A DNA stretch of 34,518 bases. Origin: Syntrophomonadaceae bacterium (lineage in GTDB: Bacteria > Bacillota > Syntrophomonadia > Syntrophomonadales > Syntrophothermaceae). The stretch spans positions 1 to 34,518 of the forward strand of contig JAAYAC010000119.1 of the NCBI GenBank assembly GCA_012719535.1, read 5' to 3'. Within the stretch, counting starts at the first letter, position 1. Every line of letters starts with the position of its first letter. Positions 1 through 34,518 of this stretch are shown here, piece by piece. Both the position numbers and the translations under genes were made by a program. Below the pieces are notes generated by a model, which did not search any database, had not been told where the DNA came from, and worked only from the letters and a program-made list of their open reading frames with translations.

Positions 1-250
1 AAATTAAAGCTCGTTAAGATCGCAAGTTTTCCATTGCAGTAATATCGCCAGGCTGGCAGGAGTTAACAATAGCCTAGACATCCTGTGCCAGACAACCGTC
101 TCAGGAGGTGCTTCGCCCCTTTCGTACCCTTCCTTTGTAGAGATTGCCACAGTTTAGCGTAGTGCTTACGGACGTGAATGGTCTGCCGTCCTGAGAATTT
201 CAATCCACCGAAGTTATTTGGGGAGCAGCGAAAAAACATGTACGTGGTCG
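1..250. other. Noncoding left edge
   Basis: No convincing gene is visible on either strand; all frames are broken by early stops and no RNA gene fold was recognised. The stretch leads into the toxin-antitoxin operon that begins near 324. Confidence 0.5.
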
Positions 251-269
251 ACGTGATTCCTGATCACGT
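251..269 (+). promoter_or_regulatory. Inverted repeat upstream of the toxin-antitoxin operon, possible operator
   Basis: ACGTGAT and ATCACGT form a perfect 7-bp inverted repeat with a 5-bp spacer, 55 bases before the antitoxin start. An AT-rich block TAAAAT at 275-280 could be a -10 box, which would put the repeat in the -35 area. Phd/YefM-type antitoxins usually repress their own operon by binding such palindromes, so an operator is a reasonable inference, but no matching second operator was seen. Confidence 0.4.
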
Positions 270-323
270 TGTGATAAAATAGAAACACAGAAATGACACA
301 ATCAAGAAAGGACTGTGATTTTC

Positions 324-611
324 ATGCGTTTCGTAACGGTCCGCGACTTGAGACAGAAAGGTAACGAGATATGGAATAAGCTACAGTCGGGGGAAGAAGC
401 CATTCTCACCCACAACGGCAGCCCGGTTGCTCTCTTAATAGGTGTGCGGGAAGAAGAATTGGAAGAAATGCTGCGGATGGTGAAACGTGCCCGAGCCGAA
501 GCCGCCGTTCGACGCATGAGAGAAAGAGCACGCCGGACCGGACTGGAAAACCTGAGCGCAGATGAAATCGAAGCAGAAATACTTGCGGCAAGACAGGAGC
601 GCAGGCCGTGA
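324..611 (+). CDS. Type II antitoxin, Phd/YefM-like
   Basis: A protein of about 95 residues opening with MRFVTVRDLRQKGNEI, then a hydrophobic strand-turn block (EEAILTHNGSPVALLIG). This is the usual Phd/YefM N-terminal DNA-binding fold, followed by a charged Arg/Glu-rich helical tail that would wrap the toxin. The ATG at 324 is preferred over the in-frame GTG at 315 because AAAGGA at about 307-312 is well spaced only for the ATG. Its stop overlaps the PIN toxin start by 4 bases (GTGA), the coupling typical of antitoxin-toxin pairs. Expected role: neutralise the toxin and autoregulate the operon. Confidence 0.8.
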   Translation: MRFVTVRDLRQKGNEIWNKLQSGEEAILTHNGSPVALLIGVREEELEEMLRMVKRARAEAAVRRMRERARRTGLENLSADEIEAEILAARQERRP

Positions 612-1027
612 AGGTAGTGCTGGATACAAACGTGCTGGTTTCGGCTCTGCTCACTCCCTACGGCCCTTCAGCGCGGGTTTTGGATGCGCTTCTGGCAGGA
701 CGGTTGATTCCAGTGTTCGACGATCGCATCCTGCGCGAATACGAGGAAGTCCTTGGAAGAAGCCGATTTGGATTTGAACCGCAAGACGTGAAGGCGCTCC
801 TGGACTTTTTTCGTTCTGAAGGCGTAACGGTTGCGACTCCACCCTTGAACACTGAGCTTCCGGACCCTGATGATGTGATGTTTGTGGAAGCAGCCATAGC
901 GGGTACAGCCGATGCTATTGTCACAGGGAACCGGAAGCATTTTCCTGCCGAACGGTGCAGCGGTATTGCCGTAGTGTCACCAGTGGAATTGCTGTCAATG
1001 CTCAAAGCAGTTGGCGATGGTTCTTGA
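608..1027 (+). CDS. PIN-domain toxin (putative ribonuclease)
   Basis: A 139-residue single-domain PIN protein of the putative toxin family seen beside Phd-like antitoxins. The first acidic residue is in VVLDTNVLVSAL (Asp6), a conserved Glu is near 46 (REYEEVL), the acidic pair is in DPDD (88-89), and the C-terminal AIVTGNRKHF block (about 103-112) carries the usual T-G-N/D turn. PIN toxins are Mg-dependent RNases. The GTG start at 608 is translationally coupled to the antitoxin. The family assignment is firm; the RNA target cannot be told from sequence. Confidence 0.82.
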   Translation: MKVVLDTNVLVSALLTPYGPSARVLDALLAGRLIPVFDDRILREYEEVLGRSRFGFEPQDVKALLDFFRSEGVTVATPPLNTELPDPDDVMFVEAAIAGTADAIVTGNRKHFPAERCSGIAVVSPVELLSMLKAVGDGS

Positions 1028-1067
1028 TCCTTGATCAGAATTCATAAACAGGGATTATCTCACTAAT

Positions 1068-1943
1068 CTACTCCCACGCCAGCTTTTCGACGGCCATCTC
1101 CAGGTCTTCCCTGCCGGGCTTCGTGTACCTGGCCGTGGTGTTCAAATTCTCATGCCCCGCCAGCATAGCAACCCTGTCCAGACTCTCCCCCGCATCTATC
1201 AGCATCTTGCAGAAGGTGTGCCGCAGACGGTGAGGAGTCACATCAACTCCTGAAAGCCTGTAGTACTTCTTGAACATCCTCTCCGCCGCCCGCTTTGTCA
1301 TGGGCCCGTTTTTGCCCGGAAAGAGCCACTCGCCTTCAAATCCTTCGAGATACTCGCCCAAAACCCGCCTTACCGTCGCATTTAAAGGCACTTCCCGGTA
1401 CTTGCCGCCTTTCCCGCTTCTAACCGTCACCCATCCCGACCGCTCCTTTATCACAACGTCCCCAGTTTTGAGAGCAACAGCTTCCGACACCCTCAGCCCT
1501 GTGTGGAGCAGAAGAGTGATGAGAGCCCGGTCTCTTTTGCTACCCTATTTCTGCACGGCCCGCATAAAAGCACCCAGTTCCTTCTTTTCGAGCCACCGCG
1601 GGGCCGGTTTCCGCTCAGGTATCCGCTTTACGCCGTCTGTCGGGTTAGCCTCGACCAGCCCATGCTTTTGGGCCCATCCGAAGAAGCCTGAAAAAACGAT
1701 AAGGTTATGGTTTATAAACGCGGGCTTTTTACCCTTCCCCTGCAAATACCGCCGGTAATCTGCAATGTCAAGCGGGGTTACTGCGGCAATATCGGCAGAG
1801 CCGCACGTGTCTTCGAGCCACGTGAAAAACCGCCGGACGTGCCCGGTGTAGATTTCGACCGTGCCGGCAGAAAAGCCTTTTGCTAGAAGGTGCTCACGGT
1901 ACCCCACAACCGCTTCCAATCTGGATCCCATGTTGCTTCTCAA
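1068..1943 (-). pseudogene. Tyrosine recombinase (XerC/D-like integrase) with in-frame TAG
   Basis: The two halves lie in one reading frame, separated only by TAG at 1545-1547. Upstream codons give the N-terminal SAM-like core-binding domain (YREHLLAKGFSAGTVEIYT through ELGAFMRAVQK). After TAG the frame runs on as GSKRDRALITLLLHTGLRVSEA and the catalytic domain. All catalytic residues are visible: Arg in TGLRVSE, His and Arg in HRLRH, His in LAGHENL and Tyr in TARYTK. Full length would be about 290 residues, normal for Xer-type enzymes. The start is TTG at 1943 (GAGGGGG ribosome site) or ATG at 1931. A single C-to-T change in a Gln codon would explain the TAG. Probably inactive unless the stop is read through. 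It sits by the toxin-antitoxin pair and a tRNA, as expected for a mobile island. Confidence 0.8.
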
Positions 1944-1965
1944 TCGACACCCCCTCTCTATTTCC

Positions 1966-2045
1966 TTTAGCGAACAAGAATTCCCTTCTTAGACCCGTCC
2001 GGCACTTCTCTTTATCGTCTTTCGGCCGGTGTTTTGTTCGCTAAA
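1966..2045. repeat. 12-bp perfect inverted repeat flanking 56 bp
   Basis: TTTAGCGAACAA at 1966-1977 is mirrored by TTGTTCGCTAAA at 2034-2045. The arms lie directly upstream of the integrase start. They could be an operator, recombinase arm-binding sites, or the ends of a tiny element. A related CCGGCACTT (1999-2007), a one-base variant of the dispersed repeat found elsewhere in this window, lies between the arms. Confidence 0.6.
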
Positions 2046-2147
2046 AAAGCATTTTGCGAATTATTGGCACTTTTCAACAATCTTCGCGCTGGCCCGGCAG
2101 AACCAATCGAGACAAAATTTTGAATTGGAGAGACCTCGTTTTTTCCA

Positions 2148-2440
2148 ATCAAGTAGGAGGGGGCGGCTAACCCCCGTCCTCTCACACCACCGTACGTACC
2201 GTTCGGTATACGGCGGTTCACCCAGATTGCAGAGTTGTCGGCAACATTCGACTAACTAAGCTAATAAGCCCTTGGTTGCGCCAGTAGGCTAGACCGAGGG
2301 CTTTGTTTACCTGGGGAGTGTTCGATAGCTTCCAGCCCGCCCGGGGTTTACTCTGGGGTCTCGCTCTGGGTCTCACTTTGGGTCTCTCTGCTGGTCTGAA
2401 CTATAAAGGAAAGGCCAATTTTATGGGGTTTCATAAAAGA
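2148..2440 (-). mobile_element. 3' remnant of a group II intron (maturase C-terminus, domains V and VI)
   Basis: Read on the minus strand, 2337-2218 encodes 39 residues ending in stop, with NTPQVNKALGLAYW and RNQGLISLVSR, the recognisable C-terminus of group II intron reverse transcriptase/maturases. Immediately after it, 2216-2187 folds as domain V: CCGCCGTA pairs with TACGGTGG, then a CG bulge, then TACC/GGTA with a GAAC loop, and a CGC catalytic triad. Domain VI follows (GGGGG/CCCCC stem, then CCTACTTGAT), placing the intron 3' end near 2148-2150. Domains I-III and most of the maturase are missing, so this is a truncated remnant. Its upstream limit is uncertain; the CGC triad suggests class C. 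Confidence 0.78.
2356..2391. repeat. Short 12-bp tandem repeat
   Basis: GGGTCTC recurs at 2356, 2368 and 2380 with a 12-bp period and degenerate remainder. It lies just upstream (in the minus-strand sense) of the recognisable maturase tail and keeps an open frame of alternating basic residues and prolines. It may be a slippage product in the decaying intron. Confidence 0.55.
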
Positions 2441-2511
2441 AGCGGTTCCGGCCCCTAGATTTTTACAAATACGCTCAAACCTCGGTGTATCAAGGGTTTC
2501 AAACAAAAAAA

Positions 2512-2586
2512 TGGTGGGCGATACAGGATTCGAACCTGTGACTTCTTCCGTGTGAAGGAAGCACTCTCCCGCTGAGTTAATCGCCC
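2512..2586 (-). tRNA. tRNA-Val (anticodon CAC)
   Basis: The minus strand gives a full cloverleaf: acceptor GGGCGAT/ATCGCCC, D-arm with AGCGGGA, anticodon stem CTTCC/GGAAG with loop TTCACAC (anticodon CAC), T-arm ACAGG-TTCGAAT-CCTGT, discriminator A and an encoded CCA at 2514-2512. A T-run follows directly (minus strand TTTTTTT at about 2511-2505), serving as terminator. It lies between purA and the accessory left end, a typical island attachment point. Confidence 0.95.
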
Positions 2587-2596
2587 ACTCACTCTT

Positions 2597-2625
2597 ATGA
2601 TATTACCCTGCTCGGCCTCTGTCAA
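2597..2625 (-). promoter_or_regulatory. Promoter of tRNA-Val
   Basis: On the minus strand, TTGACA (2625-2620), a 17-base spacer and TATCAT (2602-2597) sit 10 bases before the tRNA 5' end. This is a near-consensus sigma-A promoter, so the tRNA is transcribed separately from purA. Confidence 0.75.
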
Positions 2626-2643
2626 GCCGGGAACCCGGCCGGG

Positions 2644-3930
2644 CTACGCAAAGACCTCCCTGGTAACAATAGTCTGACCACGTCCGGGGCCAACCGCTAC
2701 CAGGCAGTGAGGCACCCCGGTAAGCTCGGTTATCTTTTCAATGTAACGACGGGTAGCTTCGGGCAGCTCCTCATAGGTTCTGCAGTTTTGCAGGCTGGTC
2801 TTCCAGCCATCCATTTCGATGTAGACCGGTTCACAATCCTGCAAGACCTTCAGGCTTTCAGGAAACTCTTCCAGCATAGTATTGCCGCGCTTGTATCCCA
2901 CGCAGATCTTGATACGTTCAAACTCATCCAAAACATCAATCTTGGTTATGGCCAGATCAGTAAGCCCGTTCACTCTGGCCGCATAACGAAGGATGACCGC
3001 GTCCAGCCATCCGCAACGGCGCGGCCTACCCGTAGTGGTTCCGAATTCTGCTCCCCGTTCCCGAATAAAATCTCCCGTGGCGTCGGTTAACTCTGTCGGG
3101 AACGGTCCCTCGCCTACCCGGGTAGTATACGCTTTGACTACTCCCACCACCCGGCTCACTCGGGTCGGCCCGATACCGGAACCGACACAGGCTCCCCCCG
3201 CCGTGGGGTGTGAAGAAGTTACATAAGGATAAGTCCCATGATCTATATCCAGAAGGGTCCCCTGCGCCCCCTCCAGCATAACCTTTTTACCCTGGTCTAG
3301 GGCCCGGTTAACCAGCAGGGAGGTATCGGTTACGTAGTCCCGCAACCGGTCGACGCAGGCGCGCAACCTATCCAGTATATCTCGGCAGTCGTACGGCGGC
3401 TGGTCGTAAAGACGTTCCAGGATACGATTCTTCTCCTTAACAACCGTTTCTAACCTGGCTGGGAAGTCGTCATCCAAAACATCTGTCATACGAAATCCCA
3501 CTCGTTCTATCTTATCCCCGTACGCCGGGCCAATGCCCCGCTTGGTAGTTCCCAATTGTCGGCAACCCTGTTCCTGCAGCTCATCGAATTTCTTGTGATA
3601 AGGCATCAGTAGGTGTGCCCGACTGCTGATCCGCAAGTTGGAGGTATCTATTCCTTCCCTTTCCAGGCCCTCTATCTCGTTGACTAACATCTCCAAGTCC
3701 AGAGCCACTCCGTTACCGATGACACAAACCTTGTCCGGATAAAGAATACCGGAAGGGATGAGGTGCAACATGAATTTGCGGTCCCCGACAACCACTGTGT
3801 GACCAGCGTTAGTGCCTCCCTGGTACCTGACTATGTAGTCAGCTTTTTCGGCCAGGAAGTCCGTTACTTTTCCTTTCCCTTCATCACCCCACTGGGCGCC
3901 CACTAACACGACTGCCGACAATCCTTTCAC
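2644..3930 (-). CDS. purA: Adenylosuccinate synthetase
   Basis: Catalyses GTP-dependent condensation of IMP with aspartate to adenylosuccinate, the first committed step to AMP. At 428 residues it matches the family length. Visible motifs: the P-loop-like GAQWGDEGKGK near the N-terminus with the catalytic Asp, GGTNAGHT with the catalytic His, QLGTTKRGIGPAY, the GTTTGRPRRCGWLD IMP/GTP-binding block, TKIDVLD for guanine recognition and VGPGRGQT near the C-terminus. The start may be GTG at 3930 or TTG at 3921; AAGGCAGG is better spaced from the TTG, so the first three residues are uncertain. It has its own promoter and no helicase gene beside it, unlike the common bacillus/clostridial order. Confidence 0.97.
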   Translation of the reverse strand: MKGLSAVVLVGAQWGDEGKGKVTDFLAEKADYIVRYQGGTNAGHTVVVGDRKFMLHLIPSGILYPDKVCVIGNGVALDLEMLVNEIEGLEREGIDTSNLRISSRAHLLMPYHKKFDELQEQGCRQLGTTKRGIGPAYGDKIERVGFRMTDVLDDDFPARLETVVKEKNRILERLYDQPPYDCRDILDRLRACVDRLRDYVTDTSLLVNRALDQGKKVMLEGAQGTLLDIDHGTYPYVTSSHPTAGGACVGSGIGPTRVSRVVGVVKAYTTRVGEGPFPTELTDATGDFIRERGAEFGTTTGRPRRCGWLDAVILRYAARVNGLTDLAITKIDVLDEFERIKICVGYKRGNTMLEEFPESLKVLQDCEPVYIEMDGWKTSLQNCRTYEELPEATRRYIEKITELTGVPHCLVAVGPGRGQTIVTREVFA

Positions 3931-3972
3931 CTGCCTTACCCAGTAAATGTTTACATATCACAAAGCAAAATA

Positions 3973-4001
3973 ATCTTAGCAGATAGCCCCAACAGTGTCA
4001 A
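3973..4001 (-). promoter_or_regulatory. Promoter of purA
   Basis: TTGACA (4001-3996), a 17-base spacer and TAAGAT (3978-3973) on the minus strand, about 45 bases before the purA start and directly behind the rplI terminator. No purine-riboswitch-like fold was seen in the short leader. Confidence 0.72.
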
Positions 4002-4032
4002 TCAAAAGAGGAGGGCTATCGCCCTCCCCTTT
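4001..4032 (-). terminator. Rho-independent terminator after rplI
   Basis: The minus strand reads GGGGAGGGC-GATA-GCCCTCCTC followed by TTTTGATT: a strong GC stem with a four-base loop and a T-run, 40 bases beyond the rplI stop. It overlaps the purA -35 by one base, separating the two units. Confidence 0.82.
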
Positions 4033-4072
4033 GGTCTGGCCTCACCGACCTTCACCCAATCCGCCTTATCCG

Positions 4073-4519
4073 CTACTCCTCCATGACTAAGACCCTTATA
4101 TTAGCATGAAAGGAGGGAAAAACTTTCACCTTGACCTGGTATTCTCCCAGGTGCTTAATAGGTTCAGTAATTTCAATCTTCTTTTTATCTATCGAGACGT
4201 GAAAATCCTCTTGTAAAACTTCGGCAATTTCTTTGGCCGTAACCGTCCCGAACAGCCGTCCCCCTTCACCGGCCCGAGCTTTGACACGAATCACCTGCCC
4301 GTCTATCGTTTCCTTAATGCGCCTGGCCTTCTCCTCTTCCTTTTCCCGTCTCTTACCCTGGCGTTCCAGTTTCTGCTCCAACTCGGTCAACCTGGCCTGG
4401 GTCGCCTGAACGGCCAGGCCCCGGGGGATAAGATAGTTCCTGGCATAACCGTCTGAGACATCCTTAACTTCGCCCTGCTTACCCAGGTTCTTTACATCCT
4501 GTGTCAGAATAACCTTCAT
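4073..4519 (-). CDS. rplI: 50S ribosomal protein L9 (bL9)
   Basis: A 148-residue ribosomal protein binding 23S rRNA. The N-terminal rRNA-binding lobe [18 protein letters not shown] with [14 protein letters not shown] (about 5-40) is diagnostic. A long charged connecting helix rich in Glu/Lys/Arg follows, then the C-terminal lobe ([20 protein letters not shown] and [13 protein letters not shown]). The start at 4519 is chosen over an in-frame codon 21 bases upstream because MKVILT is the conserved N-terminus and GGAGG lies about 9 bases before it. It is separated from the MazG-like gene by 283 bases, whereas related genomes usually have gdpP/yybS-like genes here. Confidence 0.96.
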
Positions 4520-4550
4520 TGGCAAGGGCCTCCTTTCCAACCATCTTAAA

Positions 4551-4575
4551 GATAAAAACGGAAGAGGGAGCTTCC
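4551..4575 (-). terminator. Possible terminator or attenuator ahead of rplI
   Basis: On the minus strand GGAAG-CTCCCT-CTTCC is followed by GTTTTTATC, 30-55 bases before the rplI start. An upstream GAGGG could pair with CCCTC inside this hairpin, giving an alternative fold. This may be an L9 leader attenuator or simply the end of upstream transcription; the stem is short. Confidence 0.42.
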
Positions 4576-4802
4576 CGTAGGCTGAGACACCCCCTCAAAC
4601 TCGGCATTTGACTGCGAAAGCTAGCCACAGATTCACACTGATGAATTCGGATGAACACTAACAGTTTATTAATAATTAGGGCCCTGCATCATAATAGGAA
4701 TCGAGAATTCAGAATCCCTGGTCGCGTTCCCAACAATGCACGCGCATTTTCTCTATCCTGCTCGTGGCCGCACGACAACATGAACATCTGATGCTACCTT
4801 TG
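4576..4802. other. Noncoding gap between rplI and the MazG-like gene
   Basis: No gene or known RNA was recognised. This is the position where yybS- and gdpP-like genes normally stand in this gene neighbourhood, so the gap may be a deletion scar. Confidence 0.5.
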
Positions 4803-5114
4803 CTATTTCTCTTCCAGGTAAGCAAGCAAACCGGAAAGGTCTCCATACCATTTCTCCACTTCGTGAGCTTCCTTTATGCTCAGTCGGAGCTTACCCTGTA
4901 CTTTCATATCAATATGCTGAAACGTGATACCTACTCTTTTCCCCAGGATATAGGTGGTTATAATGATGGTTGCCAGGGCGTCGCTGACCGCGTCGTCTCC
5001 GGTTTTCATTAAGGACTTGAAAAGGGCCGCCACTGATTCGACCAGCTCCGCCTTGAGCCACTCAATGACTCTCAAGTTTTTGGCAATGTCTATATCCCTG
5101 AGCCGCGAAATCAC
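4803..5114 (-). CDS. MazG-like family protein
   Basis: A helical protein of about 103 residues beginning VISRLRDIDIAKNLRVIEWLKAE. It matches the MazG-like family found next to rpsR in Clostridia. It resembles the all-alpha NTP pyrophosphatase fold but is short, and its activity is unproven. The GTG at 5114 is preferred over a TTG at 5129 because a strong GGGGGTGAGGGA ribosome site lies between them. It follows the rpsR terminator on the same strand. Confidence 0.72.
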   Translation of the reverse strand: MISRLRDIDIAKNLRVIEWLKAELVESVAALFKSLMKTGDDAVSDALATIIITTYILGKRVGITFQHIDMKVQGKLRLSIKEAHEVEKWYGDLSGLLAYLEEK

Positions 5115-5190
5115 TCCCTCACCCCCCAAGTGATCAGGCTATCTATTCCGGGGTGTAACTTCTCTACTGCGAGCCCTTTTTCCTGCCTGA

Positions 5191-5230
5191 ATGGAAAAAA
5201 CAAGCCCCCGTAAATACAGGGGCTCGGGTT
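5191..5230 (-). terminator. Terminator of the rpsF-ssb-rpsR operon (bidirectional shape)
   Basis: The minus strand reads AGCCCC-tgtatttac-GGGGGCT followed by TGTTTTTTCC. The plus strand also ends in a T-run (GGGTTTTTT), so the hairpin could stop transcription from both sides. It begins directly after the rpsR stop. Confidence 0.85.
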
Positions 5231-5232
5231 TT

Positions 5233-5463
5233 TTATTCCGACGTAAACGGTAGGAGTGCCATGTTTCTCGCCCTTTTGATGGCCGTAGTCAATCGGCGCT
5301 GGTGCTGGGCGCAGTTGCCGGTAATGCGGCGGGGTAGTATCTTGCCTCGTTCTGTAATGTAGCGGCGCAACCGGTGGGTTTCTTTATAATCAATGTTCTC
5401 AATGTGTTCTGCACAAAAGTTGCACTGACGCCTTTTCTTTCTTCTTTCTTTTTTCAACTTCAA
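5233..5463 (-). CDS. rpsR: 30S ribosomal protein S18 (bS18)
   Basis: A 76-residue basic protein of the small subunit platform, partner of S6. The core is diagnostic: [21 protein letters not shown] with [19 protein letters not shown] at the C-terminus. Three cysteines (CNFC near 14-17 and GNC near 50) suggest the zinc-binding form of S18. It is the third gene of rpsF-ssb-rpsR, nine bases after ssb. Confidence 0.97.
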
Positions 5464-5472
5464 ACCTCCTCC

Positions 5473-5922
5473 TTAGAAGGGTATTTCGTCGTCATCTCCA
5501 ACCACGTCTATATTATCCAGGTTTACCTCTTGGCCCAGGGATTCCCAACCGTCGTCCTCGATACTCCTGCGACCTTCGGACGGCGCGGGTTTACCCTGCT
5601 GCCCTCCTTTGTCCAGGAACTTGACAGTGTCGGCTACGACTTCAACGACTTTTCGTTTCTGCCCGTCCTGAGCTTCGTAGGTTCTGGCCTGGAGTCTCCC
5701 TTCCACTGCCACCAACCTGCCTTTACCCAAATAATTGGCACAGGTTTCGGCCAGCTGTCTCCAGGTTACAATATCGATAAAATCGGCGTCTCTTTCCCCC
5801 ATCTGATTGGTAAATGGCCGGTTGACAGCAAGCGTGAACCGGCTTACTGCGATCCCGTTCGGGGTGTACCTCATTTCCGGATCACGGGTCAGGCGTCCAA
5901 TCAGTATGACACGGTTTAGCAT
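5473..5922 (-). CDS. ssb: Single-stranded DNA-binding protein
   Basis: A 149-residue SSB. An N-terminal OB fold starts at [19 protein letters not shown] and includes [12 protein letters not shown] and the strand [17 protein letters not shown] Gly/Pro-rich linker then ends in the acidic tip DDDEIPF that recruits repair and replication proteins. It sits between rpsF and rpsR in the conserved operon, with a GGGGAGGGGAGAGG ribosome site. Confidence 0.97.
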
Positions 5923-5945
5923 GGGTACCTCTCCCCTCCCCCGTG

Positions 5946-6239
5946 CTATTTCTCGTCCACACGCAGAATCATATGCCGTACGAAATCTTCGGAGATTTTC
6001 ATGACCCGGTCCAGTTCTTTAACCGTCTCCGCATTTCCTCTGAAATAACAGACGACGTAATAACCTTCCGTGAGGTCATCGATTTCATACGCGAGCCTTC
6101 TCTTGCCCCATCCGTCGGCCTGGTGGCTGAATTCCCCTCCGTTTTTGGCAATGACGGTTTTGACCCGTTCATTAGCCGCTTCAATCGCCTCCGGGGACAG
6201 GTCTGGCCGCAGGATGTACATGAGCTCGTATGAGCGCAT
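5946..6239 (-). CDS. rpsF: 30S ribosomal protein S6 (bS6)
   Basis: A 97-residue ribosomal protein with the classic [14 protein letters not shown] start, the [20 protein letters not shown] strand pair and [13 protein letters not shown]. It dimerises with S18 on the small subunit platform. First gene of the operon, behind a near-consensus promoter and a GGAGGAGGTGA ribosome site. It ends at RVDEK, so it lacks the long acidic tail of some S6 proteins. Confidence 0.97.
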
Positions 6240-6297
6240 CTGCTCACCTCCTCCCTATGGACTGTGGCGCCACAAAACGGCGCAGGGATTCGCCGTT

Positions 6298-6326
6298 ATT
6301 ATAACAGGAAAACTTATCTATTTCAA
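6298..6326 (-). promoter_or_regulatory. Promoter of rpsF-ssb-rpsR
   Basis: TTGAAA (6326-6321), a 17-base spacer and TATAAT (6303-6298) on the minus strand, about 60 bases before rpsF. The -10 is perfect, fitting a highly expressed ribosomal operon. Confidence 0.82.
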
Positions 6327-6417
6327 ATTATTTCGGCCTACCGGGACAGCCAGGCGGGGGCAGGGGATTTACTCCCACTTCATGGGAAGATACGGGCGGG
6401 AACACCGGCCGGTACCG

Positions 6418-7146
6418 TTACCGGACGGCACACGGACCGGTGGCGCATTTGCCACAAACGTCACACACGGGCAGGTCGGCATAATAAGCATCAATCTCCA
6501 GCAGGTACTGGTAACACAATTGCTTGTCCAGACCGTGCTCACCCAGGGCTTGCACCGGGCAGATCTCACTACAGTAGTGGCATTTAACACATTTCTCGTA
6601 GAATCGCTGCTCGGGGCGGGAAGAAGGCCGCAACTCATAGTCCAGTACCAGGGTGCCCAACCGGCCTGCACATCCCCTGGCGGTAATCAGCATAGTATGC
6701 CTGCCAAAAGTGCCCAGCCCGCAAATGTAGGCCACATGTTTATGTGACCAGGCGGCAACAAGTCGCTGCTGGTCAAAGTTATGGGTGGGTAACTGCCAGG
6801 CGACATTTATCCCATACCCTGCCAGTTCACCAGCCAGTTCACCGCAAATGTCCTCGAGCAGCCGGTTGGTTTCGATGTAAGCCAGAGCCCACTCCCGGGC
6901 CACATACGGGTGCAGGCGGTTGACTCTCACCAGCTCCCGGTCAAAGGGCACAAAGAAGGCAACTACCGACCTCGCCTCAGGCAGCAGGTCTTCCGGCAAC
7001 AGGTGCTCCGGCCCGGCAACAGCCTTCAGCTGCTGAAACAGCGGGTCCCCCGCCCGGGCAAACCCTACCAACGGTTCACGGTAGGTGGTTCCCCCGGCCG
7101 CGTGGCTAACCCGCCGGGTAATAAAGTCCGTAATTAGTTTTTCCAT
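6418..7146 (-). CDS. 4Fe-4S protein related to epoxyqueuosine reductase (QueG-like)
   Basis: About 242 residues. The middle holds the QueG-like block with KHVAYICGLGTFGRHTMLIT. The C-terminal third has a ferredoxin-like cysteine set, CVKCHYCSEICPVQAL, then CYQY and CDVCGKCATGPC, enough for two [4Fe-4S] clusters. True QueG is about 370-390 residues and carries a C-terminal extension; this protein stops soon after the second cluster, so an epoxyqueuosine role is doubtful and a different redox job is possible. The start at 7146 (MEKLITDF) is chosen because GGAGAG lies about 10 bases upstream; an upstream in-frame ATG lacks such a site. Transcribed alone on the minus strand. Confidence 0.62.
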   Translation of the reverse strand: MEKLITDFITRRVSHAAGGTTYREPLVGFARAGDPLFQQLKAVAGPEHLLPEDLLPEARSVVAFFVPFDRELVRVNRLHPYVAREWALAYIETNRLLEDICGELAGELAGYGINVAWQLPTHNFDQQRLVAAWSHKHVAYICGLGTFGRHTMLITARGCAGRLGTLVLDYELRPSSRPEQRFYEKCVKCHYCSEICPVQALGEHGLDKQLCYQYLLEIDAYYADLPVCDVCGKCATGPCAVR

Positions 7147-7296
7147 GTTATGTACGCTCTCCAAGCGCAAGCAGGGACGTTCGTGCTTGCTTTTTTTCGT
7201 AACATACATCCATACCGCCCTGCGCCGCCACCAGCAGGAGGATGAAAACAGTATATTCGTTGGAGTGTGTTAACCGGTTCACTCGGTAACTGGTAA

Positions 7297-7512
7297 TTAC
7301 AATTTACCCCTGATGAGCAAACTCTGCAGTTCCGAGACCGGCTGTTCGGTTACGTAGGTCTGTCTGAAAAGCCCCTTCAGGATAGCCAAGCGGTCTCCGC
7401 CCTGACCGCGCTTGAAGCCGATTATACAAAATTGGTCTTTGTCACCCAGTGACCTTACCGTAACCAGGTCGCCCACCTTGAAGCGCTTATCCTGCAGATC
7501 CCGGATACGCAT
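7297..7512 (-). CDS. Small hypothetical protein
   Basis: 71 residues, not recognised. The N-terminal half (KVGDLVTVRSLGDKDQFCIIGF) looks like a small beta-barrel of the SH3/KOW type, and the pattern suggests a single soluble domain. A good ribosome site (GGGAGGGAG) precedes the ATG by about 7 bases, which supports it as real. It lies between the Fe-S protein and the DUF951 gene on the same strand. Confidence 0.55.
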   Translation of the reverse strand: MRIRDLQDKRFKVGDLVTVRSLGDKDQFCIIGFKRGQGGDRLAILKGLFRQTYVTEQPVSELQSLLIRGKL

Positions 7513-7619
7513 TATTATCTCCCTCCCAGGGGGTTAACATGGTCCTACCAAACTATATGCTACCCACCAATGAAAGGTGTCTGGCAGGAGCCGCCGGGCA
7601 GGCGAGCGCCAGGCCGGTA

Positions 7620-7820
7620 TTAATTTTCATCCTGTGTTCTGAGCACCTGCCGGACGTTTTTCTCAAACTTGGCCCGAGGCAACATAACCTGCCGGTCACA
7701 CTTGCAGCAACGTATCTTGATGTCAGCACCCAGCCTGGTTACCACCCATTCAAAGCTGCCACAAGGATGGGGCTTTCTCATTCGCACCACATCTCCCAGG
7801 GAAAACTTCCTACTTTGCAC
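7620..7820 (-). CDS. DUF951 family protein
   Basis: 66 residues with the family signature: FSLGDVVRMRKPHPCGS, then LGADIKIRCCKCDRQVMLPR and FEKNV. Conserved Cys in HPCGS and CCKC suggest a metal-binding or nucleic-acid-binding small protein; no function is established. GTG start with GGGGGAG four bases upstream. It lies 27 bases after yedF on the same strand and may be co-transcribed. Confidence 0.85.
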   Translation of the reverse strand: MQSRKFSLGDVVRMRKPHPCGSFEWVVTRLGADIKIRCCKCDRQVMLPRAKFEKNVRQVLRTQDEN

Positions 7821-7847
7821 GTTGCTCCCCCCTCCGCCTGTGCTGGC

Positions 7848-8429
7848 TCATAGGGTAATAACCTTGGGAGCCGCTGCCAGGATCTCCAGGGCAGAATACA
7901 TATTGGTTACTTTTCCGGCCATTAGCTTGTCCTTAACCCGGTAGTAATCGAGGCATGTACCGCAGGACAGCACCTCCACCCCGGAATGCTCCAAGGCCGT
8001 CAGGTACTCCAGCACCTCGGAACCTTCTACCGCCAGAAAGACCCCGGAATTCATAAGGATAACGGTGTTAACCGCCCCTTCTATCTGGGTAAGGGTGTAA
8101 AAAAAGTTCTTAAGCAGCGTCTGCCCCAATTCTTCGCTTCCCTTCCCCAGAACGCTACTGGTAACCAGCAGCACGGTCTGCTCAATCTGGGTAAGCGAGG
8201 CGGCTGGTCCCATCTTGCCTTTTTCAATATGAATGTAGTACTCGCCTGCCTGCTCCTCGACCTCTACCCCGTAGGCCAGACTGCGGGCCAGCCTGACTAT
8301 GTTTTCCAGGGCAGTACGGTCGTCGACCACGGCGGTGACGGTACCATCGGCCAGGCTATCGAGTGCTTGTTTGGTCATAACGACCGGGCTGGGACAGGAA
8401 AGTCCCCGGGCATCCACGAACTTCTCCAC
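7848..8429 (-). CDS. yedF: Selenium-metabolism protein YedF (TusA-like plus DsrE-like)
   Basis: 193 residues. The N-terminal TusA/SirA-like domain carries VDARGLSCPSPVVMTKQAL with the conserved Cys near 12. The C-terminal DsrE-like domain includes VLLVTSSVLGKGSEELGQTL and SCGTCLDYYRV. This two-domain form is the selenium-associated YedF family found next to selD. Its role is thought to be sulfur or selenium relay, but is not proven. Its GTG start directly follows the selD stop codon, so it is translationally coupled. Confidence 0.88.
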   Translation of the reverse strand: MEKFVDARGLSCPSPVVMTKQALDSLADGTVTAVVDDRTALENIVRLARSLAYGVEVEEQAGEYYIHIEKGKMGPAASLTQIEQTVLLVTSSVLGKGSEELGQTLLKNFFYTLTQIEGAVNTVILMNSGVFLAVEGSEVLEYLTALEHSGVEVLSCGTCLDYYRVKDKLMAGKVTNMYSALEILAAAPKVITL

Positions 8430-9500
8430 TCAGCTTCCCCCTTTAACTAGTACCGGGTAAGGCCCAGGTTTTGTCGCCTGTCCTATTATAGCATAGGCGA
8501 CACCGTGTTTCTCCAGCGTCTTCACCAGGGTGTCGCACCGTTCCTCGCTTATGGCCAGCAACAGACCCCCGGAGGTCTCAGGTGAATACATTAAATCCTT
8601 GACAACCGTGTCGATACTTTCAGCAAAAAAGATCCGCTCGCCCAGGTAATCGCGGTTGCTGTAAGCTCCGCCCGGAATCAGACCCCAGGAGGCGCATTCC
8701 CGGGCTTCGCTCATAAAGGAAAGCCGACTGGCATCTATCTCTATCGTTACACCGCTTCCCCGGGCCATCTCGAATAGGTGTCCCAGGAGGCCGAACCCGG
8801 TAACATCTGTGCCGGCACGGACCCCCGCTTCCACCGCCGCATTGCGGGCGGCCTTGTTGAGCATGGACATCCATTTCACCGCTTCGCTGGTGGCACTGGC
8901 TGATGCCATTCCCGCCTTGATAGCGGTAGCAATTATTCCGCTCCCGAGAGGCTTGGTGAGAAGGATTACATCCCCCGGTTGAACCGCATCGTTGCGGATG
9001 AGCCTGGCAGGACTTATTACTCCGGTAACCGCCAGGCCGTATTTGGGCTCGTTGTCGTCAACCGTATGCCCGCCTACCAGCACGGCGCCTGCCTCGCGTA
9101 TTTTATCCAATCCTCCCCGGAGAATTTCCCGGAGGATTCCCTGGTCTTCACAGCTCGGAAAACATACAACATTCATGGCGGTCAGCGGCTGACCCCCCAT
9201 AGCATAGATATCGCTTAACGCGTTGGCCGCAGCCACCTGCCCGAACGTGTAACCATCATCGACCATGGGAGTAAAGAAGTCCACGGTCTGAATTAAGGCC
9301 AGGTCTTCCTGCAGAAGAAAAACCCCGGCATCGTCGAACTTGTCGAAACCTACCAGTAGGCGCGGGTCACTAGGTAACTCCACCCCTTGCAGCAAATCTT
9401 CCAGGACCGCCGGTCCCATTTTGGCTGCTCACCCCGCAGCCCTGACCATTTGGGTCAGCCTGACTCCTGAGTTCACCGGAACCCCCCCTTCCGCTACCAT
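8430..9500 (-). CDS. selD: Selenide, water dikinase, itself a selenoprotein (UGA at 9429-9431 read as Sec)
   Basis: Makes selenophosphate from selenide and ATP, the selenium donor for tRNA-Sec. From the ATG at 9500 the frame gives VRLTQMVRAAG, then TGA, then AAKMGPAVLEDLLQG. The TGA is codon 24 and Lys is codon 27, the same spacing as catalytic Cys17/Lys20 in the E. coli enzyme, so the TGA is the catalytic selenocysteine. Further motifs are TVDFFTPMVDD, ANALSDIYAMGG, GGHTVDDNEPKYGLAVTG, TDVTGFGLLGH and SPETSGGLL. Full length is 356 residues, normal for SelD; a start at the later ATG (9419) would remove the active site. GAGAGGGG lies 9 bases before 9500, three bases after the aminopeptidase stop. 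Operon with yedF. Confidence 0.93.
9389..9431 (-). promoter_or_regulatory. SECIS-like hairpin of selD
   Basis: Directly after the UGA (9431-9429) the mRNA can fold into GGACC-GGC-GGUCC, a perfect 5-bp stem whose loop begins 17 bases after the UGA with G residues. This fits bacterial SECIS rules. Outer pairing of GCAGC with GCUGC and AAA with UUU extends it to about 40 bases. SelB would bind the apical loop. Confidence 0.75.
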
Positions 9501-9503
9501 TAG

Positions 9504-10910
9504 CTAAATCCCCTCTCCGATGGCGGGAACCGCCTCCAGAAACACCTTGTAACCTTTATAGGCCAGGTATATATCCGCCTTGCTGGCCACCTCGAACGGG
9601 GAATGCATGCCCAGCAGGGCCACGCCGCAATCCAGGACATCCATGCCGTACCGGGCCAGGTACTGGGCTACGGTCCCGCCCCCGCCCTCGTCGACCTTGC
9701 CCAGTTCACCCACTTGCCAGGTAACCCGGTTTTCGTCGAAAAGGCGTCGTATCCAGGCTACAAACTCCGGGTTGGCATCGCTGGCGTCGTACTTGCCACG
9801 GGAACCCGTGTATTTGGTGACCACCAGCCCTTCCCCCAAAAACGAGTTGTTCATTTTCTCGAAAACCTGTTCATAATTGGGGTCAACCGCGGAATTCACG
9901 TCAGCTGACAGGGCATGACTGCAGGCCAGGGCCTTCCGCACCAGGAAGTAGTCCTGACGGCCTGAGCGGTGAAACAGTTCAGCCACCAGGTTTTCGATGA
10001 AGTAGGAGCGCAATCCGGTATTGCCGGTACTACCTATTTCCTCCTTGTCGGCAAATATGCAGATAGCAGTCCGGGAAGGCTGCTGCAGGGCCAGAATGGC
10101 TTCCAGGGAGGTAAAAACACTTACCCGGTCATCCTGCCCGTAGGCTCCCACCAGACTGCGATCGAAACCAATCTCCCGCGCTTTGAAGGCGGGCACCGCC
10201 TCCAGTTCCGCACTGGTGAAATCGTCCTCCTCAATACCGTATTTTTCCCTCAACAGTTTGAGGATGGCCGCCTTGATCTTGTCTTTATCTTCCCCGGCTT
10301 CCGGAATACTACCGACAAGGATGTTTAATCCTTCACCCGTCACTGCCTCGCTCATCTTTTTCTCCATCTGTTCCCGGGCCAGGTGCGGCAGCAGGTCGGA
10401 AATGGTGAAAGCTGGTTCTTGCTCATCTTCGCCCAGCCTGACTACCAGCCGGTCCCCGTTTTTCTTGACGATAACCCCGTGCAGGGCCAGGGGAATGGCT
10501 GTCCATTGGTACTTCTTGATTCCCCCGTAATAGTGCGTCTTCAGCAGAGCCATCCCGTCAGTCTCGTACAGGGGCATGGGCTTGAGATCCAGGCGCGGGG
10601 CATCGGTGTGAGAGGCGACAATGTTGAACCCGTTCTCGAGGGGGGTACTCCCTATCACCACCAGGGCCGAGATCTTGTTCTTGTACTTGAGCAGGAACTT
10701 CTGGCCCGCGGCAATAACTTTAGCTCTGGCAAGATCCACAAAACCTTTCTCCCGGGCCGCGTTCTCGATGAAGTCGGCGGTTTCCCGCTCGGTTTTAGCC
10801 TGGTTAAGGAAATCAATATACCTGGCTGCCAGGTGGAAGGCTTGGACACGCTCTTCCTCATCTATGTTAAGCCAGGCATTCTTGACGCGTTCTTCCTTTT
10901 TCTGCGCCAT
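9504..10910 (-). CDS. M18 family aminopeptidase
   Basis: A 468-residue dinuclear zinc aminopeptidase cutting N-terminal residues from cytoplasmic peptides. Metal ligands are visible: SHTDAPR (His), GAYGQDDR (Asp), DKEEIGSTGNTG (Glu), SADVNSAVDP (Asp) and LLGMHSPFEV (His). These make family M18 clear, and the length fits the long bacterial clade. A strong GAAAGGAGG ribosome site precedes the ATG. Its stop lies 3 bases before the true selD start, so selD and yedF are probably in its operon. Confidence 0.92.
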   Translation of the reverse strand: MAQKKEERVKNAWLNIDEEERVQAFHLAARYIDFLNQAKTERETADFIENAAREKGFVDLARAKVIAAGQKFLLKYKNKISALVVIGSTPLENGFNIVASHTDAPRLDLKPMPLYETDGMALLKTHYYGGIKKYQWTAIPLALHGVIVKKNGDRLVVRLGEDEQEPAFTISDLLPHLAREQMEKKMSEAVTGEGLNILVGSIPEAGEDKDKIKAAILKLLREKYGIEEDDFTSAELEAVPAFKAREIGFDRSLVGAYGQDDRVSVFTSLEAILALQQPSRTAICIFADKEEIGSTGNTGLRSYFIENLVAELFHRSGRQDYFLVRKALACSHALSADVNSAVDPNYEQVFEKMNNSFLGEGLVVTKYTGSRGKYDASDANPEFVAWIRRLFDENRVTWQVGELGKVDEGGGGTVAQYLARYGMDVLDCGVALLGMHSPFEVASKADIYLAYKGYKVFLEAVPAIGEGI

Positions 10911-10961
10911 AGTATGAGCCTCCTTTCAAACTGCTTATATTGTTTCCATTTACCATTAATT

Positions 10962-11567
10962 TTACAGTTTGAGGCCCAGAACTTGCGAGCAGAAAGTGAA
11001 AATACTTACCAGGTAGGGCGTAACTATAGAATTTTCCAGGTAAACTCGGGCAGCAACAGCCAAGTCCATTTGTATTTTGGACCCCAACTCAACCAGGGGA
11101 ACCAGCAGGCCAACCGCAAAGGCCAGGCCCAAAGTCTTCAGCCCCATCCCAAAAAACATTCCTCCGACCTGGTTCAGCGCCCCCAGCACTCCCCAGCCCA
11201 GGACCCAACTTACCAGAGTCCACAACAGGTTGCTCAGTTGACTGACGACCAGGTACAGAACCAGGAAGGAAGCTATTACAATTATGAGATAGGCTAAATT
11301 GCTGTAAACGGCGTATGCCCCGGGCGGGGACGGGGCGTGAACCGGAAGCGGGAGTTTTTCTTGCAGCCAGGCGGCGGCAGTGGGAATAACGCTGAACCTG
11401 TCGTCCAGAAACAGGGCCAGATGGTCACAACCCAGGGCAGCAGCTGCCAATCCCAACCCCTGGCCAACCAACCTGCCCAGCGTGCGAATGAGGCCGTGCT
11501 GGTACCCCGATATTCCGCCGAGGATAATAATGAGCAGAATGAAATAATCAAACAGATTAAGGCCCAC
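10962..11567 (-). CDS. CvpA family membrane protein
   Basis: 201 residues with several predicted membrane spans: about 8-22 (FDYFILLIIILGGISGY), 34-46, 88-110 (LAYLIIVIASFLVLYLVV), 115-140 and 146-162. The N-terminal GYQHGLIRTLGRLVGQ pattern is typical of CvpA-like proteins, linked to colicin V production and envelope stress in other bacteria. Its role here is unknown. GTG start with GGGGAGGA. A 51-base gap separates it from the aminopeptidase downstream on the same strand. Confidence 0.75.
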   Translation of the reverse strand: MGLNLFDYFILLIIILGGISGYQHGLIRTLGRLVGQGLGLAAAALGCDHLALFLDDRFSVIPTAAAWLQEKLPLPVHAPSPPGAYAVYSNLAYLIIVIASFLVLYLVVSQLSNLLWTLVSWVLGWGVLGALNQVGGMFFGMGLKTLGLAFAVGLLVPLVELGSKIQMDLAVAARVYLENSIVTPYLVSIFTFCSQVLGLKL

Positions 11568-11782
11568 TTACTGTCCTCCCCTTCATCTGTTTCCTGAGCC
11601 GGTGCCTTAACTTAAAGGGGTCCATGTGGAAGGCTTGATTCTGCTGACACCGGCCCTTTCACTGGCATTATAGCATAGAGTTCTGCAAGAATAACCTATG
11701 CATACCACATATTTTCAAAAATGGACTAATCTCCTGCTGGTTCTCCTCACCCTTCGCCTAGCCCCAGGCATGACTTTTGGTT
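11568..11782. other. Noncoding gap between tRNA-Sec and the CvpA-like gene
   Basis: Holds the upstream region of the CvpA-like gene. No gene or RNA fold was recognised. The tRNA-Sec terminator ends at its right edge. Confidence 0.5.
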
Positions 11783-11814
11783 CAAAAAACAAGAATGCCA
11801 ATCCTAAGATTGGC
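11783..11814 (-). terminator. Terminator of tRNA-Sec
   Basis: On the minus strand GCCAATC-TTAG-GATTGGC is a perfect 7-bp stem, followed by ATTCTTGTTTTTTG. It begins 14 bases after the encoded CCA of tRNA-Sec. Confidence 0.82.
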
Positions 11815-11827
11815 AGCTTTTGTCTAT

Positions 11828-11926
11828 TGGCGGAAGCGTGTGGGAATCGAACCCACCCACCGTGGGACCACCACGGCGCAGACTGGATTTGAAGTCCAGG
11901 CGACCCACCAGGACCGATCCGCTTCC
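11828..11926 (-). tRNA. selC: tRNA-Sec (anticodon TCA)
   Basis: 99 bases including encoded CCA (11830-11828). Acceptor GGAAGCG/CGCTTCC with discriminator G, anticodon stem CTGGA/TCCAG with loop CTTCAAA (anticodon TCA, decodes UGA), a long variable arm CCGTGG/CCACGG and T-arm GTGGG-TTCGATT-CCCAC. Acceptor end, anticodon arm and long variable arm resemble the E. coli selC product. The expected eighth acceptor pair looks like a G-A mismatch. It lies apart from selAB and has its own promoter and terminator. Confidence 0.96.
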
Positions 11927-11954
11927 CAGAAGTTTAGACAACTTCCACTAATAT

Positions 11955-11983
11955 ATTCTACACTCTTGCAGAACACATGTCAC
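11955..11983 (-). promoter_or_regulatory. Promoter of tRNA-Sec
   Basis: GTGACA (11983-11978), a 17-base spacer and TAGAAT (11960-11955) on the minus strand, 28 bases before the tRNA 5' end. Confidence 0.6.
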
Positions 11984-12079
11984 TAGAAGGCAGTGGAAAA
12001 AGACAGGTCGACTGAAAGACCACTGCTTTCGGAGAGAGGCCGGACGCCCGGTCCGAACCCGGCTCCCCTCCGGTCACCA

Positions 12080-12730
12080 TCATTCTTTGATGAAGACTGA
12101 ATCAATCTTGTATCCTCTAGCTTCCAGTGCTTCTACCACTTTCCGGGGCTCCCGGGTAGCAATCCGTAGAATCAAGTTGTAGCTATTTTCTCCCTTGTTG
12201 GGATAAAGAACTATGTTTTCTATACTTATGTTAAGGCTAGCAATAATGCCTGATATTTCGGCTACCTCGCCCACCCGTTCCTGAACCTTCATATCGATGC
12301 GAGTCCCCCCGCGGTAAACCCCTAGCATGCTGATAAGCGCGTCGAATATGTCGGTTTCGGTGATAATGCCCACCAGTTTACCGCCGTCGATTACCGGCAG
12401 CGCACCCACCTTGTTTTCTCGCATTAACCGGGCAGCTTCTTCGATGTAGTTATCGGGACTGACGGTAATAACTTTCTTTCCCTTAGGCAGGATGTCCCTT
12501 ATCTTGGTTTTCGCCAACAGGTAGTTAATCTCAAAGATACTCAGGGTGGTGGCCGGTGACGGGGAAACTTCACTGAGGTCCCGCTCAGTAACGATGCCCA
12601 CCAGTTTGCCTTTTTCTACCACCGGCAACCGCCTGATGCTGTTATTCCTCATCAGCTGAATGGCCTCGGCTATGGTAGTATCGGGTGATACTACAACCGG
12701 GTCCAGCGTCATCTGCTGTCTTACCCGCAT
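12080..12730 (-). CDS. CBS-domain pair plus ACT domain protein (AcuB-like)
   Basis: About 216 residues. Two CBS repeats are visible: the first from QQMTLDPVVVSPDTTIAEA through RRLPVVEKGKLVGIVTERDL, the second from ILPKGKKVITVSPDNYIEEA through VGALPVIDGGKLVGIITETD. The C-terminal third looks like an ACT domain (VAEISGIIASLNISIENIVLYP). Such proteins sense adenylates or amino acids, but no partner enzyme is adjacent. The ATG at 12730 is chosen because AGGAGG sits 9 bases before it, inside the alternative longer frame. It lies downstream of livF on the same strand; a link to the liv genes is only suggestive. Confidence 0.82.
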   Translation of the reverse strand: MRVRQQMTLDPVVVSPDTTIAEAIQLMRNNSIRRLPVVEKGKLVGIVTERDLSEVSPSPATTLSIFEINYLLAKTKIRDILPKGKKVITVSPDNYIEEAARLMRENKVGALPVIDGGKLVGIITETDIFDALISMLGVYRGGTRIDMKVQERVGEVAEISGIIASLNISIENIVLYPNKGENSYNLILRIATREPRKVVEALEARGYKIDSVFIKE

Positions 12731-12748
12731 CCTTCTCTCCCTCCTCAT

Positions 12749-13013
12749 TCCTAGTAAACGGTTCTGTTATCCCCCAACTTCCGTTCCTCAGGTCTCCTGA
12801 CCAAATGCACTTAGATTTGCTATGAAAATAGACGCTGACAGTTCGTTAGCAATTGGAACCCGTGTCACAACTGGTTCGGATTTTCTTCTTCGGTACTCAA
12901 CAGGTTCTGCCCCAACGGAAGAGCGAACGCACGTTGACGCCTGATGGTGCGTTGCTCAACATGGACAGGTAGAGACTGAGTGCCGGACATGGGAATCTGC
13001 TTTGGGCAGCAAC
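12749..13013. other. Noncoding gap with one copy of the GAGTGCCGG repeat
   Basis: Lies between livF and the CBS-ACT gene. One exact copy of the dispersed 9-mer is at 12978-12986 (context CTGAGTGCCGGACA), just beyond the livF stop. No gene is seen. Confidence 0.55.
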
Positions 13014-13718
13014 TTACCCTCCCAGGTAGGCTTTCTTCACATCCTCGCTTTCCAGCAGTTCCCGGGCCGATCCCTCCAGGACTATTTCACCGGTTTCTAA
13101 AACATATGCCTTGTTAGCTACCGACAATGCCATATGAGCATTCTGTTCGACCAGCAGTATGGTAGTACCGCGGGCGTTAATATCCTTGATTATTTCAAAT
13201 ATTTCTCTCACCAGAAGGGGAGCCAATCCCATGGAGGGCTCATCCAAGAGCATCAGGCGCGGCCGGGCCATGAGAGCCCTGCCGATAGCCAACATCTGTT
13301 GCTCACCACCGCTCAACGTCCCGGCAACTTGCTTCCTCCGTTCCAACAAGCGTGGAAAGCGGGTAAACACCACCTCAAGGTCCTTCTTTATTCATTCCTT
13401 GTCTTTACGCAGGTAAGCTCCCATCTCCAGGTTTTCCAGGACCGACATGGAAGGAAACACCCGCCGCCCCTCCGGCACCTGCGAGAGGCCCAGCCTGACA
13501 ATCTCCTGGGGTGCTAACCTGGTAATGTCACGACCTTCGAACGTTATCGCTCCTGACCTGGGGCGCAGAATCCCGGAAATGGTCTTCAGAGTGGTGGTCT
13601 TGCCGGCCCCGTTGGCTCCGATCAGGGTCACTATACTACCTTCTTCCACCTGTAGGGATACATTCTTAAGGGCATGAATAGCCCCGTAATAAACATCAAT
13701 CGCCTCGATTCGCAGCAC
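13014..13718 (-). pseudogene. livF: Branched-chain amino acid ABC transporter ATPase LivF, interrupted by in-frame TGA
   Basis: One frame of 235 codons, normal LivF length, broken only by TGA at 13392-13394 (codon 109). Before it: GANGAGKTTTLKTISG (Walker A), Q-loop region LSQVPEGRRVFPSMSV and YLRKDKE. After it: [15 protein letters not shown], the signature [19 protein letters not shown], Walker [14 protein letters not shown] and the His switch LLVEQNAH. Homologs have an ordinary residue, often Gly, at this spot, so a single GGA-to-TGA change is the simplest cause. A selenocysteine reading is possible in principle because the organism decodes UGA, but no good SECIS hairpin follows and LivF needs no redox residue. 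livF abuts livG with no gap. Confidence 0.85.
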
Positions 13719-14486
13719 TTAGCCCACCTCCTCTCCCAGGTAAGCCTCAATAACCCTGGGATTGTTCCTGATTTCCTCCGGGGTTCCCTGGGCGATAGCC
13801 CGCCCGTAATCGAGCACATATATCCTTTCGCATAACTCCATTACCAGCGCCATGTCATGCTCGATAAGCAAAATGGTTAGATTGAAATTATCCTTCAATT
13901 TGCGGATAAGGTTCGTTAATTCCTGGGTTTCCAGAGGATTCATGCCGGCCGCTGGCTCGTCCAGGATTAACAGGCTGGGGTTGGTGGCCAGCGCCCGGGC
14001 TATCTCCAGCCGCCGCTGCTCCCCGTAAGGCAGGCTGCTGGCGAGTTCCTCCCGTTTATCGGCCAGGTTCATGATCTCGAGGTACTGAATCGCCCTCTCT
14101 TCGATCCAGCTTTCTCCCCGGTAGAACGAAGGTAGACGCAGGATAGCCGATACCAGCTGGTAAGGCACGTCCTTATGGAAAGATATCTTGAGGTTATCAA
14201 TAACCGACAGGCCGTTAAATAGTCGAATATTTTGGAAGGTCCTCGCGATTCCCTGTTTACAGATGTAATAGGGCTTTTTACCGGTAATATTCTGCCCGTT
14301 AAAGATGATTGACCCGCTGTCAGGCCGGTAAACACCGGTTATCAGGTTAAACACCGTCGTTTTGCCTGCGCCGTTAGGACCTATCAGTCCGATCAGTTCA
14401 CCATCACCGATTTCCATTGAAAAATCAAGTACCGCGCTAAGTCCTCCAAAAGACTTACACAGGTTCACGGTTGACAACCGGGCCAT
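13719..14486 (-). CDS. livG: Branched-chain amino acid ABC transporter ATPase LivG
   Basis: About 255 residues. Walker A is [16 protein letters not shown], the Q-loop region [15 protein letters not shown], the signature variant [19 protein letters not shown], Walker [14 protein letters not shown] and the switch LIEHDM. The long insert between Q-loop and signature and the C-terminal [17 protein letters not shown] are LivG hallmarks. The ATG at 14486 is chosen because GAGGTG lies 6 bases upstream; an in-frame GTG at 14495 is less likely. It overlaps the end of livM by about 30 bases, indicating translational coupling. It would pair with LivF to power LivHM. Confidence 0.94.
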
Positions 14487-15432
14487 TCTTATCACCTCGA
14501 ATCCGCTGGAAGGTTCTGAATGACAGCTCCTTGTTCCCCATAAGGCCCTGCGGCCGGTAAATCATAGTAATTATCAGGACTACCGAATACAGAACCATCC
14601 GCACTTCGGGAAAACTCTGCAACCCGGCCGACAGCACGGTAAGAAAGGCGGCCGCTACGATGGCGCCGGTGGTGCTCCCGAGTCCTCCCAGCACCACCAT
14701 TACCAGGATGTCAAAGGACCGGAAGAAACCGAAGGTACCGGGTTGAATAATGAAGAAGTAGTGCGCGTAGAGGCCCCCCGCCAAGCCGGCAAAGAGAGCA
14801 CCCACGGTAAAGGCCAGAACCTTGTATTTGGTGGTATTCACTCCCATCAGTTCGGCGGCTACCTCGTTTTCGCGTACCGATATACAGGCACGACCATAGC
14901 TGGAGTTGACAATATTCTGGATAACTACAACGGTAACCACGACTGACACGAACAACCAGGTCCAGGTGGTCAGCTGCGGGATACCAATCAGGCCGGAAGC
15001 TCCGCCCACGTATTCGATGTTAAGAAAGACCACGCGGACAATCTCACCGAAACCCAGGGTGGCAATGGCCAGGTAATCTCCTTTTAATCTCAGGGTGGGA
15101 ATGCCGATCAGCAACCCCATCAACGCAGCAGCCAGGCAGCCGGCGCCTATGCCTATCGCAAAAGAATATCCCAGCTTGGTGGTCATCACGGCTGCCGTAT
15201 AAGCCCCGACGGACATGAAACCCGCGTGTCCCAGGGATAACTGCCCGGTAAAACCGTTGATCAGGTTGAGGCTAACTGCTAGGATAATGTTGATCCCCAG
15301 CATGAACAGGTTTATCTGGTAATATACGTCGATTAGCTGCCTGGCAATCAGGTACTGAAACACGGTGAAAATAACCGCCAGGGTAACCGTGCTGATTGTC
15401 AGGTGGGTCCAGTTTAGCTTCTTGGTCACCAT
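14455..15432 (-). CDS. livM: Branched-chain amino acid ABC transporter permease LivM
   Basis: About 325 residues with roughly nine or ten membrane spans. Typical LivM blocks are [22 protein letters not shown] near the first third, [23 protein letters not shown] in the middle, and [19 protein letters not shown] near the C-terminus. The ATG at 15432 has AGGTG six bases upstream; a GTG at 15441 directly follows the livH stop. The C-terminus (after YRPQGLMG) is a charged cytoplasmic tail overlapping livG. Confidence 0.93.
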
Positions 15433-15441
15433 CGTATTCAC

Positions 15442-16329
15442 CTACACTTTTTCCCCGGTATCCTTGCCAAATATGCCGGTAGGCTTAAACAGGAGGATGA
15501 GGATGAGCACCGCAAAGGCTACCGCATCACGGTACAGGCTGCTCCCGTAACCGCTGACCAGGGCTTCGAGAATGCCCATGACAAACCCGCCCATCATGGC
15601 CCCCGGTATGATACCGATACCTCCAATAACTGCTGCCACGAAAGCTTTCAGCCCGGGAATGATACCCATCAAGGGGTCTATGGTGTTGTAGTAGACCCCC
15701 ACCATCACCCCGGCTGCCGCCGCCAGGGCGGAACCGATGGCGAAGGTATACGAAATGGTCTTATCTACATTTATTCCCATCAACATGGCCGCTTCCATAT
15801 CCTGGGAAACAGCCCGCATTGATTTCCCGATACGGGTATGTTTAACAATGTATTGCAGAAGGACCATCAGGGCAACGGCTGCCACCAGCACAAAGAGGTC
15901 TTTGTTGGTCAGCACCAGCTGTTGGTCGAAAAAGTAATAGTTCTTCTCGGGGAACGTGCCGATGGGAAACGAACGCTGCTGCGGGGTCAACAACCAAATG
16001 GTGGCGTACTCCAAAAAAAGCGAGACCCCGATGGCGGTTATCAAGGCGGCAATGCGCGTGGAATTGCGCAGGGGTTTGTATGCCAGCTTTTCAATTACCA
16101 CTCCCAGAAGGGCGCACGCCAGCATAGCGAACACCATGGCGGGGACTACCCCCACCCCCAGAATGGCAATGGAAAAGAAGCCTACGTACGCGCCCACCAT
16201 CATGATATCGCCATGCGCGAAATTGATCAGGTTGATGATGCCGTAAACCATGGTGTAGCCGAGAGCGATCAAAGCGTAAATCGAACCCAGTGATACACCG
16301 TTCAACATCTGCTGGAAAAACTCGTACAA
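15442..16329 (-). CDS. livH: Branched-chain amino acid ABC transporter permease LivH
   Basis: About 295 residues, all hydrophobic spans. The LivH signature is clear: QQMLNGVSLGSIYALIALGY, MVYGIINLINFAHGDIMMVG, later GINVDKTISYTFAIGSALAA and AAVIGGIGIIPGAMMGG. The TTG at 16329 (LYEFFQQML) is preferred because GGGGAGGG lies about 7 bases upstream; an in-frame GTG at 16374 would add 15 residues unlike the family. A terminator-like hairpin lies between livK and livH, so the permeases may be expressed at a lower level than the binding protein. Confidence 0.93.
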   Translation of the reverse strand: MYEFFQQMLNGVSLGSIYALIALGYTMVYGIINLINFAHGDIMMVGAYVGFFSIAILGVGVVPAMVFAMLACALLGVVIEKLAYKPLRNSTRIAALITAIGVSLFLEYATIWLLTPQQRSFPIGTFPEKNYYFFDQQLVLTNKDLFVLVAAVALMVLLQYIVKHTRIGKSMRAVSQDMEAAMLMGINVDKTISYTFAIGSALAAAAGVMVGVYYNTIDPLMGIIPGLKAFVAAVIGGIGIIPGAMMGGFVMGILEALVSGYGSSLYRDAVAFAVLILILLFKPTGIFGKDTGEKV

Positions 16330-16382
16330 GTAACTGTCCCTCCCCGTGAACACGTTCCTGGCAAGATTCGACACAGGGACCG

Positions 16383-16412
16383 AAAAAGAAGGGTGGTTAA
16401 GGCCCCCCTTCT
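16383..16412 (-). terminator. Hairpin terminator between livK and livH
   Basis: The minus strand reads AGAAGGG-(12 bases)-CCCTTCT followed by TTTTCG. Its place inside the operon suggests partial termination that keeps the binding protein in excess, as is common for ABC importers. Confidence 0.65.
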
Positions 16413-16430
16413 TTCTTCCCCCGTGTAGTG

Positions 16431-17624
16431 TTATGGTTTAATCTTGGTCCTAACTACCTGCTTACCGTCGACCATTTCGATAAGTACTGCCGACTTGACC
16501 GGGTTATGGTACTGGTCCATGGAAAAGGTTCCGGTTACCCCGGTGAAATTAGTGGTAGCAGCCAGTGCATCTTTAATCTTTACGCCGTCGGTGCTGCCAG
16601 CCCGCTTGATGGCGTCCGCTACCAGGTAGGCACTGTCATATCCCAAGGCGGCGAAAGCATCCGGTGTAGTCTTATAGGCGGCTTTATAAGCTTGAACAAA
16701 CTTGACTACCTTCGGATCATTGTCCTGTGGCGAATAGTGATTGGTAAAGAAGGTGTGGTTCAGGGCCTTGGCTCCGGCTATATTAACCAGGTCGGCCGAA
16801 TCCCAGCCGTCGCCGCCCAGCAGGGGAACCGTAATGCCCAGCTCACGAGCTTGTTTTGCAATCAGGCCGGTTTCGTTGTAGTATCCGGGTACATAGACGA
16901 CATCGGGAGCCTTGTTCTTGATCTTGGTCAGCGTGGACTTGAAGTCCTTGTCACCCTTGACAAAGCCCTCCTCAGCTACAATGGTGCCACCCTTCTTGGT
17001 AAAAGACTCCTTGAAAGCCTGGGCCAACCCCTTGGCGTAATCGGTGCTGGTATCCATCAGGATGGCGGCCTTTTTTGCCTTGAGGGTATCCGCTGCATAA
17101 TTCCCCATCAATCCACCTTGGAACGGATCAAGGAAGCAGGTGCGGAACACGAATTCCTTGGTTTTGCCGGTTTCCTCGTCAACCGTCGCCGGCAGGGCCG
17201 TGGCCGCCGGAGCTACGAGCGGGATTTTGTTCTGCGTGGCTATCGGCGTGGCTCCCAGGACGCTACCGGTTACCAGCGGGCCGATCAGGGCAACAACTTG
17301 CTTCTGGACCAGCCGGGCCGCCACGTTGGTAGCCTCAGCAGCGTCAGATTTGCAGTCCATCACGATGTACTCGATTTTGCGCCCGTTGACTCCACCCGCC
17401 TTGTTAATCTCGTCAAAAGCCATTACAATCCCGTTACGGCAGTTGGTGCCGTATGAAGCAACTCCTCCGGAAAGCTCAACGTTCAGCCCGATCTTAATGG
17501 GCTCCTTAGCAGGGGCCGGGGTTTTCTCCGTCTCGGTCTTGGTAGCCGCGCCGCCACAACCGGCCACTATGCTTACCAGAAAGGCTACCATGAGCAATAA
17601 CACCAGCTTCTTGTTAATCTTCAT
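16431..17624 (-). CDS. livK: Branched-chain amino acid ABC transporter substrate-binding lipoprotein LivK
   Basis: 397 residues. A signal peptide, MKINKKLVLLLMVAFLVSI, ends in the lipobox IVAGC, so the mature protein is a lipid-anchored extracellular receptor. The periplasmic-binding-fold type I core starts at IKIGLNVELSGGVASYG and includes LIGPLVTGSVLGATPIA, APDVVYVPGYYNETGLIAKQ and LGYDSAYLVADAI. The start at 17624 follows GGAGGGAAAGACG; a frame extending 69 codons upstream is not credible because the signal peptide would be buried. Ligand could be Leu/Ile/Val or another amide or carboxylate; the sequence does not settle it. First gene of livKHMGF. Confidence 0.94.
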   Translation of the reverse strand: MKINKKLVLLLMVAFLVSIVAGCGGAATKTETEKTPAPAKEPIKIGLNVELSGGVASYGTNCRNGIVMAFDEINKAGGVNGRKIEYIVMDCKSDAAEATNVAARLVQKQVVALIGPLVTGSVLGATPIATQNKIPLVAPAATALPATVDEETGKTKEFVFRTCFLDPFQGGLMGNYAADTLKAKKAAILMDTSTDYAKGLAQAFKESFTKKGGTIVAEEGFVKGDKDFKSTLTKIKNKAPDVVYVPGYYNETGLIAKQARELGITVPLLGGDGWDSADLVNIAGAKALNHTFFTNHYSPQDNDPKVVKFVQAYKAAYKTTPDAFAALGYDSAYLVADAIKRAGSTDGVKIKDALAATTNFTGVTGTFSMDQYHNPVKSAVLIEMVDGKQVVRTKIKP

Positions 17625-17718
17625 CGTCTTTCCCTCCTTTTGGCTTGGTTGATATAACCCGATTAAAATTCCCTTGACCGCATTCGCCTCCTTTCTTGAG
17701 AAATAAACAAGGTGCAAG

Positions 17719-18681
17719 TTATGAGGCTTGTACCTCCCATTTTCCGCATCTATCCCCCCAGCGAGCCAGGAGTTCTCCGTCCTGGTAAAACTGCACGACC
17801 TCGCAGAGGTTGGAACAGCCTTTACACTCAAAACTGGACGTTTTAAAGGTCAAATCCTTGATCTTGAACCCCTTGAATAAGGTGGTCCTTTTCCGGGATA
17901 CGGCGTCGCGGGCCAGCAGGGCCGCGCCAACAGCCCCCATTACATCGTAGTTTTCCGGGACAATTACTTCCTGTCCCAGGTACTTCTCAAAGGCTTTTAC
18001 CAGGCCCAGATTGGCTGCCACTCCTCCTTGAAACAGGATAGGAGCCAGTATTTCCTTCCCCTTACCCACGTTATTCAGGTAATTGCGCACCAGTGCCTCA
18101 CATAACCCGGCTATAATATCCTCTATATTGTAACCTAATTGCTGTTTATGTATCATATCCGATTCTGCAAAAACAGCGCATCTTCCTGCTATGCGCACCG
18201 GGTTTTTCGCCTGTAACGCGATGCTGCCAAACTCCTCAATCGGGATCCGCAGGCGGGCCGCCTGTTGATCCAAAAAAGACCCGGTACCGGCGGCGCATAC
18301 GGTGTTCATGGCAAAATCGATGACCACCCCGTCGCGCAAGATGATTATTTTGGAATCCTGTCCCCCGATCTCAATAATGGTCTGCACCTGGGGGTTTACA
18401 TTCAGCGCCGCCACAGCATGGGCGGTTATCTCGTTTTTAACTATGTCCGCACCAATAATCATGCTACTCAGGTGACGGGCACTTCCAGTGGTCCCCGCCC
18501 CGGCAATTCTTACCTTATCGCCGATCTCCTCTCCGATCTGTTTGATGCCCTTCTGCACCGTTTCGATCGGGCGTCCATCGGTCCGCAGGTAGCGGCGGGC
18601 CAGTATTTTGCCATCGCCATCCACTACCACCACATTGGTGCTGACCGAGCCTACATCTACTCCCAAATAAGCCCCTGTCAT
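17719..18681 (-). CDS. Acyl-CoA dehydratase activase (HgdC/BcrA-like Fe-S ATPase)
   Basis: 320 residues of the ASKHA ATPase class that use ATP to push an electron from a [4Fe-4S] cluster into a partner Fe-S enzyme. Motifs: LGVDVGSVSTNVVVVDG (phosphate 1), IIEIGGQDSKIIIL, NTVCAAGTGSFLDQQ and AGRCAVFAESDMI (cluster Cys), and LFQGGVAANLGLVKAF (adenosine). A C-terminal extension of about 50 residues adds FECKGCSNLCEV and GDRCGKWE, a further four-Cys set seen in large fused activase-related proteins. It overlaps the upstream gene by 4 bases (ATGA), so the three genes from 20769 down form one unit. Confidence 0.88.
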   Translation of the reverse strand: MTGAYLGVDVGSVSTNVVVVDGDGKILARRYLRTDGRPIETVQKGIKQIGEEIGDKVRIAGAGTTGSARHLSSMIIGADIVKNEITAHAVAALNVNPQVQTIIEIGGQDSKIIILRDGVVIDFAMNTVCAAGTGSFLDQQAARLRIPIEEFGSIALQAKNPVRIAGRCAVFAESDMIHKQQLGYNIEDIIAGLCEALVRNYLNNVGKGKEILAPILFQGGVAANLGLVKAFEKYLGQEVIVPENYDVMGAVGAALLARDAVSRKRTTLFKGFKIKDLTFKTSSFECKGCSNLCEVVQFYQDGELLARWGDRCGKWEVQAS

Positions 18682-19781
18682 ACCACTAACCTACCCCGTC
18701 CTTTTCTCTTTCTCTCCCGCCTTTTTTCCAACAAATCGATGAAGGCCTCGATGCGGGTCTGCACCCCGGCTTTGCCCGTCTGTTCATCAATAAACAAGGT
18801 AAGAACCGGTATATCGAGTTCCCGGCTAATCCGGGGAATGATGCTCTTGGCCACAATTTCCGGAATACACGCGAACGGTGCTAGCTGTACGACCCCGTCA
18901 AAGCCGTGTTTAGCGTACAGAACCGTTTCCCCAACACTGTTTACCCCGTGCCCACCAATGGGAGCTTCATTCAGATACGGCCGGGCCATGGCAAACACAT
19001 CGTCCTCAGGCGTTACTATGGTATTACGCCCGCAGTAGCCAGTAAGGTATATGGACCGGTCCACGCTAACTCCCATCTCCCCCAGCATGATCTGGAGGTA
19101 ATGGTTGGCGGAGGGTTCCAGTACGACATATATTTCCCCAATGATTCCTACCCTCAGGGGGTCACGTGTTTCGTCCCGGGTTACGAGGTTGAGTAGCCTG
19201 GCGCCTTCATCGCGAGCCGCAGCGATGTCTGCCACTGTACACGCTTGATCCAACATCTCCAGAGCCTTCCACAAGGTACGAGTAGTCTCCCCCCGTACAA
19301 CCTCGTAAGGCCGTACGTGAAAAGAAAGCTGCTCCAGGTCATCTATGGCTTTCAACTTCTCCCAGGCAACCTGCAATACCCTGACGAACTCTTTATACGA
19401 TACCCCCCCGCTCTTCCACACCAGCTTCAGCTTTTTCCAGAAGTCCCTTAAATCATGCAAGGGAGGTTCAAATCCGATTATATTCATTTCAATGCCCAGT
19501 TCCTTCAGTATTTGCTGGTGCATAATCCAGTAATAACCTGCCCGGCACGGGCCAACCCCTCCGGAGGTAATAATCGTATCGGCGCCCATCTCAGCTACCT
19601 CCAGGTAGGTCCCCATAAGTATCTTAAATGGTATGCACGCAAATTCGGGTGAGTATCTAACCCCCAAATCCAGGGTTTTCTTACTGGGCTCCGGGGGTAC
19701 AACACAATCATGTCCAATGTTTTCCACCAGGTACTTAAAGGCTATGTACGAATACCCCATGCGGGGAAAGCTAATTCTCAT
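18678..19781 (-). CDS. HgdB-like Fe-S protein, activase-associated (COG3581 type)
   Basis: 367 residues. Conserved blocks are MGYSYIAFKYLVENIGHD, SPEFACIPFKILMGTYLE, ITSGGVGPCRAGYYW, YCGRNTIVTPEDD, QLAPFACIPEIVAKS and FIDEQTGKAGVQTRIEAFID. The Cys in CIPFK, GPC and FACIPE are likely Fe-S ligands. The family matches the C-terminal part of giant acyl-CoA dehydratase activase-related proteins. It would be reduced by the adjacent activase; the substrate is unknown and no CoA-transferase or dehydratase pathway gene is nearby. It overlaps the preceding gene by 11 bases. Confidence 0.8.
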   Translation of the reverse strand: MRISFPRMGYSYIAFKYLVENIGHDCVVPPEPSKKTLDLGVRYSPEFACIPFKILMGTYLEVAEMGADTIITSGGVGPCRAGYYWIMHQQILKELGIEMNIIGFEPPLHDLRDFWKKLKLVWKSGGVSYKEFVRVLQVAWEKLKAIDDLEQLSFHVRPYEVVRGETTRTLWKALEMLDQACTVADIAAARDEGARLLNLVTRDETRDPLRVGIIGEIYVVLEPSANHYLQIMLGEMGVSVDRSIYLTGYCGRNTIVTPEDDVFAMARPYLNEAPIGGHGVNSVGETVLYAKHGFDGVVQLAPFACIPEIVAKSIIPRISRELDIPVLTLFIDEQTGKAGVQTRIEAFIDLLEKRRERKRKGRGRLVV

Positions 19782-20769
19782 GCTTTTGCCTCCGGTAACG
19801 CAACATATCGAGAAATGCTTCCACTCTGGTTCTTATACCTGCCTCACCAGTATGTTCGTCTACCATAATAGACATAAAAGGAATTCCACCCTGTTGCTTA
19901 GCCTGCAACTCCATCATGCGGTCCACCATCGAATCAGGACCACAGGCAAAGGCGGTCACGTGAATGATGCCGTCGATGTATTTCTGCGCCATAAAATAAA
20001 GGGCTCCGTGCAAAGCTCGGTTGGAAAAGTACCAGAACATGTTCTTCGGAAGCTTCCTGGCCTCGGCTGCCATCTTGCGGGCCGGCAACATCTCCTGGGT
20101 GTAGACCCGGGCATTTTCCCGCTCCAGCAGCCCGAACAATCCCACGTTGACGAACGGATCATAAACTACATAAGGATAGCCAACCACCGCAACACTGAAC
20201 TCCGGCGTACCCTGGTTCACACTTGGGAGGGTACCGCCGAAAACCGCCTCTATAGCTTGCTCGGGGAGCACCCCCTGGTACAGTAGCCGCTGAAACCTCT
20301 CTTGCCTTCGTTTAGCCTGGGCGACCGCACGGCGAATATCACTCCGGGCCGCTCCCAACATCTCACCGATATCCCGGCAGACGCGAAATAGTTCCTGCCT
20401 ACCCTGGCGCAGGTCGACTCTGGTGTCTATGAGCGGGGGAAGGTCATCAATGGACGCCCGTAGCATGTCCGGAAGGCCCAGGAACTTCGGGCACAGGGTC
20501 TCAGTACCGAACTCCCCGAATTTCCGCAGTGAAACCAGGCGGGGAGTAAAGACATAATCAACCTTACCGATAAGGTCGGCAACATGCCCGTGGTAAAGCT
20601 TTATGGGGATGCAGGCGTCATTTACCGCTTCTTTGACCCCTTTGTCCAGTATCGCCTTGCTGGTTGGAGAGGAAACCACCACATTGTGCCCCAGTGAAGC
20701 AAAGAATTCTCTCCAGAACGGGAAGTATATGAAGTAAGCTAGTGTTCTTGGTATACCGATTGTGGCCAC
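19771..20769 (-). CDS. HgdB-like Fe-S protein, activase-associated (DUF2229/COG3580 type)
   Basis: About 332 residues from the GTG at 20769, chosen because AGGAGG lies 5 bases upstream; an in-frame ATG at 20826 has no good site. Blocks: IGIPRTLAYFIYFPFWREFF, NDACIPIKLYHGH, LVSLRKFGEFGTETLCPKFLG, HVTAFACGPDSMVD and MVDEHTGEAGIRTRVEAFLD. Cys in DACIP, TLCPK and FACGPDS are likely cluster ligands. The shared C-terminal D(E)xTG(K/E)AG(V/I)xTRxEAF motif shows it is a distant paralog of the next gene, suggesting a heterodimer. First gene of the trio. Confidence 0.8.
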   Translation of the reverse strand: MATIGIPRTLAYFIYFPFWREFFASLGHNVVVSSPTSKAILDKGVKEAVNDACIPIKLYHGHVADLIGKVDYVFTPRLVSLRKFGEFGTETLCPKFLGLPDMLRASIDDLPPLIDTRVDLRQGRQELFRVCRDIGEMLGAARSDIRRAVAQAKRRQERFQRLLYQGVLPEQAIEAVFGGTLPSVNQGTPEFSVAVVGYPYVVYDPFVNVGLFGLLERENARVYTQEMLPARKMAAEARKLPKNMFWYFSNRALHGALYFMAQKYIDGIIHVTAFACGPDSMVDRMMELQAKQQGGIPFMSIMVDEHTGEAGIRTRVEAFLDMLRYRRQKHEN

Positions 20770-20867
20770 GTTCTCCTCCTGAATCTCCCCACATGTTACA
20801 TGATGATTGTACCTAAAAAGATACATTTCGACGTTAAGGGTACAAGTTCCTTTCCCGCCGCATCAAA

Positions 20868-22784
20868 TTACCCCTGGCCAAATTTTACCCTTACATCCCC
20901 CACTCTTTTCGTAAGGCGGAGACGGTCATAATACTCCATTAGCGGCAAGGTGTACCGCCGAGAGCTGTCAAAAAGGTCACGGGCAGTAGCCAAGGTTAGC
21001 TCTTTTTCGTTCTTAAAGTAGCCTTCCAGGAGTTTCTTGCCCTGCTCAATTGCCTCTGCCGTAAAGTAGGCATTTTCCGCCACTTTTACCAGCTGGCCGC
21101 TCTCCAAAAGGAAGTTTAAAATTTCATTCAGGGCTTCGCCGGTTAAACCGGTTTTTTCCGAGATTTCTTTCGGTCCGGGCGGAGCGAAAGGCTGCCGGGC
21201 AAATTCCAGCAGCAAGTGGTCGATGACTCGCTGCTGGCGTGAATCGGGGCTGGGTTGATATCCGGGCAGGGCCACATGGTTTACCCCGGTGTTAATAGCC
21301 CCGCGCTTTTCCAAGAGTTGCAGCAGGGCAGCACTGACCTTGGGGGAGAAGCTTTTCAGATGCTTGCTACGCAGTTCTTCCCGGGGGTAGCCCCGCCGGA
21401 GAGGAAAACGGCTATGGTAGTCGTTCAATATCGCTTGCAGCCGTGATTCAATTTGCTGTAGCCCGTACCCGCTCAAGAAATAGTCACGTCCCTCTACCTG
21501 GAACCTTTCCACTTCCCCGCTTTCTATTAAACCCGCCAGTTCGGTAAGCAGTTTCTCCTCTTCGGCTCCTACCGCACGGGCCAGGTCCTGCACGGTACAT
21601 ACCGCTTCCGGGTGCCCTTCCAGTTCCTGCAGGATGATATCCGCCAGGGTTCCCTCTTCCTTGACTGCCAGACCGGCAAGTACCTCTTCCTTAAACCTCT
21701 TCTGTTTGGGAGGATGAGCGTCGATGACTTTACCCCCCCCGATGGTGGTAACCGGGGAATAGAAACGGATAACAAACCGGTCATTCTTATATGCGACCAC
21801 CGGTTTCTCCATCACAATCTGAGCATAAGCCTCCTCTCCAGGAAGCAGTTCATCCCGGTCCAGTAATATTACCCGCCCCAAGCTTTCATCTGTACCCAGG
21901 TGGAAACGGATACGGGTCCAGTTCTTCACCGTCCGGGGACTGGAGCTCAACAGGCGCAGGGCAGTGTCTAGCCGGTACGAGGGGCTTAGATAGCCTGGTG
22001 TAGCGAGGACAAAACCGCGCTCCACTTCTTCCACATCCACCCCTTGAAGGTTGACCGCCACCCGCTGCCCCGCCCGGGCGGCTTCCATCTTTTCGCCATG
22101 CACCTGCAGGCCGCGTACGCGTACCTGCTTTTCCGTCGGCAGGAGTTCCAGAGTATCCCCAATATTGATAACCCCTGACCAGAGAGTTCCGGTAACAATG
22201 GTTCCGAAGCCGGTCATAGTAAAAACCCGGTCAATAGGCAGCCGGGCTTTGCCAAACGCCGGCTTTTCCTCGGCTTCCCCCGCCATTTCCTGCAGGATGG
22301 CCAGCAGGTCAGTAATGCCTTCTCCCGTGACTGCCGATACGGGGACCACGGGAGCATTTTTCAAGATTGTTTTCCGGAGGTATTCTGTAACTTCTTCCTC
22401 CACCAGCAATAACCAATCTTCCTCAACCATGTCCTTCTTGGTAATCGCCACCACTCCCCGGTTAACCCCCAGCAGCTCGATTATATCGACATGCTCCCGA
22501 GTTTGGGGCATTACCCCTTCGTCTGCCGCTATCACCAGGATTACCATATCCATCCCGGAGGCCCCGGCCAGCATGTGACGGATAAATCTTTCATGGCCCG
22601 GCACGTCAACGATGCCGGCTCTCTGCCCATTGGGGAACGTGAGCGGGGCGAACCCCAACTCGATGGAGATTCCGCGTTGTCTTTCCTCCTTCAAGCGATC
22701 GGTATCAACTCCGGTCAAGGCCTTAACCAAGGTGGTCTTACCATGGTCTATGTGTCCTGCCGTTCCAATAATAACCCTCTTCAC
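20868..22784 (-). CDS. selB: Selenocysteine-specific elongation factor SelB
   Basis: 638 residues. Brings Sec-tRNA-Sec to the ribosome at UGA codons followed by a SECIS. The N-terminal GTPase domain has [13 protein letters not shown] (G1), [16 protein letters not shown] (G3) and AITKKDM (G4), then EF-Tu-like domains 2-3 ([26 protein letters not shown]). The C-terminal half from about 380 has the repeated winged-helix modules that bind the SECIS loop. GTG start overlapping the selA stop by 4 bases. The length matches full-size clostridial SelB. Confidence 0.96.
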
Positions 22785-24190
22785 TCGTCATTCCCTCCCA
22801 GAACATCCACAAGGCGGGTGACTAGCAACTGTTCGTCGTCGTTGCGCAGAGTTCTCACACTTATTATCATATGATTATCCTGCAACCGGGTCAGAACCGC
22901 GGGTTCTCCAATCCTCAGGTTCCGGGCCACCCTGCTGAGAATATCCCCACTGAAACTTATCTCTACCCCATACCCGGGTAAGTTGTGGATGGGGTAGGCG
23001 CCTCCACCGACGCGGTCCTCGGTTTCCACGACCCGAATGAATTTTACCCGCGGCTCAGGCCCCAGGGCCGCTTCCAGGGCACCGCATAGCCGGGTAGCCC
23101 TGGCCGCCAGCTCCTCCGGACTGGCAGTCAACATGGCCAGTACGGGAATCTGCTTCCGGGGCTCACCGTTCAGGTATTCCAGCAATGTTCCCTCCAGGGC
23201 CGCTATGGTAAGCTTGTCTACCCGCAGGGCCCGGGTAAGTTGGTTTCGCTTCATTCTTTCTACTAGCTCCGCCCGCCCGACAATAATGCCAGCCTGGGGT
23301 CCGCCCAGAAGTTTATCCCCACTGAAGGTCACTACATCCACGCCTTGCCTGACGCACTCCTGAACCGTCGGTTCCCCGGCAAGCCCCCAGGAAGACAGGT
23401 CATACAACACGCCACTCCCCAGGTCCTGCATTACCGGCAGGCCGGTACTTCTTCCCAGGCTTACCATTTCGGCCAGGGGGACTTCCTCGGTAAAGCCAAC
23501 TATGCGGTAGTTTGAGGTATGCACCGCCAGCAGGAGGGCTGTCTCCGTTGTCAAGGCCTGTTCAAAATCACGCCGGTAGGTTTTGTTGGTGGTACCCACC
23601 TCCACCAACCGGGCTCCACTGCTGCGCATAACCTCGGGAACGCGGAAAGCCCCCCCTATTTCCACAAGCTGCCCCCGGGACACAATCACTTCCCGCCCTG
23701 AAGCCAGGGTGTTCAATGCCAGGAGAACGGCGGCCGCGTTATTGTTGACCACGAGCGCCGCTTCCGCCCCGGTAAGCGTCTTAAGCAGGTCCTCAACGTG
23801 AGAATACCGAGAGCCTCTCTCCCCTTTATCGAGGTCAATCTCCAGGTTGGTATAGCTGGAGGCCACTTCATTAACGTAACGTATGGCTGCCGGCGATAAC
23901 ACCGCGCGGCCAAGGTTGGTGTGCAGTACCACACCCGTGGCGTTTATCACCTTGCGGAGTGTTCCCCGGGTGCAATGGTACAAACGAGCGCTCAGCTGGT
24001 TGATGATACGGGTGGTAATCTCCGAGCGGGTCAGATCTTCATCGCTGTTTTTAAGAAGGTCTCTCAGGCCGGCAACCACCTCACGGGCTTTATTTACCAC
24101 GAGGTCGCGCGCATACCGGCTGATAAGCGTTTTAACCCGCTCATCGGCTAGCAGCTCATCTATGGCCGGAATATTCCGCAGGCTCTTCAT
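22781..24190 (-). CDS. selA: L-seryl-tRNA(Sec) selenium transferase
   Basis: 469 residues. A PLP enzyme converting Ser-tRNA-Sec to Sec-tRNA-Sec with selenophosphate. It shows the N-terminal tRNA-binding helical domain (RNIPAIDELLAD), INATGVVLHTNLGRA, NNNAAAVLL and the PLP-lysine motif TFSGDKLLGGPQAG with Lys293. The C-terminal domain ends with ISVRTL and VDVLGG. GAAGGAGGGG lies 6 bases upstream of the ATG. It starts 3 bases after the YkvI-like gene stops, so all three are likely co-transcribed. Confidence 0.96.
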   Translation of the reverse strand: MKSLRNIPAIDELLADERVKTLISRYARDLVVNKAREVVAGLRDLLKNSDEDLTRSEITTRIINQLSARLYHCTRGTLRKVINATGVVLHTNLGRAVLSPAAIRYVNEVASSYTNLEIDLDKGERGSRYSHVEDLLKTLTGAEAALVVNNNAAAVLLALNTLASGREVIVSRGQLVEIGGAFRVPEVMRSSGARLVEVGTTNKTYRRDFEQALTTETALLLAVHTSNYRIVGFTEEVPLAEMVSLGRSTGLPVMQDLGSGVLYDLSSWGLAGEPTVQECVRQGVDVVTFSGDKLLGGPQAGIIVGRAELVERMKRNQLTRALRVDKLTIAALEGTLLEYLNGEPRKQIPVLAMLTASPEELAARATRLCGALEAALGPEPRVKFIRVVETEDRVGGGAYPIHNLPGYGVEISFSGDILSRVARNLRIGEPAVLTRLQDNHMIISVRTLRNDDEQLLVTRLVDVLGGNDE

Positions 24191-24193
24191 CCG

Positions 24194-25276
24194 TTACCCC
24201 TCCTTCGAAAACCTGGCCCACCAAGCCAACGGCCACGACAGGAACGGTCGGGCCAGTACAGTCGCTGATTTTACCATGACCCCGGCAAGTATTACTATCC
24301 CTAATACTCCAAACAAAGGGTAAACCGTCGCTACCAAAAAGGAAAAGCTTTTAAAGGACAGCGGCAGGGCCGCGGTCAGAATAAGCCACAGGCTTAGCCG
24401 GTAAGACATCCCGGTAAACTCGGAAAAACGCTGTACAAATCCGTAGGAGTTGGCTATGGCTGTTGTCAAAATTCCCACCCACAACACTATAACATAAGTC
24501 CATTTGGCCAATGCAGAGATATTGCCGGCGATAAACAGCATCGGCACCTCGTAATACAAGGTGGTGGGCATAAACTTATGGAGAGCAAGGTAATAGGTAG
24601 CAGCCAGTCCCCCCAACATAAGCCCCCCTATGGCAGCGCCGCTTATGCCCTCCTTCCTACCCACCAGTGCCTGGTACTGGGTCAGCACCACCATGGCCAG
24701 CGCAAAATTGTAAGCGACGTACAGCACTGCAGCCAAGCCCCAATAGTCTATGCTGGTAAAGAAAATATACGCCCCACAGGGTTGGGTTTCGGCAGCTTCC
24801 GTAAACAGAGCTGCATAGCCAGCTACTATTAATAATAGCAGAATCTTGACCGGGACCAAAAGGTTGTAGGAAATAACCAGCCCGCGGAGGCCGCCCGCCA
24901 GAAGTGTCAAGACACCCAGGTAGGCGGCGAGAATCCCCAGGTCCTTTGAGAGATAAAGATGTTCGTAAAAGACTGCTCCACTGGCTGCAAACATAGTGCA
25001 AATGCCAAAAAACAGGAAGACCGACAGTCCGAAATCCAGAACCTTGCTCCAGGTTGGACCAAAGGTTACTTTCAGAAGCTGCTGGTAACTGCTTACCCGG
25101 CAGGCATTACACAGGGAGAGCAGGGTTCCGCCCATGACGCAGAACAGTACTCCGGCTACCAGCACTCCATACCAACCGCCCCGGCGGTAGATAACGAAAA
25201 ACTGCACTATTTCCTGTCCGGAGACAAACCCGGCCCCGATGACCGCCCCCAGGTATCCTAACGCAACAGTCCACAT
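24194..25276 (-). CDS. YkvI-like membrane transporter
   Basis: 360 residues, about ten membrane spans, of the APC/LeuT-like fold. The N-terminal GYLGAVIGAGFVSGQEIVQFF is the signature of the YkvI family, related to GerA-B type spore germination and amino-acid transporters. Substrate is unknown. It lies directly before selA-selB, raising the possibility of a role in supplying selenium or serine, but this is only positional. The ATG at 25276 has no strong ribosome site in close range, so the N-terminus may be slightly different. Confidence 0.72.
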   Translation of the reverse strand: MWTVALGYLGAVIGAGFVSGQEIVQFFVIYRRGGWYGVLVAGVLFCVMGGTLLSLCNACRVSSYQQLLKVTFGPTWSKVLDFGLSVFLFFGICTMFAASGAVFYEHLYLSKDLGILAAYLGVLTLLAGGLRGLVISYNLLVPVKILLLLIVAGYAALFTEAAETQPCGAYIFFTSIDYWGLAAVLYVAYNFALAMVVLTQYQALVGRKEGISGAAIGGLMLGGLAATYYLALHKFMPTTLYYEVPMLFIAGNISALAKWTYVIVLWVGILTTAIANSYGFVQRFSEFTGMSYRLSLWLILTAALPLSFKSFSFLVATVYPLFGVLGIVILAGVMVKSATVLARPFLSWPLAWWARFSKEG

Positions 25277-25435
25277 CCTGCGACTAATATTCCCACCTCT
25301 TCCCGGCCGACCTGGTTGGGGAGCTTCCCAAAATAGTTGGCCTTTTACAAATATATCCGCTAAATCTTACTAAGATGCTGAATAAAACCGGTTAGGATGG
25401 GTGACACTCTATAAAAAACTGGCCGGAGGCAAAAT

Positions 25436-26017
25436 ATGGGTAGGCTATCTATCGTCAACAAGCCCGGGATAGTGGAAAGTTCCTGGCATTATGAGGATCC
25501 CACCTGTGCCGAGAAAATACGGGATGCATACTGTAACCTGTTGTTGACTCTTAACCCCGGTTTGGCCCGCCAGGTCGTAATTATGTGTATCGGTACCGAC
25601 CGTTCTACCGGGGACAGCCTTGGCCCCCTGGTGGGAACACGCCTGCTGCAGTACGGTATGACCGAGACGTCAGTTCTTGGCAGTCTCGAATATCCAGTGC
25701 ATGCCGTAAACCTGGAGCAGACCCTGGCCCGGGTGAGTGAAAGCTGGGACCAGCCTTTCATCGTGGCGGTAGATGCCTGCCTAGGGCGCACCGACCGCAT
25801 CGGCTATGTAAGTGTTAAACCCGGCGTACTCCGTCCCGGTACGGCACTAAAAAAGGAGCTACCCCCGGTGGGCGAGCTCCATATCTCGGGTGTGGTTAAC
25901 GTGGCTGGCTTTCTCGAACACATCGTCCTGCAGAATACCCGGCTGGGTACGGTCTTTAAAATGGCGGACACCATAGCCCGCGGTATCTGGCTAGCCCACC
26001 TCTCTCTGACGGAGTAG
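25436..26017 (+). CDS. yyaC: Spore protease YyaC
   Basis: 193 residues of the GPR-like/HybD-fold YyaC family, found only in endospore formers. The core motif VIMCIGTDRSTGDSLGPLVG (about 48-67) and FIVAVDACLGR (about 105-115), with HISGVVNVAGFLEH, are diagnostic. Its presence supports a sporulating host. GGAGG lies 7 bases before the ATG. The gene converges on the phosphoribosyltransferase and overlaps its end by 27 bases. Confidence 0.9.
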   Translation: MGRLSIVNKPGIVESSWHYEDPTCAEKIRDAYCNLLLTLNPGLARQVVIMCIGTDRSTGDSLGPLVGTRLLQYGMTETSVLGSLEYPVHAVNLEQTLARVSESWDQPFIVAVDACLGRTDRIGYVSVKPGVLRPGTALKKELPPVGELHISGVVNVAGFLEHIVLQNTRLGTVFKMADTIARGIWLAHLSLTE

Positions 26018-26626
26018 CCGGATAACCTCTTCATCCTCCACCGAACGGAAATCCTGGTAAAACTGGCCTACGGCAAAGAATACTTCCGGGACTTCCAAAC
26101 AAAAGAGACTATCTACGGTACTCTCCAGGCTCAAGCAGGCTTCCTCGGAAGCGACCGGAACGGCTACGGCGATGTAACTCGCCCCTTGCCGGCGCAGGTA
26201 TTGCACGGCGGCTTTTACGGTAAAACCGGTGGCAATGCCATCGTCGATCAGGACCACCCTGCGTCCCGCTAGCGGCTCACTTTTCTTCCCCGCTCGGTAC
26301 ATGGCCAACCTCTGGTTGATTTCCTGCTTAATCCTTTGTGCGGATTTATCAATGCTTTCCTGCTCAAGACCCAAGAACTGCCGCAGCTTATCATCGAGTA
26401 GCACTTCACCATCTGGGGTTACGGCGCCGATAGCGTATTCCAGGTTGGCCGGCGAGCCTATTTTACGGGCCATAATCACATCAAGGGAACAGCCAAAGCG
26501 GTCTGCCACCTCGCGGGCAACCACAACTCCCCCGCGCGGTATTCCCAGTACCACATCAAACTGCCAGCCCCGCTGGACTAGAGCATCAGCTAGGCGTTGC
26601 CCGGCTTCTTTGCGATTTCGGAACAT
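25991..26626 (-). CDS. Phosphoribosyltransferase-family protein
   Basis: 211 residues, type I PRTase fold. The PRPP loop is VVLIDDGIATGFTVKAAVQYL (about 126-146), and an upstream block VVLGIPRGGVVVAREVADRFG holds the PPi loop. This two-motif form is common in stand-alone PRTases of unknown substrate, some fused to hydrolases elsewhere. It starts 2 bases after the bactofilin stop on the same strand, so likely the last gene of that operon. Confidence 0.82.
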   Translation of the reverse strand: MFRNRKEAGQRLADALVQRGWQFDVVLGIPRGGVVVAREVADRFGCSLDVIMARKIGSPANLEYAIGAVTPDGEVLLDDKLRQFLGLEQESIDKSAQRIKQEINQRLAMYRAGKKSEPLAGRRVVLIDDGIATGFTVKAAVQYLRRQGASYIAVAVPVASEEACLSLESTVDSLFCLEVPEVFFAVGQFYQDFRSVEDEEVIRLLRQREVG

Positions 26627-26628
26627 AC

Positions 26629-27063
26629 TTAGTCCCCCTGAGCCTTTTTACTATATTGGGTGCCTTCCGCAGAGGCTTTATTTCTGGTTTCGCGTTTAGC
26701 ATCCTTTTCTCTGTGCATTCTGGAGTTGCCGATGAAAAGCCCACCTTCCTCGACTACCAGGGTCGCTGCTATGATATCTCCGCGCACCTCGCCCGACGAA
26801 AGTATTTCGGCTCTCCCCCGGGCGGTAATATTGCCTTCAACGCTACCACCGATCAAGATGTTTTCTACCTTAATATTACCTTGTATAATTCCTTTCTCCC
26901 CGATCACCAAATCCCCCTTGACCTCCACCTCGCCCTCAATGCTCCCATCTACCCGGACGGCCCCCTCAGCTCTAAGGTGGCCCTGAACATGGGCCCGGGG
27001 TGAAACCAGGGTTTCTATGTTGTCAAAGTTGGCACCTTTCCTCAGCCTGAACAAAAAACTCAA
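26629..27063 (-). CDS. Bactofilin
   Basis: 144 residues. The central DUF583 beta-helix runs from about 20 to 115 with Gly-rich repeating turns: VQGHLRAEGAVRVDGSIEGE, VIGEKGIIQGNIKVENILIG and SVEGNITARGRAEILSSGEV. The charged tail is probably disordered. Bactofilins polymerise into membrane-associated scaffolds that place cell-wall enzymes; the M23 peptidase encoded just upstream fits this. The TTG start overlaps the peptidase stop (TTGA). Confidence 0.92.
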   Translation of the reverse strand: MSFLFRLRKGANFDNIETLVSPRAHVQGHLRAEGAVRVDGSIEGEVEVKGDLVIGEKGIIQGNIKVENILIGGSVEGNITARGRAEILSSGEVRGDIIAATLVVEEGGLFIGNSRMHREKDAKRETRNKASAEGTQYSKKAQGD

Positions 27064-27983
27064 CCCCTTTCTCCGGGGAGATAGAGTAGCGGGTCCAGGA
27101 AATGACCGTTCTTTTCAATCGCAAAATGGAGATGGGGCCCGCTGCTTCTTCCCGAACTACCTACCCTGGCAATCATCTGCCCTTTTCGAACCTCGTCGCC
27201 TTCCTTCACCATAACCCGCCAATTGTGCCCGTACCAAGTTATGTAGCCGTTTCCGTGGTCTATCTTTATCAGTCGGCCATAAACCCGGTCACGTCCGACA
27301 TAGGCTACCTTACCTTGAGCAGCAGCCCTTACCGGAGTTCCGAGGTCGGCGGCCACATCCACCCCCCCGTGGTGCTCCTGGCGCTTGCCGAAGGGAGATT
27401 TCCTCCAGCCAAACTCCGAGGTTATCCGCCCCGCCACTGGGCAGTTGTTAGGTAGGGCCAGGTAGTACTGCCGGTTCCTCTGCCCTTCCGCCGTGAGGTG
27501 GTCTAGCTCGTTACGGCAGGCCTCCAGGTACTCCTGTAATTGTTCCATCTCCGTGACAGTGTCTTCGGCGCGACTAGGATTTACGGTGCGCTCCTCGCCA
27601 CCCCCCATGGCCCCCCGGGAGGGATTAGTGCCCCGCGACAATCCTGTCTGGCTAATACCCATCAACCGCTTGACTTCCTCCTGCTGTTCCTCGATATACA
27701 GCTTCTGCGCCTGAATATCCCGGAGCCTTGCGCCCATTTCTTCGAGCTGTTTGGTCTTGTGTGCACTTTCCTGCTTGAGGCTGTGGATGTTTTTTATATC
27801 TTCGCGCGCGGCATACAAGGTGTACCCCAACCAGACAAAGCTCACCAGAAAGGCCACCACCGTTGCCACCAACCCTCGCATCACCCACCGCGAGCAGGAA
27901 ATAGTGTGCGTTTGGCGGGTGCTGCCGGGCACCAGTAGGATCGTAATGTTCTCGTCCTTAAACTTTCTTTTCCTGCGCCTCAT
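27060..27983 (-). CDS. M23 family peptidoglycan endopeptidase, membrane-anchored
   Basis: About 307 residues. A basic N-terminus, one membrane span (GLVATVVAFLVSFVWLGYTL), a coiled coil (about 60-115), a linker, then the LytM domain. Zinc ligands: HHGGVDVAADLG (His, Asp) and HLHFAIEKNG (His). Cell-wall hydrolases of this shape act outside the membrane in division or sporulation. The bactofilin encoded next to it may position it. The ATG at 27983 has AGGTGG five bases upstream; a GTG at 27992 abuts the DUF4446 stop. Confidence 0.92.
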   Translation of the reverse strand: MRRRKRKFKDENITILLVPGSTRQTHTISCSRWVMRGLVATVVAFLVSFVWLGYTLYAAREDIKNIHSLKQESAHKTKQLEEMGARLRDIQAQKLYIEEQQEEVKRLMGISQTGLSRGTNPSRGAMGGGEERTVNPSRAEDTVTEMEQLQEYLEACRNELDHLTAEGQRNRQYYLALPNNCPVAGRITSEFGWRKSPFGKRQEHHGGVDVAADLGTPVRAAAQGKVAYVGRDRVYGRLIKIDHGNGYITWYGHNWRVMVKEGDEVRKGQMIARVGSSGRSSGPHLHFAIEKNGHFLDPLLYLPGERG

Positions 27984-27992
27984 CAGCACCAC

Positions 27993-28490
27993 CTACAAAT
28001 TCCTTGCAGACTTCAGTACCTCTTCCTCCTCTTCGCTCAGCTGGTAAGTAGAGGTGTACTGGGTAACCGGTTTGGCGTATAACCGGGTTTCCTCGCGCCC
28101 GTGCAGCCCGGTGATGACTACCCCGTTACCCTGGTCGGAAAGGAGCGCCAGCGAAAAGGAAAGGTCACCGCCTACATCGGGGAACCCCTTGAACCGACGA
28201 ATGGCCAGGCGGTTTATAAGGTTGGGCAGGCGTTGTTCCAGGATGGCCACCCGGCTGCTGAGCCGGTCCAGGTCGCGGTGATTGTCTTTTTCCAACTTCG
28301 ACACTTGTTGCAATAACTCCCGAATATTCGAGGCCTGGTAGTCCCCGAGCAGTTGCTCATAAAAACGGACAAGGCGACGGGTGGTACGCAGGCGACAGAA
28401 TACCAACAAGTTAGTGATTACAAGCAGAGATGTTAATAGCATCGTTATAGCCAGGTAAGTGTTTTCGATTAACCACCTGTAGTCGAACAT
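27993..28490 (-). CDS. DUF4446 family protein
   Basis: About 165 residues. One N-terminal membrane span (YLAITMLLTSLLVITNLLVF), then a coiled coil with many charged residues (SKLEKDNHRDLDRLSSRV), then the conserved region RFKGFPDVGGDLSFSLALLSDQGNGVVITGLHGREE, cited here in two adjoining parts: up to LSFSLAL and from LSDQGNG. The family is common beside ParB/bactofilin genes in Firmicutes, with no function proven. The start at 28490 has GGGGAGGG upstream. It abuts the M23 gene. Confidence 0.85.
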   Translation of the reverse strand: MFDYRWLIENTYLAITMLLTSLLVITNLLVFCRLRTTRRLVRFYEQLLGDYQASNIRELLQQVSKLEKDNHRDLDRLSSRVAILEQRLPNLINRLAIRRFKGFPDVGGDLSFSLALLSDQGNGVVITGLHGREETRLYAKPVTQYTSTYQLSEEEEEVLKSARNL

Positions 28491-28800
28491 GTCCGTCCCT
28501 CCCCTTTTTCTCTTAACATGATAGCAAGGAAGGCGCATTTTGTAAAATAAGTGCCGACCCGGTCATACCGGCAGGTCTTGCCTTTATTCCCGTTTATCCT
28601 CTTAGCCCACTGCCCGGCAACTCCCAGGCAGTTTCCATCGGGAGCGACGGCAAGCCCGTCCTTCATCCCCGTATTAGCTGGCGGATGGCTCTCCGGAAGG
28701 TTTTTGAAGGGATACCGGAGAAGATATATATGGTCGGTAGGAGTATGAGGGTTGGGGATTTCAGTTCATGGTTTAGCAGAAAGCAGTTAGGAGGTTAGGC
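28491..28800. other. Divergent intergenic region between DUF4446 and larC genes
   Basis: 310 bases with promoters expected in both directions. Notable: ACTGCC/GGCAGT pairing at about 28608-28634, CCGGTCATACCGG at 28559-28571, and a variant repeat AGTGCCGACC at about 28550. A minus-strand 65-codon frame exists but has no ribosome site or known domain. A structured RNA is possible, but none was recognised. Confidence 0.45.
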
Positions 28801-29994
28801 GTGAAAATAGCATATTTTGATTGTTTTTCTGGAATTTCTGGTGACATGACGCTCGGTGCCTTGGTGGATGCGGGGGCTGACGCCTCCCGGCTCGAGGCGG
28901 GGATCAACTCCCTGGCTATCGAACCGGTGCGGCTTGAGTCTCGTACCCGGGTGGTTAGCGGTATAAAATCAACCGACGTAACCGTAGTTTGTTCCTCTTC
29001 TTTCCGGGTTCGAGATTTGGCGGTCATCGAACAACTGCTTTGGGGTGGTAACCTGTCCTCATGGGTCCGGGATAAGTCTCTAGCCGCGTTTCGCCGGCTG
29101 GCGGAGGCTGAGGCCCGGGTTCACGGGGTACCTGTAGAACAGGTACACTTTCATGAGGTCGGGGCGCTGGACACTATCGCTGATATTGTGGGCAGTTTTT
29201 TGGCCCTTGAACAGCTAGGGATCGGAACGGTTGTCGCATCCCCGCTGCCGTGGAGTAGGGGGTTGACACCCATGGCTCACGGGGTTTACCCCCTGCCAGC
29301 CCCGGCAACTGTTGAACTCCTCCGGGGTATACCGTGCTACGGCGTCGACGAGGAATTGGAGCTAGTGACCCCTACCGGGGCGGCAATCTTGCAGGTCATG
29401 GCAAGTGATTTCGGGCCGTTACCGCCGGTTACTCCACAGGCAGTGGGGTACGGGGCGGGCAAGCGCGAACGTCGTGGCGTACCTAACCTTTTGCGGGTGG
29501 TGATAGGGGAGGAAACAAGGACAGCAGGCGGCCTGATAGGGGAGAGGGTCGAGGTCGTAGAGGCCCAGGTCGACGATATGCTTCCGGAGCACTTCTCCTT
29601 TCTGGCGGAAAAACTGGCGTCCTGCGGGGTACTTGACTTTTATTTCACTCCGGTCTACATGAAGAAGGGCCGTCCGGGAACCCTGATAACGGTTATGGCT
29701 CCCACCGGCAGTGCGTCTCAGTTGGCTGCCCTTCTCCTGGCCCACACCTCAACCCTCGGGGTCAGGTACTGGCTAACCGAGCGCAGCGTATTGCCGCGCG
29801 AGACGCTTACGGTAGAAACCCGCTGGGGTCCAGTGCGCGTGAAGAAGGCCTGCCTTCCCGACAGGCCGCCAAAGCTTGCCCCTGAATACGAGGACTGCCG
29901 GTCCGTGGCGCTGGCCCACGGCGTCCCCCTTGACGTAGTATATCGCGAGGTCCTGCGCCAGGCATTAGCAACCATGGAACGGGGTCAGGCTTGA
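28801..29994 (+). CDS. larC: Nickel pincer cofactor biosynthesis protein LarC
   Basis: 397 residues. LarC inserts nickel into the pincer cofactor (NPN) of lactate racemase and related racemases. The N-terminal MKIAYFDCFSGISGDMTLGAL is the family signature, followed by HFHEVGALDTIADIVG, PLPWSRGLTPMAHGVYPLPA, VTPTGAAIL, and VDDMLPEHFSFLAEKL in the C-terminal half. In Lactobacillus plantarum larC is made by frameshift from two frames; here it is one intact frame. GTG start with AGGAGG nearby. larB and larE are not in this window. Confidence 0.93.
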   Translation: MKIAYFDCFSGISGDMTLGALVDAGADASRLEAGINSLAIEPVRLESRTRVVSGIKSTDVTVVCSSSFRVRDLAVIEQLLWGGNLSSWVRDKSLAAFRRLAEAEARVHGVPVEQVHFHEVGALDTIADIVGSFLALEQLGIGTVVASPLPWSRGLTPMAHGVYPLPAPATVELLRGIPCYGVDEELELVTPTGAAILQVMASDFGPLPPVTPQAVGYGAGKRERRGVPNLLRVVIGEETRTAGGLIGERVEVVEAQVDDMLPEHFSFLAEKLASCGVLDFYFTPVYMKKGRPGTLITVMAPTGSASQLAALLLAHTSTLGVRYWLTERSVLPRETLTVETRWGPVRVKKACLPDRPPKLAPEYEDCRSVALAHGVPLDVVYREVLRQALATMERGQA

Positions 29995-30499
29995 AATAGT
30001 GACATTTGTATTTCTGTCCCGAAAAAACTTCGCAAACGGGGTTGCTTGAAGAAGAAACGTTATGCAAAGACCCGTTTTCATTCCTCTAGTGGTGTCCGGC
30101 ACTCAACTACTTCCAACCAACAATAGAACGTGTATACATTCATTGTCACAGGTCTTGTTGCTTGCCTGGATAAGTAGTGGGGTTGAGTATGAGTGCCGGA
30201 TAGGGGTCATGAGAGTCGACCCTGTAAATGCAGGAATCTGGGAAGAAACAATGGGCAGCGGTACAAATGGGCTCGGCAACTAATCTCGGGCAGCCCCAGC
30301 CTAAACTGGTCGATAATTTCGTCCCTCCCATGGTTACCCGGCTTTCAAGCTTAGGCCGCGCCTGACCCACACCGCTTCCGGCTGACAGGACCCCCTTGCC
30401 TGGCCTCATTGTAGGAAGGAAGGGTTAACCCTGCCGTTTACACACTCTGATTTTCAGCGGTGACCCGGAAAGGGGCTGGCGGTCTGTGGCTCAATACGG
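29995..30499. other. Noncoding region with paired GAGTGCCGG repeats
   Basis: 505 bases between the convergent larC and the cysteine desulfurase-like gene. No gene is seen. An inverted pair of the 9-mer (30096-30104 and 30191-30199) encloses 86 bases; the flanking sequence AACTACTT at the left partly matches AAGTAGT at the right, giving a longer imperfect hairpin that looks like a small palindromic element. Confidence 0.5.
30096..30199. repeat. Inverted pair of the GAGTGCCGG repeat
   Basis: CCGGCACTCAACTACTT (30096-30112) and, in reverse, AAGTAGT...GAGTATGAGTGCCGG (30173-30199) form imperfect terminal inverted repeats of about 17 bases around a core. The size and shape resemble a miniature element or REP-like palindrome. 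Confidence 0.6.
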
Positions 30500-31645
30500 T
30501 CAGGTCATCTCTCGGATGATGCTTTCTATGGCCCGGAGAAAACATTCCACTTCCTCCCGGGTGTTATAGTAAGAGAGGCTGGCGCGTACGGCCCCACTCT
30601 CGAGGGTTCCCATGGTGCGGTGGGCCAGGGGTGCGCAGTGCAACCCGGTTCGCACCGCAATATCGTAGACGCGATCGAGAATAAACCCGACCTCGGCGGC
30701 ATCCCTACCCCTTATATTGAAGGCAACTACCGGCAGCCGCTTGTTCAAGTCCTGCGGGCCGTATACTTCTACCTCGTCAAACCGTTTTAGCCCGCTAAGC
30801 ATCAGGCTCAGCAAATCCTTTTCCTTTTCCTCAATGTGGTGTACTCCCAGTTGGGCCACGAATTTAACCCCCGCCCGCAGACCAGCAATTCCGACCGTAT
30901 TGGCCGTACCACTCTCGTACCGGTCGGGGCAGTTGCCAGGTTGTTCAAGGGTCTCGGATTGACCGCCAGTCCCTCCTTCCTTGAGAGGGGTTAATACCAG
31001 ACCCCGGCGCAGGTACAGCCCACCGGTCCCTGGCGGTCCATACAGGCCTTTGTGCCCCGGAAAAGCAACCATATCCGCGTTCAGTTTCTTGACGTTAAAG
31101 GGTAATACCCCTAGGGTCTGGGCTGCATCAACGAGAAAATATACCCCGGCCTCCCGGCAGATTTTGCCCACCTCTTCAACAGGCTGTACACTTCCAGTAA
31201 GGTTGGAACCGTGGCTGACTGCAACCAGTTTGGTATTGTCTTTGATAGCTTTTTTTATGTCCTCGGCCCGGATAATTCCTTCTGTATCGGCCTCCACGAT
31301 ATCGAATTCAACGCCTGCCGTCCCGAGTGCATAGACCGGGCGGGCTACCGAATTGTGTTCCATACTGGTTATAATACAATGGTCTCCCGGTTTTAGGCAG
31401 CCCTTGATGGCCAGGTTTAGGGCCTCAGTTGCGTTGGAGGTCAGGATAATTTCTTCAGGTTCCTCGGCCCCAATGAAACTGTAGAGCATTTCCCGGCCCT
31501 CCCACAGTATACGACCGGCTTCCACGGATAGCCGGTGGCCGCTCCGTCCTGGATTGGCACCCTTGTTCTTTATTACATCTTCCATGGCCTCCCACACCGC
31601 CGGTGGTTTGGGGCAGGTCGTTGCTGCATTATCCAGGTAAATCAT
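30500..31645 (-). CDS. Cysteine desulfurase-like class V aminotransferase
   Basis: 381 residues, fold-type I PLP enzyme. The N-terminus MIYLDNAATTCPKP, NATEALNLAIKG, SMEHNSVARP, VSHGSNLTGSVQPVEEVG, DAAQTLGVLP and the PLP-lysine motif AFPGHKGLYGPPGTGGLY (Lys199) are clear. The C-terminal VRTGLHCAPLAH carries a conserved Cys. This is the EF2568-type family annotated as cysteine desulfurase; it could supply sulfur or release selenium. The ATG at 31645 is preceded by AGGAGGGG. A longer frame starting at 31768 is rejected because its first residues are translated from the parS palindrome. Confidence 0.86.
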   Translation of the reverse strand: MIYLDNAATTCPKPPAVWEAMEDVIKNKGANPGRSGHRLSVEAGRILWEGREMLYSFIGAEEPEEIILTSNATEALNLAIKGCLKPGDHCIITSMEHNSVARPVYALGTAGVEFDIVEADTEGIIRAEDIKKAIKDNTKLVAVSHGSNLTGSVQPVEEVGKICREAGVYFLVDAAQTLGVLPFNVKKLNADMVAFPGHKGLYGPPGTGGLYLRRGLVLTPLKEGGTGGQSETLEQPGNCPDRYESGTANTVGIAGLRAGVKFVAQLGVHHIEEKEKDLLSLMLSGLKRFDEVEVYGPQDLNKRLPVVAFNIRGRDAAEVGFILDRVYDIAVRTGLHCAPLAHRTMGTLESGAVRASLSYYNTREEVECFLRAIESIIREMT

Positions 31646-31744
31646 GTTTCCCCTCCTAACCAGAGAATTGGGCAAAAAATTTCCCCGATGGCTTTTACGC
31701 CCCCGTAAGACGGAGCCAGCACTTCTGCCAAAGGGGAACTTGAA

Positions 31745-31760
31745 TGTTTCACGTGAAACA
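31745..31760. promoter_or_regulatory. parS centromere site
   Basis: TGTTTCACGTGAAACA is a perfect 16-bp palindrome, the canonical bacterial parS consensus bound by ParB (Spo0J). It sits 16 bases after the parB stop, as is usual for an origin-proximal parS. Confidence 0.95.
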
Positions 31761-31775
31761 TTCGGCAACCAAGTC

Positions 31776-32606
31776 CTATATATCTAATATATCCAATATC
31801 CTGGCCAGATCTTCATCATCGTAGAAGAATATTTCTATGCGTCCGCCCTTTCTCTTTCTAAGCAGGTTGGCCCTGGTTCCCAGTCGCGCCTGTAGCCGTT
31901 CCTCCAATTCGACTATCTCGGGTGGTTTAACTACCTTTTTCCGGACTCCCTTCTTTTGCGAGACTTTCTCCGCCTCCCTTACGCTGAGCCCTCGTTCCAT
32001 AATTGCCCGCGCTAGCCTTAACTGCGATTCCCTGTCACCACCCGTCGCCAGGATAGCCCGTGCGTGTCCTGCCGATAGCTCTCCCTTTTCTATCATTTCA
32101 ATGACTTCCTCACACAGGTTAAGTATCCTCATAGTGTTTGCGATATGCGAACGACTCTTGCCTATTCTACGGGCCAGTTCTTCCTGGGTATACCCATATT
32201 CCTCCGTCATGTGTCGGTACGCTCGGGCTTCCTCTACCGCGGTTAGGTCCTCCCGCTGCAGGTTCTCTATCAAGGCAATTTCGGTCGCTTCTCGATCTCC
32301 CATTTCCCGGACGATAGCCGGTATCCGTTCCAGACCGGCCTTTTCCGCTGCCCGTAGCCGCCGCTCCCCGGCTATCACTTCGTAACTTTCTTCCCCTACC
32401 GGCCTCACCAGGATCGGCTGCAGCACACCGTGTTCCCGAATGGACGCTGCCAGTTCACCAAGCTTTTCTTCGGAAAAGTCCTGCCGCGGCTGCCCCGGTT
32501 TTCTTCTCACCTGAGTTACCTTTATCTCCCGCGGCTGCGTAGACACATCCTCGGATTCCAAGGAAATCAACGCGTCCAATCCTCTGCCCAAACCTCTCTT
32601 ACCCAC
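31776..32606 (-). CDS. parB: Chromosome-partitioning protein ParB (Spo0J)
   Basis: 276 residues. N-terminal CTP-binding domain: QPRQDFSEEKLGELAASIREHGVLQPILVR and VIAGERRLRAAEKAG (GERR motif); these are separate pieces, the first being QPRQDFSEEKLGELAASI. The helix-turn-helix follows (EELARRIGKSRSHIANTMRI), then a C-terminal dimerisation tail ending in FFYDDEDLARILDIL. It loads at parS and spreads as a CTP-driven clamp. It overlaps the end of parA by 8 bases. Confidence 0.96.
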   Translation of the reverse strand: MGKRGLGRGLDALISLESEDVSTQPREIKVTQVRRKPGQPRQDFSEEKLGELAASIREHGVLQPILVRPVGEESYEVIAGERRLRAAEKAGLERIPAIVREMGDREATEIALIENLQREDLTAVEEARAYRHMTEEYGYTQEELARRIGKSRSHIANTMRILNLCEEVIEMIEKGELSAGHARAILATGGDRESQLRLARAIMERGLSVREAEKVSQKKGVRKKVVKPPEIVELEERLQARLGTRANLLRKRKGGRIEIFFYDDEDLARILDILDI

Positions 32607-33360
32607 GCTCCAACACTTCCTTGGCCAGGTCCTGATATACCTCTGCTCCCCTGGACCGCGCGTCGTACATTATCACAGGCTTCCCGTAGCTCGGAGCCTC
32701 GCTAAGGCGGATGTTACGTGGTATAATCGTTCGGTACATCTGCCTCCTGAAATGCTTCTTCACCTCGTCCACCACCTGTATAGATAAATTCGTCCGACCG
32801 TCGAACATGGTCAACAATATGCCCTCCAGTCTTAAGGACGGGTTAATGCCCCTTTTTATCAACGTGATGGTATGCATAAGCTGGCTAAGCCCCTCCAGTG
32901 CATAGTACTCGCACTGAATCGGGATCAAGATGGAATCGGCGGCAGCCATGGCGTTTATGGTCAATAGGCCTAAAGAGGGCGGGCAATCGATATATATGTA
33001 ATCATATTCATTCCTAACTCCCTGCAGGGCCCTTTTCAACCGGAAGTCCCTCCGCTCGGAACCTGCTAATTCCACTTCCGCGCCCGCCAGTTGGATGGTG
33101 GCGGGAACCAGGTCAAGGTTTTTAACCTTCGTGTGGATACGGGCCTTAACCACGGGGAAATCTTCAATAATACAATTGTATATACACTTGCCCACCTTGC
33201 GCCGGTCAATTCCCAATCCACTGGTAGCATTTCCCTGCGGGTCGATATCCACCAGCAGGACCTTCTTGCCCTCCAAGGCCAGGCATGACGTCAGGTTTAC
33301 CGCGGTCGTCGTCTTGCCTACCCCTCCCTTTTGGTTGGCTATGGCTACAACCCTGCCCAC
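32599..33360 (-). CDS. parA: Chromosome-partitioning ATPase ParA (Soj)
   Basis: 253 residues of the MinD/ParA class. Deviant Walker A KGGVGKTTTAVNLTS near residue 11, ADSILIPIQCEYYALEG, IDCPPSLGLLTINAM (Walker B region), and LDLVPATIQLAGAEVEL. The short N-terminus without an extra DNA-binding domain marks the chromosomal Soj type. It also controls DnaA in B. subtilis. GTG start with AAGGAGGTGG upstream and a good promoter at 33452-33480. Confidence 0.96.
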   Translation of the reverse strand: MGRVVAIANQKGGVGKTTTAVNLTSCLALEGKKVLLVDIDPQGNATSGLGIDRRKVGKCIYNCIIEDFPVVKARIHTKVKNLDLVPATIQLAGAEVELAGSERRDFRLKRALQGVRNEYDYIYIDCPPSLGLLTINAMAAADSILIPIQCEYYALEGLSQLMHTITLIKRGINPSLRLEGILLTMFDGRTNLSIQVVDEVKKHFRRQMYRTIIPRNIRLSEAPSYGKPVIMYDARSRGAEVYQDLAKEVLERG

Positions 33361-33451
33361 CTAACCACCTCCTTTCCCACTAACTTCTACATTCTTTGTC
33401 TTCATATAAAAATCCTTCCACTACAGTCCAAATCCCCTCGACATTAGCAAT

Positions 33452-33480
33452 ATTATAGTTAACCCGCCTCAGCCCTACAA
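33452..33480 (-). promoter_or_regulatory. Promoter of parAB
   Basis: TTGTAG (33480-33475), a 17-base spacer and TATAAT (33457-33452) on the minus strand, about 90 bases before the parA start. Confidence 0.7.
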
Positions 33481-33657
33481 GACCGGCAACGTTCCTCCTG
33501 CTATGAAGAACAGACGCTGGGTACTCTGACAACCCATGAATCACGCTACATACGCTAATGTTTACCGGGACTGTGTTAACCGGGGCCAGCGACTTATGAC
33601 GAGTCCCGCACTTAATTCATTGATACTCGCTACAGCAGAGCCTTAAAGAGTCCGCTT

Positions 33658-34059
33658 GAGTGCCGGGTGAGGGCTACGAAGCGGAGCGAGAAACAGGAGG
33701 TTTCGGCCGCGAGCCACTGCGTCCGGCACTCAGTCAGCCGCCTGGCCATGGCCCTTGCCTTAAGCTTTCCCGTGGTAGTTTTAGTCCGTACTGAGTGCCG
33801 AACGAATCCCGAGACGTCCGCCTAGCACCGCCCAAGAAACCGGTTATCACAGAACCAGACATGTAAGACTGCCTTGGTTGCTTGGATGAACAGCACGCTG
33901 TAATCCATTGCAGCTTGGCAGTTTAGGCCTGCTTCAGCAGGCAGCTGCTCGAAGTGAGCCAGTAAGTTGCAGTCGACCCGGCACTCGGCATAGTGTACAC
34001 AATCGCTTGAAAGTATATAAAATCAAGTACTGCCCTGTAGTGGGCTCGCTGAGTGCCGG
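33658..34059. repeat. Cluster of five GAGTGCCGG repeats in alternating orientation
   Basis: Plus at 33658-33666, minus at 33723-33731, plus variant GAGTGCCGA at 33793-33801, minus at 33978-33986 and plus at 34051-34059. Most copies have a T and often CT before the core. The core recurs at 12978, 30096 and 30191, all outside genes. The strict alternation suggests hairpin-forming pairs. Confidence 0.75.
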
Positions 34060-34299
34060 GGGAGCTATCCGCTTAACGCAATCGAACGAGTATGGGGTTT
34101 TGCTTCCCTGGCGGTGACCCCGCTAGGGGCCATACGGGTCTGCGGTGCCCATGTGTCCAAAGACCTACGTGTCCGGGTACATGCAGGCCTGGAATGCGGT
34201 TAAGGGGAGACTGGAACGCGGTTTCCGCAATGGTTACCCTGCAAAAGGCAAGTTAATTTTGTTTTTGTCGAGCCGAAAGCACCCGAACTCATACCCGCC

Positions 34300-34332
34300 G
34301 CGACCGTGTACGACCCTTGTCGCTGCGGTCGC
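34300..34332. repeat. Nested inverted repeat (hairpin)
   Basis: GCGACCG (34300-34306) pairs with CGGTCGC (34326-34332), and inside it CGAC pairs with GTCG around CCTT. No T-run follows on either strand, so a plain terminator is unlikely. It lies 40 bases beyond the stop of the last gene (minus strand) and may shape its mRNA end. Confidence 0.55.
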
Positions 34333-34371
34333 TTAACCAGCAAGCTCCCGCCTCTTTAGGAGGGAAAGGCT

Positions 34372-34518
34372 TCACGCCATTGACATTCCCACCATGAAAA
34401 ACGTCTCCGGGCCAACTATCCCGTCGACTTCTATCGCCTTCGCCTCTTGAAACTCCTGGACGGCCTGTTCCGTTAGAGGACCGAATATCCCGTCCAGCTC
34501 ACCTTGATAATAATTGCA
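34372..34518 (-). CDS. Peptidoglycan-binding domain protein, C-terminal part
   Basis: 48 residues at the window edge, continuing beyond 34518. They form the end of a PG_binding_1-type domain: NYYQGELDGIFGPLTEQAV, QEFQEAKAIEVDGIVGPET. The paired DGIFGP/DGIVGPET motif is typical of these three-helix repeats found in cell-wall and spore-cortex hydrolases. The catalytic part, if any, lies outside the window. Confidence 0.72.
   Translation of the reverse strand, partial: CNYYQGELDGIFGPLTEQAVQEFQEAKAIEVDGIVGPETFFMVGMSMA

Follow-up and report, generated by a model that had tools for sequence, protein, structure and literature searches.

The selD gene described here belongs to a selenocysteine-decoding bacterium of the Syntrophomonadales, and it carries an internal UGA that is most probably read as selenocysteine (Sec) with the help of SelB, tRNA-Sec and a hairpin in the mRNA, so as to give a full-length SelD; we put the probability of this reading at about 0.96. 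The window, by which we mean the whole stretch of DNA that was analysed (34,518 nt), holds selD on the minus strand. Between 9500 and 8430 its frame is interrupted only by one TGA, at 9431-9429, and the peptide across this codon is ...RLTQMVRAAG-U-AAK-MGPAVLEDLL... The TGA occupies the catalytic Cys/Sec position of SelD, and the AAA codon of the catalytic lysine lies three codons 3′ of it (9420-9422, minus strand).

It is useful to ask where translation of selD begins. The original prediction gave the frame with its single TGA correctly and let it start at the in-frame upstream ATG at 9500, which would yield 356 amino acids. The GTG at 9476 is the more likely start, because it has the better ribosome-binding site (GGAAGGGGGGG, with a spacing of 5 nt) and stands at the same distance from the RLT motif as in a related gene (locus L004), where a GTG at the equivalent place is preceded by GGGAGGGGG. 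Five residues separate GTG 9476 from RLT, and in most order-mates SelD starts about four to eight residues ahead of this motif, also with a good ribosome-binding site. Started at this GTG, the recoded gene would occupy positions 8430-9476, with its stop codon TGA at 8432-8430, and code for 348 amino acids. The conventional open reading frame covers only 8430-9419 (329 amino acids), since its ATG at 9419 lies directly past the active-site loop. Such a call contains neither the catalytic Sec/Cys nor the lysine, just as had been predicted, and in this respect the gene is mainly an annotation matter: automatic calls would leave out the enzyme's active site.

The recoded product was identified as SelD by the TIGR00476 model over its whole length (E = 2.5e-112; 375.1 bits against a cut-off of 125). 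In alignments with two SelD structures the TGA falls on the cysteine of 2yye (SSGCAAKVG) and of 3u0o (GAGCGCKIS), and the lysine follows three residues on in both. The segment U24-AAK27 of the N-terminal glycine-rich loop thus has the same layout as in these structures, in agreement with the original assignment of the TGA to exactly this site, and its first residue would have the catalytic role. The E. coli enzyme (PDB 3u0o) shares the fold family and the catalytic position with the window SelD, but it has a Cys codon where the window gene has UGA.

The codon at this site is strongly conserved. Among 81 related genes with a readable site (the window copy included), 75 have TGA, four TGC and two TGT, and no codon other than those for Sec or Cys occurs there. 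All order-mates with a readable site have TGA, and each of the four genomes of the family, our own among them, codes for a SelD with an in-frame TGA. A search at the class level returned 63 genomes, all from the order itself; SelD was found in 59 of them, nearly always with the internal TGA. The matched relatives (records of Syntrophomonadaceae, Thermosyntropha and Syntrophomonas) are about 53-67% identical to the window SelD. Because of this conservation a chance TGA at the site is excluded. An apparent loss of the codon in two order-mates (G015 and G011) was rejected, as the TGA is readable there, either next to a gap in the assembly or beyond the aligned stretch, and two partial SelD matches (G016 and G061) cover stretches that do not include the site.

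Directly 3′ of the UGA lies a bSECIS-like hairpin (9403-9417, minus strand) with a 6-bp stem GGGACC/GGUCCU, a GGC loop at a distance of 17 nt from the UGA, and an energy of -8.2 kcal/mol. The published description of bSECIS elements (PMC13188914) specifies a loop of 3-9 nt, a stem of 4-16 bp, G in the first two loop positions, a distance of 16-37 nt from the UGA and an energy at or below -7.5 kcal/mol, and the selD hairpin falls within every one of these limits. It shares with the bSECIS of bacterial selenoprotein mRNAs the position, the size, the G in the first loop positions and an energy below -7.5 kcal/mol; it differs in that its stem is short and that the pairing register shifts by one between species of the order. 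Taken singly, the hairpin of the window is only moderately stronger than expected by chance, as 6 of 200 synonymous recodings and 15 of 200 dinucleotide shuffles were equally stable, and for this reason the case for it rests on the relatives.

In 82 distinct Sec selD genes the same stretch folds with a mean of -7.8 kcal/mol versus -3.9 kcal/mol for synonymous recodings; the values for six Cys selD genes are -3.1 and -3.6 kcal/mol, respectively, and one of the six folds well. If the UGA is counted as codon 1, then codon 6 is a mostly synonymous Gly position, and across 38 distinct sequences of the order its third base tracks the residue and codon at position 9, three codons later. The pairs found are GGT-ACC (16), GGG-GCC (14), GGA-GTC (2) and AGT-GAC (1), while GGG-ACC (two) and GAT-GCC (one) are exceptions to the main pairing. 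A Fisher test on the two main classes gave p = 5e-7, a value that takes no account of phylogeny among these related sequences. Relative to one another, the GGT-ACC and GGG-GCC types of related species are shifted by one base in their pairing register. This pattern indicates that the selD hairpin of the Syntrophomonadales is kept across relatives by matched codon changes. A Cys codon in close relatives, together with the lack of a SECIS, had been named beforehand as evidence against a selenoprotein; the order-mates in which the site is readable have TGA, and the hairpin is present.

The machinery for decoding lies entirely inside the window on the minus strand: selA, L-seryl-tRNA(Sec) selenium transferase (22781-24190; TIGR00474, 593 bits), selB, the Sec-specific elongation factor (20868-22784; TIGR00475, 370.8 bits), and selC, the tRNA-Sec with anticodon TCA (11828-11926; RF01852, 73.2 bits). 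Together with the hairpin and the further selenoprotein genes of the genome, these genes support the original proposal that SelD is a selenoprotein with UGA as its active-site codon. In the predicted sequence of events, SelB and tRNA-Sec, with the hairpin just 3′, would decode the UGA at 9431-9429 as Sec, and the resulting selenide, water dikinase would be full-length and carry Sec in the N-terminal loop that binds selenium. Its selenophosphate would supply SelA and through it the Sec of SelD itself, of the formate dehydrogenases and of other proteins, and also the tRNA 2-selenouridine synthase, whose gene is present in the same genome.

Family searches, which give a lower bound, found, besides selD, at least five genes whose in-frame TGA occupies a known or typical selenoprotein site (loci L130, L137, L127 and L128). 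These code for two FdhA proteins (CARL-U-HSVTVAG on contig C32 and QARI-U-HSATVAG on C39), FlpD (SG-U-HPGDCHY) and an HdrA-like protein (CSA-U-ISTPKM), both on C110, and a TlpA-like protein (FSTG-U-PAC on C175). Their presence rules out a "selfish" Sec system in which SelD would be the sole selenoprotein. Extension of all main open reading frames of the window past TGA codons, in both directions, revealed no further hidden selenoprotein gene with the codon at a Cys site; it was plausible just for selD, for the junction of selD with yedF, and for a livF-like gene. The latter (13014-13718, minus strand) codes for a branched-chain amino acid ABC transporter ATPase and has an in-frame TGA at 13394-13392, codon 109. 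This is no Cys site, and an 85% identical gene of the family member G003 has GGT (Gly) there; the TGA probably stems from a nonsense mutation or from an error in sequencing.

How else could the TGA of selD be understood? It might be a true stop, the product being a shorter protein from ATG 9419, either non-catalytic or a SelD that works differently. The frame from this ATG is intact and is the one that a standard caller picks, but the protein would be without the catalytic Sec/Cys and lysine, and the ATG has no ribosome-binding site at the usual spacing upstream. Moreover, nearly all relatives conserve the protein sequence RLTQMVRAAG that is encoded ahead of the TGA, and searches of the genome for a second SelD found none, despite the demand for selenophosphate from SelA and several selenoprotein genes. 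We regard a true stop as very unlikely.

The odd TGA of the livF-like gene in the same window might suggest that the selD codon, too, arose from a Cys codon (TGT or TGC), either by nonsense mutation or through an error in sequencing. This is refuted by the same TGA in the 75 related genes, which come nearly all from independent assemblies, isolates among them, and such an origin is scarcely conceivable. That another, near-cognate tRNA reads the UGA and inserts, say, Trp or Cys is extremely improbable given the full Sec machinery in the window, the SECIS-like hairpin that is missing from all but one of the tested Cys genes, and a site that alternates exclusively between Sec and Cys. The residue at the TGA is thus very probably selenocysteine.

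A Sec-containing SelD is not the rarity that had been implied at the outset. FdhA and SelD are described as the most widespread bacterial selenoproteins (PMC1794560), and in a prokaryote reference set 19% of the SelD genes were found to have Sec, in every case at this position (PMC4561486). SelD is also listed among the ten selenoproteins of Syntrophomonas wolfei (PMC1794560, Table 3); that protein agrees with the window SelD in family, residue, position and bacterial order, and between the two there is no difference of substance. That SelD is needed for its own Sec is a correct statement with a long history of discussion: Guimaraes et al. 1996, as listed among the references of PMC10778597, carries the question in its title. 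In view of this published status the finding is therefore correct but ordinary: the window gene codes for a kind of SelD that is both common and well known and that occurs throughout the order of the organism. It adds a clean example of an enzyme that, as a selenoprotein, would supply its own selenium donor, and an order-wide set of sequences in which a recoding hairpin is preserved through matched codon choices.

The gene directly 3′ of selD is yedF (7848-8429, minus strand), which codes for a sulfurtransferase-like selenium metabolism protein (TIGR03527, 206.9 bits). The stop TGA of selD (8432-8430) is followed at once by the in-frame GTG of yedF (8432-8427 together), an arrangement not conserved in relatives. 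Occasional readthrough of this stop, which would fuse SelD to YedF and add a second recoded residue, was considered and rejected as most improbable: the stop is TAG in G003, and in G001 yedF lies in another frame. The TusA-like CPxP motif of the window yedF has retained its Cys. In two family members with yedF after selD (loci L085 and L084) this Cys is replaced by Ser (G001) or the domain is partly lost (G003). Directly downstream of selB, the stretch 17719-20826 (minus strand) holds a gene for an acyl-CoA dehydratase activase and two genes resembling those of 2-hydroxyacyl-CoA dehydratase-type proteins.

Follow-up and report, generated by a model that had tools for sequence, protein, structure and literature searches.

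The window analysed here – the whole 34,518-nucleotide stretch of contig JAAYAC010000119.1 of a Syntrophomonadaceae bacterium (GCA_012719535.1), whose genome we call G000 – carries towards its right end a parB gene (31776–32606, minus strand; Pfam ParB_N 1.7e-36, HTH_ParB 2e-34), a gene for a ParA-type ATPase (32599–33360, minus strand; AAA_31 4.5e-71) and, outside both genes, a cluster of copies of the 9-mer GAGTGCCGG. As a preliminary description had stated, the window holds seven exact copies of this word – at 12978, 30191, 33658 and 34051 on the plus strand and at 30096, 33723 and 33978 on the minus strand – together with a single variant, GAGTGCCGA, at 33793. Dinucleotide shuffles contain 0.39 exact copies on average, and none of 100 reached seven; when up to one mismatch is allowed, the excess is weak (15 against 9.2, a level reached by 3 of 100 shuffles). 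Two weaker variants listed earlier, near 1999 and 28550, have no partner end and are probably unrelated.

A pair scan resolves the window into five elements, none of them assigned a strand, in which two feet, CCGGCACTCA and TGAGTGCCGG, face each other across 39–92 nt. Element 1 (12890–12986, 97 bp; pair scan and RNA fold) has a left foot with two mismatches, TCGGTACTCA, and an exact right foot, whilst element 2 (30096–30199, 104 bp), exact at both feet, shares 95% identity across 140 bp with another place in G000 (L046; L numbers denote individual loci). The remaining three lie beside parA: element 3 (33605–33666, 62 bp), with a left foot decayed to CCCGCACTTA (two mismatches) and an interior class that recurs at L049, L062 and L009; element 4 (33723–33801, 79 bp), with the right foot TGAGTGCCGA (one mismatch) and an interior 94% identical to L011 and L028; and element 5 (33978–34059, 82 bp), with the left foot CCGGCACTCG (one mismatch) – all of these matching loci belonging to G000. 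The alternating directions that had been pointed out next to parA are real, and arise because the right and left ends of these three neighbouring elements follow one another. All five elements have predicted RNA folds below the mean of mononucleotide shuffles, four by about 3–6 SD and the 62-bp one by about 1.6 SD (for example, −40.8 kcal/mol against −29.2, sd 3.2, for element 1, and −38.8 against −21.0, sd 3.1, for element 5).

The DNA around the three parA-proximal elements is itself repetitive. Outer modules, likewise without an assigned strand, lie outside element 3 (33498–33604; also at L056, L015, L062, L049 and L009 by blastn among fetched loci), between elements 3 and 4 (33667–33722; also at L049, L043, L048 and L052 by blastn and, by eye, in the relative G001) and to the right of element 5 (34060–34110; also at L028, L062 and L002 by blastn among fetched loci). 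By reading, the stretch 33498–33850 belongs to a composite intergenic repeat common to two genera, seen in G001 at L202, L204, L205, L209, L213, L222 and L228, in which elements occupy the same two positions and their interiors differ. The three cassettes beside parAB sit in repeat DNA and show no sign of an origin function.

In G000 as a whole (2.49 Mb, 203 contigs), the 9-mer occurs 83 times in exact form and its reversal 13 times; counted by distinct context, the tally is 85, of which 63 copies are preceded by T and 22 by another base. A partner end lies within 130 bp of 45 of the 63 T-preceded copies, and just six of these 63 fall within an open frame of at least 250 codons, compared with 18 of the 22 others. 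Copies in coding frames therefore do exist and are mostly chance occurrences.

Aligned with their surroundings, many G000 copies form inverted pairs, CCGGCACTCA...TGAGTGCCGG, with several recurring sequences between them. The elements measure 59–112 bp in total, with feet of 10 bp and a non-coding, variable interior of 39–92 nt; the search key consisted of exact feet, so that decayed copies stay hidden. The base flanking the feet is nearly always a pyrimidine on the left and a purine on the right, and these two bases can pair in 60 of 64 cases (CG 37, TA 21, TG 2), against 26 of 57 among chance matches – elements without A or T at position 10 (57, at as many loci), which were left out of the counts as noise. 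Inside the feet, 90 of 95 deduplicated full-foot elements are complementary at position 11 (AT 51, GC 30, CG 8, GT 1; shuffles mean 59.7, maximum 68) and 76 of 95 at position 12, the signal fading across positions 13–22. Past the outermost pair, the flanks show no excess of complementarity (2.31 pairs, against 2.06 in mismatched controls).

Among 61 genomes of the order to which G000 belongs, the pair pattern matches 10 and its reversed control none, with 51 forward matches in G001, a relative with a complete genome. The 10-mer TGAGTGCCGG (control in brackets) occurs 124 (9) times in G001, 46 (2) times in G027, 240 (9) times in Desulfobotulus alkaliphilus (G061, the genome of L083) and 19 (0) times in Thermoanaerobacter wiegelii (G062, the genome of L093). 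The cross-genome contig scan, whose elements and loci are those among the matches listed, also placed elements in Thermoanaerobacter, Desulfobacterota, Nitrospirae and Armatimonadetes records; as to carriage by phages, two patterns had no match in viral contigs. Two repeat settings deserve mention. By reading, many G001 elements sit within degenerate repeats of about 10 nt, of the CACAGATGAA and ATCTGTGTCC types (L198, L200, L203, L207, L208, L210–L216, L219–L221, L224, L226 and L227), and D. alkaliphilus has a dispersed intergenic repeat of about 400 bp with two elements per copy, whose interiors are more diverged than their flanks (L139:300–720 and 3080–3500; also L083, L088, L116 and L121).

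The neighbourhood of parAB had suggested binding sites for a nucleoid or origin-region protein, and the GCACTC/GAGTGC core of the feet also occurs in the CIRCE operator of HrcA, TTAGCACTC-N9-GAGTGCTAA. The latter, however, has a spacer of nine nucleotides against 39–92 here, and TGAGTGCCGG copies are distributed along the whole 2.4 Mb chromosome of G001, many of the elements lying inside RNA genes. An origin or nucleoid role was rejected because of this dispersal, and sites of this kind, CIRCE-like operators included, strike us as extremely improbable.

The locations inside RNA genes were established with Rfam. Elements occur within 16S rRNA at L196 and L206 (two sites each), L162 (Thermoanaerobacterium saccharolyticum), L179 (a Desulfobacteraceae MAG), L193 (Thermoanaerobacter sp. 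A7A) and L129 (an Armatimonadetes MAG), and within 23S rRNA at L196, L206, L143 and L230; G001 is a host for both genes and G014 for 23S, and these are stem-forming inserts in rRNA genes, as rRNA intervening sequences are. Further elements lie within the class A RNase P RNA (L037 in G000, L218, L063, L064, L066, and L161 and L164, both from Desulfobacterales MAGs), the glmS ribozyme (L043 in G000, and L225), the cobalamin riboswitch (L217, L137 of Caldanaerobacter subterraneus and L165 of an Ammonifex MAG) and 6S RNA (L101, a Nitrospirae MAG). In the RNase P, cobalamin, glmS and 6S alignments, the inserts fall on hairpins of the Rfam structure, for the most part in loops; we take the helices concerned across these genes to include h6, h44, H25, H98 and P12.

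An Rfam match encloses the element at 10 of 39 scanned named full-foot loci, against none of 20 chance-match loci, among the matches listed; the 39 come from 50 such loci (nine Desulfobotulus loci, L100 and L192 having been left out) and are a non-random sample, since some were picked for resembling RNA genes. The 51 exact short pairs of G001 include 10 within rRNA, RNase P, glmS or cobalamin RNA, and 20 further G001 loci gave no RNA-family match (26 of the 33 fetched G001 loci were scanned). The longer-footed subfamily CCGGCACTCAACTNAGYGCTYA, matched at 11 or more of its 13 positions by 18 of 280 oriented ends (shuffles mean 0.1, maximum 2), has its ends in 16S, 23S, RNase P and cobalamin riboswitch elements, and its carriers are Thermoanaerobacter, Thermoanaerobacterium, Caldanaerobacter, G001, G014, G000 and a Desulfobacteraceae MAG; one further such element lies at L076. 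By sequence resemblance, the sharing of such ends among various RNA genes and bacteria points to movement across both sites and lineages.

The occupancy of a single site can be compared in RNase P RNA, where 23 of 30 fetched relatives' loci are readable at the position concerned. Seven have short hairpins of 11–21 nt, five an exact-footed element, and two an element with foot changes that preserve pairing (CTGG...CCAG at L237, CAATC...ATTG at L252). The element stands exactly where the relatives carry the hairpin, between the same conserved flanks and with no hairpin remnants. Between G000 and G001, the interiors at this site are unrelated (identity 0.55, shuffled maximum 0.57), against 0.90 and 0.94 for the arms of the gene. 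The other nine loci (L239, L240, L242, L245–L247, L255, L257 and L264) carry, at this same hairpin, a different class of insert starting with CGARA or CGGGA (CGARAACGGAG... to ...CTCCGTTTTCG or similar).

Palindromes were also considered as targets between genes, and rejected: the flanks are no more complementary than controls, and a search of two genomes for an empty palindrome with the surroundings CACAGAC/GTCTGTG gave none. A prior hairpin as the target is for these reasons indicated for RNA genes only.

The presence of a constant stem in rRNA raises the alternative of an RNA-processing signal, in which an intervening sequence is cut by RNase III or another RNase, the stem being conserved for cutting while the interior drifts. 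Constant feet around diverging interiors fit this idea, as does the coincidence of several sites with rRNA helices known for excised intervening sequences – helices 25 and 45 are named as such sites for Salmonella in PMC2672173. The glmS ribozyme and the riboswitch nevertheless carry the element, although cutting would destroy them; the majority of copies are intergenic, in dispersed repeats; and RNase P retains compensated foot changes, all of which make a processing signal quite improbable.

Interiors and surroundings are combined in many ways. A single interior edge occurs in up to four different surroundings in G000 and up to 11 in G001, and a single set of surroundings contains up to four different interiors in G000 and up to nine in G001, where L203:6654 is, by reading, a hybrid whose left side comes from one context and whose right side comes from a second. 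Most clear-cut is the 3′ site in the two 23S genes of G001, with flanks 99.8% identical (600 nt on the left, 450 nt on the right), identical feet and unrelated interiors (identity 0.56, against a shuffled mean of 0.52 and maximum of 0.60). At other sites of the same operons, interior identity is 0.99, 0.97 and 0.83 (the last at 23S H25), and a further two, larger inserts of these 23S genes look, by reading, the same or near-identical in both operons; since these other inserts are alike, the 3′ site looks like a local swap rather than general insert drift. Intermediate divergence in place is nonetheless seen in glmS (0.64), at 23S H25 and at Desulfobotulus sites, so fast divergence in place occurs too, which counts against a pure swap.

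With their short length, non-coding interior, terminal inverted repeats and many copies, the elements have features of MITEs, and they seldom lie in reading frames: among the matches listed, an open frame of at least 150 codons spans 16 of 140 elements, against 52 of 57 chance matches. They might accordingly be ordinary inverted-repeat miniature elements, placed by a candidate transposase into any DNA target and kept where harmless – between genes and at RNA helix tips – with interior swaps produced by homologous recombination. Yet none of 67 deduplicated elements is bordered by a direct repeat of at least three bases, as expected of target-site duplication; in RNase P the earlier hairpin has disappeared instead of being split; and the 23S interior swap stops at the feet, where just about 10 bases are shared. 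We consider this explanation plausible, but unlikely.

As to the enzyme, the preliminary description had proposed looking for a transposase with matching ends, and none bearing the feet was found among 45 transposase loci of two families. For DUF772 (IS1182-type), 41 matches were listed in eight genomes, none of them in G027, G030 or the 240-copy Desulfobotulus genome G061; the 30 loci fetched lack the feet, and an IS1182-type transposase was rejected on these grounds. Inverted pairs 0.25–3.5 kb apart enclose no recognised transposase-like frame (frames were read at L097 and L139 only), and these pairs join separate short elements, a 301-bp copy in 23S rRNA excepted. Among the 100 of 240 Desulfobotulus positions that were listed, a search for long copies gave short pairs or singles only.

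The second family, Y1, bears on the earlier suggestion of REP-like hairpins, that is, of REP/BIME repeats mobilised by a RAYT (Y1) transposase. The resemblance is a loose fit: the elements are palindromic, intergenic, arranged in inverted pairs and multi-copy, as are REPs (PMC3733652); REPs are shorter, at 20–40 bp against 59–112 bp here. Y1_Tnp has, however, no match in the complete G001 genome with its 124 copies of the 10-mer, and its three matches in G000 have no feet nearby; none of 15 Y1 loci has paired feet, a single left foot with one mismatch being present at one of them. RAYT was rejected on the lack of a Y1 match in G001 at Pfam sensitivity and of paired feet at the 15 loci, and we give a REP/BIME origin next to no credence.

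The 301-bp copy, present in both G001 23S genes and bounded by perfect ends that extend over 14 bp or more, encodes a GIY-YIG protein (Pfam 1.7e-13), which suggests a homing-type alternative: a nuclease from rare long copies would cut at the feet, and repair would copy the cassette or swap interiors. Such a copy is nevertheless known from the two operons alone, the 29 non-self relatives among 30 fetched GIY-YIG loci lack paired feet, and the sole G000 match is a 614-residue, UvrC-sized frame in an assembly that may be incomplete. GIY-YIG as a general engine was rejected, G001's own copy alone having feet among the fetched loci, and a homing-type mechanism seems very improbable. A second, larger insert in the G001 23S genes (L196:4330–4790 and its equivalent in L206) has different ends, ATGGAGGTTGGAGGCC... 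and ...GGCCTCCAACTTCCAT, and encodes a 23S rRNA IVP protein (PF05635, 3.3e-30).

The observed basis of mobility consists of dispersed copies, reshuffled interiors and surroundings, the absence of target duplication and sites at the tips of structured-RNA helices. The reading that we prefer, and for which the chances seem to us evenly balanced, is that GAGTGCCGG forms the foot of hairpin cassettes, a non-autonomous mobile family whose members take the place of stem-loops and of one another. Each cassette would be an inverted repeat in which the 10-bp foot (CCGGCACTCA/TGAGTGCCGG) is constant and flanked by a complementary Y–R pair, the interior being variable and mostly paired. A trans-acting enzyme would recognise the feet and exchange an existing stem-loop for the cassette, whether that stem-loop is a hairpin of an RNA gene, a repeat hairpin or an older cassette, much as described for IS1272. 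In RNA genes the insertion would be tolerated because a peripheral helix is merely lengthened. A wider version, in which a cassette-exchange system spans phyla, with the feet as handles and whole loops swapped in place, so that a single mobile family would time and again rewrite the peripheral helices of rRNA, RNase P, ribozymes and riboswitches, is conceivable, but we hold it as a tentative idea and lean against it.

Of the three proposals made in the preliminary description, the ends of a miniature transposable family came closest: the words are indeed feet of a 59–112-bp inverted-repeat element, with the same interior in many contexts. The pairing of the ends, the cross-phylum spread and the locations in RNA genes go beyond that account.

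Several known systems resemble the cassettes in part. The best mechanistic match in print appears to be IS1272 of the IS1182 family, for which PMC5678879 describes removal of a target stem-loop and its replacement exactly at the feet, without target duplication; inverted-repeat ends and the lack of a target duplication are common to both, and the cassettes may likewise replace a stem-loop. IS1272 is, however, a full insertion sequence with a transposase and 16-bp ends (PMC5678879), the cassettes being short and non-coding, with no DUF772 gene with feet found, and the analogy would be one of outcome, not of membership. With rRNA intervening sequences, as treated in PMC2672173 and associated with PF05635, the cassettes share stem-forming inserts at rRNA helix tips and differences between operons; unlike them, cassette feet also occur in RNase P, glmS, the cobalamin riboswitch, 6S RNA and intergenic DNA. 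Helix-forming inserts in the same bacterial group are likewise represented by the 5S rRNA expansion segments of Thermoanaerobacterales, in an article that suggests a common mechanism for large rRNAs; its main text lacks the string GGCACTC, and no account of a constant-footed family was seen there (PMC7812874). MITEs and the Rickettsia palindromic elements (PMC10969869) are similarly small, palindromic and dispersed, but the cassettes differ in having no target duplication, no parent insertion sequence that could be found, feet in several phyla and sites in RNA genes; the words rRNA and RNase P are absent from the main text of that article.

Hairpins flanked by conserved boxes are familiar from integrons as well. 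The attC site is a hairpin with R boxes (RYYYAAC/GTTRRRY) between gene cassettes, with an integrase nearby, and the feet described here do not fit these boxes.

No description of this family was found in the open-access full-text literature, subscription journals lying outside the scope of the search. Considered singly, the rRNA inserts belong to a known kind, because intervening sequences and 5S expansion segments are known in the same groups (PMC2672173, PMC7812874); what is new relative to the literature searched is that rRNA, RNase P, ribozyme, riboswitch and intergenic copies in several phyla have one constant foot in common. This bears on the way in which bacterial rRNA and other structured RNAs acquire intervening sequences and helix expansions: since inserts in several RNA classes and dispersed intergenic repeats have exact feet in common, RNA helix expansion is tied to one mobile family. 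The constant feet provide a recognisable sequence to follow, by which 16S genes of variant length and unusual loops of RNase P or riboswitches become readable as insertions in these bacteria, and it should be possible to find a transposase or nuclease that acts on the feet.

Some minor observations may be added. At L093:880–1190 (T. wiegelii) and L174:5090–5360, an element lies in an RNA-like region conserved between two bacteria; the best RNA-family match there is a weak, partial one to TwoAYGGAY RNA (19.5 bits, cut-off 43), and the region may be an undescribed structured RNA. The window itself also contains a selenocysteine tRNA gene (11828–11926, minus strand) and, near a tRNA-Val gene, the N-terminal part of a phage-type integrase (Pfam Phage_int_SAM_1; 1545–1943, minus strand), possibly a remnant of integration.
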